Shown piece by piece: positions 1 to 64,000 of a stretch of DNA of 64,000 nucleotides (position 1 is its first letter; every line of letters begins with the position of its first letter). The notes under the pieces are model-generated. The model had not been told where the DNA came from and searched no databases. It worked only from the letters and a program-made list of their open reading frames with translations. A program made the translations under genes and the position numbers. Source of the DNA: Pedobacter nototheniae. Lineage in GTDB: Bacteria; Bacteroidota; Bacteroidia; Sphingobacteriales; Sphingobacteriaceae. The stretch covers positions 62,001-126,000 of the forward strand of contig NZ_RQRS01000015.1 in the NCBI RefSeq assembly GCF_004335085.1, given 5' to 3'.

Positions 1-2
1 AG

Positions 3-92
3 AAAAGTATAGAATTAGATCCAACTGGACCTTATGCAGCAGCGAAACTTAAAGAGTTACAGTCGCCACCAGTTAAAGGAAAAGGTAAATAG
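3..92 (+). CDS. C-terminal end of a protein, possibly TPR-containing (partial)
   Basis: An open frame runs in from the left edge and stops at TAG 90-92, leaving 29 codons. The visible residues include LDPTGPYAAAKLKEL, followed by a short Gly/Lys/Pro tail. That pattern resembles the last helix of a tetratricopeptide repeat, but the stretch is too short to be certain. A strong terminator follows 25 bases later, so this gene is transcribed separately from the nuo operon. Confidence 0.5.
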   Translation, partial: KSIELDPTGPYAAAKLKELQSPPVKGKGK

Positions 93-116
93 TTTAATAA
101 TATTTAAGAATAAAGA

Positions 117-150
117 AAAGGCAGGGTTTGGTTATCCTGCCTTTTTCTTT
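117..150 (+). terminator. Intrinsic terminator upstream of nuoA
   Basis: A perfect 9-bp stem, AAAGGCAGG (117-125) with CCTGCCTTT (136-144), encloses a 10-base loop and is followed by a T-rich tract. It ends the transcript of the partial gene at the left edge. The loop also holds the -33-like TTTG of the proposed nuoA promoter. Confidence 0.8.
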
Positions 151-158
151 TACTTTTG
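127..158 (+). promoter_or_regulatory. Bacteroidota-type promoter of the nuo operon
   Basis: TACTTTTG at 151-158 matches the Bacteroidota -7 consensus TAnnTTTG. TTTG at 127-130 lies 20 bases upstream, the spacing expected for the -33 element. The nuoA ATG begins 19 bases after the -7 box. The -33 element sits inside the loop of the preceding terminator, so the two signals overlap physically. Confidence 0.6.
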
Positions 159-177
159 CAATAGAAAATAAAAGATT

Positions 178-549
178 ATGCAAGCGCAAAGTGCCCCAAT
201 AGATTTTTTACCCATTATATTTCAGGTAGTTGTAGCCTTAGGATTTGTCGTTACAACATTAGTTGCAACACATTTTTTAGGTCCAAAGCGTAAAACAAGT
301 GATAAACTTGAAACTTTTGAGGCTGGTATTAAGGTTGTAGGTAATGCCCGTCAGCCCTTTTCTATTAAATATTTTGTTGTTGCCATCCTTTTTGTTTTAT
401 TCGATGTAGAGGTTATTTTCATGTATCCATGGGCTGTTAACTTTAGAACTTTAAGAATGGATGGAATGATTGAGATGTTCATTTTTATGGGAACATTGCT
501 TTTAGGCTTTATCTACGTAATCAAGAAAAAAGTTTTGGACTGGAACTAA
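178..549 (+). CDS. nuoA: NADH-quinone oxidoreductase subunit A
   Basis: This is the 123-residue NuoA, a small inner-membrane subunit of complex I at the junction of the membrane and peripheral arms. Three hydrophobic segments lie near residues 8-30, 63-85 and 93-115. The conserved loop FEAGIKVVGNARQPFSIKYF and the acidic helix FVLFDVEVIFMYPWA are typical of the family. It is the first gene of the nuo operon and has its own upstream promoter. A 177-base gap to nuoB sets it slightly apart from the rest. Length and sequence are normal for Bacteroidota. Confidence 0.96.
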   Translation: MQAQSAPIDFLPIIFQVVVALGFVVTTLVATHFLGPKRKTSDKLETFEAGIKVVGNARQPFSIKYFVVAILFVLFDVEVIFMYPWAVNFRTLRMDGMIEMFIFMGTLLLGFIYVIKKKVLDWN

Positions 550-676
550 ACAGTTTTTAGTTTGTTTTTACAACTTAAAACTAAAGTGTATCAATTACAC
601 TTACATATAACCGCTTCAGTTTATTTAGAAAGGTTCTAAATCAAGTTAAGCTAGTTTGATTGCCTTTAAAATATTG

Positions 677-684
677 TAAATTTG
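677..684 (+). promoter_or_regulatory. Possible internal promoter before nuoB
   Basis: TAAATTTG matches the TAnnTTTG -7 consensus, and TTTG at 655-658 lies 18 bases upstream. The predicted start site, near 690, would fall inside the hairpin at 686-710. A chance match in AT-rich DNA is possible. Confidence 0.35.
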
Positions 685-685
685 T

Positions 686-716
686 TGCTCATTCTGTAAA
701 AGGATGAGCATTTTTT
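686..716 (+). terminator. Terminator-like hairpin just upstream of nuoB
   Basis: TGCTCAT (686-692) pairs with ATGAGCA (704-710) and is followed by six T. This is the shape of an intrinsic terminator, yet the nuoB ATG starts only 10 bases after the T run. It could end part of the nuoA transcripts, act as an attenuator, or protect the 5' end of a processed nuoB mRNA. Confidence 0.5.
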
Positions 717-726
717 GTTTATAAAC

Positions 727-1269
727 ATGAGTGAAATTAATATAGTAGATGCGCCGCCCGGAACAGAAGGACCAGGCTACTTTGCCACTTCTTTAGATAA
801 AGTGATTGGTTTGGCTCGCTCAAACTCCTTATGGCCACTTCCATTCGCAACTTCTTGTTGTGGGATCGAATTTATGGCAACTATGGGTTCTCACTACGAT
901 TTAGGTCGTTTTGGTGCAGAGCGTTTAAGTTTCTCCCCACGTCAGGCTGATGTTTTAATGGTAATGGGAACTATCGCAAAAAAGATGGCTCCAGTATTAA
1001 AACAAGTGTACATTCAAATGGCAGAACCTCGTTGGGTAATGGCAGTTGGAGCCTGTGCTAGTAGCGGAGGTATATTCGATACTTATTCTGTTTTACAGGG
1101 TATTGATGAGGTTATTCCGGTTGATGTTTACGTACCTGGATGCCCACCAAGACCAGAGGCTATTTTAGATGGCTTTCAGCGTATTCAGGATTTAGTTAAA
1201 AATGAATCTGGCAGAAGAAGAAACTCTGATTATTATAAAGAACTTTTAGGTCAATACGGCATTAAATAA
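727..1269 (+). CDS. nuoB: NADH-quinone oxidoreductase subunit B
   Basis: NuoB carries [4Fe-4S] cluster N2, which passes electrons to quinone. The vicinal cysteines in [13 protein letters not shown] and the later GACASSGG and [11 protein letters not shown] motifs supply the cluster ligands. I take the ATG at 727 ([10 protein letters not shown], 180 residues) as start; the frame also permits a TTG at 715, but that lies in the T tract of the hairpin. The stop TAA overlaps the nuoC ATG by one base (TAATG), indicating translational coupling. Confidence 0.96.
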
Positions 1270-1769
1270 TGGAAGAAACGACTCTAAATAACAATATTTT
1301 AGCAAAACTTAGTGATAAGTTCGGCGAAAAGGTAACTGCGGTTTCTGAGCCTTATGGTTTGTTAACTTTTGCAACCACAAAGGATGTTATTGTAAATGTA
1401 CTTTCGTTTCTTAAAAACGATTTAAGCTTTAATTTCTTAACAGATATTACTGCGGTTCATTATCCTGGAAAAGACCATGGCATTGCTGTTGTTTACCATT
1501 TAAATAACATGGTAGAGAAAGTAAGAATAAGAATTAAGGTTTTTATTTCAGAGCAAAATCCTACTATTCCAACGGCAACAACCGTATGGAAAGGTGCAAA
1601 CTGGATGGAACGCGAAACTTATGATTTCTTCGGAGTTAAATTTGAAGGACATCCTGATTTACGAAGAATATTAAATATGGATGATTTAGGCGTTCACCCG
1701 ATGCTTAAGCAATATCCATTAGAAGACCCGAATAGGGTAGATAAAAAAGACGAATTTTTTGGAAGGTAA
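1269..1769 (+). CDS. nuoC: NADH-quinone oxidoreductase subunit C
   Basis: This 166-residue protein is the 30-kDa-type subunit of the peripheral arm. The family signature is visible in the stretch WKGANWMERETYDFFGV followed by FEGHPDLRRILN, where a conserved glutamate and arginines help bind NuoD. It is a separate polypeptide here, not fused to NuoD as in Escherichia coli. It starts on the TAATG overlap with nuoB and ends 3 bases before nuoD. Confidence 0.95.
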   Translation: MEETTLNNNILAKLSDKFGEKVTAVSEPYGLLTFATTKDVIVNVLSFLKNDLSFNFLTDITAVHYPGKDHGIAVVYHLNNMVEKVRIRIKVFISEQNPTIPTATTVWKGANWMERETYDFFGVKFEGHPDLRRILNMDDLGVHPMLKQYPLEDPNRVDKKDEFFGR

Positions 1770-1772
1770 AAT

Positions 1773-2987
1773 ATGAATCATAACCATCCGGTATATACAG
1801 ATAACGACCCGCAAAGTGAGCTGGTAACCTTAAACTTAGGTCCAACACACCCTGCAACACACGGCGTTTTCCAAAACGTTTTGCAATTAGATGGCGAACG
1901 TATTGTGAGTGGCGTTTCTACGATTGGGTATATCCATCGTGCTTTCGAAAAGATTGCTGAGCATCGCCCATTTTATCAAATTACGCCCTTAACCGATCGT
2001 TTGAACTACTGTTCATCACCAATCAATAATATGGGTTGGCATATGACGGTTGAGAAATTGTTGAACATTCAAATGCCAAAGCGTGTAGATTATTTACGCG
2101 TTATTGTAATGGAACTTTCACGTATTGCCGATCACATTATCTGTAACACGATTATTGGTCAGGATACTGGTGCAACAACAACTTTCCTTTACCTTTTTCA
2201 ATTCCGTGAGCATATTTACGAAATCTTTGAAGAAGTTTGTGGCGCACGTTTAACTACAAATATTGGTCGTATTGGTGGTTTTGAAAGAGATTTCAACGAC
2301 ATCGCATTTGCGAAAATCAATAAATTTTTAAAAGAATTTCCAGTAGCATTAAGAGAGTTTGAAAACCTTTTAACGCGTAACCGTATTTTTATCGACAGAA
2401 CTGCTGGCGTTGCTGAAGTAACAAAAGAAACGGCTTTAGAATACAGCTGGACTGGTCCACTTTTACGAGCTACAGGAGTAGATTATGATGTTCGCGTAAG
2501 TGATCCATATTCGTCATATCAGGATTTCGACTTTGAAGTTCCGGTGGGTACAAGTGGTGATATTTATGATAGATATTTAGTGCGTAACGAAGAGATGTGG
2601 CAAAGTGTTCGCATTATTGAGCAAGCACTGGAGAAATTAAAATCAGAACCAAAAGGTATTTTTCATGCTGATGTTCCTGATTTTTATCTTCCTCCAAAAC
2701 AAGAAGTTTACAACAATATGGAAGCATTAATCTATCACTTTAAAATTGTGATGGGTGAAATTGATGCACCAAAAGCAGAAGTTTATCACGCTGTAGAAGG
2801 CGGAAATGGAGAATTGGGCTTTTATCTGATTAACGATGGTGGCCGTACTCCTTACCGTTTACACTTCCGCAGACCAAGTTTTATAAATTACCAAATGTTT
2901 GCACCAATGAGCGAAGGCATGCTACTGTCTGATGCCATTATAAACATGAGTAGTATGAACATTATTGCAGGAGAATTAGATGCTTAA
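1773..2987 (+). CDS. nuoD: NADH-quinone oxidoreductase subunit D
   Basis: NuoD is the 49-kDa-type subunit that forms the quinone-binding pocket together with NuoB. The N-terminal LNLGPTHPATHGVFQNVLQL is the family hallmark and contains the quinone-site histidine. The C-terminus GELDA and the preceding RLHFRRPSFINYQ are also characteristic. At 404 residues the length is standard. The end overlaps the start of nuoE by 8 bases. Confidence 0.97.
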   Translation: MNHNHPVYTDNDPQSELVTLNLGPTHPATHGVFQNVLQLDGERIVSGVSTIGYIHRAFEKIAEHRPFYQITPLTDRLNYCSSPINNMGWHMTVEKLLNIQMPKRVDYLRVIVMELSRIADHIICNTIIGQDTGATTTFLYLFQFREHIYEIFEEVCGARLTTNIGRIGGFERDFNDIAFAKINKFLKEFPVALREFENLLTRNRIFIDRTAGVAEVTKETALEYSWTGPLLRATGVDYDVRVSDPYSSYQDFDFEVPVGTSGDIYDRYLVRNEEMWQSVRIIEQALEKLKSEPKGIFHADVPDFYLPPKQEVYNNMEALIYHFKIVMGEIDAPKAEVYHAVEGGNGELGFYLINDGGRTPYRLHFRRPSFINYQMFAPMSEGMLLSDAIINMSSMNIIAGELDA

Positions 2988-3495
2988 AGTAGAAGAACAA
3001 ACACCTGTAGAGTTTTCATCAGAGTTGCTTGCCAAATTTGATGATGTAAAAAGCCGTTATCCGGAAGGAAAGCACAAATCTGCATTATTACCACTTTTAC
3101 ATTTGGTACAAGCAGAATACCTTTGGGTAAGCACACCTGCAATGGATAAAGTTGCTGAATATTTAAACATTCAGCCAATTGAAGTTTATGAGGTGGCAAC
3201 ATTTTATACCATGTACTTTTTAAAACCACAAGGTAAATATGCTTTGGAGGTTTGCCGTACAGGACCATGTTGTTTGGTAGGTGCAGAAAAGATATTAGAT
3301 CACCTAGAAAATAAATTAGGTGTTAAAGAAGGTGAAGTTACAGCAGATGGATTATTTAGCTTTAGAGGAGTTGAATGTTTAGCGGCTTGTGGTTTTGGTC
3401 CGGTTTTACAAATAAGCCCGGAATATACTTTCTACGAAAACCTCACTACAGAAAGTGTTGATAAACTGATTGAAGATTTAAAAAATAAGTCCTAA
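2980..3495 (+). CDS. nuoE: NADH-quinone oxidoreductase subunit E
   Basis: This 171-residue thioredoxin-fold subunit of the NADH-dehydrogenase module carries [2Fe-2S] cluster N1a. The four cysteine ligands lie in CRTGPC and, after about 35 residues, in VECLAACGFGPVLQ. The N-terminal helical segment and the motif YEVATFYTMYFLKPQGKY are conserved. The ATG at 2980 overlaps the end of nuoD. The gap to nuoF holds a heptamer-type repeat. Confidence 0.95.
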   Translation: MLKVEEQTPVEFSSELLAKFDDVKSRYPEGKHKSALLPLLHLVQAEYLWVSTPAMDKVAEYLNIQPIEVYEVATFYTMYFLKPQGKYALEVCRTGPCCLVGAEKILDHLENKLGVKEGEVTADGLFSFRGVECLAACGFGPVLQISPEYTFYENLTTESVDKLIEDLKNKS

Positions 3496-3569
3496 GTCGA
3501 GAGTCTTAGTTTAGAGTCGTATTGACTTCAAACTATGAACTAGAGGCTACAGACTATAGACTAATTAAA
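3496..3569. repeat. Degenerate 7-bp periodic repeat between nuoE and nuoF
   Basis: The right part reads as consecutive heptamers CAAACTA, TGAACTA, GAGGCTA, CAGACTA, TAGACTA. The left part contains the complementary-type words AGTCGAG, AGTCTTA and AGAGTC, so the two halves can partly pair. It is noncoding, although an alternative TTG start at 3522 would extend nuoF into it. A related heptamer-based array is found at 17241-17408. Confidence 0.6.
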
Positions 3570-4943
3570 ATGTCTCGAAAACTGTTACTTGAGCATATAA
3601 ACGTACCAGGCATCAATACACTTGAGGTCTATCGCCAAAAAGGCGGGTACCGTGCCGTAGAAAAAGCCCTTAAAACTTTAACACCTGAAGAGATTGTTGA
3701 AGAGGTTAAGAAATCAGGCTTACGCGGTCGTGGTGGTGCGGGTTTCCCAACCGGGATGAAATGGAGCTTTTTAGCAAAACCAGAAGGTGTTGCACGTTAT
3801 TTAGTGTGTAATGCTGATGAATCTGAACCAGGAACTTTCAAAGATCGCTACTTAATGACGCACATTCCTCATGCCTTAATTGAAGGAATGATTGTATCGA
3901 GTTTTGCCTTAGGCGCCAAGGTTTCATATATCTACGTACGTGGAGAAATGATGCCTCAAATCCGCATTTTGGAAAGAGCAATTGCAGAAGCAAAGGCAGC
4001 AGGCTGGTTAGGTAAAAACATTTTAGGTACAGGTTACGATTTAGAATTATATGTTCAGCCAGGTGGTGGCGCTTACATTTGTGGTGAAGAAACCGCATTG
4101 TTAGAGTCTCTTGAAGGTAAAAGAGGTAACCCAAGAATAAAACCACCATTTCCAGCTATTGCAGGTTTATATGGTTGCCCAACCGTGGTAAACAATGTTG
4201 AATCTATCGCTGCAGTTGTGCCAATTATTAATGATGGTGGCGATGAATACGCAAAAATTGGTATCGGTAGAAGTACAGGTACAAAATTAATATCAGCATC
4301 AGGTAATTTAGTAAAACCAGGTGTTTACGAAATCGAATTAGGCTTACCAGTAGAAGAATTTATCTATTCTGATGAGTACTGCGGTGGTATTGCCAATGGG
4401 AAACGTTTAAAAGCAACCGTTGCAGGTGGTTCATCTGTGCCGATTTTACCGGCAAACCTTACACTGAAATACGCCAATGGCGAGCCTCGTTTAATGAGTT
4501 ATGAATCTTTATCTGAAGGTGGCTTTGCTACAGGAACCATGATGGGTTCTGGTGGTTTTATTGCTTTTGATGAAGATCAGTGCATCGTTCGAAATACTTG
4601 GAACTTCTCGAGATTTTATCATCATGAGAGTTGCGGACAGTGTTCGCCTTGCCGTGAAGGTACTGGATGGATGGAAAAAGTATTACATAAAATCGAGCAT
4701 GGCCATGGTAGCATGGAAGATGTAGATTTACTTTGGGATATTCAACGTAAAATTGAAGGAAACACCATTTGTCCATTAGGAGATGCAGCAGCATGGCCTG
4801 TAGCGAGTGCAATCCGTCATTTTAGAGACGAATTTGAATGGCACATTAAAGAGCCAATTAAAAGTCAACAACAAAATTATGGTATTGCAAATTATGCAGT
4901 GCCAATAGAAAAAGCTCCAGTAACGGAAGAAAACAAATCTTAA
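3570..4943 (+). CDS. nuoF: NADH-quinone oxidoreductase subunit F
   Basis: NuoF oxidises NADH; it binds NADH, FMN and [4Fe-4S] cluster N3. The glycine-rich nucleotide loop [16 protein letters not shown] and the cluster motif [14 protein letters not shown], with the later cysteine in [12 protein letters not shown], are all present. I choose the ATG at 3570 (MSRKLLLEH, 457 residues), because 16 extra codons from a TTG at 3522 would translate the heptamer repeat. An 86-base gap without obvious signals separates it from nuoG. Confidence 0.96.
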
Positions 4944-5029
4944 GGTTGCAAATTGTGACCTTAGAAAGGTAGAGCTGTGCCTCGCAAATACGGTATGGAG
5001 TATAAAAATAATAAAGATTATCATTAACC

Positions 5030-6040
5030 ATGAGTGAAAAAGTTAAGGTTACGATAGACGGAATAACGGTAGAAGTTGATAACGGAACAACCATCTTGAA
5101 TGCTGCAAGGCAAATAGGAGGGGATATTGTTCCGCCAGCAATGTGCTATTATTCTAAGTTACAAGGCAGTGGCGGTAAATGCCGTACCTGTATAGTTAAG
5201 GTTACCAAAGGTTCTGAAAAAGATCCTCGCCCTATGCCAAAATTGGTTGCATCTTGCCGTACAACCGTTATGGATGGCATGGAAGTGCAAAACATCACTT
5301 CGCCAGAAGTTTTGGAAGCACGTGCAGGTGTTGTGGAGATTCTATTAATCAACCACCCGCTAGATTGCCCAGTATGTGATCAGGCAGGAGAGTGTGATCT
5401 TCAAAACTTAGGTTACGAACATGGTTTACAAAAAACCCGTTACGAATTTGAGCGTCGTACTTTTGAACGTATAGATATTGGCGATAAAATTCAACTACAC
5501 ATGAATCGTTGTATTTTGTGCTATCGTTGCGTATTTACCGCAGATCAAATTACAAATAAACGAGTTCATGGTATTTTAAATCGTGGCGACCATTCAGAAA
5601 TTTCTACTTATATCCAGCAAGCCGTTGATAATGATTTCTCAGGAAATGTAATTGATGTTTGTCCTGTGGGTGCCTTAACAGATAGAACTTTCCGTTTTAA
5701 AAACCGTGTTTGGTTTACTAAGCCTGTAGATGCACATCGCAACTGCGATCACGAAAAATGCAACGGTAAAGTAACACTGTGGTATAAAGGTGAGGATGTT
5801 TTACGTGTTACAGCCCGTAAAGATCAGTTTGGAGAAGTTGAAGAATTTATTTGCAACACCTGTAGATTTGATAAAAAAGCTACTTCAGATTGGACAATTG
5901 AACATCCAACACATATTGATGATACTTCTGTAATTGCATCAAACCACTACGAAACTTTAATTCCACTTCCGGTTATTAAACCAAATGCGGCATTACAGGC
6001 AGCTAACGAAATTGAATTACATAAAACAGTTAAATACTAA
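5030..6040 (+). CDS. nuoG: NADH-quinone oxidoreductase subunit G, short Bacteroidota form
   Basis: This 336-residue iron-sulfur protein corresponds to the N-terminal third of the long NuoG of proteobacteria. An N-terminal [2Fe-2S] ferredoxin domain holds GKCRTC and VASCRTT. It is followed by DCPVCDQAGECDLQN, the [4Fe-4S] motif NRCILCYRC with VIDVCPVGAL, and a final cysteine set in NCDHEKC and ICNTC. The molybdopterin-oxidoreductase-like domain is absent, which to my knowledge is the normal state in this phylum. Its stop codon overlaps the nuoH ATG (TAATG). Confidence 0.93.
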   Translation: MSEKVKVTIDGITVEVDNGTTILNAARQIGGDIVPPAMCYYSKLQGSGGKCRTCIVKVTKGSEKDPRPMPKLVASCRTTVMDGMEVQNITSPEVLEARAGVVEILLINHPLDCPVCDQAGECDLQNLGYEHGLQKTRYEFERRTFERIDIGDKIQLHMNRCILCYRCVFTADQITNKRVHGILNRGDHSEISTYIQQAVDNDFSGNVIDVCPVGALTDRTFRFKNRVWFTKPVDAHRNCDHEKCNGKVTLWYKGEDVLRVTARKDQFGEVEEFICNTCRFDKKATSDWTIEHPTHIDDTSVIASNHYETLIPLPVIKPNAALQAANEIELHKTVKY

Positions 6041-7077
6041 TGGATAGCAGTTTTATTATAGAAAAATTTATCCTGGTAGCTGTAATTTTCGGCATCAGTT
6101 TAGTAATTGCCATGTATTCTACTTATGCAGAGCGTAAAGTTGCTGCATTTTTACAGGATCGTTTAGGCCCTGATCGTGCTGGTCCATTTGGTATTTTACA
6201 GCCACTTGCTGATGGTATCAAAATGTTTATGAAAGAGGAGATTATTCCTACTACATCAAACAAATGGTTATTTATCGCTGGCCCTGGTTTAGCTTTACTT
6301 TGTGCTTGTATTGGTACCGCTGTTATTCCTTGGGGTAGCCCGATGGTTATCGGCGATAAAGTAGTTCCTTTACAAGTTTCTGATATCAACGTAGGTGTAT
6401 TATACATCTTTGGCGTAGTTTCTTTGGGTGTTTATGGTGTAATGATTGGTGGTTGGGCATCAAACAACAAGTATTCATTATTGAGTGCTATCCGTGCAGC
6501 ATCGCAAAATATCAGCTATGAAATTGCAATGGGTTTATCAATAATCGCTTTGCTTTTGATGACGAATACCTTAAGCTTAAAGGAAATTGTTGATCAGCAA
6601 CACGGCTGGCACTGGAATGTATTGTATCAGCCACTTGGCTTTTTGATATTTATGGTATGTTCTTTTGCAGAAACAAACCGTGCACCTTTTGATTTACCAG
6701 AATGTGAAACCGAATTAATCGGTGGTTACCATACAGAGTATTCATCTATGAAATTAGGTTTTTACCTTTTTGCAGAATACATCAATATGTTCGTGTCATC
6801 GGCAGTAATGGCTGCATTATACTGGGGTGGTTACAACTATCCAGGTATGGATTGGGTGGCTACACACGCTGGTACTACATGGGCTCCACTTATCGGAACC
6901 GCGGTTTTCTTTGCTAAAATATTTGCCTTCATCTTTTTCTTCATGTGGGTACGATGGACAATCCCTCGTTTCCGTTACGATCAATTGATGAACTTAGGTT
7001 GGAAAGGATTGATACCTTTGGCTATTGCCAACATTATAATAACAGGAATTGTGATTGCGATTATTGAGAAGTTTTAA
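6040..7077 (+). CDS. nuoH: NADH-quinone oxidoreductase subunit H
   Basis: NuoH is the membrane subunit that roofs the quinone chamber and links the peripheral and membrane arms. The 345 residues form about eight hydrophobic helices. The cytoplasmic loops ERKVAAFLQDRLGPDRAGP and ETNRAPFDLPECETELIGG are near-diagnostic. It starts on the TAATG overlap with nuoG and is followed 2 bases later by nuoI. Confidence 0.97.
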   Translation: MDSSFIIEKFILVAVIFGISLVIAMYSTYAERKVAAFLQDRLGPDRAGPFGILQPLADGIKMFMKEEIIPTTSNKWLFIAGPGLALLCACIGTAVIPWGSPMVIGDKVVPLQVSDINVGVLYIFGVVSLGVYGVMIGGWASNNKYSLLSAIRAASQNISYEIAMGLSIIALLLMTNTLSLKEIVDQQHGWHWNVLYQPLGFLIFMVCSFAETNRAPFDLPECETELIGGYHTEYSSMKLGFYLFAEYINMFVSSAVMAALYWGGYNYPGMDWVATHAGTTWAPLIGTAVFFAKIFAFIFFFMWVRWTIPRFRYDQLMNLGWKGLIPLAIANIIITGIVIAIIEKF

Positions 7078-7079
7078 TT

Positions 7080-7583
7080 ATGGAATCATTAAGTAATAAG
7101 AAAAAAGTACTGGAGCAAAAGCCCTTGAGCTTTATGGAGAGAATGTACCTTCCGGCAATTGCTAAAGGAATGGGCATTACCATTAGCCACTTATTTAAAA
7201 AGGAAGCTACAGTTAGATATCCAGAAGTTGAGCGTGAGTTTTCGACCAACTTTAGAGGTATGCACTCACTTAAACGTGATGAAAACGGAAAAGAACGTTG
7301 TACAGCTTGCGGGTTATGCGCATTATCTTGTCCGGCAGAAGCCATTACAATGATTGCTGCAGAGCGTAAGCCCGAAGAGAAAGATTTATACCGCGAAGAA
7401 AAATATGCTGCAACGTATGAAATTAATATGTTGCGTTGCATTTTTTGCGGTTTGTGTGAAGAAGCTTGCCCTAAGGAAGCTATTTATTTAGATGGACCAA
7501 TTGTACCAGCAGATTATTTACGTAAAGATTTTATTTACGGAAAAGATAAACTGGTAGAGGCGCCATTAGAAATGAAAAAATAA
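7080..7583 (+). CDS. nuoI: NADH-quinone oxidoreductase subunit I
   Basis: A 167-residue ferredoxin-like subunit that carries clusters N6a and N6b between NuoG and NuoB. Two CxxCxxCxxxCP motifs are visible, CTACGLCALSCP and CIFCGLCEEACP. The N-terminal part contains an amphipathic segment, PAIAKGMGITISHLFKKEAT, that associates with the membrane arm. A 109-base gap follows, with a large inverted repeat, before nuoJ. Confidence 0.96.
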   Translation: MESLSNKKKVLEQKPLSFMERMYLPAIAKGMGITISHLFKKEATVRYPEVEREFSTNFRGMHSLKRDENGKERCTACGLCALSCPAEAITMIAAERKPEEKDLYREEKYAATYEINMLRCIFCGLCEEACPKEAIYLDGPIVPADYLRKDFIYGKDKLVEAPLEMKK

Positions 7584-7603
7584 TAAAAACATTCCGTCAT
7601 TGC

Positions 7604-7662
7604 GAGGAACGAAGCAATCCTAATGCAATAGACGTTAAATTAATGAGATTGCTTCGTTCCTC
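7604..7662. repeat. 16-bp inverted repeat (REP-like) between nuoI and nuoJ
   Basis: GAGGAACGAAGCAATC at 7604-7619 is repeated in perfect inverted orientation at 7647-7662, with 27 bases between. The left arm is preceded by CGTCATTGC, so the whole word resembles the widespread GTCATTGCGAGGAACGAAGC repeat I recall from many unrelated bacterial genomes. There is no T run after the second arm, so it is more likely a mobile palindromic repeat than a terminator. Confidence 0.75.
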
Positions 7663-7692
7663 ACAACAAAGAGGAGTTTAAATAAAAAATTA

Positions 7693-8196
7693 ATGGGTAC
7701 ACAAGTATTCTATTTCGTAGCCACATTAAGTATCATCTTTTCGCTGATGGTGATTTTTGCAAAAAATCCTATCCACAGCGTATTGTACTTAATACTTACC
7801 TTTTTTACGTTTACAGTACACTACGTATTGTTAAATGCACAATTTTTAGCTGTGGTAAACTTCATTGTTTATATGGGAGCCATCATGGTATTATTCTTAT
7901 TCGTGCTGATGCTCCTCAACCTAAATAAGGAAACTGAACCATCTAAATCTCCATTAATTAAAATAGTTGGGGTTATTGCCGGCTGCTGCTTAGTGGTAAC
8001 TTTAATAGGATCGTTAAAAGCAGCAACAATTACAAGTCCTTTAATTTTGAAAAACCCAGGTTTAGGTTTAGTAGAAAATCTAGGAAAGGAATTATTTGGT
8101 CCATTCTTATTGCCTTTTGAGCTGTCATCGCTTTTATTATTGGCTGCAATGGTTGGAGCTGTTTTATTATCTAAAAAAGATGAGGTAGAAGCATAA
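7693..8196 (+). CDS. nuoJ: NADH-quinone oxidoreductase subunit J
   Basis: NuoJ is a 167-residue membrane subunit with five predicted helices that contributes to the E-channel next to NuoK and NuoH. Family features are the N-terminal helix with FAKNPIHSVLYL and the central VNFIVYMGAIMVLFLFVLML, which contains the pi-bulge helix. The ATG at 7693 lies 30 bases after the inverted repeat. The end overlaps nuoK by one base (TAATG). Confidence 0.95.
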   Translation: MGTQVFYFVATLSIIFSLMVIFAKNPIHSVLYLILTFFTFTVHYVLLNAQFLAVVNFIVYMGAIMVLFLFVLMLLNLNKETEPSKSPLIKIVGVIAGCCLVVTLIGSLKAATITSPLILKNPGLGLVENLGKELFGPFLLPFELSSLLLLAAMVGAVLLSKKDEVEA

Positions 8197-8525
8197 TGGG
8201 AAATTTAACTACACAACTGCAAGGCGTTCCACTCAATCATTACATTTATTTAAGTGCAATTATTTTCACTATTGGTGTAATAGGCGTATTAACCCGCAGA
8301 AACGCAATCGTAATTTTTATGTCGGTAGAGTTAATGTTGAATGCAGTTAACCTGCTTTTAACCGCTTTTTCTGTACACAGCAATGATCCATCAGGACAGG
8401 TTTTCGTATTCTTTATTATGGCACTGGCAGCAGCAGAAGTTGCAGTTGGCTTAAGTATTATTGTAATGGTATACAGAAATACGAAATCTATAGATATTAA
8501 TGTTTTAAATCGCCTTAAGTGGTAA
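8196..8525 (+). CDS. nuoK: NADH-quinone oxidoreductase subunit K
   Basis: This 109-residue, three-helix membrane subunit is homologous to MrpC. The two membrane glutamates of the proton path are visible in MSVELMLNAVNLLL and AAAEVAVGLSIIV. The ATG overlaps the nuoJ stop, and nuoL begins 13 bases downstream. Confidence 0.96.
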   Translation: MGNLTTQLQGVPLNHYIYLSAIIFTIGVIGVLTRRNAIVIFMSVELMLNAVNLLLTAFSVHSNDPSGQVFVFFIMALAAAEVAVGLSIIVMVYRNTKSIDINVLNRLKW

Positions 8526-8538
8526 ATATATACTAAGA

Positions 8539-10440
8539 ATGACAATAGAACAATTGATTTGGTTAGTTCCATTACTACCTTTTTTAGGCTTTGTAATTAA
8601 TGGACTGGGCAGAAACTCTTTATCAAAAGGGCTTGTTGGTGTTATTGGAAGTGGAGTAATCCTGGCTTCTTTTATCATTAGCCTTTTTATCTTTTTTAGC
8701 TTAAATGGCGATGCACAAAAATCTCACGAAGTATTTTTATTTGATTGGATAAGTGCTGGCAAATTACACATTCCATTATCTTTTCTGGTTGATCCTTTAA
8801 GTTCAATCATGCTTTTAATTATAACTGGTATTGGTTTTCTAATCCATTTATATTCTACTAGCTATATGCACGATGATGCAGGTTTTGGTAAATTCTTTAG
8901 TTACTTAAATCTGTTTGTTTTCTTTATGCTTTTATTGGTATTAGGATCAAACTACATCGTAATGTTTATCGGTTGGGAAGGCGTTGGATTATGCTCTTAT
9001 CTTTTAATCGGGTTTTGGTATACCAACAGTGCTTACGCTTCAGCAGCTAAAAAAGCTTTCGTAATGAACCGTATAGGTGATTTAGGCTTTTTACTAGGAG
9101 TGTTTTTAATTTTCAATACCTTCGGAAGTGTGGAGTTTGCTAAAGTATTTCCTCTGGCCGCCAACATGATGCCAGGCAAAGAAACTTTGACACTAATTAC
9201 CATCTTATTATTTATTGGTGCCTGCGGTAAATCTGCTCAGCTGCCTTTATTTACCTGGTTACCTGATGCAATGGCTGGACCAACGCCTGTATCTGCCTTA
9301 ATTCACGCAGCAACAATGGTAACGGCAGGTATCTATATGATCGCACGTTCAAGTGTATTATTCGATCTGGCACCGTTAACTCAAAATATTATCGCAATTA
9401 TAGGTACAGCAACCGCTTTAATTGCTGCAATTATTGCTTTAACACAAACCGATATTAAAAAAGTACTGGCTTATTCAACAGTATCTCAATTAGGATATAT
9501 GTTTTTAGGTTTAGGCGTTGGTGCTTACACAGGATCATTCTTCCACGTATTAACACACGCATTCTTTAAAGCTTTATTATTTTTAGGTGCAGGTTCGGTT
9601 ATTCATGCTATGCACCACGAGCAAGATATGCGCCATATGGGTGGACTAAGAAAGAAACTTCCTGTTACTTTTTTAACCATGATGATTGGTACCATCGCAA
9701 TTGCAGGCTTACCTCCGTTCTCTGGTTTCTTCTCAAAAGATGAAATTTTGGCAAACGCTTATCAGCACAATAAAGTACTTTGGGCAATTGGTTTGTTTAC
9801 GGCTTTTTTAACGGCGTTTTATATGTTCAGAATGATGTTCCTTACTTTCTCCGGAAAATACAGAGGTACACATCATGCAGAAAGCCACATCCACGAATCG
9901 CCAAAAGCAATGACTATTCCATTAATTATTTTAGCGGTTTTAGCTGCAATTGGTGGAGTAATCAATATTCCTCATGTATTTGGTGGAAACGAATGGTTAG
10001 CACACTGGTTATCGGGTGCCAAAGTTTCACAACACGAGTTAGGTTTAGATCATGCTACTGAGTATGCTTTAATGGGCGTATCAGTGTTAGCTGCTTTGGC
10101 TGCTACAATTTACGCATATAGTAAATATGTTAAAGGAGCACACGTTCCGGTTGCTGATGAAGCACCACGCTCTGCACTTGCGAAATTATCTTACAACAAA
10201 TTCTATTTAGATGAGGTTTATGATTTCTTAATTACTAAACCACTTGATGCACTTTCTAAGTTTTTCTATAGAATATTGGATAATAAAGTGATTGATGGAA
10301 TTGTAAACGGATTAGGCTGGAGCACAAGCGAAGCAAGTAAAGGCATTCGTTTGTTGCAAAGTGGAAACGTAGGTTTCTATATATTTATGATGGTATTCGG
10401 TATCATCGCATTGTTATTGTATACATTTTTCTACATATAA
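8539..10440 (+). CDS. nuoL: NADH-quinone oxidoreductase subunit L
   Basis: NuoL is the distal antiporter-like proton-pumping subunit, 633 residues with many helices and the long lateral helix at the C-terminus. The proton-path glutamate is in FIGWEGVGLCSYLLIGFW, and the conserved lysine and histidine region is in LPDAMAGPTPVSALIHAATM. The extra C-terminal region containing SYNKFYLDEVYDFLI distinguishes NuoL from NuoM and NuoN. Confidence 0.97.
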   Translation: MTIEQLIWLVPLLPFLGFVINGLGRNSLSKGLVGVIGSGVILASFIISLFIFFSLNGDAQKSHEVFLFDWISAGKLHIPLSFLVDPLSSIMLLIITGIGFLIHLYSTSYMHDDAGFGKFFSYLNLFVFFMLLLVLGSNYIVMFIGWEGVGLCSYLLIGFWYTNSAYASAAKKAFVMNRIGDLGFLLGVFLIFNTFGSVEFAKVFPLAANMMPGKETLTLITILLFIGACGKSAQLPLFTWLPDAMAGPTPVSALIHAATMVTAGIYMIARSSVLFDLAPLTQNIIAIIGTATALIAAIIALTQTDIKKVLAYSTVSQLGYMFLGLGVGAYTGSFFHVLTHAFFKALLFLGAGSVIHAMHHEQDMRHMGGLRKKLPVTFLTMMIGTIAIAGLPPFSGFFSKDEILANAYQHNKVLWAIGLFTAFLTAFYMFRMMFLTFSGKYRGTHHAESHIHESPKAMTIPLIILAVLAAIGGVINIPHVFGGNEWLAHWLSGAKVSQHELGLDHATEYALMGVSVLAALAATIYAYSKYVKGAHVPVADEAPRSALAKLSYNKFYLDEVYDFLITKPLDALSKFFYRILDNKVIDGIVNGLGWSTSEASKGIRLLQSGNVGFYIFMMVFGIIALLLYTFFYI

Positions 10441-10461
10441 AAAAGGGTTCAAAATTAAATA

Positions 10462-11925
10462 ATGGAACAACTTTTACTACTTATATTTCTACCGCTTGCA
10501 GGTGCCGTTATTACCGCATTTTCGGGCAAGTCGGCCAAAATAATTTCTACCGTAATCGCGGTGATTTCTTTAGGTCTGGCTTTGTTTATGGCTTGCAGTT
10601 TTATTCCTGATGCCAGCACACAGTTTGAAGCAAACCTACCATGGATTGCCGATTTAGGTATTCGTTTCCATGCAGGTATTGATGGAATTAGCATGCTTGT
10701 GGTTTTACTAACAAACATTTTAATCCCGATTATCATTTTATCAAGTTACAAGCACGATTATAAAAGTCCATCTGCATTTTACGCTTTAATCCTTTTTATG
10801 CAAACTGGTTTATTGCTTGTATTTACAGCGATGGATGCGTTTTTATTCTACATTGGATGGGAAGCAGCTTTAATTCCGATTTATTTTATCTGCGCAGTTT
10901 GGGGCGGTAAAGATCGTATTCGTATTAACATGAAGTTTTTTGTTTATACCATAGCAGGATCTTTATTTATGTTAATGGGGATTATTTATCTGTATTTACA
11001 AAACCCGGCACACAACTTTGATATCCAGGCTTTCTACTCGTTAAACCTTGATGCCAATCAACAGGGCTGGATTTTTTGGGCTTTCTTTATCGCATTCGCG
11101 ATTAAAATGCCAATTTTCCCTTTCCATACGTGGCAACCAGATACCTATACAGCGGCGCCAACTCAGGGTACCATGCTTTTATCAGGTATCATGCTTAAAA
11201 TGGGTATTTATGGCGTAATCAGATGGTTGTTGCCAATCGTACCGCAAGGGGTACACGATTGGGCTAATGTAGCCATCGTACTATCAATTATAGGTATTGT
11301 TTACGCTTCAGTTATTGCATTTACCCAAAAAGATGCCAAGCGTTTAGTTGCTTATTCATCTATTGCCCACGTAGGATTAATATCTGCAGGTATTTTTGCA
11401 TTAAACCAACAAGGCATGCAAGGCGCAATGGTGCAAATGTTAAGTCACGGTATTAACGTGGTAGGTTTGTTCTTTGTATTGGATATTATCTATTCTCGTT
11501 TAAAAACGAATAAAATAGAAGATTTGGGCGGTATCGCTAAAGTTGCACCACAACTGGCAATCGTTTTCTTAATTATTGTTTTAGGAACGGTAGCTTTACC
11601 AGGAACAAACGGTTTTATAGGAGAGTTTCTTTTGTTAATGGGCGTTTATAACTATAGTATTTGGGCAGCTGCAATTGCTGGCTTAACCATTATTTTCGGC
11701 GCCGTTTACATGTTGCGTATGTATCAAAACGTAATGCTTGGCAAAACCAACGAATTAACCATCAGTTTTACTGATATCAACGGGACAGAGAAATTAGTCC
11801 TTTATATTATTTGTGCATTAATTATTGTTTTGGGTGTGTATCCAAAGCCATTGTTGCACTTAACAGAGGCATCTGTACAACATTTATTAGAGCAGGTAAA
11901 TCAAAAATTAAACACAGTAAATTAA
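10462..11925 (+). CDS. nuoM: NADH-quinone oxidoreductase subunit M
   Basis: NuoM is the central antiporter-like proton-pumping subunit, 487 residues and about 14 helices. The key glutamate lies in FYIGWEAALIPIYFICAVWG, and the second half contains FPFHTWQPDTYTAAPTQGTM followed by SHGINVVGLFF. It starts 21 bases after nuoL and ends 3 bases before nuoN, within the same transcript. Confidence 0.96.
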   Translation: MEQLLLLIFLPLAGAVITAFSGKSAKIISTVIAVISLGLALFMACSFIPDASTQFEANLPWIADLGIRFHAGIDGISMLVVLLTNILIPIIILSSYKHDYKSPSAFYALILFMQTGLLLVFTAMDAFLFYIGWEAALIPIYFICAVWGGKDRIRINMKFFVYTIAGSLFMLMGIIYLYLQNPAHNFDIQAFYSLNLDANQQGWIFWAFFIAFAIKMPIFPFHTWQPDTYTAAPTQGTMLLSGIMLKMGIYGVIRWLLPIVPQGVHDWANVAIVLSIIGIVYASVIAFTQKDAKRLVAYSSIAHVGLISAGIFALNQQGMQGAMVQMLSHGINVVGLFFVLDIIYSRLKTNKIEDLGGIAKVAPQLAIVFLIIVLGTVALPGTNGFIGEFLLLMGVYNYSIWAAAIAGLTIIFGAVYMLRMYQNVMLGKTNELTISFTDINGTEKLVLYIICALIIVLGVYPKPLLHLTEASVQHLLEQVNQKLNTVN

Positions 11926-11928
11926 GCA

Positions 11929-13302
11929 ATGAATATTATTATAACCATTAGTATAACAGCTTTTTTAGTGCTTTATGCAGGTTTGTTTAAAGCAAAAAAA
12001 GCATTACTACCGCTTACCGTTGTTGGCTTACTTACTGCGTTAGGATTTACCTTCTGTGCCTGGGGAGGCAACGCCGTTCATTTTGGAATGATGCAAACTG
12101 ATAACTTCGCTCTTGCATTTTCAGGAATCTGCATTATAGGCACGTTATTTATTTTCTTGCTTACCCAAAATTATTTTCACTCAAAAAGTGATAATATAGC
12201 CGAATATTATACACTAATCCTTTTCGCATTGGCAGGTATGATTATGATGGTTTCTTACAAAAACATGGCCATGCTATTCGTTGGTTTAGAAATCATGTCG
12301 GTAAGTTTATACATCCTCGCAGGGATTAGAAAGAAAGATTTTGCCTCAAACGAAGCCTCTTTAAAATACTTTTTAATGGGTGCTTTCTCAACAGGCTTCC
12401 TATTATTCGGTATTACTTTAATTTACGGTGCAACAGGATCATTTGATTTAGATAAAATTGAAGCTTATTTAGTTGCAAACCCACAGTCAGTTTCGCCTAT
12501 TTTTTACCCAGGAGTAATTTTAATGATGATTGGATTAAGCTTTAAAATAGGTGCTGCTCCTTTCCATTTCTGGACACCAGACGTGTACGAAGGCTCCCCA
12601 TCTTTAATTACAGCTTTTATGAGTACGGTTGTTAAAACCGCTGGCTTTGCGGCTTTCTTAAGGTTATTTGCAGGTGCATTGTCGCCACTTCATGATTTCT
12701 GGGTAATGCCGCTAATGGTTATCGTTTGCTTAACCTTATTTATTGGTAATGTTACCGCATTATTCCAAAAGAATTTCAAGCGTATGCTTGCTTATTCAAG
12801 TATTTCACATGCTGGGTATCTGCTATTCTCGTTAATTTATGTATCACCACAATCAGGCAATAATGTTTTAGTTTATGCAGCAGCTTATACTTTTGCTTCA
12901 ATTATAGCTTTTGCAGTCTTAATTTTGGTTAAACAAAAAACAGGTAGCGATAGCTTCGAAAGCTTTAATGGCCTAGGTAAGCGCAATCCTTTAGTAGCAT
13001 TGTGTTTAACTGTTGCTATGCTATCATTAGCTGGTATTCCTTTAACAGCGGGCTTTATAGGTAAATACTTAATGTTTTTAAATGTAATGTCAGACTACCG
13101 AATTCTTTTGGTTGCTTTCGCTGTTTTAAATGCATTAGTAGGTTTTTACTATTATTTCAAAGTAATTGTAGCCATGTACTTTAAAGATGGAGCTGAAACC
13201 GAGCTAAATACGCCTATTCAATACAAAGTTGTTCTGTTAATATCTGTAATTATTACGATTGTAATCGGAGTTTATCCGGCAATCATTTTAAACCTGATTT
13301 AA
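11929..13302 (+). CDS. nuoN: NADH-quinone oxidoreductase subunit N
   Basis: NuoN is the third antiporter-like subunit, 457 residues, and is the last gene of the operon. The conserved glutamate is in MLFVGLEIMSVSLYILAGI, and GAAPFHFWTPDVYEGSPSL is a strong family signature. The stop at 13302 lies only 25 bases from the converging response-regulator gene. No clear terminator hairpin is seen in that short interval. Confidence 0.96.
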   Translation: MNIIITISITAFLVLYAGLFKAKKALLPLTVVGLLTALGFTFCAWGGNAVHFGMMQTDNFALAFSGICIIGTLFIFLLTQNYFHSKSDNIAEYYTLILFALAGMIMMVSYKNMAMLFVGLEIMSVSLYILAGIRKKDFASNEASLKYFLMGAFSTGFLLFGITLIYGATGSFDLDKIEAYLVANPQSVSPIFYPGVILMMIGLSFKIGAAPFHFWTPDVYEGSPSLITAFMSTVVKTAGFAAFLRLFAGALSPLHDFWVMPLMVIVCLTLFIGNVTALFQKNFKRMLAYSSISHAGYLLFSLIYVSPQSGNNVLVYAAAYTFASIIAFAVLILVKQKTGSDSFESFNGLGKRNPLVALCLTVAMLSLAGIPLTAGFIGKYLMFLNVMSDYRILLVAFAVLNALVGFYYYFKVIVAMYFKDGAETELNTPIQYKVVLLISVIITIVIGVYPAIILNLI

Positions 13303-13327
13303 GTGGTTTATCAGATAGGAAAGAAAG

Positions 13328-14017
13328 TTAAACTAAACTGAAATAGTTTGATATGGTATTTTTATAAGTGTGACCAACGGAAAGAACAATTCCATTGCTA
13401 AGATAGATAAAGTCGTTTTTAAATTTTTCTACATGTTTTGTAGATATAATGAAAGATTTATGGATTCTAATAAAATAAAGATGATCTTTCAATTTTTCTT
13501 CCATATCAGAAAGCTTTAAAAGTGTAGTTAATAATTTGTCTTTTGTATTTATTATTATATAGTTTCCAGAAGCTTTAATATAGATAATTTCTTCTGCCTG
13601 AATTTTTAATAGCTCTTTATTTTCTTTTATTTTTATAAAAACGAAAGGATCTTTAAGGTGATTAAATACAAATGAAATGATAGCTTCAAATTTTTGAAAA
13701 CTAAAAGGCTTGGTCAAAAACTCGGTTGCTTTTACCTTATACCCATCTAAGGTATATTGCAAATGACCACTAACTAAAATTAAAAATTTAGTTTTATGCC
13801 TAACTTTATTTGCCAACTCTAAACCAGATAGTTCAGGCATTTCAATATCCGTAAATAAAATATCAATAGAATCTTTCATTTGCATAATCTCATGCAAAGC
13901 CGTTGTAGAATTAGAATAACTTTTTATTAATGTTAGTTCAGGTACATCTTCAATATATTCTCTAAGTTGTTCAAGAACTGCAGGTTCATCATCAATAATT
14001 ATGCAAGTAAGAGCCAT
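13328..14017 (-). CDS. LytTR-family response regulator
   Basis: A 229-residue two-domain regulator. The receiver domain (about 1-120) has the acidic pair in IIIDDEP, the phosphoacceptor aspartate at residue 57 in FTDIEMPELSG, and a conserved lysine in FLTKPFSF. The C-terminal LytTR DNA-binding domain (about 130-229) shows EIIYIKASGNYIIINT and FIRIHKSFIIS. I use the ATG at 14017; a TTG immediately upstream is less likely. No sensor kinase is adjacent. It is divergent from the double-glycine peptide gene, so control of that locus is plausible, but this is inferred from position only. Confidence 0.9.
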   Translation of the reverse strand: MALTCIIIDDEPAVLEQLREYIEDVPELTLIKSYSNSTTALHEIMQMKDSIDILFTDIEMPELSGLELANKVRHKTKFLILVSGHLQYTLDGYKVKATEFLTKPFSFQKFEAIISFVFNHLKDPFVFIKIKENKELLKIQAEEIIYIKASGNYIIINTKDKLLTTLLKLSDMEEKLKDHLYFIRIHKSFIISTKHVEKFKNDFIYLSNGIVLSVGHTYKNTISNYFSLV

Positions 14018-14086
14018 CAATCTTTAGATTATTTTTATAAAACAATTTTCTGATTAGGGAAGATCTCAAAAGTTTACAATGATATA

Positions 14087-14094
14087 CAAAAATA
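14087..14094 (-). promoter_or_regulatory. Possible promoter of the LytTR regulator
   Basis: On the minus strand these bases read TATTTTTG, a match to TAnnTTTG, 69 bases upstream of the regulator ATG. No convincing -33 element was found at the expected spacing, so confidence is limited. Confidence 0.35.
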
Positions 14095-14129
14095 ATTTGC
14101 TTTAGGACAGCTATTTCTAAGGTTTTAAA

Positions 14130-14161
14130 ATTTCATCCTTGAAAAACACGATTTCATCCTT
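14130..14161. promoter_or_regulatory. Pair of direct repeats spaced 21 bp, candidate operator
   Basis: ATTTCATCCTT occurs at 14130-14140 and again at 14151-14161, start to start 21 bp, i.e. two helical turns. Known LytTR regulators bind paired direct repeats at about this spacing. A near-consensus -7 box, TAAATTTT at 14179-14186, follows. If it is used, the repeats would lie at about -63 to -32 relative to the start of transcription. A second word, AAAGTTTACA, also occurs twice (14069-14078 and 14190-14199), but 121 bp apart. Confidence 0.5.
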
Positions 14162-14268
14162 AAAATAAAAAAGTGATATAAATTTTAGCAAAGTTTACAT
14201 TAATAAAAAACAAACTGCGCAGGTGAGTTTTCGTTAATTAATAAATGTTTAACTTAAAAAAACTAAAA

Positions 14269-14454
14269 ATGAAAAATTTAGAATTACAAAATTTTGGTGT
14301 TCTGGAAATGCGCACAAATGAAATGAAGAGTATCGATGGTGGTTGTCCAGGAATAGAATGGTTACAAGGATATAATGCTTGTATGGAAATTGGTAACGAT
14401 GGTGAAAGAGAAATGGCACTAGGCATTTTTTTTGGGCTCTGGGGGGGGGCCTGA
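14269..14454 (+). CDS. Double-glycine leader peptide, bacteriocin-like or signalling precursor
   Basis: The 61-residue product has a leader of the Bacteroidota GG type: starting MKNLELQNFGVLEM, continuing to EMKSIDGG, with cleavage expected after Gly25. The predicted core is 36 residues with cysteines at core positions 1 and 13, and ends FFGLWGGA. A C39-peptidase ABC transporter and an HlyD adaptor are encoded downstream, consistent with cleavage and export. An upstream ATG at 14245 would add eight residues, but the leader consensus favours 14269. The 3' end contains T8 (14426-14433) and G9 (14441-14449) tracts, and loss or gain of one G would replace the last residues. The function of the mature peptide is unknown. 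Confidence 0.82.
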   Translation: MKNLELQNFGVLEMRTNEMKSIDGGCPGIEWLQGYNACMEIGNDGEREMALGIFFGLWGGA

Positions 14455-14508
14455 CTTAGTGAATGATTAATTAAATGGGCAAAACTGTTCTGCTAATTAG
14501 ACCATAAT

Positions 14509-14555
14509 GCTTGCATTGAGGTTGTCTATTAAATCCTCAATGCAAGCCAGTTTTA
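14509..14555 (+). terminator. Long hairpin after the peptide gene
   Basis: GCTTGCATTGAGG (14509-14521) and CCTCAATGCAAGC (14535-14547) form a perfect 13-bp stem with a 13-base loop. The following CAGTTTTAAA is only weakly U-rich, so it may be a leaky terminator or an mRNA-stabilising stem. Either would allow the peptide to be made in excess over the downstream export genes. Confidence 0.6.
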
Positions 14556-14683
14556 AATAGAATGTCATTAAAGGGCCGGAGAGGAAATAGACTTTAAAAA
14601 AAAAGCAATCTTAGCGATTAAATTCTACTCTCATACTGTAAATATAAATTTATGCCCATTGCTTTTATTAATACCTATTGTTT

Positions 14684-15322
14684 ATGCTTAAATTTCTTTT
14701 TTTCTTTATTTTCTTACCAAATATAGTGCTGGCACAAATGGGCGAGTATAATATTAAAGGAGATTTTGGAAAAGACAACGCAAATAAATTTGCTTATTTA
14801 CATTTATCACAAATTGACGATAGATCGGAAGAGTTAATAGCTATCCCAATTAACAACAATCAGTTTTTTATTAATAAGCAAATTGATAAAAAAAAGCGTT
14901 TATGTATTTTTGGTATTATTTTCACTTCAAAAAGGGGAGATATTACTATAGATGAATTTAATGAAATGAAAAAAGACATGGATTTTTATCTTAATCATAA
15001 GCTATTAATCGTGTTGGAAGATAGTGTGCATATTGATTTTAAATCCCCTATAACCCAAAGTATTGTAAATGGTGGTAAACTTACTAATGAAAGTGTTTTA
15101 TGCCAGAAAGCAACGAAGGATAATACTTATTTAGAATTTATAATTTCTCATCCTGATTCTCCATTTTCATTACTTTGTTTAAAGGCAATAAATAGAATAA
15201 AGAATATGTCTATTTATACAAAGAACCTTGAAAATATAAATACAAGCGAGTTATTTAATAAACTTTCTGATAGGCTGAAACAGTCTTTTGAGGGAAAGGA
15301 ATATACTAAAGAGTACCAGTAA
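14684..15322 (+). CDS. Secreted DUF4369-like protein without a thioredoxin domain
   Basis: A 212-residue protein with an N-terminal signal peptide (hydrophobic FLFFFIFLPNIVLA, cleavage expected before QMGEY). The first part resembles the DUF4369 module that normally precedes a TlpA/AhpC thioredoxin domain in Bacteroidota, and the middle contains SHPDSPFSLLCLKA, also typical of those proteins. The chain ends at FEGKEYTKEYQ, about where the thioredoxin domain would begin, and no CxxC motif is present. The ATG at 14684 is preferred over a TTG at 14678. Lying between the precursor and the exporter, it could be an immunity or accessory protein; this is speculation. Confidence 0.65.
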   Translation: MLKFLFFFIFLPNIVLAQMGEYNIKGDFGKDNANKFAYLHLSQIDDRSEELIAIPINNNQFFINKQIDKKKRLCIFGIIFTSKRGDITIDEFNEMKKDMDFYLNHKLLIVLEDSVHIDFKSPITQSIVNGGKLTNESVLCQKATKDNTYLEFIISHPDSPFSLLCLKAINRIKNMSIYTKNLENINTSELFNKLSDRLKQSFEGKEYTKEYQ

Positions 15323-15410
15323 AACAACAAAATTAATGTTATCTGTTAATTGAATTTTCTTTATGTGCCTGTGGTCGTTATTGGTTGGCTATTGTTCTTT
15401 TTAAGATACC

Positions 15411-16616
15411 ATGACTGGGTTACCTTTTGTTTATATTACCAATCAAAAATACATGCCTCCTATACAAGAAACCAACCTGCCTAACACCAGATTAGTTTAC
15501 TTTCGCCAGACCAGCGCCCGCTCACAATTAATTTATAGTACAACAATAGCTGCTGTTTTGTTGGCATTAGGTGCTTTACCTTTTTTATATGCTACGGTAA
15601 GCGTAAAGGGTACTGGTTTACTACAAAGTAGTGTAGAAAAAGCAGAGCTATTGGCACCAGCAAACGGCAGGTTAATAGCCATTAACTTAAGCGATAACCA
15701 AAAAGTAAAAAAAGGAGCAACGCTATTAACTATAGATGCCACCTTAGCCAACCAACAAAATAACATTATAAACAATAGCCAAAGCCAATTGCAGCAGCAA
15801 TTAAATGATGCGCAAAAACTTATTAAAGTCGTAAGTAAAGCATTGTCAATTAATAATTACCAACTGCAAACTGCCCTTTACACGGCAAGCTTTCAACAAT
15901 ATCAAGAGCAATTACAAAATGCGGTAAACGCAAAAGAGCAAGCCTTACACATTTATCAACGATATAAAACATTATTTGAAAAAAAGGCAGTTGCCCAATC
16001 AGAGTATGAGCAATATCAGTTTAACTATAATCAAGCTTTATCTGATTATGAAATGGTAAACAGAAAGTTTATAACCCAATGGCAAACAGAAGCCAACCAA
16101 TACCGTAATGAGCTGCGCACTTTGCAAAACCAAAAAGTACAACTAAACGATCAGGTAAAGCAATATACTTTAAAAGCACCCATAACAGGTTCCGTACAAA
16201 ATTTAATGGGTTTGCAAAATGGTGCTTATGTTTATGCTAACCAAAAGCTGGGCGAAATTAGCCCTGATAGCTTATTATTAGCTTATTGCTATATTAAACC
16301 TGCCGATATTGGTTTGATAAGAAAAGGGCAGCAAGTGCGGATTCAAATAGATGCTTTTAACTACAACCAATGGGGTATGCTTACCGGCAAAGTAATAGAT
16401 ATTGCCGATGATATTGTGATGCAAAATAACAATCCTTTTTTTAAAGTAAAATGCGGGCTGGATAAAAACTACCTGCAATTAAAAAATGGGTACAAAGGGC
16501 AAATAAAAAAAGGGATGACGTTTAGCGCCCATTTTACCGTTGCCAAACGCAGCTTATATCAATTATTATACGATAAGGTAGATGATTGGCTAAACCCGAA
16601 TGGAGGTTTAAGGTAA
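15411..16616 (+). CDS. HlyD-family periplasmic adaptor of the peptide exporter
   Basis: This 401-residue membrane fusion protein has one N-terminal transmembrane helix (about residues 40-63), then a lipoyl-like half (ELLAPANGRLIAINL), a long coiled coil rich in Gln/Asn (about 115-250), the second lipoyl half (YTLKAPITGSVQNLMGLQNG) and a beta-barrel part. It should bridge the inner-membrane ABC transporter to an outer-membrane TolC-type channel, which is not encoded nearby. The start may be ATG 15411 or the internal ATG at 15453 (MPPIQETN). It lies between the peptide and the C39 transporter genes. Confidence 0.88.
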   Translation: MTGLPFVYITNQKYMPPIQETNLPNTRLVYFRQTSARSQLIYSTTIAAVLLALGALPFLYATVSVKGTGLLQSSVEKAELLAPANGRLIAINLSDNQKVKKGATLLTIDATLANQQNNIINNSQSQLQQQLNDAQKLIKVVSKALSINNYQLQTALYTASFQQYQEQLQNAVNAKEQALHIYQRYKTLFEKKAVAQSEYEQYQFNYNQALSDYEMVNRKFITQWQTEANQYRNELRTLQNQKVQLNDQVKQYTLKAPITGSVQNLMGLQNGAYVYANQKLGEISPDSLLLAYCYIKPADIGLIRKGQQVRIQIDAFNYNQWGMLTGKVIDIADDIVMQNNNPFFKVKCGLDKNYLQLKNGYKGQIKKGMTFSAHFTVAKRSLYQLLYDKVDDWLNPNGGLR

Positions 16617-16731
16617 ACAAAAAGCAAAGATGAAAGGATAAGATACTTATACATTAACCTCAATCCTGGTCACAACCTCAATTAACATCAGCCTCAACCA
16701 GTGCTTAAAACTTACCTAAATAAAATAAATT

Positions 16732-17214
16732 ATGAGTGCAAACAACAAAATCTCAGCAGAAATTACCGCTGCACAAGCAATCGCTATTACAACCAGCATT
16801 GCGGATTTAAAAACCAATTTAAGTCCGGTTTTACTATTTAACCTAACCCCAGATGAACGAAGGTTTATGCTTAAAATGGGCGAAAAAACTTTGGCCTTTG
16901 TCGGCAAGGCACTCGATTACGCGGTACAAAACCCAACCTTAGTACCTGCTTTTTTAGATGTGGTTGAAGCTAAAAAAGATTATACACTTGCGGCCGATTT
17001 ATACCGCATTTACCAACAATTAAATACTTTGCTGCAGGCCATTGAAGATAGTACAATGGTAGCCGGCAGTGAAGCTTATGAAGCAGCACTTGTTTTTTAC
17101 GCAGCGGTTAAGAGTGCAACCAGATCGAATGTTACTGGTGTACGAGCCATTTACGATGATTTGAAACAGCAATTTCCAGCCAAACGAGCTAGTAAATCAA
17201 TTAATAACCCCTAA
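16732..17214 (+). CDS. Conserved protein of unknown function in the peptide-export locus
   Basis: A 160-residue, probably all-helical, soluble protein without signal peptide or transmembrane segment. Recognisable stretches are LTPDERRFMLKMGEKTLAFV and AGSEAYEAALVFYAAVKSA. I recall similar proteins of about this length, always labelled hypothetical, in many Bacteroidota, with the LTPDERR and GSEAY words conserved. No enzymatic motif is evident. It lies between the HlyD adaptor and the C39 transporter, separated from the latter by a 21-bp tandem repeat array. Confidence 0.7.
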   Translation: MSANNKISAEITAAQAIAITTSIADLKTNLSPVLLFNLTPDERRFMLKMGEKTLAFVGKALDYAVQNPTLVPAFLDVVEAKKDYTLAADLYRIYQQLNTLLQAIEDSTMVAGSEAYEAALVFYAAVKSATRSNVTGVRAIYDDLKQQFPAKRASKSINNP

Positions 17215-17240
17215 GTTACATAATCAGGATTCGGAGCTCT

Positions 17241-17408
17241 GGTTTCAAGGTTGAAAGCTCAGGCTTAAGAGTGCTTTACGTCGATTTCAAGGTTCTTAAC
17301 TCTGATTTCGGGGTTCAGAAGTCAGCATTCAAAGTTCAGGACGCTGGTTTCAGTGTTCTGAACTTCGATTTCAGGGCTTGAAAGTCTGGTTTCAAAGTTC
17401 AGAAGTCA
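17241..17408. repeat. Eight tandem 21-bp units upstream of the C39 transporter
   Basis: Units start at 17241, 17262, 17283, 17304, 17325, 17346, 17367 and 17388, each exactly 21 bases, for example GGTTTCAAAGTTCAGAAGTC plus A. The units differ from one another but keep TTTCA, GTTC and a purine-rich third part, so each is effectively three heptamers. A degenerate partial unit precedes 17241. It is noncoding and ends 50 bases before the transporter ATG. Confidence 0.85.
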
Positions 17409-17458
17409 TATAAATATAGTTCTACATTTAGTCTCATACCTTGATACTCAATACTAAA

Positions 17459-19597
17459 ATGCAAATAAAACAACGCGATATTACCGATTGTGGTGCTGCA
17501 TGCTTAGCTTCTGTTTCTGCACATTATAAATTGCAGCTTCCTGTTGCCCGAATCAGGCAATTTGCTGGTACCGATAAAAAGGGAACCAATGTTTTAGGTT
17601 TAATAGAAGCCGCTACTAAGCTAGGTTTCGAAGCAAAAGGTGTTCGTGGTACTTTAGATAGTTTAAGTAAAATTCCATTGCCAGCTATTGCCCATATAAT
17701 TGTTAAAAAACAATTGCAACATTATGTAGTAATTTATAAAGTTACCGATAAGTATATAGAGATAATGGATCCAGGCGAGGGTAAAATGCAGCGCAAAACC
17801 ATAGCCGAATTTACCGAAGAATGGACTGGCGTTTTAGTAATTCTTTTGCCCGATGAAAGTTTTGCTCAAGGCAATGAAAAGGTTGCCAACAGTTTTCGGT
17901 TTTGGCAATTAATACAACCTCACAAAAGCATTGTAATACAAGCCTTATTTGGCGCCTTGGTTTACACCATTTTAGGGCTTTCTACTTCTATTTTTGTACA
18001 AAAAATTACCGATCATGTTTTGGTAGACGGCAACCGAAATTTGCTTAATTTAATGAGCATGATAATGATTGCCATTTTAATTTTGCAATTATTTATTGGC
18101 ACAGTAAAAACCATATTTACCATGCGTACCGGACAACAAATAGATGCCAGGTTGATTTTGGGTTATTACAAACACCTATTAAAACTACCACAGCAATTTT
18201 TTGATACCATGCGTGTGGGCGAAATTATATCTAGGGTAAACGATGCCGTAAAAATTCGAACTTTTATAAATGATGTTTCTATAAATTTAGTGGTTAACGT
18301 ATTTATCGTGTTATTGTCTTTTGCATTAATGTTTACCTATTATTGGAAACTGGCTTTACTAATGCTTACAGTTATTCCGTTGTATTTGTTCATTTATTTC
18401 ATCACCAATAAATTAAACAAAAAAATACAACGTAAGCTGATGGAAGATTCGGCAGAATTGGAAAGCCAGCTAGTAGAAAGCCTAAATGCAGTTGGAACCA
18501 TTAGAAGATTTGGTTTAGAAAACTTTACCAATCTAAAAACCGAAACCCGTTTTGTCCAATTGCTTAAAACTGTTTATAAATCGGGTATAAATTCTGTTTT
18601 TTCGGGTACTTCTGCCGAATTAATTTCACATTTGCTAACCATATTATTGCTTTGGATTGGAGCCGGTTATGTTTTGGATAATGAAATTACACCCGGTGAG
18701 TTATTTTCATTTTATACATTGATAGGCTATTTTACCAGCCCGGCAGCATCATTAATTGGCGCAAATAAAGTGATACAAGATGCTGTTATTGCGGCCGATC
18801 GGTTATTTGAGATAATGGATTTAGAGGTAGAAAATGATGCATCAAATGTAGAACTTACGCCAGCGTTAATTGGCGATATTCGTTTTGAAAATGTAGGGTT
18901 TAGGTATGGAACAAGAGTAACTGTTTTCGAAGATTTAAGCTTAAATATTAAAGCAGGTACATTTACGGCAATTGTTGGCGAAAGTGGTTCAGGCAAATCT
19001 ACCCTCATGGCTTTGCTTCAAAATATTTATCCCATACAAAAAGGCAACATATATATCGGTAAATACGCCATTAAATACCTAAACAATGCCTCGCTACGCA
19101 ACTTGTTAAGTGTTGTGCCTCAAACTATCGATTTATTTGCTGGTAACGTAATTGATAATATTGCCATTGGCGATTACGAACCTGATATGCAACGAATGGT
19201 TGATATTTGTACAAACCTTGGTATTATTAATTTTATAGAGGCTTTGCCCGAAGGCTTTCAAACCTATTTGGGTGAAAATGGGGCGACATTATCAGGCGGA
19301 CAAAAACAGCGTATTGCCATTGCACGAGCGTTATACCGCGATCCCGAAATATTGATATTAGACGAGGCTACTTCATCACTAGATTCTGCATCAGAACAAT
19401 ATGTACAATGTACTATAGATTTGCTATTACAACAACAAAAAACCATCATTATTATTGCGCATCGTTTAAGCACCATTCGCAAAGCGGATAAAATTATTGT
19501 TTTAGATAAAGGAAAAGTAGTAGAACAAGGCGGTCATGAGCAAATGATTTTATCAAATGGGTATTATAGCAATCTATGGAAACAACAGTTTGAATAA
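17459..19597 (+). CDS. Peptidase-containing ABC transporter (C39 bacteriocin exporter type)
   Basis: A 712-residue PCAT that removes the leader of double-glycine peptides and exports the core. The C39 cysteine peptidase (1-135) has Cys11 in DCGAACL, His88 in QHYVV and Asp104 in MDPGEG, so the triad is complete. A six-helix transmembrane domain follows (about 155-440). The ATP-binding domain has Walker A GESGSGKST (about 507), signature LSGGQKQR (610), Walker B ILILDEATSSLD (630) and the H-loop IIAHR (667). I use ATG 17459, since it places the peptidase motif at its usual position; a TTG at 17441 is the alternative. The likely substrate is the peptide at 14269. Confidence 0.95.
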   Translation: MQIKQRDITDCGAACLASVSAHYKLQLPVARIRQFAGTDKKGTNVLGLIEAATKLGFEAKGVRGTLDSLSKIPLPAIAHIIVKKQLQHYVVIYKVTDKYIEIMDPGEGKMQRKTIAEFTEEWTGVLVILLPDESFAQGNEKVANSFRFWQLIQPHKSIVIQALFGALVYTILGLSTSIFVQKITDHVLVDGNRNLLNLMSMIMIAILILQLFIGTVKTIFTMRTGQQIDARLILGYYKHLLKLPQQFFDTMRVGEIISRVNDAVKIRTFINDVSINLVVNVFIVLLSFALMFTYYWKLALLMLTVIPLYLFIYFITNKLNKKIQRKLMEDSAELESQLVESLNAVGTIRRFGLENFTNLKTETRFVQLLKTVYKSGINSVFSGTSAELISHLLTILLLWIGAGYVLDNEITPGELFSFYTLIGYFTSPAASLIGANKVIQDAVIAADRLFEIMDLEVENDASNVELTPALIGDIRFENVGFRYGTRVTVFEDLSLNIKAGTFTAIVGESGSGKSTLMALLQNIYPIQKGNIYIGKYAIKYLNNASLRNLLSVVPQTIDLFAGNVIDNIAIGDYEPDMQRMVDICTNLGIINFIEALPEGFQTYLGENGATLSGGQKQRIAIARALYRDPEILILDEATSSLDSASEQYVQCTIDLLLQQQKTIIIIAHRLSTIRKADKIIVLDKGKVVEQGGHEQMILSNGYYSNLWKQQFE

Positions 19598-19683
19598 AAC
19601 ATTAGAGAGGGTCACTTTCATAATTTAATAATGATACAGCTTTGTTCTTTAATAATTATTTGTAGTTTTACGAATAATTAAAT

Positions 19684-20337
19684 ATGCACGATTTTTGGAA
19701 TAACCTGCATCAACTAGTCGCTCCCGAGAAATTATTGAGGGAAGGCGGATTCTATCTAGTGCTATTTGTAATCTATGCAGAAACAGGTCTGTTCTTTGGC
19801 TTTTTTCTTCCCGGCGATTATTTATTGTTTTTAGCTGGTATGTTCGTGGCTACGGGCAAACTTGATGTAAACATAGCTGTACTCCTTGCAGGTTTGTGTG
19901 TAGCAGCAATTATGGGCAATTTTACTGGTTATTGGTTTGGACGAAAAACCGGACCAGTATTGTATCATAGAAAAGACAGTTTCTTTTTTAAAAAGAAATA
20001 TTTAAAGGCTGCAGAAGAATATTACAATAAACAAGGCGCATTTGCATTAATAATGGGCAGGTTTGTACCAATTGTTAGAACTTTTGCACCGATTTTTGCT
20101 GGAGTTGTAAAACTTGATTTTAAGAAATTTGCTTTCTATAATATAGTTGGTGGAGTTTTATGGATAGTCTCTTTAACGCTACTTGGATATTTTTTAGGCA
20201 AAAGATTTGAAAAAGAAATAAACGATTATTTATTATATATTATTATTGGGTTTATCATCATCACAACTATACCATTATTAATTACCTTTGTAAAAAGTAA
20301 AGTGGTTAAAGATCCAGAAGAGGATAAACAGATTTAA
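19684..20337 (+). CDS. DedA-family (VTT domain) membrane protein
   Basis: A 217-residue inner-membrane protein of the DedA/SNARE-associated family, implicated in lipid-carrier (undecaprenyl phosphate or phospholipid) flipping. Family signs are the acidic re-entrant loop [20 protein letters not shown], then [13 protein letters not shown] and the basic [16 protein letters not shown]. Several transmembrane helices and a charged C-terminal tail are visible. It appears to be the first gene of a tight six-gene run. A near-consensus -7 box TAGTTTTA is seen at 19663-19670, with TTTG 18 bases before it. Confidence 0.9.
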
Positions 20338-20344
20338 ATTAGAA

Positions 20345-20896
20345 ATGGGCAAAGACGATCATCACGCTTGGCATAGCGTATCACCAGGCAATAACCTTCC
20401 AGAAACGGTTAATGCAATTATTGAAATTCCAAAAGGATCAAAAGCAAAATATGAAATAGATAAAGAATCTGGTTTAATTAAGTTAGACAGAGTTCTTTTC
20501 TCATCAGTAATGTACCCAGCTAACTATGGCTTTATTCCGCAAACGTATTGCGATGATAAAGATCCATTAGATATTTTGGTATTATGTTCTGTTGATGTTT
20601 ACCCGATGACGCTTATAGAAGCTAAAGTTGTAGGTGTAATGCATATGGTAGACAATGGAGAGCAAGACGATAAAATTATCGCCGTTGCAGCTCACGATAT
20701 GTCTGTAAATTATATTAATGACTTAGAGGAACTTCCTCCTCATCAAATGAAAGAAATTGTTCGTTTCTTCCAGGATTACAAAGCATTAGAAGGTAAAAAT
20801 GTAACTATTGAACATTTACTTGGTGTACGTTATGCGCACAAAGTAATTAAAGAAAGCATAGAACTTTATAATACAACATTTAGAGAATTAGCATAA
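20345..20896 (+). CDS. ppa: Inorganic pyrophosphatase, family I
   Basis: This 183-residue soluble enzyme hydrolyses pyrophosphate to two phosphates. The metal-binding signature [11 protein letters not shown] is present, with the substrate-binding region [12 protein letters not shown] just before it and DYKALEGK near the C-terminus. It starts 7 bases after the DedA gene, and its stop overlaps the next gene by one base (TAATG). Confidence 0.95.
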
Positions 20897-22323
20897 TGGA
20901 TTTACCCACGGTCTGCTTGTTTTTAAATTTAAAGTTAAGCGCAATTTTTCCTTCAACGAGTATAGGAATGATTGCAGTACAAGATCCAGATACAACATCA
21001 GTAGGATGGCGCTTATTTTTAGCGTTATTTTTGGTGCTATTAAACGGTTTCTTCGTAGCAGCAGAGTTTGCTATCGTAAAAGTTCGTGCTTCGCAAATTG
21101 AAATAAAAGCAAAAACAGGCAGCAGAGTAGGTAAAATGGCTAAAACCATTATACATAATCTCGATGGCTATTTAGCCGCAACACAATTAGGTATAACGCT
21201 TGCATCACTAGGCTTAGGTTGGGTTGGTGAAGGCGTTATGCATACCATTTTCAAAAATCTTTTCGATAGCCTGCAGTGGGGTTTAAGTGATGCTACCATT
21301 CACACAGCTTCTACCATTGTGGCGTTCTCGTTAATTACCGTAATGCATATTGTATTCGGTGAGTTAGCCCCAAAATCTTTTGCAATTCAAAGACCAGTAG
21401 CTACCACGCTATTTGTTTCTGTTCCATTACAACTTTTTTATGTTGTATTTAGACCATTTATTTGGACACTGAACAGTCTTGCAGCGGTTATTCTTAAACC
21501 GTTTGGTATTGATACTTCAGCAGGGCACGAATCATTACACAGTACAGAAGAGCTTCAATACTTATTAGATCAGGGTAAAGAAAGTGGTGCTTTAGATACT
21601 AACGAGCATGAGTTAATTAAAAATGTATTTGACTTTAACGAACGTGTAGTTAAAAATATCATGGTTCCGCGAACCAAGATTTCAGGTATTGAATTAAATT
21701 CTCCTAAAGAGGAAGTGATTGACAGAATCATTAAGGAAGGCTATTCTCGCTTACCGGTTTATGATGATATTATGGATAAAATTGTAGGTATTATCCATGC
21801 CAAAGATATTTTGCCTTTAGTGGCATCTGGTAATCAACACTGGACGGTTAGCGACATTATCCGTAAACCATATTTTGTAACGGAAACCAAAAAAATTAAC
21901 GATTTGATGAGCGAGTTGCAATTAAACCGCATTCAAATTGCCATTGTTTTAGATGAATTTGGTGGAACAGCAGGTATGGTTACATTGGAAGACATTGTTG
22001 AAGAATTAGTTGGTGAGATTCAGGATGAGTATGATGAAGAAAAACCTTTGGTTGAAAAAGTATCTGACAATGAATTTATTGTGAATGCTTTTGCGACTGT
22101 TTATGATGTAAATGAACATTTACCACATGATTTACCCGAGGATGAAGATTTCGATACAGTAGGTGGATTGGTTTCTCATATTTTTGGTCGCATACCGGAA
22201 GTTGGCGAAAACAACGAATCCTATGGTTATTTATTTACCATCCTTAAAAAGACAGAACAGAACATCGAAACTATAAAATTAGAGCTTGTTCTGAATAAAG
22301 AAGATATGGTTGATAATCACTAA
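20896..22323 (+). CDS. CNNM/CorC/TlyC-type transporter with CBS domains
   Basis: A 475-residue protein with an N-terminal DUF21 membrane domain (LFLALFLVLLNGFFVAAEFA onwards, four helices), two CBS domains (IMVPRTKISG and DEFGGTAGMVTLEDIVEELV) and a C-terminal CorC/HlyC domain. Relatives are implicated in magnesium or cobalt efflux; the hemolysin name is historical. The first ATG overlaps the ppa stop. The initial 24 residues, however, are unlike the family, and the internal ATG at 20968 (MIAVQDPDTTS) may be the true start. Confidence 0.9.
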   Translation: MDLPTVCLFLNLKLSAIFPSTSIGMIAVQDPDTTSVGWRLFLALFLVLLNGFFVAAEFAIVKVRASQIEIKAKTGSRVGKMAKTIIHNLDGYLAATQLGITLASLGLGWVGEGVMHTIFKNLFDSLQWGLSDATIHTASTIVAFSLITVMHIVFGELAPKSFAIQRPVATTLFVSVPLQLFYVVFRPFIWTLNSLAAVILKPFGIDTSAGHESLHSTEELQYLLDQGKESGALDTNEHELIKNVFDFNERVVKNIMVPRTKISGIELNSPKEEVIDRIIKEGYSRLPVYDDIMDKIVGIIHAKDILPLVASGNQHWTVSDIIRKPYFVTETKKINDLMSELQLNRIQIAIVLDEFGGTAGMVTLEDIVEELVGEIQDEYDEEKPLVEKVSDNEFIVNAFATVYDVNEHLPHDLPEDEDFDTVGGLVSHIFGRIPEVGENNESYGYLFTILKKTEQNIETIKLELVLNKEDMVDNH

Positions 22324-22331
22324 TTTCAACA

Positions 22332-23039
22332 ATGCATATTTTTTACACGCCAGATATAACCCAACCTGTTTACACCTTAAACGAAGAAGAAAGTAAACAC
22401 TGCATTAAAGTTTTACGTTTGCCAGTTGGGGCACTTATTTATCTGGTAGATGGTAAGGGAGGCTTTTATACAGCAGAAATTATTTCTGATAACCCTAAAA
22501 AAGTACAACTTAGTATTGTTGAAGCAGAGCTAGAGTACGGTAAGCGTAATCACTATTTACACATCGCAATAGCACCAACAAAAAATAACGATCGCTTGGA
22601 GTGGTTTCTGGAAAAGGCAACCGAATTGGGTATTGATGAAATTACACCATTAATTTGTGATCGATCAGAACGCCGAATTGTTAAAACAGATCGTTTAGCA
22701 AAAGTGATTACATCTGCAGTAAAGCAATCAATTAAAGCTTACCACCCGGTTATTAATGAAGCAATAGCGTATAATGATTTCCTGAAGCTTCCATTTGATG
22801 GAGATCAGCTAATTGCCCACTGCATAAATACGGGCGAAAAGGAATTTATTGCCAATCTGGTAAAACCACATCAAAAATATTTAATATTAATTGGTCCTGA
22901 AGGTGATTTTACACCAGATGAAGTTAATTTAGCTTTGAATAAAGGCTATAAAGCTATAACTTTAGGAGATAACAGGCTTAGAACCGAAACCGCGGCTTTA
23001 AGTGCTTGTTTTGAGACCAATTATATTAATAGATCATAA
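22332..23039 (+). CDS. rsmE: 16S rRNA (uracil1498-N3)-methyltransferase
   Basis: A 235-residue SPOUT-class methyltransferase that modifies U1498 of 16S rRNA with S-adenosylmethionine. The N-terminal PUA-like part contains HCIKVLRL. The trefoil-knot motifs LIGPEGDFTPDEV and LGDNRLRTETAAL are clear. It lies 8 bases after the CorC-like gene and 2 bases before the DUF4159 gene. Confidence 0.94.
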   Translation: MHIFYTPDITQPVYTLNEEESKHCIKVLRLPVGALIYLVDGKGGFYTAEIISDNPKKVQLSIVEAELEYGKRNHYLHIAIAPTKNNDRLEWFLEKATELGIDEITPLICDRSERRIVKTDRLAKVITSAVKQSIKAYHPVINEAIAYNDFLKLPFDGDQLIAHCINTGEKEFIANLVKPHQKYLILIGPEGDFTPDEVNLALNKGYKAITLGDNRLRTETAALSACFETNYINRS

Positions 23040-23041
23040 GC

Positions 23042-23749
23042 TTGAAATTTTCAATTTTTAATTTTCAGTTTTTAAATAAAAAAGTAAAGCTTTTGCTTTG
23101 TTATTTTTTGTTATGCACGTTCAGCTTTTTGCTTTTCGCTTTCATTTCTGTGCCAACTTATCGCATGGCAAAATTGAAATATAATGGTGGAGGTGATTGG
23201 TATGCAGATAGAACTGCACTTCCAAATCTTATCGCTTTTTGCAATTCTAATCTTAAAACCAATTTTTTTCCTGAAGAAAGTATAGTAGAGGTGGGGAGCA
23301 AAGAGATTTATAACTACCCTTTTATTTATATGACGGGGCACGGAAATGTTGTTTTCAGCGATCAGGAAGTTAAAAACTTAAGACAGTATTTAATTGGTGG
23401 TGGCTTTTTGCACATTGACGATAACTATGGGCTGGATAAATTTATAAGGCCACAAATGAAAAAGGTATTTCCTGAATTGAATTTTGTGGAGTTACCATCC
23501 AATCATGCAATATATAATCAGAAGTTTAAATTTCCTGGGGGATTGCCTAAAATACATGAACACGATGGAAAACGCCCGCAAGGATTTGCCTTAATATACA
23601 AAGGTAGAGTGGTGTGCTATTATACCTTTGAATGTGATTTAGGGAATGGCTGGGAAGATTTTGGTACTTATCCTGAAGATACACAAGAAACGAGAACAAA
23701 GGCGCTTAAAATGGGCGCAAATTTAGTTCAATATGCCTTAACGCAATAA
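23042..23749 (+). CDS. DUF4159 domain protein
   Basis: This 235-residue protein has a long hydrophobic N-terminal segment (about residues 15-35), a signal anchor or signal peptide. The DUF4159 region has AKLKYNGGGDWYADRTALP, then GGGFLHIDDNYGLD and a C-terminal LGNGWEDFG. The family is related to glutamine-amidotransferase-like folds, and its role is unknown. The gene appears to begin with TTG at 23042, because the only later ATG (about residue 42) would remove the export signal. It is part of the run from DedA to the biotinyl protein. Confidence 0.88.
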   Translation: MKFSIFNFQFLNKKVKLLLCYFLLCTFSFLLFAFISVPTYRMAKLKYNGGGDWYADRTALPNLIAFCNSNLKTNFFPEESIVEVGSKEIYNYPFIYMTGHGNVVFSDQEVKNLRQYLIGGGFLHIDDNYGLDKFIRPQMKKVFPELNFVELPSNHAIYNQKFKFPGGLPKIHEHDGKRPQGFALIYKGRVVCYYTFECDLGNGWEDFGTYPEDTQETRTKALKMGANLVQYALTQ

Positions 23750-23753
23750 TACC

Positions 23754-24254
23754 ATGCATAAAGTAAAAGTTAACGATAAATTTCAATTTGATGTAGCATC
23801 TAAATCTGCTGAATTATTAATTAATGGTAATGCAGTGGAGATGGATATTAGCAATTTAAGTAGTGGTCTGGCCAATATTTTATATCAAAATCAATCTTTT
23901 AATACCGAAGTTGTAGAACTGGATAAAGCTGAAAAAACCTGTATAATTAAAGTAAATGGCAACACTTACAAAATTAAAGTAGAGGATCAATTTGACCAGC
24001 TTTTGAAACAAATGGGATTAGATAATTTGGCAACAAATAAGGTTTCTGAAATTAAGGCACCAATGCCAGGTCTTGTATTAAATGTAATGGTTGGTGAGGA
24101 TAGCGAGGTAAAGAAAGGTGATAATTTATTGATTTTGGAAGCAATGAAAATGGAGAATATCCTTAAATCATCAGCAGACGGGATTGTTAAAAAGGTTTTG
24201 GTAAAGCAAGGAGATAAGGTAGAAAAGAACCAGGTATTGATTCAGTTTAAATAG
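23754..24254 (+). CDS. Biotinyl (biotin carboxyl carrier) domain protein
   Basis: A 166-residue protein whose C-terminal half (about 95-166) is a biotinyl-lipoyl domain. The biotinylation motif EAMKMEN is intact, preceded by IKAPMPGLVLNVMVGEGD-like sequence. The N-terminal half is a beta-rich extension without clear motifs. Such stand-alone carriers serve acyl-CoA carboxylases such as propionyl-CoA carboxylase, whose other subunits are not in this window. It is the last gene of its operon and is followed by a bidirectional terminator. Confidence 0.9.
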   Translation: MHKVKVNDKFQFDVASKSAELLINGNAVEMDISNLSSGLANILYQNQSFNTEVVELDKAEKTCIIKVNGNTYKIKVEDQFDQLLKQMGLDNLATNKVSEIKAPMPGLVLNVMVGEDSEVKKGDNLLILEAMKMENILKSSADGIVKKVLVKQGDKVEKNQVLIQFK

Positions 24255-24269
24255 AAATTTATTGTTTAG

Positions 24270-24293
24270 TTGAGGTGTTTCTTGAGGTGTTTC
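24270..24293. repeat. Perfect 12-bp tandem duplication
   Basis: TTGAGGTGTTTC is repeated twice without a gap in the untranslated region after the biotinyl protein gene. It is probably replication slippage; no function is evident. Confidence 0.6.
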
Positions 24294-24370
24294 ACATGAG
24301 CTCCTAAAATTATTACAGGAACTTGGGAAGAGGTGCTGTAATGGAATCCAGCAATTTATAATTAAAAAAG

Positions 24371-24398
24371 AAAGCCCCGATACAACATCGGGGCTTTT
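24371..24398. terminator. Bidirectional terminator between biotinyl gene and gldJ
   Basis: AAAGCCCCGAT (24371-24381) and ATCGGGGCTTT (24387-24397) form an 11-bp GC-rich stem with a five-base loop. A runs precede it and T follows it, so it can stop transcription from both converging sides. Confidence 0.88.
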
Positions 24399-24401
24399 AT
24401 A

Positions 24402-26060
24402 TTATCTGCTCTTATTAACTTTAAAAGCTTTTGGAGGAGCATTTTTAAACTCTCTCTTTCCTTTAGTACTAATTTCTGGCGCTCCCAACATGGTCATTGC
24501 GCAGCGGAAGCCTACTTCTGCAGATGATTCATCTTGTTGCAAGAAACGGCGTGTAGCTGGGTTTAACCAGTAAGCCATATCGTTCCATGAACCGCCTTTA
24601 TAAACTCTGGATTTGTCGTTAATTAAAGAAACGCCTTCATCATTCAACAATTTATTTTGTCTATCACGATAACCTCTTTCATCCGCTTGATAAGAAGTAA
24701 CAGCTGCTTTTGGATCAGGAGATTTAGCAATAGAATCTGCTCTTTTTGCTAAAGCCTGTTTTTCAGCCCATGTTAATTTTTTGCCAGAATAAGCATTCTC
24801 TTTAATTGGCTTACCATATTTATCTAAGGCAATTTTACCAGTTGCAGCATCGGCCAGTTGTTTATCTTGGAATTGGTTACCACGATAAGGGTTAAAAGCA
24901 TCAGCATCTGTAAAAGTTGCAGTACGATAAACATCATTAACCCACTCGTTTACGTTACCCGCCATATTATATAAACCAAAATCGTTTGGTGCATAAGAAA
25001 TAACTGGAACGGTTAAATCTCCCTTATCATTTAATGAACCACCAACACCCATATAATCTCCAGAAGCTCTTTTAAAGTTGGCCTGAATCATTCCTCTAGT
25101 TTTTTTCTTTGCAGAACTAACCCCTAAGCCATTCCATGGGTAAATTTTATTTTGATTAATATTTTCGTATTCTGTATTACCAATCAACCCAAGAGCAGCA
25201 TATTCCCATTCTGCTTCAGTTGGTAAACGATAAGGTTGCATAATTACACCATCCTCTAAAGTTGCATTTCTAGTTGGTGTAGCACCTCCGCGACCACCAG
25301 CTGCTCCAACAGAAGCGCCTGCCGCGGCATTATAATCTTTTGGTGCATTTCTACCCTTATCATCATACTGCCCGTTTAAGTACGCATCAGTATTAAAAGG
25401 TTTATCTGGTCTTGTTGTTGCAGCAGTTGTACTATTATTTCCTCTTCCACGGCCACCACCTGCTAATGTTCTATAATCAGTTAGGATACCTTTTTCACGT
25501 AAAATAAACTCATTTGCTTGAGAAGTTCTCCACTCGCAAAAACGAGAAGCCTGTTCCCAAGATACACCAACCACTGGGTAATCACGGTAAGCCGGATGTC
25601 TTAAATAATTTTCAACGTAAGGTTCGTTATAAGATAAAGCTCTTCTCCACACCAAAGTATCAGGTAATTCATTGTAATAATACTCGCGATCTTCAGGATA
25701 ACTTACTCTAATCCAGTGTAAATATTCAAGCCAATCCGTGTTAGAAACTTCTGTTTCATCCATATAAAATGAAGGAACAGTAACTTGCCTTTTGTAATTG
25801 TAAATGTTTGGCTCAACACCTGCAACCTCAATGGCACTACCACCAACAACCAAAACACCACCTTCAATTGGAATTAAACCAGGGCCGGGTGCACGTTTAT
25901 ATTTTGTGGCTACAGCAAAACTGCCGTAAGTTTTATTTTTCTTATCTGCATAAGGAATACCCGTTTTGCTAGATCTATTGGAGCTTTTAGAGTTACTGCA
26001 ACCCGAAAGTAAGCCAATTAGTGACAGACAAGTAAATGAATATAGTAATAGTTTTTTCAT
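24402..26060 (-). CDS. gldJ: Gliding motility / T9SS lipoprotein GldJ
   Basis: This 552-residue lipoprotein belongs to the SUMF1/formylglycine-generating-like family. The signal ends in a lipobox (LIGLLSGC), and a C-type-lectin-like FGE domain follows, with FYMDETEVSNTDWLEYLHW, PTEAEWEYAALG, NMAGNVNEWVNDVY and VYKGGSWNDMAYW. GldJ is required for gliding and for stability of the type IX secretion motor in Flavobacterium. A long low-complexity insertion (about 205-270, rich in Gly, Ala and Asn) splits the domain. It is divergent from porV across a 619-base gap. Confidence 0.93.
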   Translation of the reverse strand: MKKLLLYSFTCLSLIGLLSGCSNSKSSNRSSKTGIPYADKKNKTYGSFAVATKYKRAPGPGLIPIEGGVLVVGGSAIEVAGVEPNIYNYKRQVTVPSFYMDETEVSNTDWLEYLHWIRVSYPEDREYYYNELPDTLVWRRALSYNEPYVENYLRHPAYRDYPVVGVSWEQASRFCEWRTSQANEFILREKGILTDYRTLAGGGRGRGNNSTTAATTRPDKPFNTDAYLNGQYDDKGRNAPKDYNAAAGASVGAAGGRGGATPTRNATLEDGVIMQPYRLPTEAEWEYAALGLIGNTEYENINQNKIYPWNGLGVSSAKKKTRGMIQANFKRASGDYMGVGGSLNDKGDLTVPVISYAPNDFGLYNMAGNVNEWVNDVYRTATFTDADAFNPYRGNQFQDKQLADAATGKIALDKYGKPIKENAYSGKKLTWAEKQALAKRADSIAKSPDPKAAVTSYQADERGYRDRQNKLLNDEGVSLINDKSRVYKGGSWNDMAYWLNPATRRFLQQDESSAEVGFRCAMTMLGAPEISTKGKREFKNAPPKAFKVNKSR

Positions 26061-26679
26061 ATGATACTATGGAATATTGCCTATAGGGCAATCAATTGAT
26101 AAAATTAAGCAAATTTATATGATTTTAATAAACTTTGTAACAACAAAATGTTCAATATAATTTCTAAGGCATAACGTAATAATTAATCTGGTATTGTACT
26201 TTAGATATTTTTAATGCTGTTTTTAATAACCTTTTAATTATAAGGTTGATAGCTTTTTATTTATTGGGTGTGAACGTATACGCAAATACCAATTTTGTAA
26301 TTGGAACAAAGCATTGTTTATAAACATTTATTGATAACGGTGGATGGTTGGCTAAAGATACGCAGACACATGTTAAGCAATTGCAACTAAATATTAATCT
26401 TTTTAGCATAATAAATAATCAAAGCCGCCATGAGAAATGATGTTCATTAAACTTTTTAGCCGATCGTTGTCAAGAATAATTAAATTTTCGAAAACTAAAG
26501 TCTTAATCTAGAATAATTACAAATACCATTCTTTCAGTGTGTTAATAGTGGCTGTATGTTTAATTAGTGTTTTTTTACGATTTGTAAACGCAAATTAAAA
26601 TATTAATTATTAATTTACGTTTCTTAAATAATCTCCAATTAATATTAAGACCCAAATCTAAAAATACGTACCTTCAAGG
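26061..26679. other. 619-base intergenic region between gldJ and porV
   Basis: The stretch is AT-rich, with no open frame of note and no strong hairpin. It contains a minus-strand -7 match at 26110-26117. Near-consensus words on the plus side (for example TACGTTTC at 26616-26623) do not give a convincing porV promoter. No porU gene or remnant is recognisable. Confidence 0.5.
26110..26117 (-). promoter_or_regulatory. Possible gldJ promoter
   Basis: On the minus strand these bases read TAAATTTG, an exact match to TAnnTTTG, 49 bases upstream of the gldJ ATG. A -33 element at ideal spacing is not evident. Confidence 0.4.
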
Positions 26680-27870
26680 ATGAATTTCAAGTACCTCAGT
26701 AAACTTGCTTTTTCTGCAATCTCAATGGTTTTGGTGTTTGGTAAATCGAACGCACAAGTTACTATTGGTGGTACTCAAACAAATGGAAGTGAGTCAAATA
26801 ACATTATAACAGCAGTACCTTTCATGTTGATTACGCCTGATGCACGTGCTGGTGCAATGGGTGATGCCGGCGTTGCGGTACCTGGTGATGTAAATTCGGC
26901 AAGTATGAATCCAGCTAAACTTGCATTTTTAGATAAACCTTACGGCTTCTCTATTTCTTATAGCCCTTGGTTAAAGAGTTTGGTTCCTGATATAAACCTA
27001 GCCTATTTAGGTGGTTTTTATAAGCTTGATGACCGAAATACCATTGGGGCTTCGTTAAGGTATTTTTCTTTAGGTCAAATTCAATTAACAGATATTAACC
27101 AACAGGATTTAGGTATTTCCAATCCTAATGAGCTTGCATTTGATATAACTTTTGCACGTACCTTTGGAAATGAATTTTCGTTGGGTAGCTCAGTAAGATA
27201 TATTTATTCTAATTTGGCAAGTGGGCAATTTTCATCAACAGGGCAAGTTCATAGTGGTAATGCGTTAGCGGTTGATGTTGCTGGTTTGTATAAAACATCA
27301 ACTACGATGTTTGGTAAAAATACAATTTTATCTGCCGGAGCGAATATCTCAAATATTGGAACAAAAATGAGTTATTCTGATGGTGGAACTAACTTTTTCT
27401 TGCCAACCAATCTTAAAATTGGTGGAGCATCAACCATCGCTATTGATGATTTAAGTACATTTACATTAGCACTTGATTTTAATAAACTCTTAGTACCAAC
27501 ACAACCAATATACGATTCTAATGGGAAAATTGTTAGCGGTAAAGATCCAAACCGATCTGTACCTGCCGGAATTTTTGGTTCTTTTAGCGATGCCCCAGGC
27601 GGTTTTAGTGAAGAATTAAAAGAAGTAGGAATTTCTACTGGTTTAGAATATTGGTATAATCAGCAGTTTGCATTAAGGGCAGGCTATAATTATCAAAACC
27701 CTATGAAAGGCGATAGCCGCTATTTTACGCTTGGTGCAGGTTTAAAATACAATGTTTTTAATATCGATTTTGCTTATCTCGTGGCAAATACACAAACAAG
27801 TCCTTTGGCAAATACCCTACGTTTTAGTCTTTTGTTTAACTTTGGTGACAAAAAGGGGTTAAAAAAATAA
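26680..27870 (+). CDS. porV: Type IX secretion outer-membrane protein PorV
   Basis: A 396-residue outer-membrane beta-barrel (FadL-like) with a signal peptide ending near KSNAQV. The segment VPFMLITPDARAGAMGDAGV, followed by SMNPAKLAF, is the PorV/LptO hallmark. PorV shuttles T9SS cargo from the translocon to the surface attachment complex and forms the scaffold for the PorU sortase. Aromatic, alternating C-terminal strands end in FSLLFNFGDKKG. PorU, often encoded next to it, is absent here. ispF follows 56 bases later. Confidence 0.93.
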   Translation: MNFKYLSKLAFSAISMVLVFGKSNAQVTIGGTQTNGSESNNIITAVPFMLITPDARAGAMGDAGVAVPGDVNSASMNPAKLAFLDKPYGFSISYSPWLKSLVPDINLAYLGGFYKLDDRNTIGASLRYFSLGQIQLTDINQQDLGISNPNELAFDITFARTFGNEFSLGSSVRYIYSNLASGQFSSTGQVHSGNALAVDVAGLYKTSTTMFGKNTILSAGANISNIGTKMSYSDGGTNFFLPTNLKIGGASTIAIDDLSTFTLALDFNKLLVPTQPIYDSNGKIVSGKDPNRSVPAGIFGSFSDAPGGFSEELKEVGISTGLEYWYNQQFALRAGYNYQNPMKGDSRYFTLGAGLKYNVFNIDFAYLVANTQTSPLANTLRFSLLFNFGDKKGLKK

Positions 27871-27926
27871 TTCTGCCTGTATTTGGTGAGTTAATTTGGA
27901 AACGCACCATTGTAACAAATTTATTT

Positions 27927-28406
27927 ATGAAGATTAGAGTAGGTTTTGGATTTGATGTCCATCAATTAAAAGATCAACATCCTTTTGTAGTTGGCGGTGT
28001 AACGCTTGAACATCATAAAGGTGCATTCGGTCATTCGGATGCAGACGTGTTATTGCATGCTATTTGTGATGCACTTTTGGGCGCAGCAAATTTGCGCGAT
28101 ATTGGTTTTCATTTTAAGAATACCGACGATCGTTGGAAAGGAATTAGCAGTTTGGTTTTATTAAAGGAAACCGTGAAATTGTTAACCGAAAAAAACTGGC
28201 AAGTTGGAAATATAGATGCAATGCTTTGTTTGGAAGCTCCAAAAATCAATCCACACATTCCGGCTATGCAGCAACATATTGCTGATGCAATTGGGATTTC
28301 GACAGATGATATTTCCATAAAAGCTACAACAAATGAACAAATGGGCTTTATTGGCAGGGAAGAGGGCGTAGTAGCTTATGCAGTTTGTTTAATTGAGAGA
28401 CATTAA
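27927..28406 (+). CDS. ispF: 2-C-methyl-D-erythritol 2,4-cyclodiphosphate synthase
   Basis: This 159-residue MEP-pathway enzyme converts CDP-methylerythritol 2-phosphate into the cyclodiphosphate. The metal ligands are in GFDVHQL and the family signature is GHSDADVLLHAICDALLGAA. The C-terminal TTNEQMGFIGREEG is also conserved. Length is normal. It is followed by a strong bidirectional terminator. Confidence 0.96.
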   Translation: MKIRVGFGFDVHQLKDQHPFVVGGVTLEHHKGAFGHSDADVLLHAICDALLGAANLRDIGFHFKNTDDRWKGISSLVLLKETVKLLTEKNWQVGNIDAMLCLEAPKINPHIPAMQQHIADAIGISTDDISIKATTNEQMGFIGREEGVVAYAVCLIERH

Positions 28407-28421
28407 GATATTTAATTATAT

Positions 28422-28463
28422 AAAAAAGCCAGACTGATGATTTTATTAGTCTGGCTTTTTTTA
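28422..28463. terminator. Bidirectional terminator between ispF and the GH18-CE4-GT2 gene
   Basis: AAAAAGCCAGACT pairs with AGTCTGGCTTTTT around a short loop, with A runs on the left and T runs on the right. It serves both converging genes. Confidence 0.88.
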
Positions 28464-28479
28464 TGTGTAGGCTTATTTG

Positions 28480-31400
28480 TTAAGCTTCGGCATCTTTTAC
28501 GCTACCTGTTCTTTTTAAAGTTCCCCAGGTTTCCAACTCACCTTTTATAGCCTTACGGAAGGAACGGAATAAAACTAAGTACATCAATTGTCTCCAAAAA
28601 AACCTTTGCGGAAAAATGTAAAGCAAATTCTTAAACTTTTCATTTTCCATTTTAAAGGCAATTGCGGCAAAAACCATATCTACAATAATGAAGATAATGT
28701 AATAGAATAATACTTGTCCGAACCCATTATGAAGGCTAAGGATGCCAGAGAAACCGGTTAGTGTTAGGTTATTAATTGCACTTAATGAGAATAAACCACT
28801 AATAAGTGAAATCAGCATAAATAAATCTGCCAAAGGGGAGAATAGGGGTAATATAATTTGGTAAATTAATATATTAGGCATTCCAACCATACCAAAATAG
28901 CCATATTTTTTGTTTAGCAGAGTCTTTCTGTTTTTCCAGAAACTTTGCATTACACCAAAACTCCAGCGGAAACGTTGCTTTAAAAGCATATTAACCGTTT
29001 CAGGTGCTTCTGTATAGGCAACAGCTGATGAACAGTTTTTAACAGTATAGCCTGCTCTTAAAATGCGCATGGTTAAATCACAATCTTCTGCAAGGGTATC
29101 AACTGTAAAGCCCCCAATTTCTAATACTACAGCTTTTCTAAAAGCTCCAATTGCACCTGGAACTACAGTAATTGTGTTCAACAAATCAAAGGCTCTTCTA
29201 TCCATATTCTGAGCAGTAATATACTCAATGGATTGCCATTTGGTAATGATGTTGTGTGCGTTTCCAACTTTAACAGTACCAGCTACGGCAGCAATTTTTT
29301 CATCATAAAAATAACGCATTAGCTCAGTTACGGCATCGGTTTTTAACTGAGTATCTGCATCAATACAAACAATATAATCTGCGCTAGCCATAGTTATACC
29401 ATAATTTAAAGCCGAAGCTTTGCCACCATTTTCTTTGCGGTAAACCTTTACTTGTGGATGGTTTCCATATTCACTATTTACCATTTCGAAAGTTTTATCC
29501 TTCGAACCGTCATCCACGAAAATCAACTCAAAGTTAGGGTAAGTAGTTTTTAATAAGCTTTTTATGGTTTGTATTGCGGTTACTTCCTCATTGTATGCAG
29601 GGATAATAATACTTACCTTTTCTGAAGGGTTTTTAACGAGTAAATGTGCATTTAACTTCGATTTTCTTCTCTGTCTGATTGCCAGATAAGCGATAAAAAT
29701 AGTACGAAGAATGGCTAATACAATTGCAATTGTAAATACAATATCCAAAAAGATATTAGCATAATAAAAGAAACTTAGGAAAAGGTAATTACTTGAACCT
29801 GTGAACCCACTATTAGCGCTCGATTGAACAGCAGGCATTAATTCTGAGCGTTTTTTACCCATTAAATCGCCAACGGTAGTAAAAGTATAACCTTTTTGCT
29901 TAAAGAACTTTATTATTCTTGGGAGGGCAGCCACGGTTGCTTCTCTATTTCCCCCAGCATCGTGCAACAATAAAACATTTCCATTATCTTGTTGCTTAAC
30001 AACCTCATTAAAGATTTGATCGGCTGTTTTTCCGGGTTCCCAATCTTCAGGATCAATATATTCACCAATATTAATGTAGTTTTCCTTTCTACTTTGTGCC
30101 ACTGGTAAAATTTCAGAAATATTTTGAGGTTCAGCGTCTGCATTAAACGGCGCTCTAAACAAAATTGTACTGTGCCCGGTTACGCATTCAATAATACGAC
30201 GGGTAGCATTTAGTTCAAATTTAACTCTACGAGGTCCAATGGTAGACATATCTGGATGAAAAAAGGTATGATTGCCAATTTCATAACCTTCATTATATTC
30301 TCTTCTCAGTAGTTCCATGTTTTTTTCGGCCATAATACCGACCACAAAAAAGCATGCTGGAACCTTTTCTTTTTTTAATATATCCAGAATTTGAGGAGTG
30401 TAAATAGGATCTGGACCATCATCAAATGTTAGTGCAATTTTTTTATCGGCTTCTCCAAAGCGTTTAATCACGTATTGAGAAGGTAAACGAATGTATTTTT
30501 GGTCTGCAATGGTAAAATTAGTTTTATCTAAGGTAAACTTAACGCTGCCTGGAGATGGGGTTGATACCAAATCCAAAATCTCTCCATTACCGATGTAGGA
30601 GATACCGCCCATTACCAAAGCCGAAATCTTACGTAAATCTATAGGTTTCTTTTTTAGAGAATCAAGGCTTAAATCATTAGAAATAAATTGCCATAATCGT
30701 TTATCCTCAGATCCTAGGCGCCACAATGCCACACCTGCAATTCCCCAATCATCCGCTTTTCTAATTAAATTAAAATTGGTAGCTGCATCGGTAAAGTATA
30801 CATCATGTCTAATTCCGTTAGCATCATTATAATTATAATTTAAGTTTGCTGATGCAGGATCATAGTTGACGGTACTTTTGTAATTAACCGCATTAATAAT
30901 TGCGGCTTCATAAGTAACAGGAACACCAATGCTTTTGCTGGGCCAATCGTAACCATAGCAAGCTAACGCCAAAATAACCTTATTTGGATCAACTTTGCTA
31001 CAAATATCATCAAGCTTATCTTCAACCCATTCTTGGTGGGAAATATCGCCAGCATTACTTTGATCATTATGCTGATCGTAAGCCATTAGGATGATATAAT
31101 CGTTATAATGTTGAAGTATTTCAGGTTTATAATCATCGTTTTCAGGCGAAATATCCTGTGAAACAATTAATTTTTCGTTATGAAACTGTGTGTACAGATT
31201 TTTCATAAAGTTGTTAAAAGAATCACTGTTTTCCAGGTTTAATTCTTCAAAATCGATGTTTATACCTTTAAAGCCATACTTTTTGGTAATGGTTATTAGG
31301 TTACTGATTAATTTCTCTTGTGCATCAGGGTTGTTTAAAAGCCTTCTAACAGCCTGGCCATCCCAATGATCTGTATTGTAATTAGAAACAACAGCAATTG

Positions 31401-31884
31401 CTGATTTTTTTCCTTCTTTAATTACCCTCAAAGCCGCGGTATCTGCCTTATCTACAATTGAATCTCCATTTAAGAAAAAAGATTCAGTTGCAATCATGTC
31501 CAAATGGCTAATATTGCGTTTTAAGTTTGATAATGATTTATCTTTCGTTCCAGCCCAACTTACGTAAAAGGCCATGTTAATACGTTTATTATTTCCACGT
31601 TTGGTCAATATTCTGTGCTCCCGATCTTTCCTGATCTTTTGGAGCTTAGATTTTAGAATGGTAAAATCTTTATATTGTTGCGACTTTTTTAAACGTTCTA
31701 ATTGTTTTTGAGTAAGCGGGGTATTGGTATTGATAAACGGCAAGTTTGGTGCCTGTACCGATGATAAAGTGTAGGCAACGCAAATAACAGCGATAATGAA
31801 GACTAAAAATAGAGTACGGCTTACCCACGTAAAAGTGTGCCATCGCCTTTTAGTCTCAGTTTGAAAGATTTGTTTTCCGGACAT
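28480..31884 (-). CDS. Three-part enzyme: GH18-like hydrolase, polysaccharide deacetylase, processive GT2
   Basis: The 1134-residue membrane protein starts with a short cytosolic tail and a helix (about 18-40). A GH18-type domain (100-425) has GINIDFEEL, giving the catalytic acidic motif. A NodB-type deacetylase (480-690) has LTFDDGPDP, NHTFFHP and LFRAPF. After another helix (710-735) comes a GT2 domain (750-1000) with SIIIPAYNEE, FVDDGSKD, CIDADT and the processive-synthase motif QRFRW, then three or four C-terminal helices. By analogy with PgaB and PgaC, it may make, deacetylate and trim a beta-linked N-acetylhexosamine polymer. The hydrolase and deacetylase would face the periplasm and the GT2 part the cytosol. 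The combination in one chain is unusual, but I recall relatives in other Bacteroidota. Confidence 0.88.
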   Translation of the reverse strand: MSGKQIFQTETKRRWHTFTWVSRTLFLVFIIAVICVAYTLSSVQAPNLPFINTNTPLTQKQLERLKKSQQYKDFTILKSKLQKIRKDREHRILTKRGNNKRINMAFYVSWAGTKDKSLSNLKRNISHLDMIATESFFLNGDSIVDKADTAALRVIKEGKKSAIAVVSNYNTDHWDGQAVRRLLNNPDAQEKLISNLITITKKYGFKGINIDFEELNLENSDSFNNFMKNLYTQFHNEKLIVSQDISPENDDYKPEILQHYNDYIILMAYDQHNDQSNAGDISHQEWVEDKLDDICSKVDPNKVILALACYGYDWPSKSIGVPVTYEAAIINAVNYKSTVNYDPASANLNYNYNDANGIRHDVYFTDAATNFNLIRKADDWGIAGVALWRLGSEDKRLWQFISNDLSLDSLKKKPIDLRKISALVMGGISYIGNGEILDLVSTPSPGSVKFTLDKTNFTIADQKYIRLPSQYVIKRFGEADKKIALTFDDGPDPIYTPQILDILKKEKVPACFFVVGIMAEKNMELLRREYNEGYEIGNHTFFHPDMSTIGPRRVKFELNATRRIIECVTGHSTILFRAPFNADAEPQNISEILPVAQSRKENYINIGEYIDPEDWEPGKTADQIFNEVVKQQDNGNVLLLHDAGGNREATVAALPRIIKFFKQKGYTFTTVGDLMGKKRSELMPAVQSSANSGFTGSSNYLFLSFFYYANIFLDIVFTIAIVLAILRTIFIAYLAIRQRRKSKLNAHLLVKNPSEKVSIIIPAYNEEVTAIQTIKSLLKTTYPNFELIFVDDGSKDKTFEMVNSEYGNHPQVKVYRKENGGKASALNYGITMASADYIVCIDADTQLKTDAVTELMRYFYDEKIAAVAGTVKVGNAHNIITKWQSIEYITAQNMDRRAFDLLNTITVVPGAIGAFRKAVVLEIGGFTVDTLAEDCDLTMRILRAGYTVKNCSSAVAYTEAPETVNMLLKQRFRWSFGVMQSFWKNRKTLLNKKYGYFGMVGMPNILIYQIILPLFSPLADLFMLISLISGLFSLSAINNLTLTGFSGILSLHNGFGQVLFYYIIFIIVDMVFAAIAFKMENEKFKNLLYIFPQRFFWRQLMYLVLFRSFRKAIKGELETWGTLKRTGSVKDAEA

Positions 31885-32020
31885 TTTTCTGATCTGATTT
31901 ATTTAACAAAACTCAACAAAACACATGAAGATTGGATGAAATTAGATCATGCAATTTCAGCATTTTATTTGATACTTGAATAAGTACACTTTAATAGAAT
32001 TGATAATGAATAAATCGGAT

Positions 32021-32055
32021 AAAAAAGCCGATACATTTTTGAATTGTATCGGCTT
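32021..32055 (-). terminator. Terminator after the pirin gene
   Basis: AAGCCGATACA (32025-32035) pairs with TGTATCGGCTT (32045-32055). The six A at 32021-32026 become a U run on the minus strand, downstream of the pirin stop. Confidence 0.8.
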
Positions 32056-32083
32056 GGAAATATATAAATTATTAAACCTTTTC

Positions 32084-32971
32084 TTAATCTTCTAAGTAGC
32101 CAAATTTACCCTGGTTATAATCAGAAATTGCCTGGTGGATTTCTTCTTCAGTATTCATTAAAAATGGGCCGTATTGCTTAATTGGTTCATTAATAGGGTC
32201 TCCACTTAAAACTAAAACTATGGCATTTTCTAAAGCTTCAAGCGTAATTTTTTCTCCATCATTATTGAAATGAACAAAGTCATTAACTTTTGCTTCTTCA
32301 GAAGCATTGATTTTGATGCTACCTTCAATAACTACAAAACCAGTGTTATAATGGGCAGGGAAATTAAAAGTAGCCTTACCACCTTTATTTAGGCGTGCAT
32401 TGTATAATTCTATAGGAGTAAAAGTGCTTGCATTACCCTTTGTACCCCCATAATTACCTGCAATTATTTCAATTTTGCCACCATTATCGGGTATATTAAG
32501 AGTTGCCATATCAGCTTGTTTAATAGCTTGATATTTCGGTTTGCTCATTTTGTTTTTTGCAGGCAAATTAACCCATAATTGTACCATTTGAAATGGCCCA
32601 CCTGCTAAACTGTATGCTTCTTCATGGTATTCTTTATGTAAAATACCGCTTGCAGCTGTCATCCACTGCACATCGCCTGGGTAAATAATACCACTATTAC
32701 CGGAACTATCATGGTGTGCTACTGCACCATGATAGGCAATGGTAACGGTTTCAAAACCTCTATGAGGATGAACGCCAACGCCTCTAGGTTCTTTGCGGGC
32801 AGAGAATTCTATTTTTGAGCCATAATCCAATAAAAAGAATGGGCTCATATTTATTTCATAACCGCTGGGAAAAAAATTATGAACCCTAAAGCCATCACCA
32901 ACCATATGCGGTGCAGGTGCTTTTAGTATATTTTTTACCCCTTTTATTTTTGCTTCCATTATTACCTCCAT
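32084..32971 (-). CDS. Pirin-family protein
   Basis: A 295-residue bicupin. The N-terminal cupin has the metal ligands in GVHPHRGFETVTIAYHG, with a later HxH region and a C-terminal pirin domain ending in GPFLMNTEEEI. Bacterial pirins act as quercetin dioxygenases or as redox-sensitive regulatory partners, and the specific role here cannot be told. The start may be the first ATG or the one four codons later (MEAKIKGV). It lies 47 bases downstream of the YceI gene on the same strand and probably shares its transcript. Confidence 0.92.
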   Translation of the reverse strand: MEVIMEAKIKGVKNILKAPAPHMVGDGFRVHNFFPSGYEINMSPFFLLDYGSKIEFSARKEPRGVGVHPHRGFETVTIAYHGAVAHHDSSGNSGIIYPGDVQWMTAASGILHKEYHEEAYSLAGGPFQMVQLWVNLPAKNKMSKPKYQAIKQADMATLNIPDNGGKIEIIAGNYGGTKGNASTFTPIELYNARLNKGGKATFNFPAHYNTGFVVIEGSIKINASEEAKVNDFVHFNNDGEKITLEALENAIVLVLSGDPINEPIKQYGPFLMNTEEEIHQAISDYNQGKFGYLED

Positions 32972-33018
32972 GGAAAAAAATTAAATTCAGCCTGCTACCT
33001 GCAGACTGATTGATTATA

Positions 33019-33549
33019 TTATGCTTGTTTTACAAACTGTAATTCGCCTAAAATGCGAACTTCTTCACTTACCATCACGCCACCAGTTTCTAAGGCAGCA
33101 TTCCAGGTTAACCCAAAATCAGAACGATTAATTTTGCCACTTAAAGTAAAGCCTGCTTTAGTGTTTCCCCAAGGATCGGTAGCGATACCACCAAACTCAG
33201 CGGTTAATTTTACGGCTTTTGTTTCGCCTTTAATAGTTAATTCACCTTTAACAATATAATCGCCGCCGTCTTTTTCTACAGAGTTCGATTTAAATTCGAT
33301 GTGAGCAAATTTTTCTGCGTCAAAGAAATCTCCACTTTTTAAGTGATTATCACGATCAGTATTTCCTGTATCCAGAGAATCAATATCACCTTTGAATGAA
33401 ATTTGAGCATTTTCAAATTCATCACCTTCAGATGTTAATTCTGCAGAAAAAGATTTCAAACTACCAGTTACAGTAGTAATCATTAAGTGTTTTACTTTAA
33501 ATTGTAATTCGCTGTGGGTTGGGTCTAAAACCCATTTAGTAGTTGCCAT
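33019..33549 (-). CDS. YceI-family protein
   Basis: A 176-residue lipocalin-like beta-barrel that may bind an isoprenoid-type lipid. The start WVLDPTHSELQFKVKHLMIT and the motif SGDFFDAEKFAHIEFKS are typical. There is no signal peptide, so unlike many YceI proteins it should be cytosolic. Its probable promoter is 36 bases upstream. Pirin follows downstream on the same strand, a pairing suggestive of oxidative-stress or redox functions, though this is only a neighbourhood inference. Confidence 0.92.
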   Translation of the reverse strand: MATTKWVLDPTHSELQFKVKHLMITTVTGSLKSFSAELTSEGDEFENAQISFKGDIDSLDTGNTDRDNHLKSGDFFDAEKFAHIEFKSNSVEKDGGDYIVKGELTIKGETKAVKLTAEFGGIATDPWGNTKAGFTLSGKINRSDFGLTWNAALETGGVMVSEEVRILGELQFVKQA

Positions 33550-33584
33550 GTTTTTTAATATTAGATTGTTTAATATTTACAACA

Positions 33585-33592
33585 CAAAAGTA
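33585..33592 (-). promoter_or_regulatory. Probable promoter of the YceI-pirin pair
   Basis: On the minus strand these bases read TACTTTTG, an exact TAnnTTTG match identical to the nuoA -7 box, 35 bases upstream of the YceI ATG. No clear -33 element. Confidence 0.45.
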
Positions 33593-33683
33593 CAGCAGGA
33601 AGTTTAGGGATGAATTGATGTATGATAAGTAATTGAAAAGATTGAATGAGAGAGTATTTGAGTGAGAGAATTAGAGAATAATA

Positions 33684-33763
33684 GATTGCGCATAATTCAT
33701 TCATTCCAACTTCAAGAATTAAGGATTACGCATAATTCCCTCATTCCAACTTCAGCAGTTCAA
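33684..33763. repeat. 40-bp imperfect tandem duplication
   Basis: GATTGCGCATAATTC at 33684 and GATTACGCATAATTC at 33724 begin two copies of a unit with a period of exactly 40; both continue with TCATTCCAACTTCA. The stretch just before it (33640-33680) is a degenerate GAATGAG/GTGAGA low-complexity run. It is noncoding, downstream of the Crp/Fnr gene. Confidence 0.65.
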
Positions 33764-33769
33764 AATCAC

Positions 33770-34357
33770 TTAAGGTCTGAAGTGTTTATTTGCAAGTTCT
33801 TTTCTAACTCGGCTTAAAGATTCTGGTGTAATGCCAAGGTAAGAGGCGATCATCCATTGTGGTACTCGAAGGGTAAGATTTGGATATAGTTTTATAAAAT
33901 CAAGGTATCTTTCTTCGGCAGTTGCGCTTAACAGCATATTGATTCGCTTTTGCATAAAACGGATAGAATTGTTAAGCATTGTGATGTTTAATGGCAATAA
34001 ACATGGCACTTTTCTTGAAGCTTCGGCCATAAAATCGTTATTCATTAATACAACTTCGGTAGTTTCAATGGCATCAATAAAGAAAATTGATGGTTCATTA
34101 ACCATATTGTTCCTGTCTGAAATGAGCCAGTTTTCTGGAGCAAATTGCAAAATATGTTCTTTCCCTTTTGCATCAATGGAGTAGGCTCTTAACAAACCTT
34201 TTCCTACAAAAAAGCCGTGCTTAAACATATCTCCCTTGTACTGTAAAATTTCATTCTTTTCGAACTTTTTTACCCTCAGGGAGGAAGAAATACTATCGAA
34301 CTGTTCGTCAGTTAATTCTATTTTAGACTGAAAATACTTTTTAAACTGTTCGATCAT
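33770..34357 (-). CDS. Crp/Fnr-family transcriptional regulator
   Basis: A 195-residue regulator with an N-terminal cyclic-nucleotide-binding-like beta-roll (FEKNEILQYKGDMFKHGFFV onwards) and a C-terminal helix-turn-helix seen in VPQWMIASYLGITPESLSRV. No cysteine cluster is present, so it is not an Fnr-type oxygen sensor. Many Bacteroidota genomes carry numerous such single regulators with unknown ligands. It starts 12 bases after the small Feo-associated gene, and the two are probably cotranscribed. Confidence 0.9.
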   Translation of the reverse strand: MIEQFKKYFQSKIELTDEQFDSISSSLRVKKFEKNEILQYKGDMFKHGFFVGKGLLRAYSIDAKGKEHILQFAPENWLISDRNNMVNEPSIFFIDAIETTEVVLMNNDFMAEASRKVPCLLPLNITMLNNSIRFMQKRINMLLSATAEERYLDFIKLYPNLTLRVPQWMIASYLGITPESLSRVRKELANKHFRP

Positions 34358-34369
34358 AAAGAATAGAAG

Positions 34370-34528
34370 TTACTTCTTCTCAGGTTTAATGTCAGAAAAA
34401 TCTACGCCGCATTTGCAATTTCCGCCGCAGCCATCTTTCTTGATTTGTAAAGATTTATAAACCAAGCGGCCAACATACACTAATGCAACCGCAAAAAGTA
34501 AAAAGACTAATATGGTTTGAGTATTCAT
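34370..34528 (-). CDS. FeoB-associated Cys-rich membrane protein
   Basis: This 52-residue protein has one N-terminal transmembrane helix (about 5-25) and a short cytosolic tail with a cysteine cluster, DGCGGNCKCG. This matches the family usually found beside the ferrous-iron transporter FeoB. No feoB is in the window, so here it is an orphan. The frame remains open upstream, but the ATG at 34528 is the appropriate start. A -7-like TATATTTG on the minus strand (34533-34540) lies only 5 bases before it. Confidence 0.75.
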   Translation of the reverse strand: MNTQTILVFLLFAVALVYVGRLVYKSLQIKKDGCGGNCKCGVDFSDIKPEKK

Positions 34529-34592
34529 GATACAAATATAAAATGCTTTTGTCTTTTTGTGTTCAATTGAATGTAATATTACAGGTATTATG

Positions 34593-35780
34593 CTATTTTT
34601 CCATAAACCCAATAGTGCCACCAACCCAATCAAAATCAGCATTATATCTAACACCAATCATTTTACCCCTGCTTAAGCGGGCTAAATTTATACAAAGTTG
34701 AGGCTCTTCTCCATCTGCCCATAAGTACATTAATCTTATTTCAGCCTTTACGCCGCCATCAGGAGCTTGTACTGCTGGTTCGTAATTTACTTTTCTTTGC
34801 AATATCCAGTTTTCGGGATCTTTGATGTTTTCTATGTCGGCTTCGCTCACATCAATAATAACTCCCATACCTGCAAAAGAGAATAAAGGTTTTAAAACAT
34901 AGTTTTCTAAATCTACAGGGATGCTATCTAACTGATTCAAAAAACGAGTTTCTGGAACAAATTCGCTATCCAAAAATGGCATGGTGTATTTGCTGATTCG
35001 GTAAAACCAATTTGGATGTGTTACCCATTCTACATCTAATTCTTCTCGAGGATTGAAGCTATTTTTAAAAAGACCTTCATTATCGGCAATTTCATCAAAA
35101 ATAAGACGGTTGTAAATTCTTTTTAACTGAATTTGTTTTCCATTTTCCTCATAAAAAAGCTGCTTTCCAATTCGCTTGATGTCTTCCAGTGCCAGAATTT
35201 TGATTCCCAACATTTTTTGAGTGACAAAAAAGTCAATTGCTGTTTTTTGGTTTGGCGCATCAACATCCATTAAAGCAACTTCTGTTGGCTGGTGTTTACC
35301 AATAATTATCTTTTTTAGTAGCTGAGTATATTTTTGTTCATCAAAGCCATTTAAAAAATAATCTGTCGTGTTATCTAATTCGAAAGATTCGCGGTACGTT
35401 TTTGCAAGATGATTTTGAAAGCCATAAAGTGATGGAAAACCTTGCATTTCGATCAACATTGGCGTTAACTCGCCTGTTTTATTTTTACAAATTCCAAAGT
35501 CGAATGTTAAAAAATGGGGATGATCGTTCTCATTAGGCACGTTCCATTGTTTTGGAATTGCACTTTGAGTTAAAGCCTTAAAATTGGGTTGTTTAATTAA
35601 ATCGACAATTTCATTTCCTGCAGCTATTAATTTTTCCTTTAATTGCTTGGGGATAAAAACGGGCGTTTCTGCCACCCTGAAAGGTATTTCTGGATAGCCT
35701 GCTTCAAGTTTTTTTATAAATTGGAGATACTTTTCTTCAGTAAATTGCTGGTTATATTTTTGACGTTGAGCAGGTATCAT
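34593..35780 (-). CDS. ATP-grasp-like ligase, last gene of the amidoligase cassette
   Basis: A 395-residue soluble protein. The C-terminal half has features of an ATP-grasp fold: a lysine and glycine-rich stretch in NYVLKPLFSFAGMGVIID, an adenine-contacting segment WILQRKVNYEP, and charged strands with EIRLMYLWADGEEPQLCIN. The N-terminal half contains FDFGICKNKTGELTPMLIEM. The substrates are not predictable. It follows the glutamine-amidotransferase gene by 50 bases on the same strand. Given the neighbours, it probably joins an amino acid or amine to a carboxylate. Confidence 0.6.
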   Translation of the reverse strand: MIPAQRQKYNQQFTEEKYLQFIKKLEAGYPEIPFRVAETPVFIPKQLKEKLIAAGNEIVDLIKQPNFKALTQSAIPKQWNVPNENDHPHFLTFDFGICKNKTGELTPMLIEMQGFPSLYGFQNHLAKTYRESFELDNTTDYFLNGFDEQKYTQLLKKIIIGKHQPTEVALMDVDAPNQKTAIDFFVTQKMLGIKILALEDIKRIGKQLFYEENGKQIQLKRIYNRLIFDEIADNEGLFKNSFNPREELDVEWVTHPNWFYRISKYTMPFLDSEFVPETRFLNQLDSIPVDLENYVLKPLFSFAGMGVIIDVSEADIENIKDPENWILQRKVNYEPAVQAPDGGVKAEIRLMYLWADGEEPQLCINLARLSRGKMIGVRYNADFDWVGGTIGFMEK

Positions 35781-35830
35781 AATAAGCTTATTTAAGATTT
35801 TCGTGCTTACAGGAATAAGGTATTATTGCG

Positions 35831-36658
35831 CTATGCTTCCTGCAAATGAGCTATTGCCTTATTTAAAAAATTAGGTAAAATAACACTTTGGGTAAGTACA
35901 ATTCTTGCCGGATCATCGAGGCTATTTAACATGTCGAAATATTTTTCTTCTCCATGGGTATCAATGATTACCTTTTTCTTTTCTTCCTGAAGAAGGTACA
36001 TTTTCATGCCAACAGGATCGGCCTCAGGATGAAATTGGGTGCCTATAATTTCGTTTGTAAAACGGATAGACATCATACAGCGTTCGAGATTTACATGTTT
36101 ACGCTCTTTTTCAATGGCCAATAACTTTGCGCCTTTTTCTTCAAAAGCCTCTAAATTAGGCTCAATTACTTGCCAATCACGACTATCTACCGAGAAAAAT
36201 GGATTGGTAATTCCCTGAAAAATCTCATCATTTTCGCCTTCTTCTGTTAGCGTAATTGGGAAAATACCAAATGCATTCGATCTTCGTTCGGTTACATTAC
36301 CAAGGTTGTATTTACGACAAGCGAGTTGAAAGGAATGGCAAATTAAAAATGCATATTTCTTCTGGTCGCTGTTTTCATTGTTAAAACTTTCGATTTGATC
36401 CAAAAGATTAAAAAAATCATTCTCCCACTTTTCGCCCTTACTTTCAATTGGGCTACCAGGGCCGCCGCTCGAAATATAGGCATCGTAATCAATACCTGGA
36501 ATTTCACCTTTTTGTCTTAAATCAAAAATATCAAACGAAAGATCCAGGTTGTTTTCTTCTTTAAAACGAGATAAAATTTCCTGAATCCCTCGCATACCTT
36601 GATTAGGTGCACCATTATTTAAATCAATAACGGCGACCTTTAATCTATTTTTATCCAT
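35831..36658 (-). CDS. Class I glutamine amidotransferase-like protein
   Basis: A 275-residue protein of the GATase1 fold. The oxyanion region is SSGGPGSP, the nucleophile is Cys107 in LICHSFQLA, and the catalytic His and Glu are in GTQFHPEADP, so the triad looks complete. The family releases ammonia from glutamine or cleaves gamma-glutamyl bonds. I choose the ATG at 36658 (MDKNRLKVAV); a TTG seven codons upstream would overlap the preceding gene. Only 4 bases separate it from the carboxylate-amine ligase gene, which argues for coupling of the two activities. Confidence 0.85.
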   Translation of the reverse strand: MDKNRLKVAVIDLNNGAPNQGMRGIQEILSRFKEENNLDLSFDIFDLRQKGEIPGIDYDAYISSGGPGSPIESKGEKWENDFFNLLDQIESFNNENSDQKKYAFLICHSFQLACRKYNLGNVTERRSNAFGIFPITLTEEGENDEIFQGITNPFFSVDSRDWQVIEPNLEAFEEKGAKLLAIEKERKHVNLERCMMSIRFTNEIIGTQFHPEADPVGMKMYLLQEEKKKVIIDTHGEEKYFDMLNSLDDPARIVLTQSVILPNFLNKAIAHLQEA

Positions 36659-36662
36659 TTTT

Positions 36663-37778
36663 TTAATTACTTGCGCCAATAAGTGTTTGATTAGTAATGT
36701 AATCTACCACAGATTCAAAGTTACCAGTTTGCTCGTAAACAGCCAACTGTCTATCAGCACCAGTACCATGCTCTAAAATTTTATGCACGTAATTAATGTC
36801 GTTTCTGCAACCTAATTCATCCACCACATCATCTACAAAATCTAATAATTCTAGCACTAAATTGCGGCAGTTTACTTCCATTTCCTTACCGAAATCGATT
36901 AAATTGCCATCAATTCCATAACGGGCAGCACGCCATTTATTTTCATTAATTAGAGCTCTTGAATAGCTTATAAACTCCATATTTTGTAAACGAAGTTTAT
37001 ACAATTTAGCACACAATGCCTGAAATAGTGCCGTAAAAGCCATCGTTTCGTCAATTAACATTGGGCAATCGCAGATGCGAAATTCTACGGTATCAAAAAA
37101 TGGATGTACGCGGATATCCCACCAAATTTTCTTTGCATTATCCATGCAATTGGTTTTAATCAGCAGTTTTACATAATTATCGTAATCTTCAATACTGTTA
37201 AAAATATCAGGAATACCAGTACGAGGAAATTTATCAAAAATTTTGGTTCTGAAAGATTTATAACCCGTATTTCTCGATTCCCAAAATGGAGAATTAGTTG
37301 ATAATGCAAAAACATGGGGTAAGAAATACCTAACCTGATTTGCAATATGGATTGCCAACTCTCTGGATTGAAAGCCAACGTGTACGTGCAAGCCAAAAAT
37401 TAAGTTAGAACGTGCAGCTTCCTGCAGTTCATTAACAATTTCATTATATCGGGGATGTTCGGTAATTAATTGTTTTTCCCAATGCGAAAATGGGTGTGTG
37501 CCAGCGGCTCCAATGCGTAAGCCCTGCTCGCCTGCAAGCTGCGATACAGTATAACGAAGCTGAGAAATTTCTTTACGTGCTTCTTCTGTGGTGCGGCAAA
37601 TGCCTGTACCAACTTCAACAACGGCCTGGTGCATTTCTGCTTTAACCTGGTCTTTATGTATTTTTTGGGCAGCCTCAACAATTTTTTGGTCGTGTGAAGT
37701 AAGTTCCCTGGTAACGGGATCAACTACCATGTACTCCTCTTCTACGCCAAGCGTGAATTCATTCATCCTGATGCTCAT
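36663..37778 (-). CDS. Carboxylate-amine ligase, YbdK / GCS2 family
   Basis: A 371-residue enzyme of the glutamate-cysteine ligase type 2 superfamily (COG2170). Visible motifs are FTLGVEEEYMVVDP at the N-terminus, VVEVGTGICRT, GLHVHVGF and RVHPFFDTVEFRICDCP. Relatives form an amide between the gamma-carboxylate of glutamate, or another acid, and an amine, using ATP. It sits in the middle of the cassette, 19 bases after the first ATP-grasp gene. The product is unknown, and glutathione synthesis is only one possibility. Confidence 0.9.
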   Translation of the reverse strand: MSIRMNEFTLGVEEEYMVVDPVTRELTSHDQKIVEAAQKIHKDQVKAEMHQAVVEVGTGICRTTEEARKEISQLRYTVSQLAGEQGLRIGAAGTHPFSHWEKQLITEHPRYNEIVNELQEAARSNLIFGLHVHVGFQSRELAIHIANQVRYFLPHVFALSTNSPFWESRNTGYKSFRTKIFDKFPRTGIPDIFNSIEDYDNYVKLLIKTNCMDNAKKIWWDIRVHPFFDTVEFRICDCPMLIDETMAFTALFQALCAKLYKLRLQNMEFISYSRALINENKWRAARYGIDGNLIDFGKEMEVNCRNLVLELLDFVDDVVDELGCRNDINYVHKILEHGTGADRQLAVYEQTGNFESVVDYITNQTLIGASN

Positions 37779-37797
37779 TTTAGTTCAATCCCTTTAG

Positions 37798-38865
37798 TTA
37801 TTTTTTATCAGCTGCTTTTTTAGGCTTATCAGCTGCTTTTTCTTTAGTAGATTTTGTTGCCGCAGGTTTAGCTGTTGTAGTTTTTGCTGCGGTTGGTTTA
37901 CTTGTTTTTGCAATTAATGGTTTCCCACCAACGGATGCTTTAATATATTCGCCCCAGGTTAAATTATCCTGTCCAGGTTTTTGCGCTTTAGCCCTTTCAA
38001 TAGCGTAGTTGGCTGTAGTTTCTACTACCCAATCAAAATTTTCTTGTCCAACACTTTTAATGTCAGCATCTGGTGCAGGGTTACAAAAATCAATTGCAAT
38101 AGGCACTCCATCTCGCACTGCAAACTCTACAGTGTTAAAATCATAACCTAAATAATTACACAGTTTAAGGGTATATTCTTCAATGGTTTTTAAAAGCTTG
38201 GCGCTTGATGGTGCCTGCTCAACGGCATAACGTAAATGGTGCGGGTTGCGAGGGTCGTATTGCATAATGCGTACATGTTTGCCGCCAATGCAATAACATC
38301 TAAAATATTCATCAAAAATAATTTCTTCCTGTAAAAGCATTACCAACTGTTCTGTACCTGCATGTTTGTTGAAAAAATCTTCTTTATCATGTAGTTTATA
38401 AACATCTCTCCATCCACCACCATCATAAGGTTTCATATAGGCTGGAAATCCTGTGTATTCAAAAATTGCATCCCAATCTAAAGGCATCGTTAGGTTTGAA
38501 AAAGAATCACTAGTGGTTCCTGTGGGGTGCTGTCTGGAAGGGATAAGTGCTGTTTTTGGAACAGGTACACCAATTTGCTCAGCAAGTGCGTTATTAAAAA
38601 ACTTTTCATCAGCACTCCACCAAAATGGATTATTGATTACTGCGGTTCCGGTAATGGCGGCGTTTTTTAATGATGCTCTGTAAAAAGGAACATCTTGCGA
38701 AATACGATCAATAATTACGGCGTAATCCAATGGAGCATTCTGAAATATTTTGTCGATTTTAACAGCTTCGGCTGTGATGCCTTTCTCTGCTTTTTGATTA
38801 ATTCTTTCAATTACGGCTTCAGGAAAAGAGCGCTCCTGGCCAAATAATATCCCTATTTTTTTCAT
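37798..38865 (-). CDS. ATP-grasp ligase with Ala/Lys-rich tail
   Basis: A 355-residue RimK-like ATP-grasp protein. It has an N-terminal MKKIGILFGQERSFPEAVIE, the lysine and glycine loop AYMKPYDGGGWRDVY, the adenine segment LLQEEI, and the metal-binding C-terminal region VEFAVRDGVPIAIDFCNPAP. The last 37 residues are a low-complexity tail of Ala, Lys, Thr and Pro, resembling histone H1 tails. The open frame extends 50 codons upstream into the esterase gene, but ATG 38865 fits the family. It probably activates a carboxylate as acyl phosphate and joins it to an amine. Confidence 0.85.
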   Translation of the reverse strand: MKKIGILFGQERSFPEAVIERINQKAEKGITAEAVKIDKIFQNAPLDYAVIIDRISQDVPFYRASLKNAAITGTAVINNPFWWSADEKFFNNALAEQIGVPVPKTALIPSRQHPTGTTSDSFSNLTMPLDWDAIFEYTGFPAYMKPYDGGGWRDVYKLHDKEDFFNKHAGTEQLVMLLQEEIIFDEYFRCYCIGGKHVRIMQYDPRNPHHLRYAVEQAPSSAKLLKTIEEYTLKLCNYLGYDFNTVEFAVRDGVPIAIDFCNPAPDADIKSVGQENFDWVVETTANYAIERAKAQKPGQDNLTWGEYIKASVGGKPLIAKTSKPTAAKTTTAKPAATKSTKEKAADKPKKAADKK

Positions 38866-38953
38866 CTGTACTTTAATTAGTTTAATTGTGTAACTGGTTA
38901 ATGGGTTAATTGTTTGCAGTTTATCAGGATTATTGATAAGTAGCAATGTTAAT

Positions 38954-39661
38954 TTAAAGTTGTGCAATGTAATCTGGAAACATTTCTCTCCAGATTGGCC
39001 AATCGTGGTCTGCATTTGGTCGGATATCCAACCAATGATTAATGCCTTTTTGCGTTAAAATGTGCGATAGGCGTTCGTTATCAGGTTTGCACATATCGCG
39101 ATCTGAAGTGCCAAGTACAATTTTCATGTAATGCAAATCTGGATTACTACTATTCGGAACGTAATCAACAGGGTTATTGAAATACACATCGTCATTGTAA
39201 AATCCATCAAGCTGCCCGGTAATATCAAATGCGCCACTCATGCTAAACATATGGCTAACTAACCACGGATGCCTAAATGCAAAGTTTGCCGCATGATAAC
39301 CACCAAAACTGCAGCCAGCGGTAATGATTTTATCGTGCCCGGTTTCATGTCTGGCTAAAGGTGCAACCTCCTCCAACAGATATTTGTCGTACCAGATGTG
39401 ATTTTTTACTCTATCTGCGGGATGTATGCCTTTGTTGTACCAGCTTAATTTATCAATGCCATCCGGACAGTAAATCTTAATCTTTCCTTCGTTAATAAAT
39501 CCCTCAACAGAATCTATTAATTTGAAGTCCTTATTTTCGAAATACCGCCCCATACTCGTTGGAAACAGTAGAATAGGGATGCCACTGTGGCCAAAAGTGA
39601 GCATGTCGATCTCAGCACTTAAATTTGGGCTGTACCACTTTTTATGTTCTTCTTTAACCAT
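38954..39661 (-). CDS. Esterase (alpha/beta hydrolase, esterase D-like)
   Basis: This 235-residue serine hydrolase has the nucleophile motif GCSFGGYHAANFAF and a C-terminal histidine in NADHDWPIW. No signal peptide is visible, so it is probably cytosolic. It is the first gene of the minus-strand amidoligase cassette, 88 bases before the ATP-grasp gene. Its presence suggests removal or transfer of an ester or thioester in the pathway, or release of the product. A paralogous esterase is divergently encoded at 39834. Confidence 0.85.
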   Translation of the reverse strand: MVKEEHKKWYSPNLSAEIDMLTFGHSGIPILLFPTSMGRYFENKDFKLIDSVEGFINEGKIKIYCPDGIDKLSWYNKGIHPADRVKNHIWYDKYLLEEVAPLARHETGHDKIITAGCSFGGYHAANFAFRHPWLVSHMFSMSGAFDITGQLDGFYNDDVYFNNPVDYVPNSSNPDLHYMKIVLGTSDRDMCKPDNERLSHILTQKGINHWLDIRPNADHDWPIWREMFPDYIAQL

Positions 39662-39779
39662 ATAAAAAATTGAATGTTTTAAGATATAAATTTCTTTTTA
39701 TAAAATGAATGTATAGTTGATGAAATTAAAGCTTTATGTAAAAATTGATCGCTGATAATTAATAGTTTACTGAGTTTTG

Positions 39780-39787
39780 TACCTTTG
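39780..39787 (+). promoter_or_regulatory. Promoter of the second esterase gene
   Basis: TACCTTTG followed by CA is a strong match to the Bacteroidota -7 consensus TAnnTTTG, 46 bases before the ATG at 39834. The -33 position lacks a clear TTTG. Confidence 0.55.
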
Positions 39788-39833
39788 CATCCGAATTCTG
39801 GGGCAGTAAGCCGTGTGATAGGGGATTAAGCAT

Positions 39834-40643
39834 ATGTACAATACAATTTTATCAGTAAAAGTTAATACAATTAGTTATAAAGTGCCTTCGGCTTTTTTAA
39901 AGCACGATGTGGAAATAGATGTATACGTTCCTGAAGGTATTTTAGGCAACGAAAAAATAGAACTTCTCTTGCTAAATGATGGTCAGGATGTGGCTAAAAT
40001 GAATTTTGCGGAGATTTTAGAAGAAGCACACCTTCATAAAAGAAACAACAGGTTAATAGTTGTGGCCATTAAAGCATCTGCAGATCGTTTGATGGAATAC
40101 GGAGTTGCTGGCGTTCCTGATTTTAAAGGCAGAGGCGCAAAAGCAAATTCGTATACTGATTTTGTGATTAAAGAACTTTTACCTTTCGTTAAAAAGAAAA
40201 TAGCAATGCCAATTACAGGCAAAGTTGCTTTTGCTGGCTTTTCATTGGGTGGTTTATCTGCTTTTGATATTGCCTGGAATAATCCAAATGTTTTCGATGT
40301 TATTGGTGTATTTTCAGGTGCTTTCTGGTGGCGTAAAAAAGATTTAGCAGATGGTTATACCGATGCTGATCGAATTATGCATGGCATGATTGATGCTTCA
40401 ACTACAAAGTCCGAAATGAAGTTTTGGTTAATGACCGGAACGGAAGACGAAAAAGCGGATCGCAATAAAAACATGATTATCGATTCTATTGATGATACAA
40501 TTGATATTGTTAAAGGATTATTGAAGAAAGGATATAAACGCCCCGAGAATGTTTTTTATTTCGAAAAGGTTGGGGGCAAGCATGATGTACCTACTTGGCA
40601 AAGTGTAATGCCGGCTTTTTTAAATTGGGCTTTCGAAGGCTAA
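39834..40643 (+). CDS. Esterase (alpha/beta hydrolase, Fes/esterase D-like)
   Basis: A 269-residue hydrolase. The N-terminal strand region (EIDVYVPEG, LLLLNDGQD) and the nucleophile motif AFAGFSLGGLSAFDIAW are typical of the putative-esterase family that includes enterochelin esterases. The catalytic His is likely in GGKHDVPTW near the C-terminus. It is cytosolic and divergently transcribed from the amidoligase cassette with its own promoter. Proximity to a paralogue at the cassette's first position suggests both act on related substrates. Confidence 0.87.
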   Translation: MYNTILSVKVNTISYKVPSAFLKHDVEIDVYVPEGILGNEKIELLLLNDGQDVAKMNFAEILEEAHLHKRNNRLIVVAIKASADRLMEYGVAGVPDFKGRGAKANSYTDFVIKELLPFVKKKIAMPITGKVAFAGFSLGGLSAFDIAWNNPNVFDVIGVFSGAFWWRKKDLADGYTDADRIMHGMIDASTTKSEMKFWLMTGTEDEKADRNKNMIIDSIDDTIDIVKGLLKKGYKRPENVFYFEKVGGKHDVPTWQSVMPAFLNWAFEG

Positions 40644-40650
40644 TCTAAAA

Positions 40651-41328
40651 CTATTTATATTTTAAAAATATTGGGGTATCAAAGATCGTCCACAGACAAC
40701 TTTTTTGCCCACAATTTTTTAGAGCACTATTTGCCCAGGTATTGCAAGTTTTAAAAATACTGTAACTGCCAACAGCCTCATAAAAAGCATCCGCATTATC
40801 ATAATTTGCATTGGTTTTAATGTTGATGAAATGTCCATTTACATCCCTACCAAAGCTTTTTAAAATGTAATTAATTAAAGATGCGTATTGGGTAGAATCA
40901 ATCATCAATTTTTTGCAACTTTCATTCTCAGCCACATTTTTATAGTAAGTTGCGTGCATTGCCGATGAGTTTAAACCCGTAATTGCGCCCAAAGCCACAT
41001 TGAGTTTTAAATCTGAAAATTCTGGTGTTTCCAGGTAAAATTTTTTATCGCCCCAGCCCAATGCCAAATATTGGTAAGTACTATCAGCAGAAACGGTATT
41101 TGAATATTTAATTTCATTTGCCCAATTCATTTGTGCGCTCTTCGCCGGAACCACAATATCGGTGTGTACACCATTCGTCATAATGTAAATGGAAATCTCC
41201 TGCTTATTTGTAGGGTTTTTATTTATCGTGATGCGTGAAAAGCAAAAGGCACATGCAAAATACAAGAGAATAAAACCTATTAAAAAGAACAGTGAATTTC
41301 TGGTATAACGTAAAATCTTTTTAGTCAT
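40651..41328 (-). CDS. TIGR02117 / DUF2459 family protein
   Basis: A 225-residue protein with one N-terminal transmembrane helix (about 10-30) followed by an extracytoplasmic domain. The family pattern is visible in YIMTNGVHTDIVVP and LALGWGDKKFYLETPEF, and in the C-terminal FKTCNTWANSALKNCG. The conserved His, Cys and Asn suggest a papain-like hydrolase fold, but no activity is established to my knowledge. It converges with the esterase gene and ends 7 bases from it. Confidence 0.85.
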   Translation of the reverse strand: MTKKILRYTRNSLFFLIGFILLYFACAFCFSRITINKNPTNKQEISIYIMTNGVHTDIVVPAKSAQMNWANEIKYSNTVSADSTYQYLALGWGDKKFYLETPEFSDLKLNVALGAITGLNSSAMHATYYKNVAENESCKKLMIDSTQYASLINYILKSFGRDVNGHFINIKTNANYDNADAFYEAVGSYSIFKTCNTWANSALKNCGQKSCLWTIFDTPIFLKYK

Positions 41329-41390
41329 GCTGATAGATAAATGTTTAAAAGAAACATTACCATTAATACAGCCAAACTATAATGGTAACC

Positions 41391-41807
41391 CTAATGCATG
41401 GGTTTTAATCTTTTTAGGGTAAAATCAATCACCTGTGTTTTGTAATAGTATTTACCCTTCATTTTTTCGGGGATTATCGTGTAGGCATCTCTAATGTTTT
41501 CGATAATGAAATAATCTTGAAATTCTTTTTGTGAAGGAGAATAATGATAAAATTTCATTTTCCTATCAGGCTGTTCATATCCTGTTTCCGTTAAAAATTT
41601 CGAAGCTTTTTTAGTTTTAAGAGAAACGATTTTAATTTCGCTGGCAGCAATATACCCGTCCGCCAGTGAGAGTTTAATAGTCATGTATTTCGTTTTGCCA
41701 GTATAATATTCATACTCATATGCCTTTTGAGAAAATGCGTAAATAGGTGAGGCAACAAAAATGAAGCAAACTATAATCTTAAATGCACCGTTCGTAATGG
41801 CAATCAT
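41391..41807 (-). CDS. Small secreted protein of unknown function
   Basis: A 138-residue protein with a signal peptide (hydrophobic IIVCFIFVASPIYAF, cleavage near SQKAYE). The mature part is beta-rich, Lys/Tyr-rich and about 110 residues long, with no cysteine motif or enzymatic signature. I do not recognise the family. It lies 62 bases upstream of the TIGR02117 gene on the same strand and may share its transcript. Confidence 0.65.
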   Translation of the reverse strand: MIAITNGAFKIIVCFIFVASPIYAFSQKAYEYEYYTGKTKYMTIKLSLADGYIAASEIKIVSLKTKKASKFLTETGYEQPDRKMKFYHYSPSQKEFQDYFIIENIRDAYTIIPEKMKGKYYYKTQVIDFTLKRLKPMH

Positions 41808-41971
41808 AACTTATCTCACTATTAAAATACTTAATATTTCTAAAATAAAGCTAGTAAAAAATTAGCAGTAATAATGCCGTTAACATTGGCTTAAATGATT
41901 ATAATTTTTATTGATACGCGCATCGAAAAACATGATTTTTTCATGCGCCAGCTTATTTCTACATTCACAAA

Positions 41972-42418
41972 ATGATAAAAGGACTATATGAAACCCACCT
42001 ATATGTCGAAGATTTAGAAAGATCAATCGACTTTTATAAAAACGTTTTGGGCTTAACCCAATGTTACTATGAGGAAGAACGCCGAATTGCATTTTTCTGG
42101 ATTGGAAAGCCTAAAGAAGCGATGCTTGGACTTTGGGAAAAACCAAAAGATGAGATAGATATCAGGCATTTTGCATTTCGCTGCGATGTTGAAGATATTC
42201 TCAACAAATCGATTGATTTTCTCAAATCGAATCATTTAAGCCCTTATAACTTTTTAAAAGACGGAAATGATAAGCCAATGGTTTTTGCATGGATGCCAGC
42301 ATTAGCCATTTATTTTAATGATCCGGATGGGCACGCCTTGGAGTTTATTGCCATCTTGGAAGGGGATGCCAAGCCAGATTTAGGCGTTGTTTCTTATGAG
42401 GATTGGCTAAACGCATAA
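41972..42418 (+). CDS. VOC (glyoxalase-like) family protein
   Basis: A 148-residue metal-dependent vicinal-oxygen-chelate protein with two babbab modules. The first begins THLYVEDLERSIDFYKNVLGL. The second contains IYFNDPDGHALEFIAIL with the usual His and Glu ligands. Substrates in this family range from methylglyoxal adducts to antibiotics and cannot be told here. It is monocistronic. A short inverted repeat (GCGCAT at 41918-41923, ATGCGC at 41943-41948) lies upstream. Confidence 0.88.
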   Translation: MIKGLYETHLYVEDLERSIDFYKNVLGLTQCYYEEERRIAFFWIGKPKEAMLGLWEKPKDEIDIRHFAFRCDVEDILNKSIDFLKSNHLSPYNFLKDGNDKPMVFAWMPALAIYFNDPDGHALEFIAILEGDAKPDLGVVSYEDWLNA

Positions 42419-42450
42419 ATCATTGGATTAAAACAAGGGTAAGATTATTT

Positions 42451-42810
42451 TCAGCTGGAAAGTATTTTCAAGGCCTCGGCTGTCGAATTTAAAAAGTTGA
42501 TGTGTTTGCCCTTGTTGCTTTCGAAAATAAAATCTTTAATGCTTTTGCTCCCGTACTGATCAAAATTGCCAACAATAGCCAGACGTACCCGGTAGTTTGA
42601 AAATTTCTGAAGAATTTCTCCAGCTATTCCATTTTTCAGATCAAAGAAATCAGGCGTAATATTTTGTTGGTAGACAATGATTTTATCAAAATCCTGATAA
42701 TATAAATTGCCTAATAAATCCAGCCCATCATCAGTAGTTTTAATAATCAAGTCATCAGCAATTACCTCTGCAATTCTTCTGTTATTTATGATATGTGTTT
42801 CTATTTTCAT
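42451..42810 (-). CDS. DUF4180 domain protein
   Basis: A 119-residue soluble protein beginning MKIETHIINN. It contains GLDLLGNLYYQDFDKIIVYQ and, near the C-terminus, SNKGKHINFLNS. This corresponds to the DUF4180 family, a STAS-like small fold without known function. The frame is open 25 codons further upstream, but ATG 42810 fits the usual length. It converges with the VOC gene. Confidence 0.82.
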   Translation of the reverse strand: MKIETHIINNRRIAEVIADDLIIKTTDDGLDLLGNLYYQDFDKIIVYQQNITPDFFDLKNGIAGEILQKFSNYRVRLAIVGNFDQYGSKSIKDFIFESNKGKHINFLNSTAEALKILSS

Positions 42811-42988
42811 TTTGCTTTGCCTTGCCAATTTAATCATTATGTTTTCTTTTGAAGCAGATCTTTTCTGAAATGAGTGATAAAGCACTAAAAAAGATGCAGG
42901 TTGCTTTTCTGATTAAAAATGAGATAATTGCAACATTATCATAGCATTAAATAGTGGGGTGTATAGTGGAAAAGCCATTTTTAAACAC

Positions 42989-42996
42989 TATCTTTG
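42989..42996 (+). promoter_or_regulatory. typA promoter
   Basis: TATCTTTG followed by CG matches TAnnTTTG exactly, 23 bases before the typA ATG. A short stem, GCGCC (42996-43000) with GGCGC (43010-43014), lies between the box and the start codon and may cover the start site. Confidence 0.55.
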
Positions 42997-43019
42997 CGCC
43001 AAATTTATAGGCGCATTTT

Positions 43020-44816
43020 ATGCAAAAGATTAGAAATATAGCTATTATAGCACACGTTGACCACGGTAAAACCACATTGGTTGATAAAATTTTACACTCT
43101 TGTTCTGTTTTTCGTGATAACGAACAAAAAGGAGAGTTGATATTGGATAACAACGATTTAGAGCGTGAACGTGGTATCACTATCGTATCTAAAAATGTAT
43201 CAGTACAATATAAAGATGTAAAAATTAACATCATTGATACTCCTGGTCACGCGGATTTTGGCGGTGAGGTAGAGCGTGTATTAAAAATGGCAGATGGTGT
43301 ACTTTTACTTTGCGATGCTTTTGAAGGTGCAATGCCTCAAACACGTTTCGTAACGCAAAAAGCTCTGGCATTAGGTTTAAAACCAATTGTGGTTGTAAAC
43401 AAAGTAGATAAAGAAAACTGTCGCCCTGAAGAAGTTTACGAGCAAATTTTCGAATTGTTCTTTAACCTTGAGGCTACTGAAGAACAATTAGACTTCCCGG
43501 TTATTTATGGTTCATCTAAACAAGGATGGATGAGTACTGACTGGCAAAAACCAACTACAGATATTTTCGCTTTATTAGATGCTGTTGTGGCAAACATTCC
43601 GCCAGCTCCAATTAACGATGGTACTTTACAAATGCAAATTACTTCGTTAGATTATTCTTCTTTCGTAGGTCGTATTGCAATCGGTCGTGTTCACCGTGGT
43701 TCAATTAAAGAAAACCAACCAGTTACTTTAATTAAACGCGATGGCAAAATCGTTAAATCAAGAGTAAAAGAACTTTATACTTTCGAAGGTTTAGGAAAAA
43801 TCCGTACTACAGAAGTAAGTTCAGGTGATATTTGTGCGGTTGTGGGTATTGATGGTTTTGATATTGGCGATACGATTGCTGATTTCGAAGCACCAGAACA
43901 ATTACCAGTAATCAGCATTGATGAGCCAACAATGAACATGTTGTTCACCATTAATAACTCACCTTTCTTTGGTAAAGAAGGTAAATTGGTTACTTCTCAA
44001 CGTATCAAAGATCGTTTGATGAAGGAAATGGAGAAAAACTTAGCATTGAAAGTTGTTGAAACTCAAGGCGCAGATTCATGGTTGGTTTATGGTCGTGGTA
44101 TTCTCCATTTATCAGTATTAATCGAAACGATGCGTCGTGAAGGTTATGAGTTACAAGTTGGACAGCCACAGGTTATTGTTAAAGAAATCGATGGTAAAAA
44201 ACATGAGCCAATTGAAACTTTAATCGTTGATGTACCTGGTGATGTAGCTGGTAAAGTAATCGAATTGGTAACTCAACGTAAAGGTGAGTTGTTAATTATG
44301 GAGCCAAAAGGCGATTTACAACACTTAGAATTCGAAATCCCATCTCGTGGTATTATCGGTTTGCGTAACAACGTATTAACTGCTACTGCTGGTGAAGCAA
44401 TTATGGCTCACCGTTTCAAAGCTTACGAGCCTTGGAAAGGTGTAATCCCTGGTCGTTTAAATGGTGTTTTAATCTCTATGGATAAAGGTATGACAACCGC
44501 TTATTCTATTGATAAATTACAAGATAGAGGTCGTTTCTTTGTTGATCCGGGAGCTGATATTTACGAAGGTCAAATTTTAGGAGAACACATTCGCGATAAC
44601 GATTTAGTAATTAACATTGTAAAAGGAAAAGCATTAACCAACATGCGTGCTTCTGGTACAGATGATAACGCACGTATTGCTCCTGCAATTAAATTCTCTT
44701 TAGAAGAAGCAATGGAGTACATCCAGGCTGATGAGTATATCGAGGTTACACCGCAAAGCATGCGTTTACGTAAAATCTTCTTAACAGAACAACAACGTAA
44801 AAATAACGGTAGATAG
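43020..44816 (+). CDS. typA: Ribosome-associated GTPase TypA/BipA
   Basis: A 598-residue translational GTPase related to EF-G. The G motifs are AHVDHGKTT (G1), ERGITIVSK (G2), DTPGHADFGGE (G3) and NKVDK (G4). The C-terminal part is typical of TypA, including EIPSRGIIGLRNNVLTATAG. It assists late ribosome assembly and growth under stress or cold. Codon use is noticeably stronger (GGT, CGT, TTC) than in its neighbours, as expected for an abundant protein. It has its own promoter and terminator. Confidence 0.96.
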   Translation: MQKIRNIAIIAHVDHGKTTLVDKILHSCSVFRDNEQKGELILDNNDLERERGITIVSKNVSVQYKDVKINIIDTPGHADFGGEVERVLKMADGVLLLCDAFEGAMPQTRFVTQKALALGLKPIVVVNKVDKENCRPEEVYEQIFELFFNLEATEEQLDFPVIYGSSKQGWMSTDWQKPTTDIFALLDAVVANIPPAPINDGTLQMQITSLDYSSFVGRIAIGRVHRGSIKENQPVTLIKRDGKIVKSRVKELYTFEGLGKIRTTEVSSGDICAVVGIDGFDIGDTIADFEAPEQLPVISIDEPTMNMLFTINNSPFFGKEGKLVTSQRIKDRLMKEMEKNLALKVVETQGADSWLVYGRGILHLSVLIETMRREGYELQVGQPQVIVKEIDGKKHEPIETLIVDVPGDVAGKVIELVTQRKGELLIMEPKGDLQHLEFEIPSRGIIGLRNNVLTATAGEAIMAHRFKAYEPWKGVIPGRLNGVLISMDKGMTTAYSIDKLQDRGRFFVDPGADIYEGQILGEHIRDNDLVINIVKGKALTNMRASGTDDNARIAPAIKFSLEEAMEYIQADEYIEVTPQSMRLRKIFLTEQQRKNNGR

Positions 44817-44860
44817 TTCGCTTAATCACATAAGTTTAAAACTTATCTATAAATATTATA

Positions 44861-44894
44861 ATCCCGTTTCGTTTATTCGAAGCGGGATTTTTTT
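44861..44894 (+). terminator. typA terminator
   Basis: ATCCCGTTTCG pairs with CGAAGCGGGAT (one G-T pair) around a short loop and is followed by seven T. It is a classical intrinsic terminator 44 bases after the typA stop. Confidence 0.88.
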
Positions 44895-45136
44895 GTTCCA
44901 TATTTTTTGAGGAAAAAATCGAGAGATATTAATGGTTGTTTCTAAAGCTGCAGCATTTAAAAAGAAAACTACTAATTATGGAAGATAAAATCTTAGCTAG
45001 GTTGTGTTTTTATAAATTTGTGTTTGAAAATGGCTAGAAACCAATCCGTTGATTAGGCTTTCGTCAGTAATATTTCATAAAACCTATAAGAATAATAATC
45101 TAACAATTTGATGGCAATTAATTTATATCATCAATC
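44895..45136. other. Noncoding AT-rich stretch after typA
   Basis: Together with the terminator, this makes a 351-base interval without genes. No repeat, hairpin or small open frame with support was seen; the next signal is the -7 box at 45137. Confidence 0.4.
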
Positions 45137-45144
45137 TACTTTTG
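45137..45144 (+). promoter_or_regulatory. Promoter of the acyltransferase pair
   Basis: TACTTTTG followed by C is identical to the nuoA -7 element and lies 23 bases before the ATG at 45168. The only nearby TTTG (45107-45110) is 26 bases upstream, longer than the usual spacer. Confidence 0.45.
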
Positions 45145-45167
45145 CTGCATATTTATAATCACGTCCC

Positions 45168-46094
45168 ATGATTAAGAAAAACTTTTCCCACTTGGGAATA
45201 TTTTTGTTAACGCTTTTATCTCTATTACCGCTATCTATATTATACGTAATTGCCGATGTATTTTACGTGTTGATCTACTATGTTTTCGGTTATCGGAGAA
45301 AAGTTGTAAGAGAGAATTTAATCAACTCATTCCCCAATAAAAGCACAGCAGAAATTAACGAAATTGAAAAAACATATTTTAAGTATCTTGCTTCTCTTAT
45401 CGTTGAAATTTTAAGAATGAAAAGCATTTCTCGTAAAGAATTAAACAAACGGGTAAAGTTTAAAAATGCCGATTTGGTTGAAGCTTATTTACAAAACAAC
45501 GAAAGCGTTCTTTTTTGCTCAGCTCATTATGGCAATTACGAATGGGTTTGCATGGCCATTGGACTAACATTTTCTGGTGATCACTTTCCGATTTACAAAC
45601 CGCTTAGCAGTGAATCTTTTGATAATTGGTTTATTAAAATGAGAAGTAAGTTTGGTAATAAAATGGTGGCTATGCGCCAAACTTTAAGAGCTGTACAAGC
45701 CAATAAAAATGCGGCAAGTATTTTTACTTTTGGTAGTGATCAAGCGCCATCAAAAGATGAATCTAACTATTGGACAACCTTTTTAAACCAGGAAACCTCT
45801 ATTCAGTTAGGGATTGAAAAGATTGCTAAAAAAACTAATAGACCAGTTTTCTACTTAAAAATAAGCTACAAAAAAAGGGGTTATTATGAGGTTGATTGCG
45901 TGCCTATTTGCTTAAACCCAGCAGAAACAGCTGAGTTTGAAATTACCGAAATGCAAACCCGCTTTCTCGAAGAAATGATCGTAGAACAACCTGCATATTG
46001 GTTATGGAGCCACAGAAGATGGAAATACAAACCAGAAGTAAAATTGCCAAAAGTTAAAGAAGGTAATGAAAACCTGATGGATACTGTAGCCTGA
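45168..46094 (+). CDS. LpxL/HtrB-family lipid A acyltransferase, copy 1
   Basis: A 308-residue membrane-anchored acyltransferase. One N-terminal hydrophobic segment (about 8-38) precedes the HxxxxD/E-type motif, seen as CSAHYGNYEW. The later GSDQAPSKDESNYWTTFLNQ and the C-terminal LWSHRRWKYKP match the lauroyl/myristoyl transferase family. It should add secondary acyl chains to lipid A at the inner membrane. A close paralogue follows 89 bases downstream. Confidence 0.93.
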   Translation: MIKKNFSHLGIFLLTLLSLLPLSILYVIADVFYVLIYYVFGYRRKVVRENLINSFPNKSTAEINEIEKTYFKYLASLIVEILRMKSISRKELNKRVKFKNADLVEAYLQNNESVLFCSAHYGNYEWVCMAIGLTFSGDHFPIYKPLSSESFDNWFIKMRSKFGNKMVAMRQTLRAVQANKNAASIFTFGSDQAPSKDESNYWTTFLNQETSIQLGIEKIAKKTNRPVFYLKISYKKRGYYEVDCVPICLNPAETAEFEITEMQTRFLEEMIVEQPAYWLWSHRRWKYKPEVKLPKVKEGNENLMDTVA

Positions 46095-46183
46095 TAGCGA
46101 CAAAGATTGAAATTTAAAATCTAACATTGTTGTGGCATAAGTTTTTGTCCAAGATTTTAAATTTGTTGCTTATCAACTATAGT

Positions 46184-47098
46184 ATGGTTAAAAAGGGCTT
46201 TTCCCACCTGGGAATATTTTTTTTATCAATATTATCCCTACTTCCTTTGTCGGTTTTGTACATTATAGCTGATGTTGTATATGTACTGCTCTATCGTGTG
46301 TTTAGTTACAGGAAAAAAATAGTTAGAGAAAATTTACAGAAATCTTTTCCCGAAAAGGCTTTAAGCGAAATTGTAAATATAGAGAGGCAATACTATAAAT
46401 ACCTCGCCAACCTAATTTTAGAGGTTGTTAAAATGCCATCTATTTCAAAAGCCGAATTGCAAAAACGATATAAGTTTAATGGTTTAGAACAACTAAATGA
46501 ATATTTTGAGCAAAAAAAAGGTGTTCTAATCTGCTCCGCACATTACGGTAACTGGGAATGGGGAACTTTGGCCCTTGGTCTTTCTTTACCTGTAAATCAT
46601 TATCCAATTTATAAGCCGCTTACCAACGCAACTTTTGATAAATGGTTTGAAAAAGTACGTAGTCGTTTTGGCAATCGTATGGTTTCTATGCGTCAAACGT
46701 TACGAGCTGTAAGGGAAACCCAAAACGAAGCCAGCGTTTTTAGTTTTGGCAATGATCAATCGCCAACAGTAAATGATTTACACTACTGGACAACCTTTTT
46801 AAATCAACCAGCATCTATCCAATTGGGAATAGAGAAGATAGCGAAAAAAACAAACCAACCTATATTTTATTTAAAGGTAAATGTTGTGAAAAGAGGTTAT
46901 TACGAGGTAGATTGTATTCAGCTTTGCCTGGAGCCAGCTAAGACTGCTGAATTTGAAATAACGGAATTACACACCCGAATTTTAGAGAAAAACATTCAGC
47001 AATCTCCACCATTCTGGTTGTGGAGCCATCGCCGTTGGAAACATAAACCAAAGCAATCGTTCGGTATTATCTCTAATGAATACTTAAAACAGGCCTAA
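46184..47098 (+). CDS. LpxL/HtrB-family lipid A acyltransferase, copy 2
   Basis: A 304-residue paralogue of the preceding gene, collinear over its whole length (KGFSHLGIFFLSILSLLPLS, CSAHYGNWEW, GNDQSPTVNDLHYWTTFLNQ, LWSHRRWKHKP). I use ATG 46184, matching the start of copy 1; the frame extends to a TTG at 46127. The catalytic motif is intact in both, so both are probably active, perhaps on different positions or chain lengths. A -7-like TAAATTTG at 46158-46165 could give it its own promoter. Confidence 0.93.
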   Translation: MVKKGFSHLGIFFLSILSLLPLSVLYIIADVVYVLLYRVFSYRKKIVRENLQKSFPEKALSEIVNIERQYYKYLANLILEVVKMPSISKAELQKRYKFNGLEQLNEYFEQKKGVLICSAHYGNWEWGTLALGLSLPVNHYPIYKPLTNATFDKWFEKVRSRFGNRMVSMRQTLRAVRETQNEASVFSFGNDQSPTVNDLHYWTTFLNQPASIQLGIEKIAKKTNQPIFYLKVNVVKRGYYEVDCIQLCLEPAKTAEFEITELHTRILEKNIQQSPPFWLWSHRRWKHKPKQSFGIISNEYLKQA

Positions 47099-47122
47099 TT
47101 TTAAGCGCTTTAATTATATTTA

Positions 47123-48313
47123 ATGAAGATCTTTAAAAGAATCATCCTAACTTTTTTCGTGTTAATCCTGTTATTAGTAACGATATTATTTATTAGGCAT
47201 CCATATTTAATTCGTGTTCTACAATACAGAACTCCAAGGGCTGATACATATAAAATTTTTCCTCAGGCTATTGTTCACAAAAGCGATTCAGCGTTCCATT
47301 TTATCCGTTCGGGAAAACAGCGAAATGATTTAGATACCCTGCATGTTTTGGATGGAAATAAACAATCCGTTACGCTAAAGGAATACATAAAAGCTGGGCA
47401 GATCAACGCTTTTATAGTGATTAGAAATGATAGCGTTTTGTATGAAAGATATGCAAATAATTATACTGACAGTACACTTACGAGTATATTTTCGGGTGCC
47501 AAAAGTATGATTTCGATCATGATTGGGCAAGCAATTGCCGAAGGGAAAATTAAAAGTTTAAATGATAACGTTACATTTTATATTCCCGAATTAAAATCTA
47601 ATCCTGCTTTTAATCACATCACTTTAAAGAACTTGCTTGATATGAAATCCGGTTTAGAATTTAATGACGCTTTAGGTGGTGTTATTAAAGCTTTCTTATC
47701 GGATGAGGCTAAATATTATTACACTGATAATATGAAGGCAGAACTGATGAACGTGAAGCTTATAAATAAGCCAGGTACGGTTTGGGTGTATAAAAGTATA
47801 GATCCTATTTTATTGGGTTGGGTTTTAGAAAAGGCGACAGGGAAAACTGTAACGCAATATTTTGAAGAAAACACCTGGAGGAAAATAGGTGCTGAATATA
47901 ATGCAAGTTGGGGCTTGGATCGTAAAGGTGGTTTAGCCAATACGGCAAGTCGCTTCCAGGTTACAGCTATTGATTTTGCTAAACTTGGTAAGCTCTATTT
48001 AAACAGGGGAAAGTACAATCAAACACAGGTTGTTCCTGCTAGTTGGGTAAATGCATCGGTTAGCATTGGTACAGAAAAACCTGCATCTGCTAAGGGCTGG
48101 CAAAAATCTGCACATCATTATTTATGGTGGATTCCACAACAAGGAGAAAAAGTCGATTATGCAGCCGAAGGCATGTTGGGGCAACGATTATATGTTGATC
48201 CGAAAACCAATACCATAATTGTTCAGTTTGCAGCACATGGCGCTGGTAATTACCCATACCGTAAAATCAGCCGGTATCTTGCTGGCTTACCTTTTAGTTA
48301 TCCATATAACTAA
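47123..48313 (+). CDS. Serine beta-lactamase-like hydrolase
   Basis: A 396-residue protein with an N-terminal signal anchor (about 5-25) and a class C beta-lactamase/esterase domain outside the membrane. The SxxK motif is SGAK in IFSGAKSMISIMIG. The second motif is probably Tyr in WVYKSIDPILLGWVLE, and the C-terminal third contains HHYLWWIPQQG. Relatives are peptidases or esterases acting on cell-wall or small esters. It lies 24 bases after the acyltransferase pair. Confidence 0.85.
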   Translation: MKIFKRIILTFFVLILLLVTILFIRHPYLIRVLQYRTPRADTYKIFPQAIVHKSDSAFHFIRSGKQRNDLDTLHVLDGNKQSVTLKEYIKAGQINAFIVIRNDSVLYERYANNYTDSTLTSIFSGAKSMISIMIGQAIAEGKIKSLNDNVTFYIPELKSNPAFNHITLKNLLDMKSGLEFNDALGGVIKAFLSDEAKYYYTDNMKAELMNVKLINKPGTVWVYKSIDPILLGWVLEKATGKTVTQYFEENTWRKIGAEYNASWGLDRKGGLANTASRFQVTAIDFAKLGKLYLNRGKYNQTQVVPASWVNASVSIGTEKPASAKGWQKSAHHYLWWIPQQGEKVDYAAEGMLGQRLYVDPKTNTIIVQFAAHGAGNYPYRKISRYLAGLPFSYPYN

Positions 48314-48393
48314 GTAAAAATCGCCAAGAGATTTATTGGAAACGTTTTATTCCTTTTTGCGGTTAAATATTTAAAATAGTACATTGCTTCTGC

Positions 48394-49437
48394 ATGGAAA
48401 ACAATGATGTAAAAATTTCGAAAAAGAAACCGATTTTTCCGGTTACACCTGCTTTGCAGAAATATTTGCGCAGTTACCAGCGTGAAGCTAAATTACCAAT
48501 TTCTTATAGCGATTTAATGCAGTTTAACGAGGCTTTTCCTTTAATGGATAAGAATGGGAAAGACTCACTTTGGGAAGGGCCAATTTATGCACAGGATTTA
48601 ATCGAGAACCTGCACAACGGTTTAAAAGAAGTTTATGCAAACTTAAAGGCATCAGGAAATCTTCGTATTGTACAACATAAATACATAGATAAAATAGAAT
48701 ATTGCACTTTTGGCAATACGCATCCTTTTCGAATTAGAATTGTAAATAGGCTTAATGATGTTTACGACTATTTCTACATTAAAAAGGCTGATGCTTCCAG
48801 AATTTACGGTCTTGAAATGGAGGAAATATTGTCGCCCAATCAGGTTAATTATTTAGTAGATGGCGATACTTTAGTAGAAGAACATATTGCAGGGATTCCG
48901 GGTGATGTATTTACAAAGGGCCAATTGTATACGCCGGAATTCAATCCTACAAGAATTGCTAAAGAGTTTGTAAAATTTAATGAGCGTTGCTTAATTATGC
49001 TTTTAGGCGATATGAGGGCCTACAATTTCGTGGTACAGATAACGCCCGATTTTGATGATATACAATTTAGAATTCGTGCCATAGATTTCGATCAGCAGTT
49101 TTATGAAGGAAATCTTAAAGTTTACTTGCCTCAGTTTTTTAAGGAAAACTTACCCTATGTTAAAATGAGTATGGAGCAGTTAACCGAGAAAACTGTTTTG
49201 CAATATCAGCAAGAAGAAAGATCTTCTATTGTACATCGGGTTAGGAGTGAGCGCCACCGATTAACCGATTTGAGAGATGTATCAAATAAAGAAGAATTAA
49301 CAACCCCAGAAAATATTGCTTCATTGAAACAAGGTATGTCTGAATATTTTAAGGATGCACATTATTTGAAATGCAACACCATGACGGACATTATAGAACT
49401 GAATATTAAAAATATTATTCGGCAGGTTAAGTTGTAG
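48394..49437 (+). CDS. Unknown protein with a kinase-like catalytic segment
   Basis: A 347-residue soluble protein without recognised family name. Residues 205-214 read GDMRAYNFVV and residues about 228-232 IDFDQ. Their arrangement and spacing recall the catalytic loop (HxDxxxxN) and metal loop (DFG-like) of aminoglycoside-kinase and HipA-like folds. An acidic LVEEHIAGIPGDVF lies upstream. The N-terminal half has no clear nucleotide loop. I recall similar proteins in Bacteroidota as hypotheticals. It is monocistronic between the hydrolase and DJ-1 genes. Confidence 0.55.
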   Translation: MENNDVKISKKKPIFPVTPALQKYLRSYQREAKLPISYSDLMQFNEAFPLMDKNGKDSLWEGPIYAQDLIENLHNGLKEVYANLKASGNLRIVQHKYIDKIEYCTFGNTHPFRIRIVNRLNDVYDYFYIKKADASRIYGLEMEEILSPNQVNYLVDGDTLVEEHIAGIPGDVFTKGQLYTPEFNPTRIAKEFVKFNERCLIMLLGDMRAYNFVVQITPDFDDIQFRIRAIDFDQQFYEGNLKVYLPQFFKENLPYVKMSMEQLTEKTVLQYQQEERSSIVHRVRSERHRLTDLRDVSNKEELTTPENIASLKQGMSEYFKDAHYLKCNTMTDIIELNIKNIIRQVKL

Positions 49438-49450
49438 TATACAGCAAAAA

Positions 49451-49475
49451 AAACGGCTGACCTAAGCCAACCGTT
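49451..49475. terminator. Hairpin between converging genes
   Basis: AAACGG (49451-49456) and CCGTTT (49470-49475) form a short stem, preceded by an A run on the left. It could terminate the minus-strand DJ-1 transcript; the stem is modest. Confidence 0.5.
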
Positions 49476-49508
49476 TCTGAGTGAATCTAGAAAGAGCGTC
49501 CAAAACGC

Positions 49509-50069
49509 TTAGGCGTGCTGCCCTTCATGTACGCCTTCTGCAAATTCCTCAACAATTTTATCGTTAAATGCAGGCAAATCCTCAGGGGTACGGCTTGTTA
49601 CTAAACCTTGGTCTACAACAACCTCTTCATCTACCCAATTTGCACCTGCATTGATTAAATCTTGCGATATGTTTTTAACAGAAGTCATTTTTCTGCCTTT
49701 TACAACATCGGCATTAATTAAAGTTTGTGGTCCGTGGCAGATGGCTGCGACAGGCTTTCCGGCGGCAAAAAATGCTTTTACAAAAGAAATTGCCTCTTCA
49801 TTTACCCTAAGTTGATCCGGGTTAATTACTCCGCCAGGCAGTACCAAGCCCGAATAATCGTCAGCGTTGGCTTCTGTAATGGTTTTATCAACATCAACCT
49901 CAATAGACCAATGATCGTGTGCCCATGCTTTTATTTTACCACTTTTAGATGAAATGATGTGAACTGTAGCGCCTTCTTCCTTTAATCTTTTTACAGGTTC
50001 TGTTAATTCTACTTCTTCAAATCCACTTTCTGAGAGTACTGCAATATTTCGATTACTTAATTGTGCCAT
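49509..50069 (-). CDS. DJ-1/PfpI-family protein (type 1 glutamine amidotransferase-like)
   Basis: A 186-residue protein of the PfpI branch. The cysteine nucleophile elbow is AAICHGPQTL, and the upstream glutamate is in SGFEEVELTEP. Such proteins have been reported as peptidases, chaperones or deglycases of glycated products; which applies here is unclear. The C-terminal tail HEGQHA is family-variable. It has no close partner on its strand. Confidence 0.92.
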   Translation of the reverse strand: MAQLSNRNIAVLSESGFEEVELTEPVKRLKEEGATVHIISSKSGKIKAWAHDHWSIEVDVDKTITEANADDYSGLVLPGGVINPDQLRVNEEAISFVKAFFAAGKPVAAICHGPQTLINADVVKGRKMTSVKNISQDLINAGANWVDEEVVVDQGLVTSRTPEDLPAFNDKIVEEFAEGVHEGQHA

Positions 50070-50145
50070 AATATAATTTTTAATAGGTGATTATATTATA
50101 GACAGTTGTAATAAAATATTGTTTTAAAATTATAGATAATGAAGC

Positions 50146-50820
50146 TTATCTCTCGATGAGCGATACCGTTTGTTGCTTTTTATTTCTGAAGAATTTCTTA
50201 GTCGGTTTTAGTATTTTTTGGTCATAAACGAAATAATAGCTTAGTAAGCCAAACAGTACACCTAAAAAAGCGCCCAATACAACATCTTGCAAAAAGTGCT
50301 GGGCCAGATATATGCGAGAATAACCCACCATAACCGCAATAATAAAGCAAGGAATACAAATTTTATGTTTTTTAAAAACGAGTATTAATATGGTTGCAAG
50401 GCAAAATGCCGAAGTAGTATGACCAGAAGGAAATGAGTTTGAGCCATGTAAAGTAATGCCAGGTAAAAAATATTTATACTGAAATGCAGTGCTTTCAAAA
50501 TAAACTTTTGGTCTAGGAAAATAAAATATCCTTTTCAAAGCTTGCGCAATAAATCCGGAGGTTAAATAACCTAAGAGCAATGTTGCTGCCTTTTTCTTCT
50601 TTTTAAGGAAGATAAATAGAAGTGTAACAGCTAAAAATATTAAACCATCACCGAGGAATGTATAAATTGAAAAAAAATTATTGAGCCATGTACAATGAAA
50701 ACCATTTAAAAAAATAAAACTTTCCGTTTTACTGAATAATAAACTTATTATAAAAAAAATAAATAAAGTTGCTGCAATCAGGCTAAAATATAACTGATGT
50801 TTTTTGATTTGCTGGAGCAT
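50146..50820 (-). CDS. PAP2-family membrane phosphatase
   Basis: A 224-residue integral membrane protein with about six helices. The three phosphatase motifs are present: KRIFYFPRP, SFPSGHTTSAF and SRIYLAQHFLQD. It may dephosphorylate phosphatidic acid, phosphatidylglycerophosphate or undecaprenyl pyrophosphate. It lies near glycosyltransferases, which favours a lipid-carrier role, but that is only context. Confidence 0.92.
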   Translation of the reverse strand: MLQQIKKHQLYFSLIAATLFIFFIISLLFSKTESFIFLNGFHCTWLNNFFSIYTFLGDGLIFLAVTLLFIFLKKKKKAATLLLGYLTSGFIAQALKRIFYFPRPKVYFESTAFQYKYFLPGITLHGSNSFPSGHTTSAFCLATILILVFKKHKICIPCFIIAVMVGYSRIYLAQHFLQDVVLGAFLGVLFGLLSYYFVYDQKILKPTKKFFRNKKQQTVSLIER

Positions 50821-50838
50821 ATTTTTGTAGATATGTCA

Positions 50839-50846
50839 CAAAAATA
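50839..50846 (-). promoter_or_regulatory. Possible promoter of the PAP2 gene
   Basis: On the minus strand the bases read TATTTTTG, matching TAnnTTTG, 18 bases before the ATG at 50820. No -33 element is clear. Confidence 0.4.
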
Positions 50847-50892
50847 TCATGTCATTATTAATTCAGTTTAACCTTATAATTACGAAATGTAG

Positions 50893-51639
50893 TTAATCGT
50901 TCGTTCTACGATGTTTTAAAAAATAAAAGGCCAAGTTACCGGCAATAATAATGTGGTTAAAAATATTGGGTATAAGACCATAGTATTTGGTAAAGATGGA
51001 AAAACGTTCTTTAAGACTTTCGCGATGTTTTTTCTTGCTCATACCGCCAACCAAATATTTGGCTACATAACGATGTACGTTAACTATGCTAGATGCTTTT
51101 TTGGCTGCTTTAATAATCCAATCAATATCGGCGCTATACTTGTATTTTAAATCGTAAGGAACCAAAATACTACGACGAATGTAAATTGCCTGATGGCTAA
51201 TATTCATTCCAAACTTAAAGCTTGTCCAATCAAAATTTTCCGGTGCTTCGTGTCTGCGGCGGCCTAAGCTTTCCCAGTTATCATTAAACATTTCTGTTTC
51301 GCCATAATAAATATCAGCCCCAGCTTCGGTATCAAATACTTCTTCAACGGTGGTGTCATCATAAATTTCATCACCCGAGTTCATAAATAAAACATAATCG
51401 CCAGTGGCTAATGCCAATCCTTTATTCATGGCATCATAAATCCCCTTATCCGGTTCGGAAACAATTTTAGAGATCTGCGCCGTATATTTTTGAATAATTT
51501 CCAGTGTACCATCGGTAGATGCCCCATCAATAACAATGTACTCTATCTTTTTGTAGGTTTGGTTTAATACAGATTTAATTGTCCGCTCAATATCGCGGGC
51601 ATTATTATACACTATGGTAATAACGGTTAATTTGGGCAA
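50893..51639 (-). CDS. Glycosyltransferase family 2
   Basis: A 248-residue GT-A glycosyltransferase. The nucleotide-sugar site begins LTVITIVYNNARDIERTIKS, followed by VIDGASTDGT. It continues with SEPDKGIYDAMNKGL and the metal-binding region FMNSGDEIYDD, a set typical of WcaA/WcaE-like enzymes. It has a short hydrophobic C-terminal region. The acceptor is unknown; the neighbours point to a surface polysaccharide. It is 158 bases downstream of the GT4 gene on the same strand. Confidence 0.92.
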   Translation of the reverse strand: MPKLTVITIVYNNARDIERTIKSVLNQTYKKIEYIVIDGASTDGTLEIIQKYTAQISKIVSEPDKGIYDAMNKGLALATGDYVLFMNSGDEIYDDTTVEEVFDTEAGADIYYGETEMFNDNWESLGRRRHEAPENFDWTSFKFGMNISHQAIYIRRSILVPYDLKYKYSADIDWIIKAAKKASSIVNVHRYVAKYLVGGMSKKKHRESLKERFSIFTKYYGLIPNIFNHIIIAGNLAFYFLKHRRTND

Positions 51640-51797
51640 GGGAATTTGTTTTGGATTGCAGTAAATTTAATAAACATTGGTTGATTTTTTTATTCGCAAT
51701 AAATAAAATGAAACTTTATAAACAGAATCTTGGGAGAGCGTGTAAATTTTGGTAGTTAATTCTGCTTTGCAACAAAAGTCAATAAATAAGTTAAAAG

Positions 51798-53078
51798 CTA
51801 TTTTGGTTGTAAATCTATCAATGCTTTATAAAGATTTATGTGCTGCTCTGCCACTACCTTTTCAGAGAAATGCTCCAAAATAGTTCTTCGCGCTTCCTTT
51901 TGAATTTCCTCTTTTTCATCCTCATGGTAAAGCCATTCAATACCATTAGCCAAGTCTTCGGCATTTTTATATTCAGCTAAATATCCATTCTGCAAATGTT
52001 GCACCATATCGGGTATTCCGCCTGTTGTAAACGCAATTACGGGTGTAGCACATGCCAAGCTTTCCATTACTGTATTTGGAAGATTATCTTCTAATGATGG
52101 CGTTATAAAAGCATCAGCCGCAGAGTAGCATTTCGCCAAATGGTCATCTTTATTGATGGTGCCTAAAAAGGTAGTTTTAAAGGGAAAGGTTGGCATTTCT
52201 GCATTCTCCTTATTACCAAAAATAACAAGTTCTATATTCTCTTTTTTTATGCCTGGCCTACGGGATAAAATTTCTAAAGCTTCAATTAAGTAAGGTGTAC
52301 CCTTATGTTTATCATTTTTTGAAGGCATAAAACCGCTCATCAATACAAATTTATCGGGGTTTATCTTTAATATTTTCTTAGCCTCAGCTTTAACATAAGG
52401 TTTAAAAATATTTGTTTCGATAGTATTTGGAATTACAGAGCTTTTTCTGGTGCCAAGTAAACTACTAAACTTAACTGATGCTGCCATCCATTTACTTGGT
52501 GCAACTACGTGGAAATTAAGTTCGGTATATGCTTTTTGTTTCCTTACCCATGTTTTGTGTGAAATATCGTTATTGCCACTTATTTTTAATATCGGACAAT
52601 TGCCGCATTGATGATGGAAGTTTTCGCAGCCATAACGTACGTGGCAACCTCCGGTAAAGGCGTTACTATCATGAAATGTCCAAACAACAGGTTTCTCCAG
52701 TTCATCAATTTCGGCAAGGAATTTCGGCGTTAAAAAACCATGATTAACCCAATGAAGATGAATTACATCTGCATTTTTAACATCGGGATGTTTAATTACA
52801 GAACGCCCAAACCATTGTAAGCTAAAGGGTGTTTTAACGGATTTACTAAGCCATTTGGAAAAATAACGCTCAGCTAAAATATTGTAAACAGCCTTTGCCT
52901 TGGCAATTGGACTTTTACTAAAGGTATCGATTTTGGGATTTTGACCAAATTTGTAGTAAACCAACACTTTAGATTCCACACCAGAGGCTTTAAGCGCATC
53001 GCTTAGCCTTAAGCAAGCCCTGCCAGCGCCCCCGTTTCCATCATAAGTGTTTAAGTGTACTACTTTCAAATCGATCAA
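51798..53078 (-). CDS. Glycosyltransferase family 4, probable TTG start
   Basis: A 426-residue GT-B glycosyltransferase. The N-terminal domain begins LKVVHLNTYDGNGGAGRA and has a cysteine-rich insert, CHVRYGCENFHHQCGNC, known from WcaL-like enzymes. The C-terminal domain has EDNLPNTVMESLACATPVIA. No ATG is available at the N-terminus; the start is TTG at 53078, or more likely TTG at 53069 three codons later. A minus-strand -7 match, TATTTTTG (53076-53083), overlaps the first TTG, which favours the later start. Confidence 0.88.
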   Translation of the reverse strand: MIDLKVVHLNTYDGNGGAGRACLRLSDALKASGVESKVLVYYKFGQNPKIDTFSKSPIAKAKAVYNILAERYFSKWLSKSVKTPFSLQWFGRSVIKHPDVKNADVIHLHWVNHGFLTPKFLAEIDELEKPVVWTFHDSNAFTGGCHVRYGCENFHHQCGNCPILKISGNNDISHKTWVRKQKAYTELNFHVVAPSKWMAASVKFSSLLGTRKSSVIPNTIETNIFKPYVKAEAKKILKINPDKFVLMSGFMPSKNDKHKGTPYLIEALEILSRRPGIKKENIELVIFGNKENAEMPTFPFKTTFLGTINKDDHLAKCYSAADAFITPSLEDNLPNTVMESLACATPVIAFTTGGIPDMVQHLQNGYLAEYKNAEDLANGIEWLYHEDEKEEIQKEARRTILEHFSEKVVAEQHINLYKALIDLQPK

Positions 53079-53202
53079 AAATACATTTTATTGTTTAACC
53101 CAGCTATTGTGGTTGCGATTACAAGATATAAAAATAATTAAACGTAAAAATATCAAATCTCTTATTCTTTGTGTTTCTTTGGGCTTTGAATTATTTTGCA
53201 AC

Positions 53203-53952
53203 ATGACAAATTTATTAACTGACAGGGCTTTTTGGGTAAATTATTGGGAAAGTAAAAAAGGATTAGCGGTTCAATTACCAGCTAATTACTTGTTTCATAG
53301 CCAGCTTGCGGCTTTGGTTAGTAAAAATAATATTAAAACTGCTATAGAGTTAGGCGGTTTTCCTGGATATTACGCCGTCTTTTTAAAAAAATATTTAAAG
53401 CTTGATGTTACCTTATTAGATTATTTTGTGCACCCACCAGTTGTAAAAGAACTTTTGGAAAAAAACAATCTAACCGAAAAGGATATTACTGTTATTGAAA
53501 CAGATTTATTTAACTACGAGCCTGCGCAACAATATGATTTGGTTTTAAGTTGTGGTTTAATAGAACATTTTAATGATACCGCTGATATTATAAATCGCCA
53601 TATTGCTTTTGTAAAACCTGGCGGCACTTTATTTATTACGTTGCCAAACTTTAAAGCAGTAAATGGCTGGTTCCAAAGAAATTTTGATAAAGAAAATTAC
53701 GATAAACATAACATTAACAGTATGAATCCTGCTTTGCTTGTTTCTATTTGTGAAAAAGCAGGTTTGAAGGAAATTAAAGTTTGTTATTTTGGTAGGTTTA
53801 GTGTTTGGTTAGAAAACGAACAAGAGAAAAGTGGGGCAGTTCGTTTATTTAAAAAGGCTGTTTGGTTAACGGGAAAAATTTTTACCAAAATTATTCCATT
53901 CGAGAGTAAAAGTTTATCTCCTTATATTATATTAGAGGCTAAGAAAATTTAA
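53203..53952 (+). CDS. Class I SAM-dependent methyltransferase
   Basis: This 249-residue protein begins at ATG 53203 (MTNLLTDRAFWVNYW). The frame extends 52 codons upstream, but that part overlaps the GT4 start and has no family similarity. The SAM-binding signature is AIELGGFPGYYAVFL, with VTLLDYFV as motif post-I, DLVLSCGLIEHFND and KPGGTLFITLPNF. The substrate is unknown; it may modify a sugar or lipid in the surface polysaccharide pathway. It is divergent from the GT4 gene. Confidence 0.87.
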   Translation: MTNLLTDRAFWVNYWESKKGLAVQLPANYLFHSQLAALVSKNNIKTAIELGGFPGYYAVFLKKYLKLDVTLLDYFVHPPVVKELLEKNNLTEKDITVIETDLFNYEPAQQYDLVLSCGLIEHFNDTADIINRHIAFVKPGGTLFITLPNFKAVNGWFQRNFDKENYDKHNINSMNPALLVSICEKAGLKEIKVCYFGRFSVWLENEQEKSGAVRLFKKAVWLTGKIFTKIIPFESKSLSPYIILEAKKI

Positions 53953-53958
53953 CGCTCT

Positions 53959-55506
53959 ATGTCTATTTGTTGGGGTTACTCGCCAAAAATTGAAAAATAT
54001 ATTCCTTTGGCTGATTATCCTGCCGATCGTTATTTAATTATAGCTCAACAGGTAATTGAAAATTTGGGTTGGAAACTGAGTCATATTTCCGAAACAGGAC
54101 TGATTGCCTATACACCAATTTCTTTTCAATCTTTTAGTGAAGAAATCTCGATAAGAATTTTAAATAATTTTGCTGTTGTAAAAAGCGAGTGCGTGGGTAT
54201 TCAGCTTTTACTTAACGATTATGGAAAAAACGATTCCAATCTTGATAGGTTCTTTCATGAGTTTGAATATGTACAATATCATCTACAAGGTATTTGGGAG
54301 GAAAAACTAATTGCGTTTCATGAGCTGATTTTAAATCAGGATGATGGCTATTTTGAAAAAGCACCTTTAGCAACAAAAAATAAAATTAAAAACGTGTTGT
54401 ATCTCTTTTTGCCTCAAAAGGGATATACTGCAACGCCAATTATTTTGCTACTTAACGTTTTTTATTATGCCTTGATGTTTGCCATTTCAGCAGTTTATGC
54501 GGCTATTTTATTTTCAGGTCATGGAAATTCCGGAGATGTTGATTTTACGAAAGAGTTTGAACAACTGATTCTAAACTTCGGTGTAAATAACCGAAATCTG
54601 GTTTTAGAAGGGCAATATTGGCGATTATTTACCTGTCAATTTATTCATGGTTCTGCATGGCACATATTTTTTAATATGTATGCTTTAATTTATTTAGGAT
54701 TAATGATTGAGAATAAATTAGGATGGAAAAAATTCCTTTTTATTTATTTATTAAGTGGCGCTTGCGGTGGTTTGCTCAGTCTATCGTTCCATCAAATGGG
54801 TATTATGCTTGGTGCATCAGGCTCTGTAATGGGCTTGTATGGTGCATTTATCGCTTTGCTAATTAATAATTTTTACGAAAAACACGCAAGACAATCTTTA
54901 TTAATTAGTACCATGTGTGTGGTAATTTATGTCTTAATAAATGGTGCAATAGGTAAAAGGGTAGATAATGCTGCTCATATCGGTGGTTTTATTTCTGGGT
55001 TTGCATTGTGCTATATTTTAACTTTTAAACCAAGTAACACTATTAGATTTAAGCCGTTTTCCAGATATGCAGTTTGCACAATCTTGTTTGTACTATTATC
55101 TGGCATGGTTTTACACTATAGTCCAAAGTATGAAACTGAAAAATTTTATGAATTGAAAAATGATTTCAATAATAATTTATTGGGATTTAATAACTTAATG
55201 AGGATTAAAGTATCACAAAGTAAAGATGATAAGCTTGTGCTCATTAAATCAGAAGGCATTGAGGCGGCTAAAAAGAATATAGAAATTACTAAACAAATGC
55301 AGGTGCTTACCTTAAAGCCGAAAGATGCTTATGATAGGGCACAGAAGACTGAAATTGCACGCAAATGTTTTAAAGCTTCTATGTTAATGTATCGGGATGT
55401 AAAGGGGGATAGTATTATTAAATATAGCAAGGCAACATCAGCAGGAATTAGAGATGTTGTTATTCAATGTTATAAACTGAGTGATACTTTGGATAAAATG
55501 CCGTAA
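53959..55506 (+). CDS. Rhomboid-family intramembrane serine protease with N-terminal domain
   Basis: A 515-residue protein. A soluble N-terminal region of about 150 residues, of unknown fold, precedes the rhomboid core. The core has YWRLFTCQFIHGSAWHIFFN, the catalytic serine in LGASGSVMGLYGA (about residue 287), the catalytic histidine in NAAHIGGFISGF (about 338), and six or more helices. A soluble C-terminal tail of about 110 residues follows. It cleaves transmembrane substrates within the inner membrane. It starts 6 bases after the methyltransferase, suggesting cotranscription. The 2.1-kb repeat array begins 155 bases downstream. Confidence 0.9.
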   Translation: MSICWGYSPKIEKYIPLADYPADRYLIIAQQVIENLGWKLSHISETGLIAYTPISFQSFSEEISIRILNNFAVVKSECVGIQLLLNDYGKNDSNLDRFFHEFEYVQYHLQGIWEEKLIAFHELILNQDDGYFEKAPLATKNKIKNVLYLFLPQKGYTATPIILLLNVFYYALMFAISAVYAAILFSGHGNSGDVDFTKEFEQLILNFGVNNRNLVLEGQYWRLFTCQFIHGSAWHIFFNMYALIYLGLMIENKLGWKKFLFIYLLSGACGGLLSLSFHQMGIMLGASGSVMGLYGAFIALLINNFYEKHARQSLLISTMCVVIYVLINGAIGKRVDNAAHIGGFISGFALCYILTFKPSNTIRFKPFSRYAVCTILFVLLSGMVLHYSPKYETEKFYELKNDFNNNLLGFNNLMRIKVSQSKDDKLVLIKSEGIEAAKKNIEITKQMQVLTLKPKDAYDRAQKTEIARKCFKASMLMYRDVKGDSIIKYSKATSAGIRDVVIQCYKLSDTLDKMP

Positions 55507-55660
55507 GCTTTTAGGGGCACAATCCACGCGTTTAACTAGGCGTTTCTCACTATTATTATGGCTTTAGGGAGTTCAGAAAAGCGGAAGACTCTTAAATCTT
55601 TTACCGAGGTTACTAAGATTGCTTCGTGCCTTTTCTTAACAAGTTTGTACAATCATAAAG

Positions 55661-57742
55661 GTTAGTTTAGCGATTGCTTACACACTAACAAATCCAAACC
55701 ACTGTTTTTTAGTTAAGCTTCCAATCGGCATGGTCAATTATTCGGGAAGCACTGCGTAAGCCCACCCACTGCCTTAAACAGAAAAATTGCGAGCCGACAA
55801 TTTTTGGTTCTTTTTGTTGTCAAAAAGAATAAAGCCCACGCGGCAGCGGAAAGCATTGTCTTGCCAGACGGGCTTCGTACCTTTTTCTTAACAAAAAGGT
55901 ACCCAAAAGTCAAGGCTGGCACCCTTTCTTACATAGCACCATTATAATTCTTAAAGCAGTAATATGAGGCTTAGCCCAACACACAATCCCAACCCTCGCT
56001 GCATATTCCTTTGGTTATTCGTATAACGGATGTAAGTACAAGAATTATAATGAGCTATTCTACGAAATGCTGCTATGCCTGGGCGTAATCGGAAAGGGGT
56101 AGTAATTTTAATTAAAGTTAGTTTAGCGATTGCTTACACTCCAACAAGTCCAAACCACTGTTTTTTAGTTAAGCTTTCAATCGGCATGGTCAATTATTCG
56201 GGAAGCACAATCTAATCCCACCCACTGCCTTAAACAGAAAAATTGCGAGCCGACAATTTTTGGTTCTTTTTGTTGTCAAAAAGAATAAGGCCACCGCGGC
56301 AGCGGAATAAAGGTTTGTCTTGCCAGAGGGGCTTTGTACCTTTTTCTTAACAAAAAGGTACCCAAAAGTCAAGGCTTGCACCCTTTCTTACATAGCACCA
56401 TTATAATTTTTAAAGCAGTAATATGAGGCTTAGCCCGACACACAATCCCAACCCTCGCTGCATATTCCTTGGGTTATTCGTAAAACGTAAGCAAGTACAA
56501 GAATTATAATGAGCTATTCTGCGAAATGCTGCTATGCCTGGGCGTAATCTGATAATTCAGTAATATAATTTAAAGTTAGTTTAGCGATCGCCTATACTCC
56601 CAATAAGTCCAAACCACTGTTTTTTAGTTAAGCTTTAAATCGGCATGGTCAATTATTCGGGAAGCACAATCTAATCCCACCCACTGCCTTAAACAGAAAA
56701 ATTGCGAGCCGACAATTTTTGGTTCTTTTTGTTGTCAAATAGAATAAGGCCACCGCGGCAGCGGAATAAAGGTTTGTCTTGCCAGACGGGCTTTGTACCT
56801 TTTTCTTAACAAAAAGGTACCCAAAAGTCAAGGCTGGCATTCCTTTCTTGCATAGCAGCATTATAATTCAGACAGCAGTAATATGAGGCTTAGCCCAAAA
56901 CACAATCCTGCGCCCGCTGCATATTCCTTGGGTTATTCGTAAAACGTAAGCAAGTACAAGAATTATAATGAGCTATTCTGCGAAATGCTGCTATGCCTGG
57001 GTGTAATCGGGAAGGATAGTGATTTTAATTAAAGTTAGTTTAGCGATTGCTTATCATCCCAACAAATCCAAACCACTGTTTTTTAGTTAAGCTCTAAATC
57101 GGCATGGTCAATTATTCGGGAAGCACTACCCAAGCCTACCCATTGCCTTAAACAGAAAAATTGCGAGCCGACAATTTTTGGTTCTTTTTGTTGTCAAAAA
57201 GAATAGAAGCCTCCGCGGCAGCGGAACAAAGGTTTGTCTTGCCAGACGGGCTTCGTACCTTTTTCTTAACAAAAAGATACCCAAAAGTCAAGGCTTGCAC
57301 CCTTTCTTGGATAGCAACATTATAATTTTTAAAGCAGTAATATGAGGCTTAGCCCAACACACAATCCCAACCCTCGCTGCATATTCCTTTGGTTATTCGT
57401 ATAACGGATGTAAGTACAAGAATTCTAATGAGCTATTCTGCGAAATGCTGCTATGCCTGGGCGTAATCGGAAAGGGGTAGTAATTTTAATTAAAGTTAGT
57501 TTAGCGATTGCTTACACTCCAATAAATCCAAACCACTGTTTTTTAGTTAAGCTTTAAATCGGCATGGTCAATTATTCGGGAAGCACAATCTAATCCCACC
57601 CACTGCCTTAAACAGAAAAATTGCGAGCCGACAATTTTTGGTTCTTTTTGTTGTCAAAAAGAATAGAAGCCCCCGCGGCAGCGGAAAGCATTGTCTTGCC
57701 AGACGGGCTTCGTACCTTTTTCTTAACAAAAAGGTACCCAAA
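55661..57742. repeat. Tandem array of a ~458-bp unit, 4.5 copies
   Basis: Units begin at 55661, 56117, 56575, 57034 and 57495 with GTTAGTTTAGCGATTGC; spacings are 456, 458, 459 and 461 bases. The fifth copy stops at about 57742, 13 bases before the stop codon of the fucosidase gene. Each unit carries palindromes: TTCTTTTTG/CAAAAAGAA (55808-55829 in copy 1), GTACCTTTTT/AAAAAGGTAC (55877-55902) and CATTATAATTCTT/AAGAATTATAATG (55940-56052). Minus-strand frames of 62-70 codons in copies 1-3 are broken by a one-base insertion in copies 4 and 5, so I treat the unit as noncoding. A degenerate fragment (GATTGCTTCGTGCC, CTTAACAAG) precedes the first unit at about 55618-55645. The rest of 55507-55660 shows nothing else. 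Confidence 0.92.
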
Positions 57743-57755
57743 GATTACTATTAAC

Positions 57756-59210
57756 TTATTTTGTCGTTTTATAAATTCCAAATTCACTTAAGGTTATGCA
57801 AACTGGAGATTTGGTAATGTTTACTCTAACTTTGTTGGCTGTTACTGCAGTTTCAAGTTTAATTAATTTTTTCGCACCAACTGTTTGTCCTTCATAAACT
57901 TTTTTCCAAGTCCCATTTTCAAAAACCTCTACATTAAAATCTTCAATTCTTTGGCCCAAAGGAATATATTCCTGTAAACTAATAATATCAAAAGTTTTAG
58001 GCATCTTTAAATCAAGCTCTAAACTTGCTGTATGAACCTGATCTATAGTTGCCCAATAGGTTAGCTTATTATTATCGATAAGTTTAGCCGTGCCAAAATT
58101 TTTCCCACGGGTGTTGCTAGCTTTAACAATTGCGCCTTTTGCAAGGTTATTGGCAAAAGTATGTTTAATCATATTACCAAAACCCGCTAAAGCTGCCACA
58201 TCATCATCATGCAGTTTACCGCGAGTATCTGGTGCTAAACCTAAATCTAAACCGGCACCATGCCCAACACTTTTTAGGTATAAATCAAAAAGAGTTTCGG
58301 GACTTTTGGGTTTCTCGCTAGCGTGATAAAACCATCCTTTTCTTAAAGGAACATCACATTCTGCAGGCATCCAGAATTTGCCATTTCTAATGCCTGTTGG
58401 GCTTTGCGGATAGTTTGCTTGCCCAGGTACGGCTACATTTTTACCTTCTGGTGGAAGCGGTGTAAAAGTTGCCCAACTATTTTCTGCTGCGGTACCATCT
58501 TCGCTACCAACCCAGCGTACATCAGGACCAATATCACTAAAAATACTTGCCATAGGCTGCATTTTTCTAGTAATAGCCCAAGTATTTTTCCAGTCGTAAT
58601 AAACCGTATTATCTATAGATCTTTTCTCTTTAGCACCACCATAATAACCATCGCCTCCATTTGCACCATCATGCCAGCTCATAAAAAGTTTGCCATAGTT
58701 GCTATATAATTCCTTTAACTGTGCCTGGTAAATTGCTAAATATTTTTCAGTGGCATACAGAGCATTATTTCTATCCCAAGGAGAGCAATACACACCAAAT
58801 TTCAATCCGTTTTTGCGTGCAGCCTGCTCCACTTCTTTAACCATATCGCCTTTTCCATTTCTGAAAGGACTTTTAGATATGTTGTAGGCTGTTGTTTTTG
58901 TTGGCCAAAGGGCGAAGCCATCATGATGCTTTGATACCAGAATAACAGCTTTTAAGCCTCCAGCTTTTGCGGCTTTAATAATCTGCTCTGCATTAAAATC
59001 TGTGGGATTAAAGGTTTTTGGATCAGCATCACCAAAGCCCCATTCTTTATTTTCGAATGTAGTAGGTGTAAAATGAATTAAACCATAAACTTCTATATCG
59101 TGCCAGGCAAGCTGTCTTTTAGTAGGTACTGCACCATAAGGTTTAGGTGCTTTTTGAGCAAAACAAAATACGCTGCTGATGATGAGCAGTAAAAAGGTTA
59201 GAATCTTCAT
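57756..59210 (-). CDS. Alpha-L-fucosidase, GH29, with C-terminal F5/8-type domain
   Basis: A 484-residue secreted enzyme with signal peptide (ILTFLLLIISSVFCFA). The GH29 barrel shows GLIHFTPTTFENKEWG, ILVSKHHDGFALWPTK and FGVYCSPWDRN. The likely nucleophile aspartate is in LFMSWHDGANG. The C-terminal 130 residues form a beta-sandwich of the discoidin (F5/8 type C) type. It removes terminal fucose from glycans in the periplasm or outside the cell. It lies 41 bases downstream of the polysaccharide genes on the same strand. Confidence 0.92.
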   Translation of the reverse strand: MKILTFLLLIISSVFCFAQKAPKPYGAVPTKRQLAWHDIEVYGLIHFTPTTFENKEWGFGDADPKTFNPTDFNAEQIIKAAKAGGLKAVILVSKHHDGFALWPTKTTAYNISKSPFRNGKGDMVKEVEQAARKNGLKFGVYCSPWDRNNALYATEKYLAIYQAQLKELYSNYGKLFMSWHDGANGGDGYYGGAKEKRSIDNTVYYDWKNTWAITRKMQPMASIFSDIGPDVRWVGSEDGTAAENSWATFTPLPPEGKNVAVPGQANYPQSPTGIRNGKFWMPAECDVPLRKGWFYHASEKPKSPETLFDLYLKSVGHGAGLDLGLAPDTRGKLHDDDVAALAGFGNMIKHTFANNLAKGAIVKASNTRGKNFGTAKLIDNNKLTYWATIDQVHTASLELDLKMPKTFDIISLQEYIPLGQRIEDFNVEVFENGTWKKVYEGQTVGAKKLIKLETAVTANKVRVNITKSPVCITLSEFGIYKTTK

Positions 59211-59251
59211 CTGGTTATAGATTGGAATTCCTAAGATATAGATTATAACAA

Positions 59252-60163
59252 TTAAATAATTGGCATTTTATTCAGCTTTTCTGTCAAAAAGCGTTTAACC
59301 CGATCCCATAAACTTCCCTTACGATTAGTTAGAAAGCCTTTTATGGCTTGGTAGGCTTCTGCATTCTCGGCAATTACATCAGGAAACTGAGAAATTGGTT
59401 TAGGGTTAATAATTACGTTGTAAATATCGTTTATACCGGAGTGAACACCCGTACCATCATGCCCAATATTGTTTACTAGCGATTGTGAGGGATTGAGTGT
59501 TAAGCCGCCTTTTAAAAAAATGGATGCATACCACCTAATGGCCCAGCTATTATTTTTGCCAGCTTTAAACTCTTGCATCTGCTTCCAAAAATTCATGGTT
59601 TTGTCGATAGAAAATGCATTTCTTTTTTTAGCATCAAACTGGTTGATGAGGGTGTCAATATTAGGTTCAAAATTTTTCCATGCCCTTTCCCAGGTGGCCC
59701 AGCCCCAGCTTGTAGCTGCACGGTAAAAAAAGGTTTGTGGTAGGTTTTGTTGTAACGGATACATGTAAGCACCAATATGCATTACTTTTTCTTCGTTACG
59801 GTATCGATTTAAAGCATCATTAAAATAGGTTAAGGTGTGTGGCGAAGTAACCAAGTCATCCTCCAAAACAATTACTTGCCCATAATCTTTAATCAACTGA
59901 GATACGCCAGCAATAACTGAATTTGCTAAACCAGCGTTTTCCTTGCGTTCTATAATTTTAACAGATTTAAAGCCATCAATTGCATTGATGATTGCCCTTA
60001 CTTCGGCAACTTTTTGATCGTCTTTTTCGCTTTTTGCACCATCAGAAAAAATATATAATCGACTATCTGTCGCTAATTCATTTTGCTGCAAAAATTTTAT
60101 TGTACGCGATGTATGCTGCGGCCTATTGTAAACGAAAAGTGCTATGGGAGCAAGGTTTTGCAT
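59252..60163 (-). CDS. Glycosyltransferase (GT2-like sugar transferase)
   Basis: A 303-residue GT-A-type enzyme. It starts with PIALFVYNRPQHTSRTI, has IFSDGAKSEKD and the metal-binding VLEDDLVTSPHTL, followed by FYRAATSWGWATWERAW. The latter two are shared by a Bacteroidota sugar-transferase group, also annotated as hemolytic or GNT-I-like. It is the fourth gene of the wzx operon, 3 bases after the methyltransferase gene. Donor and acceptor are unknown. Confidence 0.87.
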   Translation of the reverse strand: MQNLAPIALFVYNRPQHTSRTIKFLQQNELATDSRLYIFSDGAKSEKDDQKVAEVRAIINAIDGFKSVKIIERKENAGLANSVIAGVSQLIKDYGQVIVLEDDLVTSPHTLTYFNDALNRYRNEEKVMHIGAYMYPLQQNLPQTFFYRAATSWGWATWERAWKNFEPNIDTLINQFDAKKRNAFSIDKTMNFWKQMQEFKAGKNNSWAIRWYASIFLKGGLTLNPSQSLVNNIGHDGTGVHSGINDIYNVIINPKPISQFPDVIAENAEAYQAIKGFLTNRKGSLWDRVKRFLTEKLNKMPII

Positions 60164-60166
60164 GGT

Positions 60167-60928
60167 TTAAAAGATATGCAGGTTATGATCTGATTTTTTA
60201 GTTAAAACAGTATAAGCGTTTGCAAACTGTTCTTTTTTCTTTTGCCCGAGTAAGTTGCCAATAAACTTTTTAATTCGATATTCGAGTTCGATTTTTAAGT
60301 TTTTGCTAAATGTTTTTGGTGCCTTTCTGTTTATAAACTCATTAAACTTAACCGTTTCAGTAGCCGTCATAGAAACTTTATCTTCAATAATTTCTAAACC
60401 TTCGCTTTGCAATAAAAACCTTAAAGATGTTGGCGTATACATATTAATGTGCCCATAATCTAAAAAGTGTTTCATGCGCTTATCTACACCAAAACGGTAA
60501 TCTTTAGGCACCTCCACCACAACATATTTAGCAACCCGCTTAAGCTCACGCAGTAAAATCCTTTCGTGCTCTACGTGTTCTAAAACATGTGCTAATATCA
60601 CCAAGTCAAAACTATCATCATCATATGGAATTTTATATCCATCAAATGTTTTAGCTTCTTTAAGGTGGCTTAATTTACGTTCTAAAATTATATCTACTCC
60701 ACTTTGAGCAATTTCAAGAGCATAAATTTCGGGGGCAAAATTCCATTCATTTAAAAAATGGAGTATGCTACCATCGCCAGCACCAACTTCTAATACTTTT
60801 TTGGGTTTGATACTTTTACAAACATCAATAATATTTTGAGCCTTATACTTAGCGCCAAGCATGCGCCAGGCTACATCGCTCTGCGTATAAAAATTATCGT
60901 AGGCTGTTTTTACTTCTTCGCTTAGCAT
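60167..60928 (-). CDS. Class I SAM-dependent methyltransferase (Methyltransf_11 type)
   Basis: A 253-residue enzyme. The SAM motif is KVLEVGAGDGSILHFL, with the acidic residue in IYALEIAQSG and the motif-II region LVILAHVLEHVEHERILL. The C-terminal part is basic. It is in the run of polysaccharide genes, 19 bases downstream of another methyltransferase-like gene, and may methylate a sugar or a carrier-linked oligosaccharide. Confidence 0.88.
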   Translation of the reverse strand: MLSEEVKTAYDNFYTQSDVAWRMLGAKYKAQNIIDVCKSIKPKKVLEVGAGDGSILHFLNEWNFAPEIYALEIAQSGVDIILERKLSHLKEAKTFDGYKIPYDDDSFDLVILAHVLEHVEHERILLRELKRVAKYVVVEVPKDYRFGVDKRMKHFLDYGHINMYTPTSLRFLLQSEGLEIIEDKVSMTATETVKFNEFINRKAPKTFSKNLKIELEYRIKKFIGNLLGQKKKEQFANAYTVLTKKSDHNLHIF

Positions 60929-60947
60929 GTGATGTTTTAATTGCAGA

Positions 60948-61595
60948 TTATATTCCTAAACAGTTATCTGCCTTGTAAAAAACAGAGGTTGCTTTTTCGT
61001 AAAATAAACCAGGAGAAATGCCGCTAAAGCTAATTTCTTTAAATCCTTTTTCTTTTAAAAAAGTTCTGGCAGCATCATAAACTTTACGTTCACTATCATC
61101 TAAAACCAAAACTCCGGTAGGCGATAAAGCATTAACACTGTATTTGCAACAGTTTACCCTATCACGCCCGTCAACAATAATAATATCAAATTTCTTGTTT
61201 AGTAGTGTTGCCTTTTTAGCGTATTCGCCATTGGTTTCGAGTTGACAAAAAATCATTTCTGCATTTGCCGGACTAGTATTTTTTACATTTTCGAACCAGT
61301 TTTTATCGTGCTCTACAGAGGTTACCGTTGCAGCTCTTTCTGCATAAAATAAGGTAGAGCTACCAGAGCCATATTCGAAAATATGCTGTGTTTTATTAAT
61401 TCTCTCTTTAATAAAATCGATAAATGAATAAGTAACCCAAGGCAACGCCTTTCCGTTACCATCAACGGCCTGTTTTTTATCAAAGGCGGTAAACCAACCT
61501 ATGCTGTTTAAATAACCTTTATGCCCGTATGATAGTAGTGCTTTAAGCCTTGCTGGCTTTGCTATTAAATTTGCTAATGCTTTAAGATTGCTCAA
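60948..61595 (-). CDS. Methyltransferase-like protein (Methyltransf_24/FkbM-like fold)
   Basis: A 215-residue protein with a Rossmann-like SAM-binding core: HIFEYGSGSSTLFYAERA, TSVEHDKNWFENV, and IIIVDGRDRVNCC followed by GVLVLDDSERKVY. The arrangement fits the class I methyltransferases related to Methyltransf_24, though the substrate is unclear. Its start overlaps the end of the wzx gene by 4 bases, so translation is likely coupled. Confidence 0.8.
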   Translation of the reverse strand: MSNLKALANLIAKPARLKALLSYGHKGYLNSIGWFTAFDKKQAVDGNGKALPWVTYSFIDFIKERINKTQHIFEYGSGSSTLFYAERAATVTSVEHDKNWFENVKNTSPANAEMIFCQLETNGEYAKKATLLNKKFDIIIVDGRDRVNCCKYSVNALSPTGVLVLDDSERKVYDAARTFLKEKGFKEISFSGISPGLFYEKATSVFYKADNCLGI

Positions 61596-62911
61596 CGTTT
61601 AAATATTTTTTGAAATGCTGTGACCAAAAATAATGATTTTAACATCATTATACCTTGCTGGCGGGTTTTTGGTATTAATAAAAGGTAGAATGTAGAAACA
61701 AAACATGCTATTAATGTGGCAATTGAAGCTCCAATTCCTGCATATTGAGGGATAAGCCACAAGTTTAATAATATATTTACTATTGCTCCAGCTGCCGTTC
61801 TGTAAAAAGAAATTTTGGTATAACCTTCTGCTATGAGGTATTGTGAGCTTGCACTCCCTAAAAAAACAAAAATGCCCGACCAAATATGGATGGACAACAT
61901 AGAGCCAGCTCCTTCAAATTTATTAGAATACAAGATGTGAATAATATAATTTGCAGTAAAACTTATAAATATAGCAACAGGTAAACATATGAACGTAAGT
62001 AAATCGTACAAATTGCCAAGCCGTTTTATGTAGCGGTTATAATCTGTTTTTCGTGCGTTTACCAAAGCTGGAAATACGGAAGTTACAATGGCTACAGGAA
62101 TAAAATACCAAGCTTCGCTAAGGGTTGCCGCGGCACTATAAATACCTACCGCTTTACTGCCTACATTTTTTAACATAATAACATCTATTTTCATGTAAAT
62201 AGATACCATAACTGCTGATAAAATTAATGGCGAAGATTGCTTTAATAAAGCTTTAGCTCTTTTCTTGTTGTAGGTCCATTTAAAAATATTTAAGCCTCTT
62301 TTTTGATAAACGATTACCAACCCTAAGGCTAAACTAACGCCATCAAAAATGAAGGTTAAAACAATATATATAAGTGGAAGCCCTAATGTTACTACCGTTA
62401 TTTTTAAAATAGCAGAAACTATGAGGCAAATGTTTTGAACATGTACTACATATTTGGATTGAACTTGTGATTGAAAGTAAGCATCTATTACGTTAAATGA
62501 TTTAAAGAAATAGGCGAGGGCAAGTAAACCAACCATTAGGGTTAAAGGTTTGCCGGGATTGCCCGATAGCTGGTGGCTTATCCAGTAAATACCTATTGCA
62601 ATTGGAATTAAAGCTGCATATGTTACAATTCTAAGCCAAAGTGATGTGCCCAAAATTTCATCTCGCTTTGCAGGCTCCTGTATAATTTCACGAATAATAA
62701 AGGTATCAAGTCCTAAGGCTCCAATAGCTGCCAGAATTGTAACAATGGCAAGGCCAAAGTTTAAATCACCAAAAGAAGATGGACCCAGATAACGTGCAAC
62801 AACTAAACCTATAATAAGACTTAGCATTTTTCCAAACATTAACCAACCTGTATTTTTTAAATACTTGTTAAATGCAGCTTCATCAAAACCTTTTATGGTG
62901 GGTAATTTCAT
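61592..62911 (-). CDS. Wzx-type polysaccharide flippase
   Basis: A 439-residue membrane protein of the MATE-like/oligosaccharide flippase superfamily, about 12-14 helices. The N-terminal region has GWLMFGKMLSLIIGLVVARY followed by LGPSSFGDLNFGLAI, a common start for Wzx proteins. It should move undecaprenyl-linked repeat units across the inner membrane. It is the first gene of the five-gene minus-strand run ending in the fucosidase. A -7-like word is 6 bases upstream, too close to be sure. Confidence 0.92.
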   Translation of the reverse strand: MKLPTIKGFDEAAFNKYLKNTGWLMFGKMLSLIIGLVVARYLGPSSFGDLNFGLAIVTILAAIGALGLDTFIIREIIQEPAKRDEILGTSLWLRIVTYAALIPIAIGIYWISHQLSGNPGKPLTLMVGLLALAYFFKSFNVIDAYFQSQVQSKYVVHVQNICLIVSAILKITVVTLGLPLIYIVLTFIFDGVSLALGLVIVYQKRGLNIFKWTYNKKRAKALLKQSSPLILSAVMVSIYMKIDVIMLKNVGSKAVGIYSAAATLSEAWYFIPVAIVTSVFPALVNARKTDYNRYIKRLGNLYDLLTFICLPVAIFISFTANYIIHILYSNKFEGAGSMLSIHIWSGIFVFLGSASSQYLIAEGYTKISFYRTAAGAIVNILLNLWLIPQYAGIGASIATLIACFVSTFYLLLIPKTRQQGIMMLKSLFLVTAFQKIFKR

Positions 62912-62961
62912 TGCAGCAAAGATGTGAAAAAAATGCTTCAGGTTTTTTATGTGATTGAGTT

Positions 62962-63045
62962 TATTGAATGAGTGAATTTTGAATGAATGTTTTTAAACGT
63001 AGCGTTATCATTCTATAATTCAATCATTCAAAATTCATTCATTAA
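62962..63045. repeat. Long imperfect inverted repeat after the DinB-like gene
   Basis: GAATGAGTGAATTTTGAATG on the left (about 62966-62989) pairs with TCATTCAAAATTCATTCATT on the right (about 63023-63043) over some 20 bases with few mismatches. The right arm reaches the stop codon of the DinB-like gene. It is AT-rich and may act as a terminator on the minus strand, or be a GAATGA-type repeat element like the run at 33640-33680. Confidence 0.6.
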
Positions 63046-63563
63046 AGGCCATTAAAACTCTTTTCTATGCGGCCGAGTTGTTTAAGGTGGTGTTTTAAAT
63101 GAATTTCGATAAAGCGAAACCATTGATCTGCATTTAAATAACCAAGACGTGGATGTTTTATTTTACTTTTTTTATTTGCACTTGCCACTAAACCATAAAC
63201 CTCTGCTAGCTCTTTTTCAAATTGATGGATAAAGTCAAAGGCCTCATTTTTGCTGATTTTTTTAACTCTATCCATTAATCGTTTAGGTACTTTATATTTT
63301 TTTGCTGGCGGTAAAAAGCCTAGAAATAAAATTACTTTAACTGCAAAAGCTGTTGGTTTATCTTCTCCTTTATTCTCTATACAATGCTGTAAAGCCATTA
63401 TAGAGAGCAAACTAGAATCGAAAATGTGAGAATATACTTCGCTATAACTCCAGCCATTAATTGGTGGCGTGGTTTGATAAATCTCATCCGAATAAGCCAT
63501 TAATTTGGCTTTATAGGCATCCACCGTTTTTTTAATAGAAGAATTGACTTTTGCTATGTTCAT
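63042..63563 (-). CDS. DinB-like protein
   Basis: A 173-residue four-helix protein of the DinB/YfiT superfamily. The conserved pattern is NGWSYSEVYSHIFDSSLL, and the C-terminal part has WFRFIEIHLKHHLKQLGRIE. The histidines at these three places are the expected metal ligands. Function ranges from thiol transferase to damage-inducible proteins of unknown role. It is 17 bases downstream of the DUF4476 gene on the same strand. Confidence 0.85.
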   Translation of the reverse strand: MNIAKVNSSIKKTVDAYKAKLMAYSDEIYQTTPPINGWSYSEVYSHIFDSSLLSIMALQHCIENKGEDKPTAFAVKVILFLGFLPPAKKYKVPKRLMDRVKKISKNEAFDFIHQFEKELAEVYGLVASANKKSKIKHPRLGYLNADQWFRFIEIHLKHHLKQLGRIEKSFNGL

Positions 63564-63580
63564 TTAATAAAGATATAGAA

Positions 63581-64000
63581 TTACTGTTTTCCTAAAAATT
63601 CTAAGAAAGAATCTTTGTAATTAAAAAACTCAAAAACATCCGATAGGGTAAAATAATTTTGAGGGTCGGCAACATCTTTATATAAGCTTTTGGCCATATC
63701 CAATCTTTTTTGATCAAAGGTATAAGGCTTTAAAAGTGTTCTAATTTGTGCTGATGAAAGGGAAGCGTTCCTACTTACAGCATTTATCATTTTTGTTCTG
63801 CCATCATCAAAACTTTCTTTTTTATATTGATCGTAGAACTGTTGGAAGGCTTCAGCAGATAATAATCTGTAATTACGATCTGGGAGCGAAATTATTGGAG
63901 GAACAATGCCTGTGTTGTAAGAATCGGTATAATCATCAAAATCATTTAATGCGTATTGGCGATTTCTATAGATATTTAATTCTTTACTAATAATTAAGCC
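63581..64000 (-). CDS. DUF4476 domain protein (5' part missing)
   Basis: An open frame of 139 sense codons enters from the right edge and stops at 63581-63583. The C-terminal 90 residues contain NASLSSAQIRTLLKPYTFDQKRL split over two helices, then DMAKSLYKDVADPQNYFTLS and VFEFFNYKDSFLEFLG. This is the DUF4476 helical domain, seen at the end of many Bacteroidota secreted or lipoprotein-like proteins. No start is in the window, since the only internal ATG (63790) lies within the domain. It probably shares a transcript with the DinB-like gene. Confidence 0.85.
   Translation of the reverse strand, partial: GLIISKELNIYRNRQYALNDFDDYTDSYNTGIVPPIISLPDRNYRLLSAEAFQQFYDQYKKESFDDGRTKMINAVSRNASLSSAQIRTLLKPYTFDQKRLDMAKSLYKDVADPQNYFTLSDVFEFFNYKDSFLEFLGKQ

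Follow-up and report, generated by a model that had tools for sequence, protein, structure and literature searches.

Enzymes that share the fold of AG1, the last gene of the operon described here, link gamma-glutamylcysteine with glycine or beta-alanine, or attach polyamines to peptides; relatives of its GCS2 ligase produce gamma-glutamyl amides. A survey of amidoligase operons by Iyer et al. 2009, probably the one that an earlier note on this DNA alludes to, reportedly predicted that combinations of an ATP-grasp enzyme, a GCS2-like ligase and a hydrolase make metabolites, and is said to have placed PF14403 ligases in a predicted peptide-tagging system. Furthermore, YgiC and YjfC have been termed peptidylpolyamine synthetases, and the E-64 ligase Cp1B forms a pseudodipeptide, using R139, D141, E163 and N165 (PMC12568646). 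Multi-ligase amide cassettes are already known as a kind. In the literature searched, with Iyer et al. 2009 outside the comparison, we found neither a pairing of a YbdK-type ligase with an ATP-grasp enzyme nor a description of the present cassette; its combination of genes, near-perfect co-inheritance, obligatory esterase and two slot replacements are undescribed there.

The window, i.e., the whole stretch of 64,000 nucleotides that was analysed, comes from a Pedobacter (nearest loci ~70-87% identical over AG1). All six open reading frames (ORFs) that the earlier note had proposed were confirmed at their coordinates, and a candidate promoter was added.

34593..35780, minus strand: AG1, ATP-grasp amide ligase of the GSS / GspS / YgiC fold family; terminal gene of the operon, 395 aa
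35831..36658, minus strand: GAT, class I glutamine-amidotransferase fold (PF00117), predicted gamma-glutamyl or amide hydrolase
36663..37778, minus strand: GCS2, GCS2/YbdK-type carboxylate-amine ligase; 371 aa (PF04107, PRK13515)
37798..38865, minus strand: AG2, small RimK/LysX/Ddl-like ATP-grasp ligase (weak TIGR00768 match) with a Lys/Ala-rich C-terminal tail
38954..39661, minus strand: EST1, esterase of the alpha/beta-hydrolase type (PF00756); opens the operon
39780..39787, plus strand: candidate promoter; TAnnTTTG, the Bacteroidota -7 element, is matched 47 bases before the ATG of EST2
39834..40643, plus strand: EST2, second PF00756 esterase, divergent; synteny kept in Sphingobacteriaceae and in some other families

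Transcription on the minus strand (39661-34593) runs in the order EST1, AG2, GCS2, GAT, AG1. The measured intergenic gaps of 88 (EST1-AG2), 19 (AG2-GCS2), 4 (GCS2-GAT) and 50 (GAT-AG1) bases agree with the earlier description of five co-directional genes separated by 4 to 88 bases. The divergent esterase had also been rightly called a paralogue: EST1 and EST2 both pass PF00756 and are homologous to each other (hhalign 98%, ~22% identity). The start of AG2 was corrected to the ATG at 38865, on which orthologue starts agree, instead of the ORF maximum at 39015; for GAT, the most likely start is the ATG at 36658, not the TTG at 36679. The TAnnTTTG element occurs once in the 172-base intergenic region against 0.27 expected (both strands counted), and scans for sigma-70 promoters and terminators gave no excess over shuffles.

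Two neighbours of the operon were also recorded. An ORF for a FeoB-associated Cys-rich membrane protein (PF12669) lies at 34370-34657; its overlap with the end of AG1 is confined to an upstream TTG extension. At 28480-31884 lies a 1134-aa protein whose motifs suggest that GH18, NodB deacetylase and GT2 glycosyltransferase are fused in it; a homologue of this protein directly adjoins AG1 in Mucilaginibacter.

Co-inheritance of the gene set in the Bacteroidota

The complete arrangement, with EST2 adjoining EST1, AG2, GCS2, GAT and AG1, is found in 72 of 80 loci from Pedobacter, Mucilaginibacter and related genera. The order AG1-GAT-GCS2-AG2-EST1 recurs across many Bacteroidota families. Gene order is thus held far beyond the genus and the genes co-occur phylum-wide, so that a lack of co-conservation outside the genus, which the earlier note had named as a refutation, does not apply. 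The view of a functional cassette of amide-bond-forming enzymes is supported.

In a survey of 296 Bacteroidota genomes (presence cut-offs of at least 300 bits for AG2 and at least 440 bits for GCS2), an AG1-type ligase was present in 107 and AG2 in 105. Both occurred together in 104 genomes, one alone in 4 and neither in 188 (Fisher p 2e-75, in a test that treats genomes as independent although they are related). With dozens of families showing the pattern, the conclusion of co-inheritance stands whatever the precise p-value. GCS2 was found in 93 and GAT in 70 of the 296 genomes, in no case outside the genomes with an AG1-type ligase. In several families the cassette genes are dispersed across the genome, with co-occurrence retained. 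Pairwise distances between the cassette families are correlated as well (Mantel r 0.55-0.82, uncorrected for species phylogeny).

The esterase follows the same pattern. In a sample of 80 genomes, EST1 was present in all 45 cassette-positive genomes and in 3 of the 35 negative ones (the latter counted above 100 bits); the unlinked EST1 genes fall into a subgroup with lower scores. In its occurrence, EST1 is thus tied to AG2 roughly as closely as the ligases are, which bears out its earlier assignment to the cassette. Its residues Ser118, Asp189 and His219 are mostly conserved among orthologues. The nucleophile serine is lost in two loci (L131 and L133), where Asp or Phe stands instead, and a genome congeneric with L133 has a second EST1 copy.

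Taken together, it is well supported that the gene set is inherited as a unit in about one-third of the sampled Bacteroidota and constitutes a conserved system. Co-occurrence shows that the genes serve a single process, without specifying its chemistry. Conserved order and co-occurrence rule out a chance neighbourhood. Beside the cassette, no other gene conserved across families was found among ORFs of at least 70 aa, and a graspetide-type precursor was likewise not seen as a conserved extra ORF of that size next to the core genes.

Patchy presence, along with the slot replacements described below, could also be read as the mark of a variable secondary-metabolite cassette, making lineage-specific antibiotics or warhead pseudopeptides in the manner of the E-64 and dapdiamide pathways; the E-64 enzyme Cp1B is indeed a fold neighbour of AG1 (PMC12568646). 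However, the families are single-copy, deeply conserved and correlated, and no conserved tailoring enzyme, transporter or resistance gene accompanies them. Furthermore, plasmid records encoding AG1 or AG2 relatives numbered zero, which counts against such a cassette and also rules out a mobile or plasmid-borne one. We consider a variable secondary-metabolite cassette very unlikely.

Cassette enzymes and replacements in two slots

Sequence searches against the PDB with AG1, AG2 and GAT gave no match or weak matches only, so comparison of folds was needed. AG1 matches no profile of Pfam or NCBIfam at E<=1e-3, PF03738, PF03917 and PF14403 included, and two of its divergent orthologues match no Pfam family even at E 0.1. 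A profile comparison with YgiC was marginal (E 0.03). An AlphaFold model built from 39 orthologues reached a pLDDT of 92.6. Its best Foldseek matches (3n6x, 1m0w, 7uk8 and 9cjn; prob 1.00, query TM mostly 0.55-0.62, E down to 1e-14) point to eukaryotic-type glutathione synthetases, glutathionylspermidine synthetase, E. coli YgiC and YjfC, and Cp1B. By its modelled fold, AG1 belongs to the eukaryotic-type GSS / GspS / YgiC superfamily of ATP-grasp enzymes. D94, E111, Q113, K297, E347 and R349 are invariant among AG1 orthologues, and the D and ExN positions of Cp1B appear, by eye, equivalent to D94 and E111/Q113.

AG1 is missing from 15 genomes that do have AG2 and GAT. They carry instead AG1', a circularly permuted ATP-grasp protein (PF14403) of 450-480 aa, which sits between AG2 and GAT in the loci whose context was examined. 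No AG1-bearing genome has AG1' at a comparable score; a weaker relative (370 bits) occurs in genome G137. Here again the catalytic positions of Cp1B appear, by eye, to have equivalents, namely R114, D116, E128 and N130. Some AG1' operons have an EST2-like gene immediately after GAT. A relationship between AG1 and AG1' was not demonstrable by profile (hhalign probability 7.5%, E 0.005); both families share a glutathione-synthetase-like architecture.

AG2 matches RimK/LysX-type ATP-grasp enzymes weakly. Its best family, TIGR00768 (rimK_fam), is reached at E 5e-9 with 35.9 bits, far short of the 143.4-bit cut-off for RimK-type alpha-L-glutamate ligases, and there is a weak profile match to Ddl as well. 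Judged by sequence, AG2 is a distant relative of RimK only. K145, E180, E247, D259 and N262 are invariant among its orthologues. The low-complexity tail of ~40 aa at its C-terminus (37798-37923), rich in Lys, Ala, Pro and Thr, exceeds 100 aa in two loci (L132 and L151). Elsewhere, in a genome without an AG1-type partner, two TGA codons interrupt an AG2-like gene in frame (G160:C43:90753-91691), which probably reflects gene decay or a fault in the assembly. In one family (L182, L185 and L186), AG2 adjoins a histidine-ammonia-lyase-like gene and GCS2 an S10-carboxypeptidase-like gene, both recognized by eye from motifs.

The RimK name of AG2's best-matching family and the Lys/Ala/Pro-rich tail seen in many lineages could suggest modification of a protein or peptide. 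AG2 and AG1 would then modify a protein or lipid-linked target with amino acids or a polyamine, GAT or its M29-like substitute (see below) would remove the additions, and the esterases would act on the modified target. PF14403, the family of AG1', is also the one reportedly found in a predicted peptide-tagging system. Against this, the tail is missing from many AG2 orthologues, and no conserved extra neighbour gene offers itself as the substrate. Moreover, the Alpha-E/CP-ATP-grasp tagging system was rejected because the own genome lacks its partner gene Alpha-E (PF04168), as do 15 of the 20 positive genomes tested. Modification of a macromolecular target seems to us improbable.

GCS2 scores 211 bits to PF04107 (cut-off 21) and 548 bits to its best NCBIfam model, the carboxylate-amine ligase PRK13515 (cut-off 371). 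Its nearest structures are 1r8g (YbdK) and 1tt4, and it is the only GCS2 gene in its genome. GCS2 is lacking in 14 of the 107 genomes with an AG1-type ligase. All 14 lack a GCS1-type ligase too, which rules out GCS1 as a stand-in; therefore, the putative gamma-glutamyl step is not universal.

GAT passes PF00117 (35.7 bits, cut-off 22.8), and its catalytic triad Cys106/His209/Glu211 is invariant in 26 orthologues. A structural model of GAT (pLDDT 91.9) resembles SMU.1228c, TM1158 and Arabidopsis gamma-glutamyl peptidase 1 (GGP1). GAT is absent from 37 of the 107 AG1-type genomes, and only six of these 37 have a strong match to an M29-metallopeptidase-like gene (PF02073). In five of the six, the M29-like gene lies between GCS2 and AG1 (L134, L138, L140, L146 and G055, the last judged from coordinates); in the sixth, G208, the cassette genes are scattered. 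All six lack GAT (exclusion p = 0.001, uncorrected for kinship and based on six genomes of five families).

The earlier note had left GAT with two roles, ammonia supply or gamma-glutamyl cleavage. The GGP1-like fold and the M29-like slot substitute favour the latter and disfavour the former: a peptidase-like gene in the GAT slot of GAT-less genomes makes it, by analogy, more probable that GAT hydrolyses than that it donates ammonia, and hydrolysis is the activity we predict. Ammonia supply would belong to a glutamine-dependent amidation, in which GCS2 and AG2 build the peptide part and AG1 uses ammonia from GAT to form a terminal primary amide. Such a scheme would suit the class I triad, the amidotransferase DnfC among the fold neighbours of GAT, and the direct adjacency of GAT and AG1 in 27 of 60 phylum-wide loci, the pair standing in some genomes with neither GCS2 nor AG2 nearby. 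It is, however, difficult to reconcile with the many GAT-less genomes and the M29-like occupant of the slot. Furthermore, the characterised fold neighbours of AG1 take amines or amino acids rather than ammonia (PMC12568646 for the neighbours other than GSS). We regard amidation as unlikely.

Predicted pathway and comparison with known systems

In our preferred reading, to which we give about an even chance, the cassette encodes one cytosolic pathway, independent of NRPS and ribosome, that leads to a small pseudopeptide. AG2 and AG1 (or AG1') would each convert a carboxylate to its acyl phosphate and couple this to an amine. GCS2 would, in most lineages, form a third amide, probably gamma-glutamyl. 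GAT, or the M29-like enzyme in some genomes, would hydrolyse an amide, e.g., a gamma-glutamyl group, in order to remove or proofread it, and EST1 (with EST2) would hydrolyse or transfer an ester or thioester of the product. We infer these catalytic roles, the order of the reactions and the gamma-glutamyl content. As a first guess, because of the chemistry of AG1's fold neighbours and of GCS2 relatives, the product may be glutathione-like or peptidyl-polyamine-like. Since no conserved exporter or precursor peptide lies near the cassette, the intracellular small product suggested earlier is plausible.

A broader proposal, which we hold tentatively and think somewhat more likely to fail than to stand, is that about one-third of the Bacteroidota share a small pseudopeptide of gamma-glutamyl or polyamine type, made by enzymes that are interchangeable in two slots. 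If true, this would be a widespread cofactor-like or protective metabolite, so far unseen chemically. Co-inheritance and slot replacements define the pathway in about one-third of the sampled Bacteroidota, including the easily cultured Pedobacter, and the two independent enzyme replacements constrain the role of each step. The pathway also yields a short list of genes to delete, and the metabolite lost should be directly detectable.

Two thiol pathways were set aside. The own genome has no prokaryotic GSH-S_ATP synthetase gene (PF02955), which rules out the canonical prokaryotic glutathione pathway. It does have bshC, on another contig, and bacillithiol was on that account rejected as the cassette product.

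Glutathione biosynthesis by a GCS2-family GshA and a eukaryotic-type GSS resembles the cassette in combining a GCS2-family ligase with a GSS-fold ATP-grasp enzyme. In contrast, AG1 does not match GSS families by sequence, and the cassette adds a second ATP-grasp enzyme, a GATase-fold enzyme and esterases. With GspS, YgiC and YjfC, AG1 shares its fold (Foldseek prob 1.00), and in both cases an amide ligase is paired with an amide hydrolase. However, AG1 is too divergent for PF03738, the cassette has GCS2 and AG2 in addition, and its predicted hydrolase has a class I GATase fold or is an M29-like enzyme, unlike the GspS amidase. GAT, for its part, shares the fold and the Cys-His-Glu residues of the class I GATase-fold enzymes GGP1 and TM1158 at 15-18% identity. 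The Cp1B/Cp1D pathway to E-64 likewise employs a GSS-fold ATP-grasp enzyme and makes a pseudodipeptide without NRPS; its partners are an ANL-family ligase, a dioxygenase and a decarboxylase (PMC12568646), whereas those of AG1 in the cassette are other ligases and hydrolases.

Follow-up and report, generated by a model that had tools for sequence, protein, structure and literature searches.

A tandem array of structured noncoding repeats in Pedobacter nototheniae, one of many assembled from probably mobile intergenic modules

Results

The array and its neighbouring genes

The window, a 64,000-nucleotide stretch of one contig of a genome from the genus Pedobacter, carries a tandem array between two convergent genes, a rhomboid-domain gene on the left and an alpha-L-fucosidase gene, whose identity was backed by PF01120, on the right. 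The stop codons of these genes are separated by 2249 nt, and the array ends 13 nt from that of the fucosidase gene, as had been stated in the initial annotation. The same annotation placed the array between surface-polysaccharide genes, which was roughly right: methyltransferase and glycosyltransferase genes are present farther out on the left, beyond the immediate rhomboid-domain neighbour. The features of the locus are as follows.

53959-55506, + strand: rhomboid-domain gene, left neighbour of the array
55507-55654, no strand: left flank from the rhomboid stop to the array, with an apparent half CGTC-type REP (AAGATTGCTTCGTGCC), from the sequence
55649-55881, + strand: module A copy 1 (nhmmer, A profile)
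55863-56087, - strand: module B copy 1, on the strand opposite to A and convergent with it (blastn of the B query; nhmmer, B profile)
56105-56340, + strand: module A copy 2 (nhmmer, A profile)
56322-56546, - strand: module B copy 2 (blastn of the B query)
56563-56799, + strand: module A copy 3 (nhmmer, A profile)
56781-57005, - strand: module B copy 3 (blastn of the B query)
57022-57259, + strand: module A copy 4 (nhmmer, A profile)
57241-57465, - strand: module B copy 4 (blastn of the B query)
57483-57716, + strand: module A copy 5, with the array end just 3' of it (nhmmer, A profile)
57712-57742, - strand: fragment of a fifth B, of which the 3' palindrome alone is left
57756-59210, - strand: alpha-L-fucosidase gene (PF01120), right neighbour of the array

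The tandem array proved to be real: TRF placed it at 55656-57742 with a period of 459, 4.6 copies, 91% matches, 1% indels and a score of 3445, and no other TRF row for the window came near this score. The start-to-start spacings were 456, 458, 459 and 461 (repeat family D3), exactly those first reported. Five copies had been counted; there are five starts, the last belonging to an incomplete copy that stops at unit position 256, and the order is A-B-A-B-A-B-A-B-A followed by approximately 30 nt of a fifth B. The 10-bp stem GTACCTTTTT/AAAAAGGTAC with its CTTAAC loop, described as perfect, was found in all five copies and was perfect in four, the copy at 57255-57280 having one mismatch. Full copies were 93-94% identical to copy 2, so the cores that had been called near-identical are alike and not identical. 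In agreement with the description of the unit as noncoding, no open reading frame of at least 100 aa overlapped the array; a protein-coding tandem repeat was rejected on this ground and on that of the spacings (456-461), which are partly not multiples of three. Elsewhere in the window, TRF recorded a weak 21-bp tandem repeat (17283-17404; 5.8 copies, 62% matches).

Copies in the source genome

When the unit was searched against its own genome (5.26 Mb, 106 contigs), 97 matches were obtained, which established that it is present elsewhere. A profile of module A, built from the commonly shared part, identified 77 near-full A copies, no two of them identical, and grouping by strand and distance gave 31 sites. 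At 23 of these sites there was more than one A copy, counting partial as well as full copies, and these are thus arrays; a single A was found at the other eight, three of which were incomplete or truncated at the end of a contig. Long-unit arrays had been described as rare, a view that does not hold for a genome with 23, and the array in the window is one of these and no lone satellite.

In the arrays of this genome a module A of approximately 230 bp alternates with a spacer (A-spacer-A-spacer-A). The 59 intervals comprised 24 with module B, 30 with a CGTC-type REP and 5 others. B spacers measured 218-223 bp, with one of 358 (approximately 222 bp in the window), REP-carrying spacers 118-262 bp, and the array unit overall 350-460 bp. 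Four arrays (L032, L033, L034 and L035) had mixed spacers, and in all four the B spacers lay 5' and the REP-type spacers 3'. The genome therefore holds an interspersed, intergenic mosaic of palindromic modules of the BIME kind, with A alternating with B or REP spacers at 31 sites. A and B themselves do not qualify as CGTC-tagged REPs (palindromes of 20-40 nt); they have no such end, are 170-225 nt long, and the REP is found in the second spacer class only. A CRISPR array was rejected since the repeat is approximately 230 bp and spacers are common to different arrays.

The mean identity of A copies was 0.902 within arrays (95 pairs) compared with 0.854 between arrays (2830 pairs), which indicates that the arrays are not very recent; the proposal of recent amplification was therefore not supported.

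Where both neighbours were available (25 gene pairs, tallied by eye), array sites were flanked by 15 co-directional, 6 convergent and 4 divergent pairs. Gene pairs of every orientation around the sites disfavour a cis-regulatory or terminator role. Within co-directional pairs A was sense in 7 cases and antisense in 8 (by eye), so that there is no orientation preference. Mechanically called open reading frames of at least 100 aa overlapped 3 of the 31 sites. It had also been suggested that recombination at the array could alter polysaccharide gene content; this idea found no support, because the sites are scattered among genes of all orientations and the few annotated neighbours of A in relatives are ordinary.

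A small insert of approximately 50-100 nt (TTTATTAATGGTTC...GAGCTCG...) was seen between X and P of A (elements of the fold described below) in more than one species, as if some other element were targeting the hairpin (L034:2623-2808; L090:368-551 and 1593-1776; G136 matches of 180-229 nt).

Element families across Pedobacter and the phylum

A and B are separate dispersed element families found Pedobacter-wide. Parts of the unit occur separately in relatives, with 212-436 alone in G010 and 33-195 or 82-182 elsewhere. A covariance model of the A core, applied to the best 23 scored candidates per genome, detected A in 76 of 145 genus genomes. Across the phylum A was found in 11 of 395 genomes, comprising 2 from the genus, 5 from the family and 4 from another family, and the matches from beyond the genus were all weak. 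Eight fully scored genomes had 7-47 A matches, a few among the weakest being reverse-strand echoes; there were 47 in the single-contig genome G136 and 31 in G161. Conservation fell away approximately 36 nt upstream of the 131-nt A core and immediately downstream of it, which makes A approximately 170 nt long. Other species also carry tandem arrays with A, with units of 229, 605, 260, 212 and about 424 bp, some of them in the single-contig genome G008.

The elements had no match in plasmid and phage records. In a scan of 4227 Rfam families the window gave nothing above the gathering cut-off and the array nothing credible, and none of the Rfam matches in 15 loci that contain A, B or arrays covered A or B. 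No paper describing the A/B family was found by title or abstract, in a search made largely without subscription journals, and a literature text search for the element motifs returned unrelated work only. At 2 of the 15 loci, Flavo-1 RNA (RF01705) matched within approximately 200 nt of A with a score at or just under gathering (L120:1239-1319; L102:1752-1843).

Empty sites in relatives

The rhomboid gene adjoins the fucosidase gene in 27 of 80 Pedobacter fucosidase loci. In all 27 the genes are convergent, their tblastn matches lie 10-107 nt apart, and the site of the array is empty; the sequences of 15 of these loci were inspected. In the closest relative, G104, the gap is approximately 12 nt. 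The array in the window is a lineage-specific insertion.

Four other array sites gave the same result. The first site in L022 was without an array in 2 of 2 relatives (20 and 47 nt, compared with 1475) and the second in 4 of 4 (44-201 nt, compared with 752); L023 was without one in 1 of 1 (239 nt, compared with 1664) and L032 in 5 of 5 (59-142 nt, compared with about 2130). This search covered 2966 of 4480 nt from eight array sites; L035, L041 and part of L033 lay outside it, and L030 and the searched part of L033 are not among the four results. G104 had nine matches, all at separate places, one of them in the same A-B context as the unit in the window.

A conserved fold in A and in B

The A fold consists of stem a (CCGGC/GCCGG), stem b (8 bp and a ninth pair) and hairpin P. 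In copy 2 of A, and for P in copy 2 of B, its parts are located as follows.

56182-56185, + strand: stem a, 5' arm CGGC, with partner 56249-56252 (covariation)
56191-56198, + strand: stem b, 5' arm CAATTATT, with partner 56238-56245 (covariation)
56252-56256, + strand: X arm GACAA, the complement of the hairpin loop TTGTC at 56273-56277 (covariation scan, pairs absent from its model)
56264-56285, + strand: P hairpin, TTCTTTTTG-ttgt-CAAAAAGAA (covariation)
56336-56361, - strand: P palindrome of B, 10-bp stem with CTTAAC loop (repeat listing and covariation)

In an alignment of 23 A sequences built from sequence alone, 94.3% of cells were paired and the covariation score was 0.209, compared with at most 0.086 for slid partners. 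Of 25 dereplicated copies, 3 that had large insertions or deletions were left out of this alignment (A1), and one copy from the window was included. Consistent with this result, 134 matches (127 distinct) were 96.4% paired with a covariation score of 0.284, compared with at most 0.084 when slid. Both sides had changed in 20 of 26 pairs, pairs of pseudoknot topology included (counts not corrected for the tree). A scan for covarying columns ranked the X-X' pair 81-98 first, 24-62 second and 79-100 fourth, and placed 80-99 in the top 30. None of these pairs was in the model behind the scan; alignment A3 was made to a model that held stems a, b and P, without X or pair 24-62.

A helix scan of 22 B sequences, also aligned by sequence alone, recovered P (10 bp) and X (6 bp) together with a 5-bp helix and a further helix of 10 bp, in which a single pair took as many as three Watson-Crick types. 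B was 96.3% paired with a covariation score of 0.476, compared with at most 0.108 for slid partners, and both sides had changed in 16 of 31 pairs, again including pairs of pseudoknot topology and without tree correction. On one of five measures, further pair types, B did not exceed the shuffles (28 compared with a mean of 30.7).

A and B each have their own 5' fold and the same kind of 3' end, a P hairpin with X upstream. In both families the order is X-P-X'-P', and the hairpin loop X' is complementary to the upstream X, an arrangement compatible with a tight pseudoknot or with a pair of alternative hairpins. The strong covariation indicates that the structures of A and B, with both pairings, have been kept by selection. 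On the modelled strand there were 45 G-U pairs compared with 21 A-C mispairs, an excess that weakly favours folding of that strand. In single-sequence folding the elements were not unusually stable (z = -1.31 and -0.52) and did no better than many shuffles. An intrastrand triplex (PMC4666352) was rejected as the main explanation and is possible at the P region. The repeated structured element that had been proposed is thus borne out by a strong covariation signal in both A and B, with a fold that may act as RNA or as single-stranded DNA.

294-bp elements and candidate enzymes

In G161, A lies within a 294-bp element with near-identical copies and sharp ends. Eleven loci were fetched; the element lay in a REP loop at every site that had a left flank (9 of 9), and likewise at every site with a complete right flank (9 of 9). 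The REP is split as CTTCGnnnn(G/A)CT followed, beyond the element, by CAGGATGACA or a sequence close to it; intact REPs that match the strict form numbered 4 in G161 and 7 in G136. G136 showed the same layout of REP and element in a more decayed state. With regard to a possible MITE, G161 showed the sharp ends, ATTGACGTT/AACGTCAAT near them and a possible 2-nt CT duplication; sharp ends of this type were not seen at A copies of the source genome. At L290 the same ends surround a shorter sequence without A, from which it follows that the ends and A are separable modules. The 294-bp element encodes no recombinase and no protein.

A RAYT was rejected as the direct partner, since A or B was present in 0 of 20 RAYT loci. 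Over 144 genomes, 73 had both A and a Y1 transposase, 3 had A only, 9 had Y1 only and 59 had neither, a strong correlation that is confounded by phylogeny, both being commoner in the clade of the source genome (judged by eye from identities). Two fairly close relatives, G112 and G117, were positive for neither. The sole Y1 transposase match of the source genome, L325 (G000:C8:71822-71968), has an in-frame stop. Of 12 A-bearing genomes, 4 (G136, G008, G104 and G107) gave no match to the IS110 domain PF01548 at E≤0.001. No lagging-strand bias of the single-strand transposition type was found in G136, where 3964 of 5000 shuffles did as well as the 35 copies used (weak and reverse-strand matches left out). 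A flanked cargo gene was rejected; ten stretches around neighbouring A copies had no common gene pattern, and the four proteins annotated from them were all ordinary.

In G149, IS110 copies were observed beside ends like those of the 294-bp element (L343, L344, L347 and L352), and at L352 an apparent right end ran head-to-tail into a left end, which resembles the junction of a tandem or of a circle.

Discussion

In our judgement the arrays are fairly likely to have arisen by lineage-specific insertion of mosaic, noncoding, non-autonomous structured mobile repeats, followed by amplification through recombination between A copies. One strand would fold, either as RNA or as single-stranded DNA, and an enzyme supplied in trans would recognise the fold and copy or move the element to new intergenic sites, often beside or within REP sequences. 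Two A copies in direct orientation could then give rise to A-(spacer-A)n by unequal exchange or replication slippage. The A and B repeats are probably selfish, and the arrays probably of no specific use to the host. The many copies and sites in the genome, the array grammar, the empty sites in relatives, the genus-wide families, the G161 elements, the covariation and the lack of an orientation preference count for this explanation. Five points stand against it: neither A nor B has a linked transposase (RAYT in 0 of 20 loci, IS110 missing in 4 of 12 genomes); the A copies of the source genome do not have the sharp ends found in G161; single sequences show no unusual folding stability; the conserved structure is equally expected of a functional host RNA; and the fixed spacer order, B 5' of REP in 4 of 4 arrays, is not predicted by simple unequal exchange. 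A more specific proposal, which we hold only tentatively and think rather unlikely, is that A and B belong to a novel superfamily of noncoding RNAs that are mobile, in which the transcript would fold into a 5' domain and a 3' pseudoknot (the hairpin loop pairing with the upstream stretch), a trans enzyme would recognise this form and copy it into new sites, and arrays would come from multimeric intermediates.

The structural evidence would also suit duplicated noncoding RNA genes of the host, or duplicated parts of regulatory RNAs, in which case the arrays would supply more of a structured RNA that the host can use. Strong covariation, the pseudoknot topology, the sharp fall in conservation at the element edges and the 45 to 21 ratio of G-U to A-C mispairs, as if the modelled strand folds, are all in its favour. 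We nevertheless consider it unlikely, given that matches range from 0 to 47 between species, orthologous sites are empty, no orientation is preferred, the Bacteroidota-type promoter pattern was unmatched within the array and no Rfam family corresponds. That the arrays are stacked transcription terminators or insulators between genes is very improbable. The 14 terminator-like matches in the array exceed the 2.6 (sd 1.5) of shuffles, and the window array does lie between two convergent genes; however, the repeated terminator-like stem requires GAGCC/GGTTC and does not persist in relatives with GTTTC, arrays are also found between divergent and co-directional genes, and relatives have no arrays at the same sites.

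A similarly low probability attaches to the idea that A is a guide of the bridge-RNA type and that the 294-bp elements are IS110 elements without a recombinase, moved in trans. The G161 element lies between CT dinucleotides inside REPs, its 294 bp are close to the 298-bp joined ends of IS621 (PMC11208160), and G161 has six IS110 matches. Against this, the four A-bearing genomes named above lack PF01548, and among 24 IS110 loci only L349 has A, approximately 0.85 kb from the domain match; B-type elements are found near L330 and L353. By eye, several IS110 copies of G149 seem to have gone into elements that have these ends, or next to them, and do not look like the source of the elements; inspection by eye also gave no target-complementary guide. 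Least probable, and in our view scarcely credible, is that the array in the window is an assembly artefact. The assembly is a draft of 106 contigs, two of which (C16 and C29) end inside these repeats, but all 77 A copies differ, the genes on either side of the array in this contig also adjoin each other at 27 syntenic loci, and similar arrays are present in single-contig G008. The exact copy number of the array is uncertain.

For structured mobile repeats as favoured here, the closest known kind is BIME-like, and we infer the mechanism of movement. BIMEs and REPs are proposed to be non-autonomous mobile elements (PMC2817692). A and B are likewise intergenic, interspersed, mosaic and palindromic, and Y1 transposases are present in the same Pedobacter genomes; they differ in having modules of 170-225 nt with multi-helix covariation of the pseudoknot type, whereas REPs are 20-40 nt, and in adjoining none of 20 RAYT genes.

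The arrays of Neisseria are named NIME. Large clusters of CGTC-tagged REPs (dRS3) are reported there, and no dedicated transposase is reported for them (PMC3733652). The second spacer class resembles these in its REP, which reads CGTC...GCAATC, and A and B have REPs beside or around them, but A and B are not REPs and the array unit is 350-460 bp. Like the REP-targeting insertion sequences described in PMC1525189, the G161 elements lie inside REP loops; unlike them, they encode no protein. IS621 has 298-bp joined ends, a REP target with a CT core and a 177-nt RNA (PMC11208160), and the 294-bp element is similar in size, CT ends, REP target and an RNA-sized structured core; A elements differ in having no recombinase, and IS110 is not consistently present. 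The STAXI motif consists of tandem pseudoknots in bacterial DNA (PMC2864571). The array is likewise made of tandem units of the pseudoknot type, but the gene context reported there is unlike that of A and B, which have no Rfam match. PMC2864571 also lists a single Pedobacter motif, Pedo-repair (RF01715), numbered among the Rfam families, and this motif was not matched when the window was scanned with Rfam.

Bacterial repeats are for the most part very short palindromes or transposons of modest size. The genus studied here carries many long noncoding elements with covarying folds of the pseudoknot type, and in one lineage these are stacked into 23 arrays; the initial observation was correct and its meaning under-stated. 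If confirmed, the two alignments would offer a handle on the enzyme that reads the fold, a means of testing RNA against single-stranded DNA, and a way to account for a type of repeat at which Pedobacter assemblies break.
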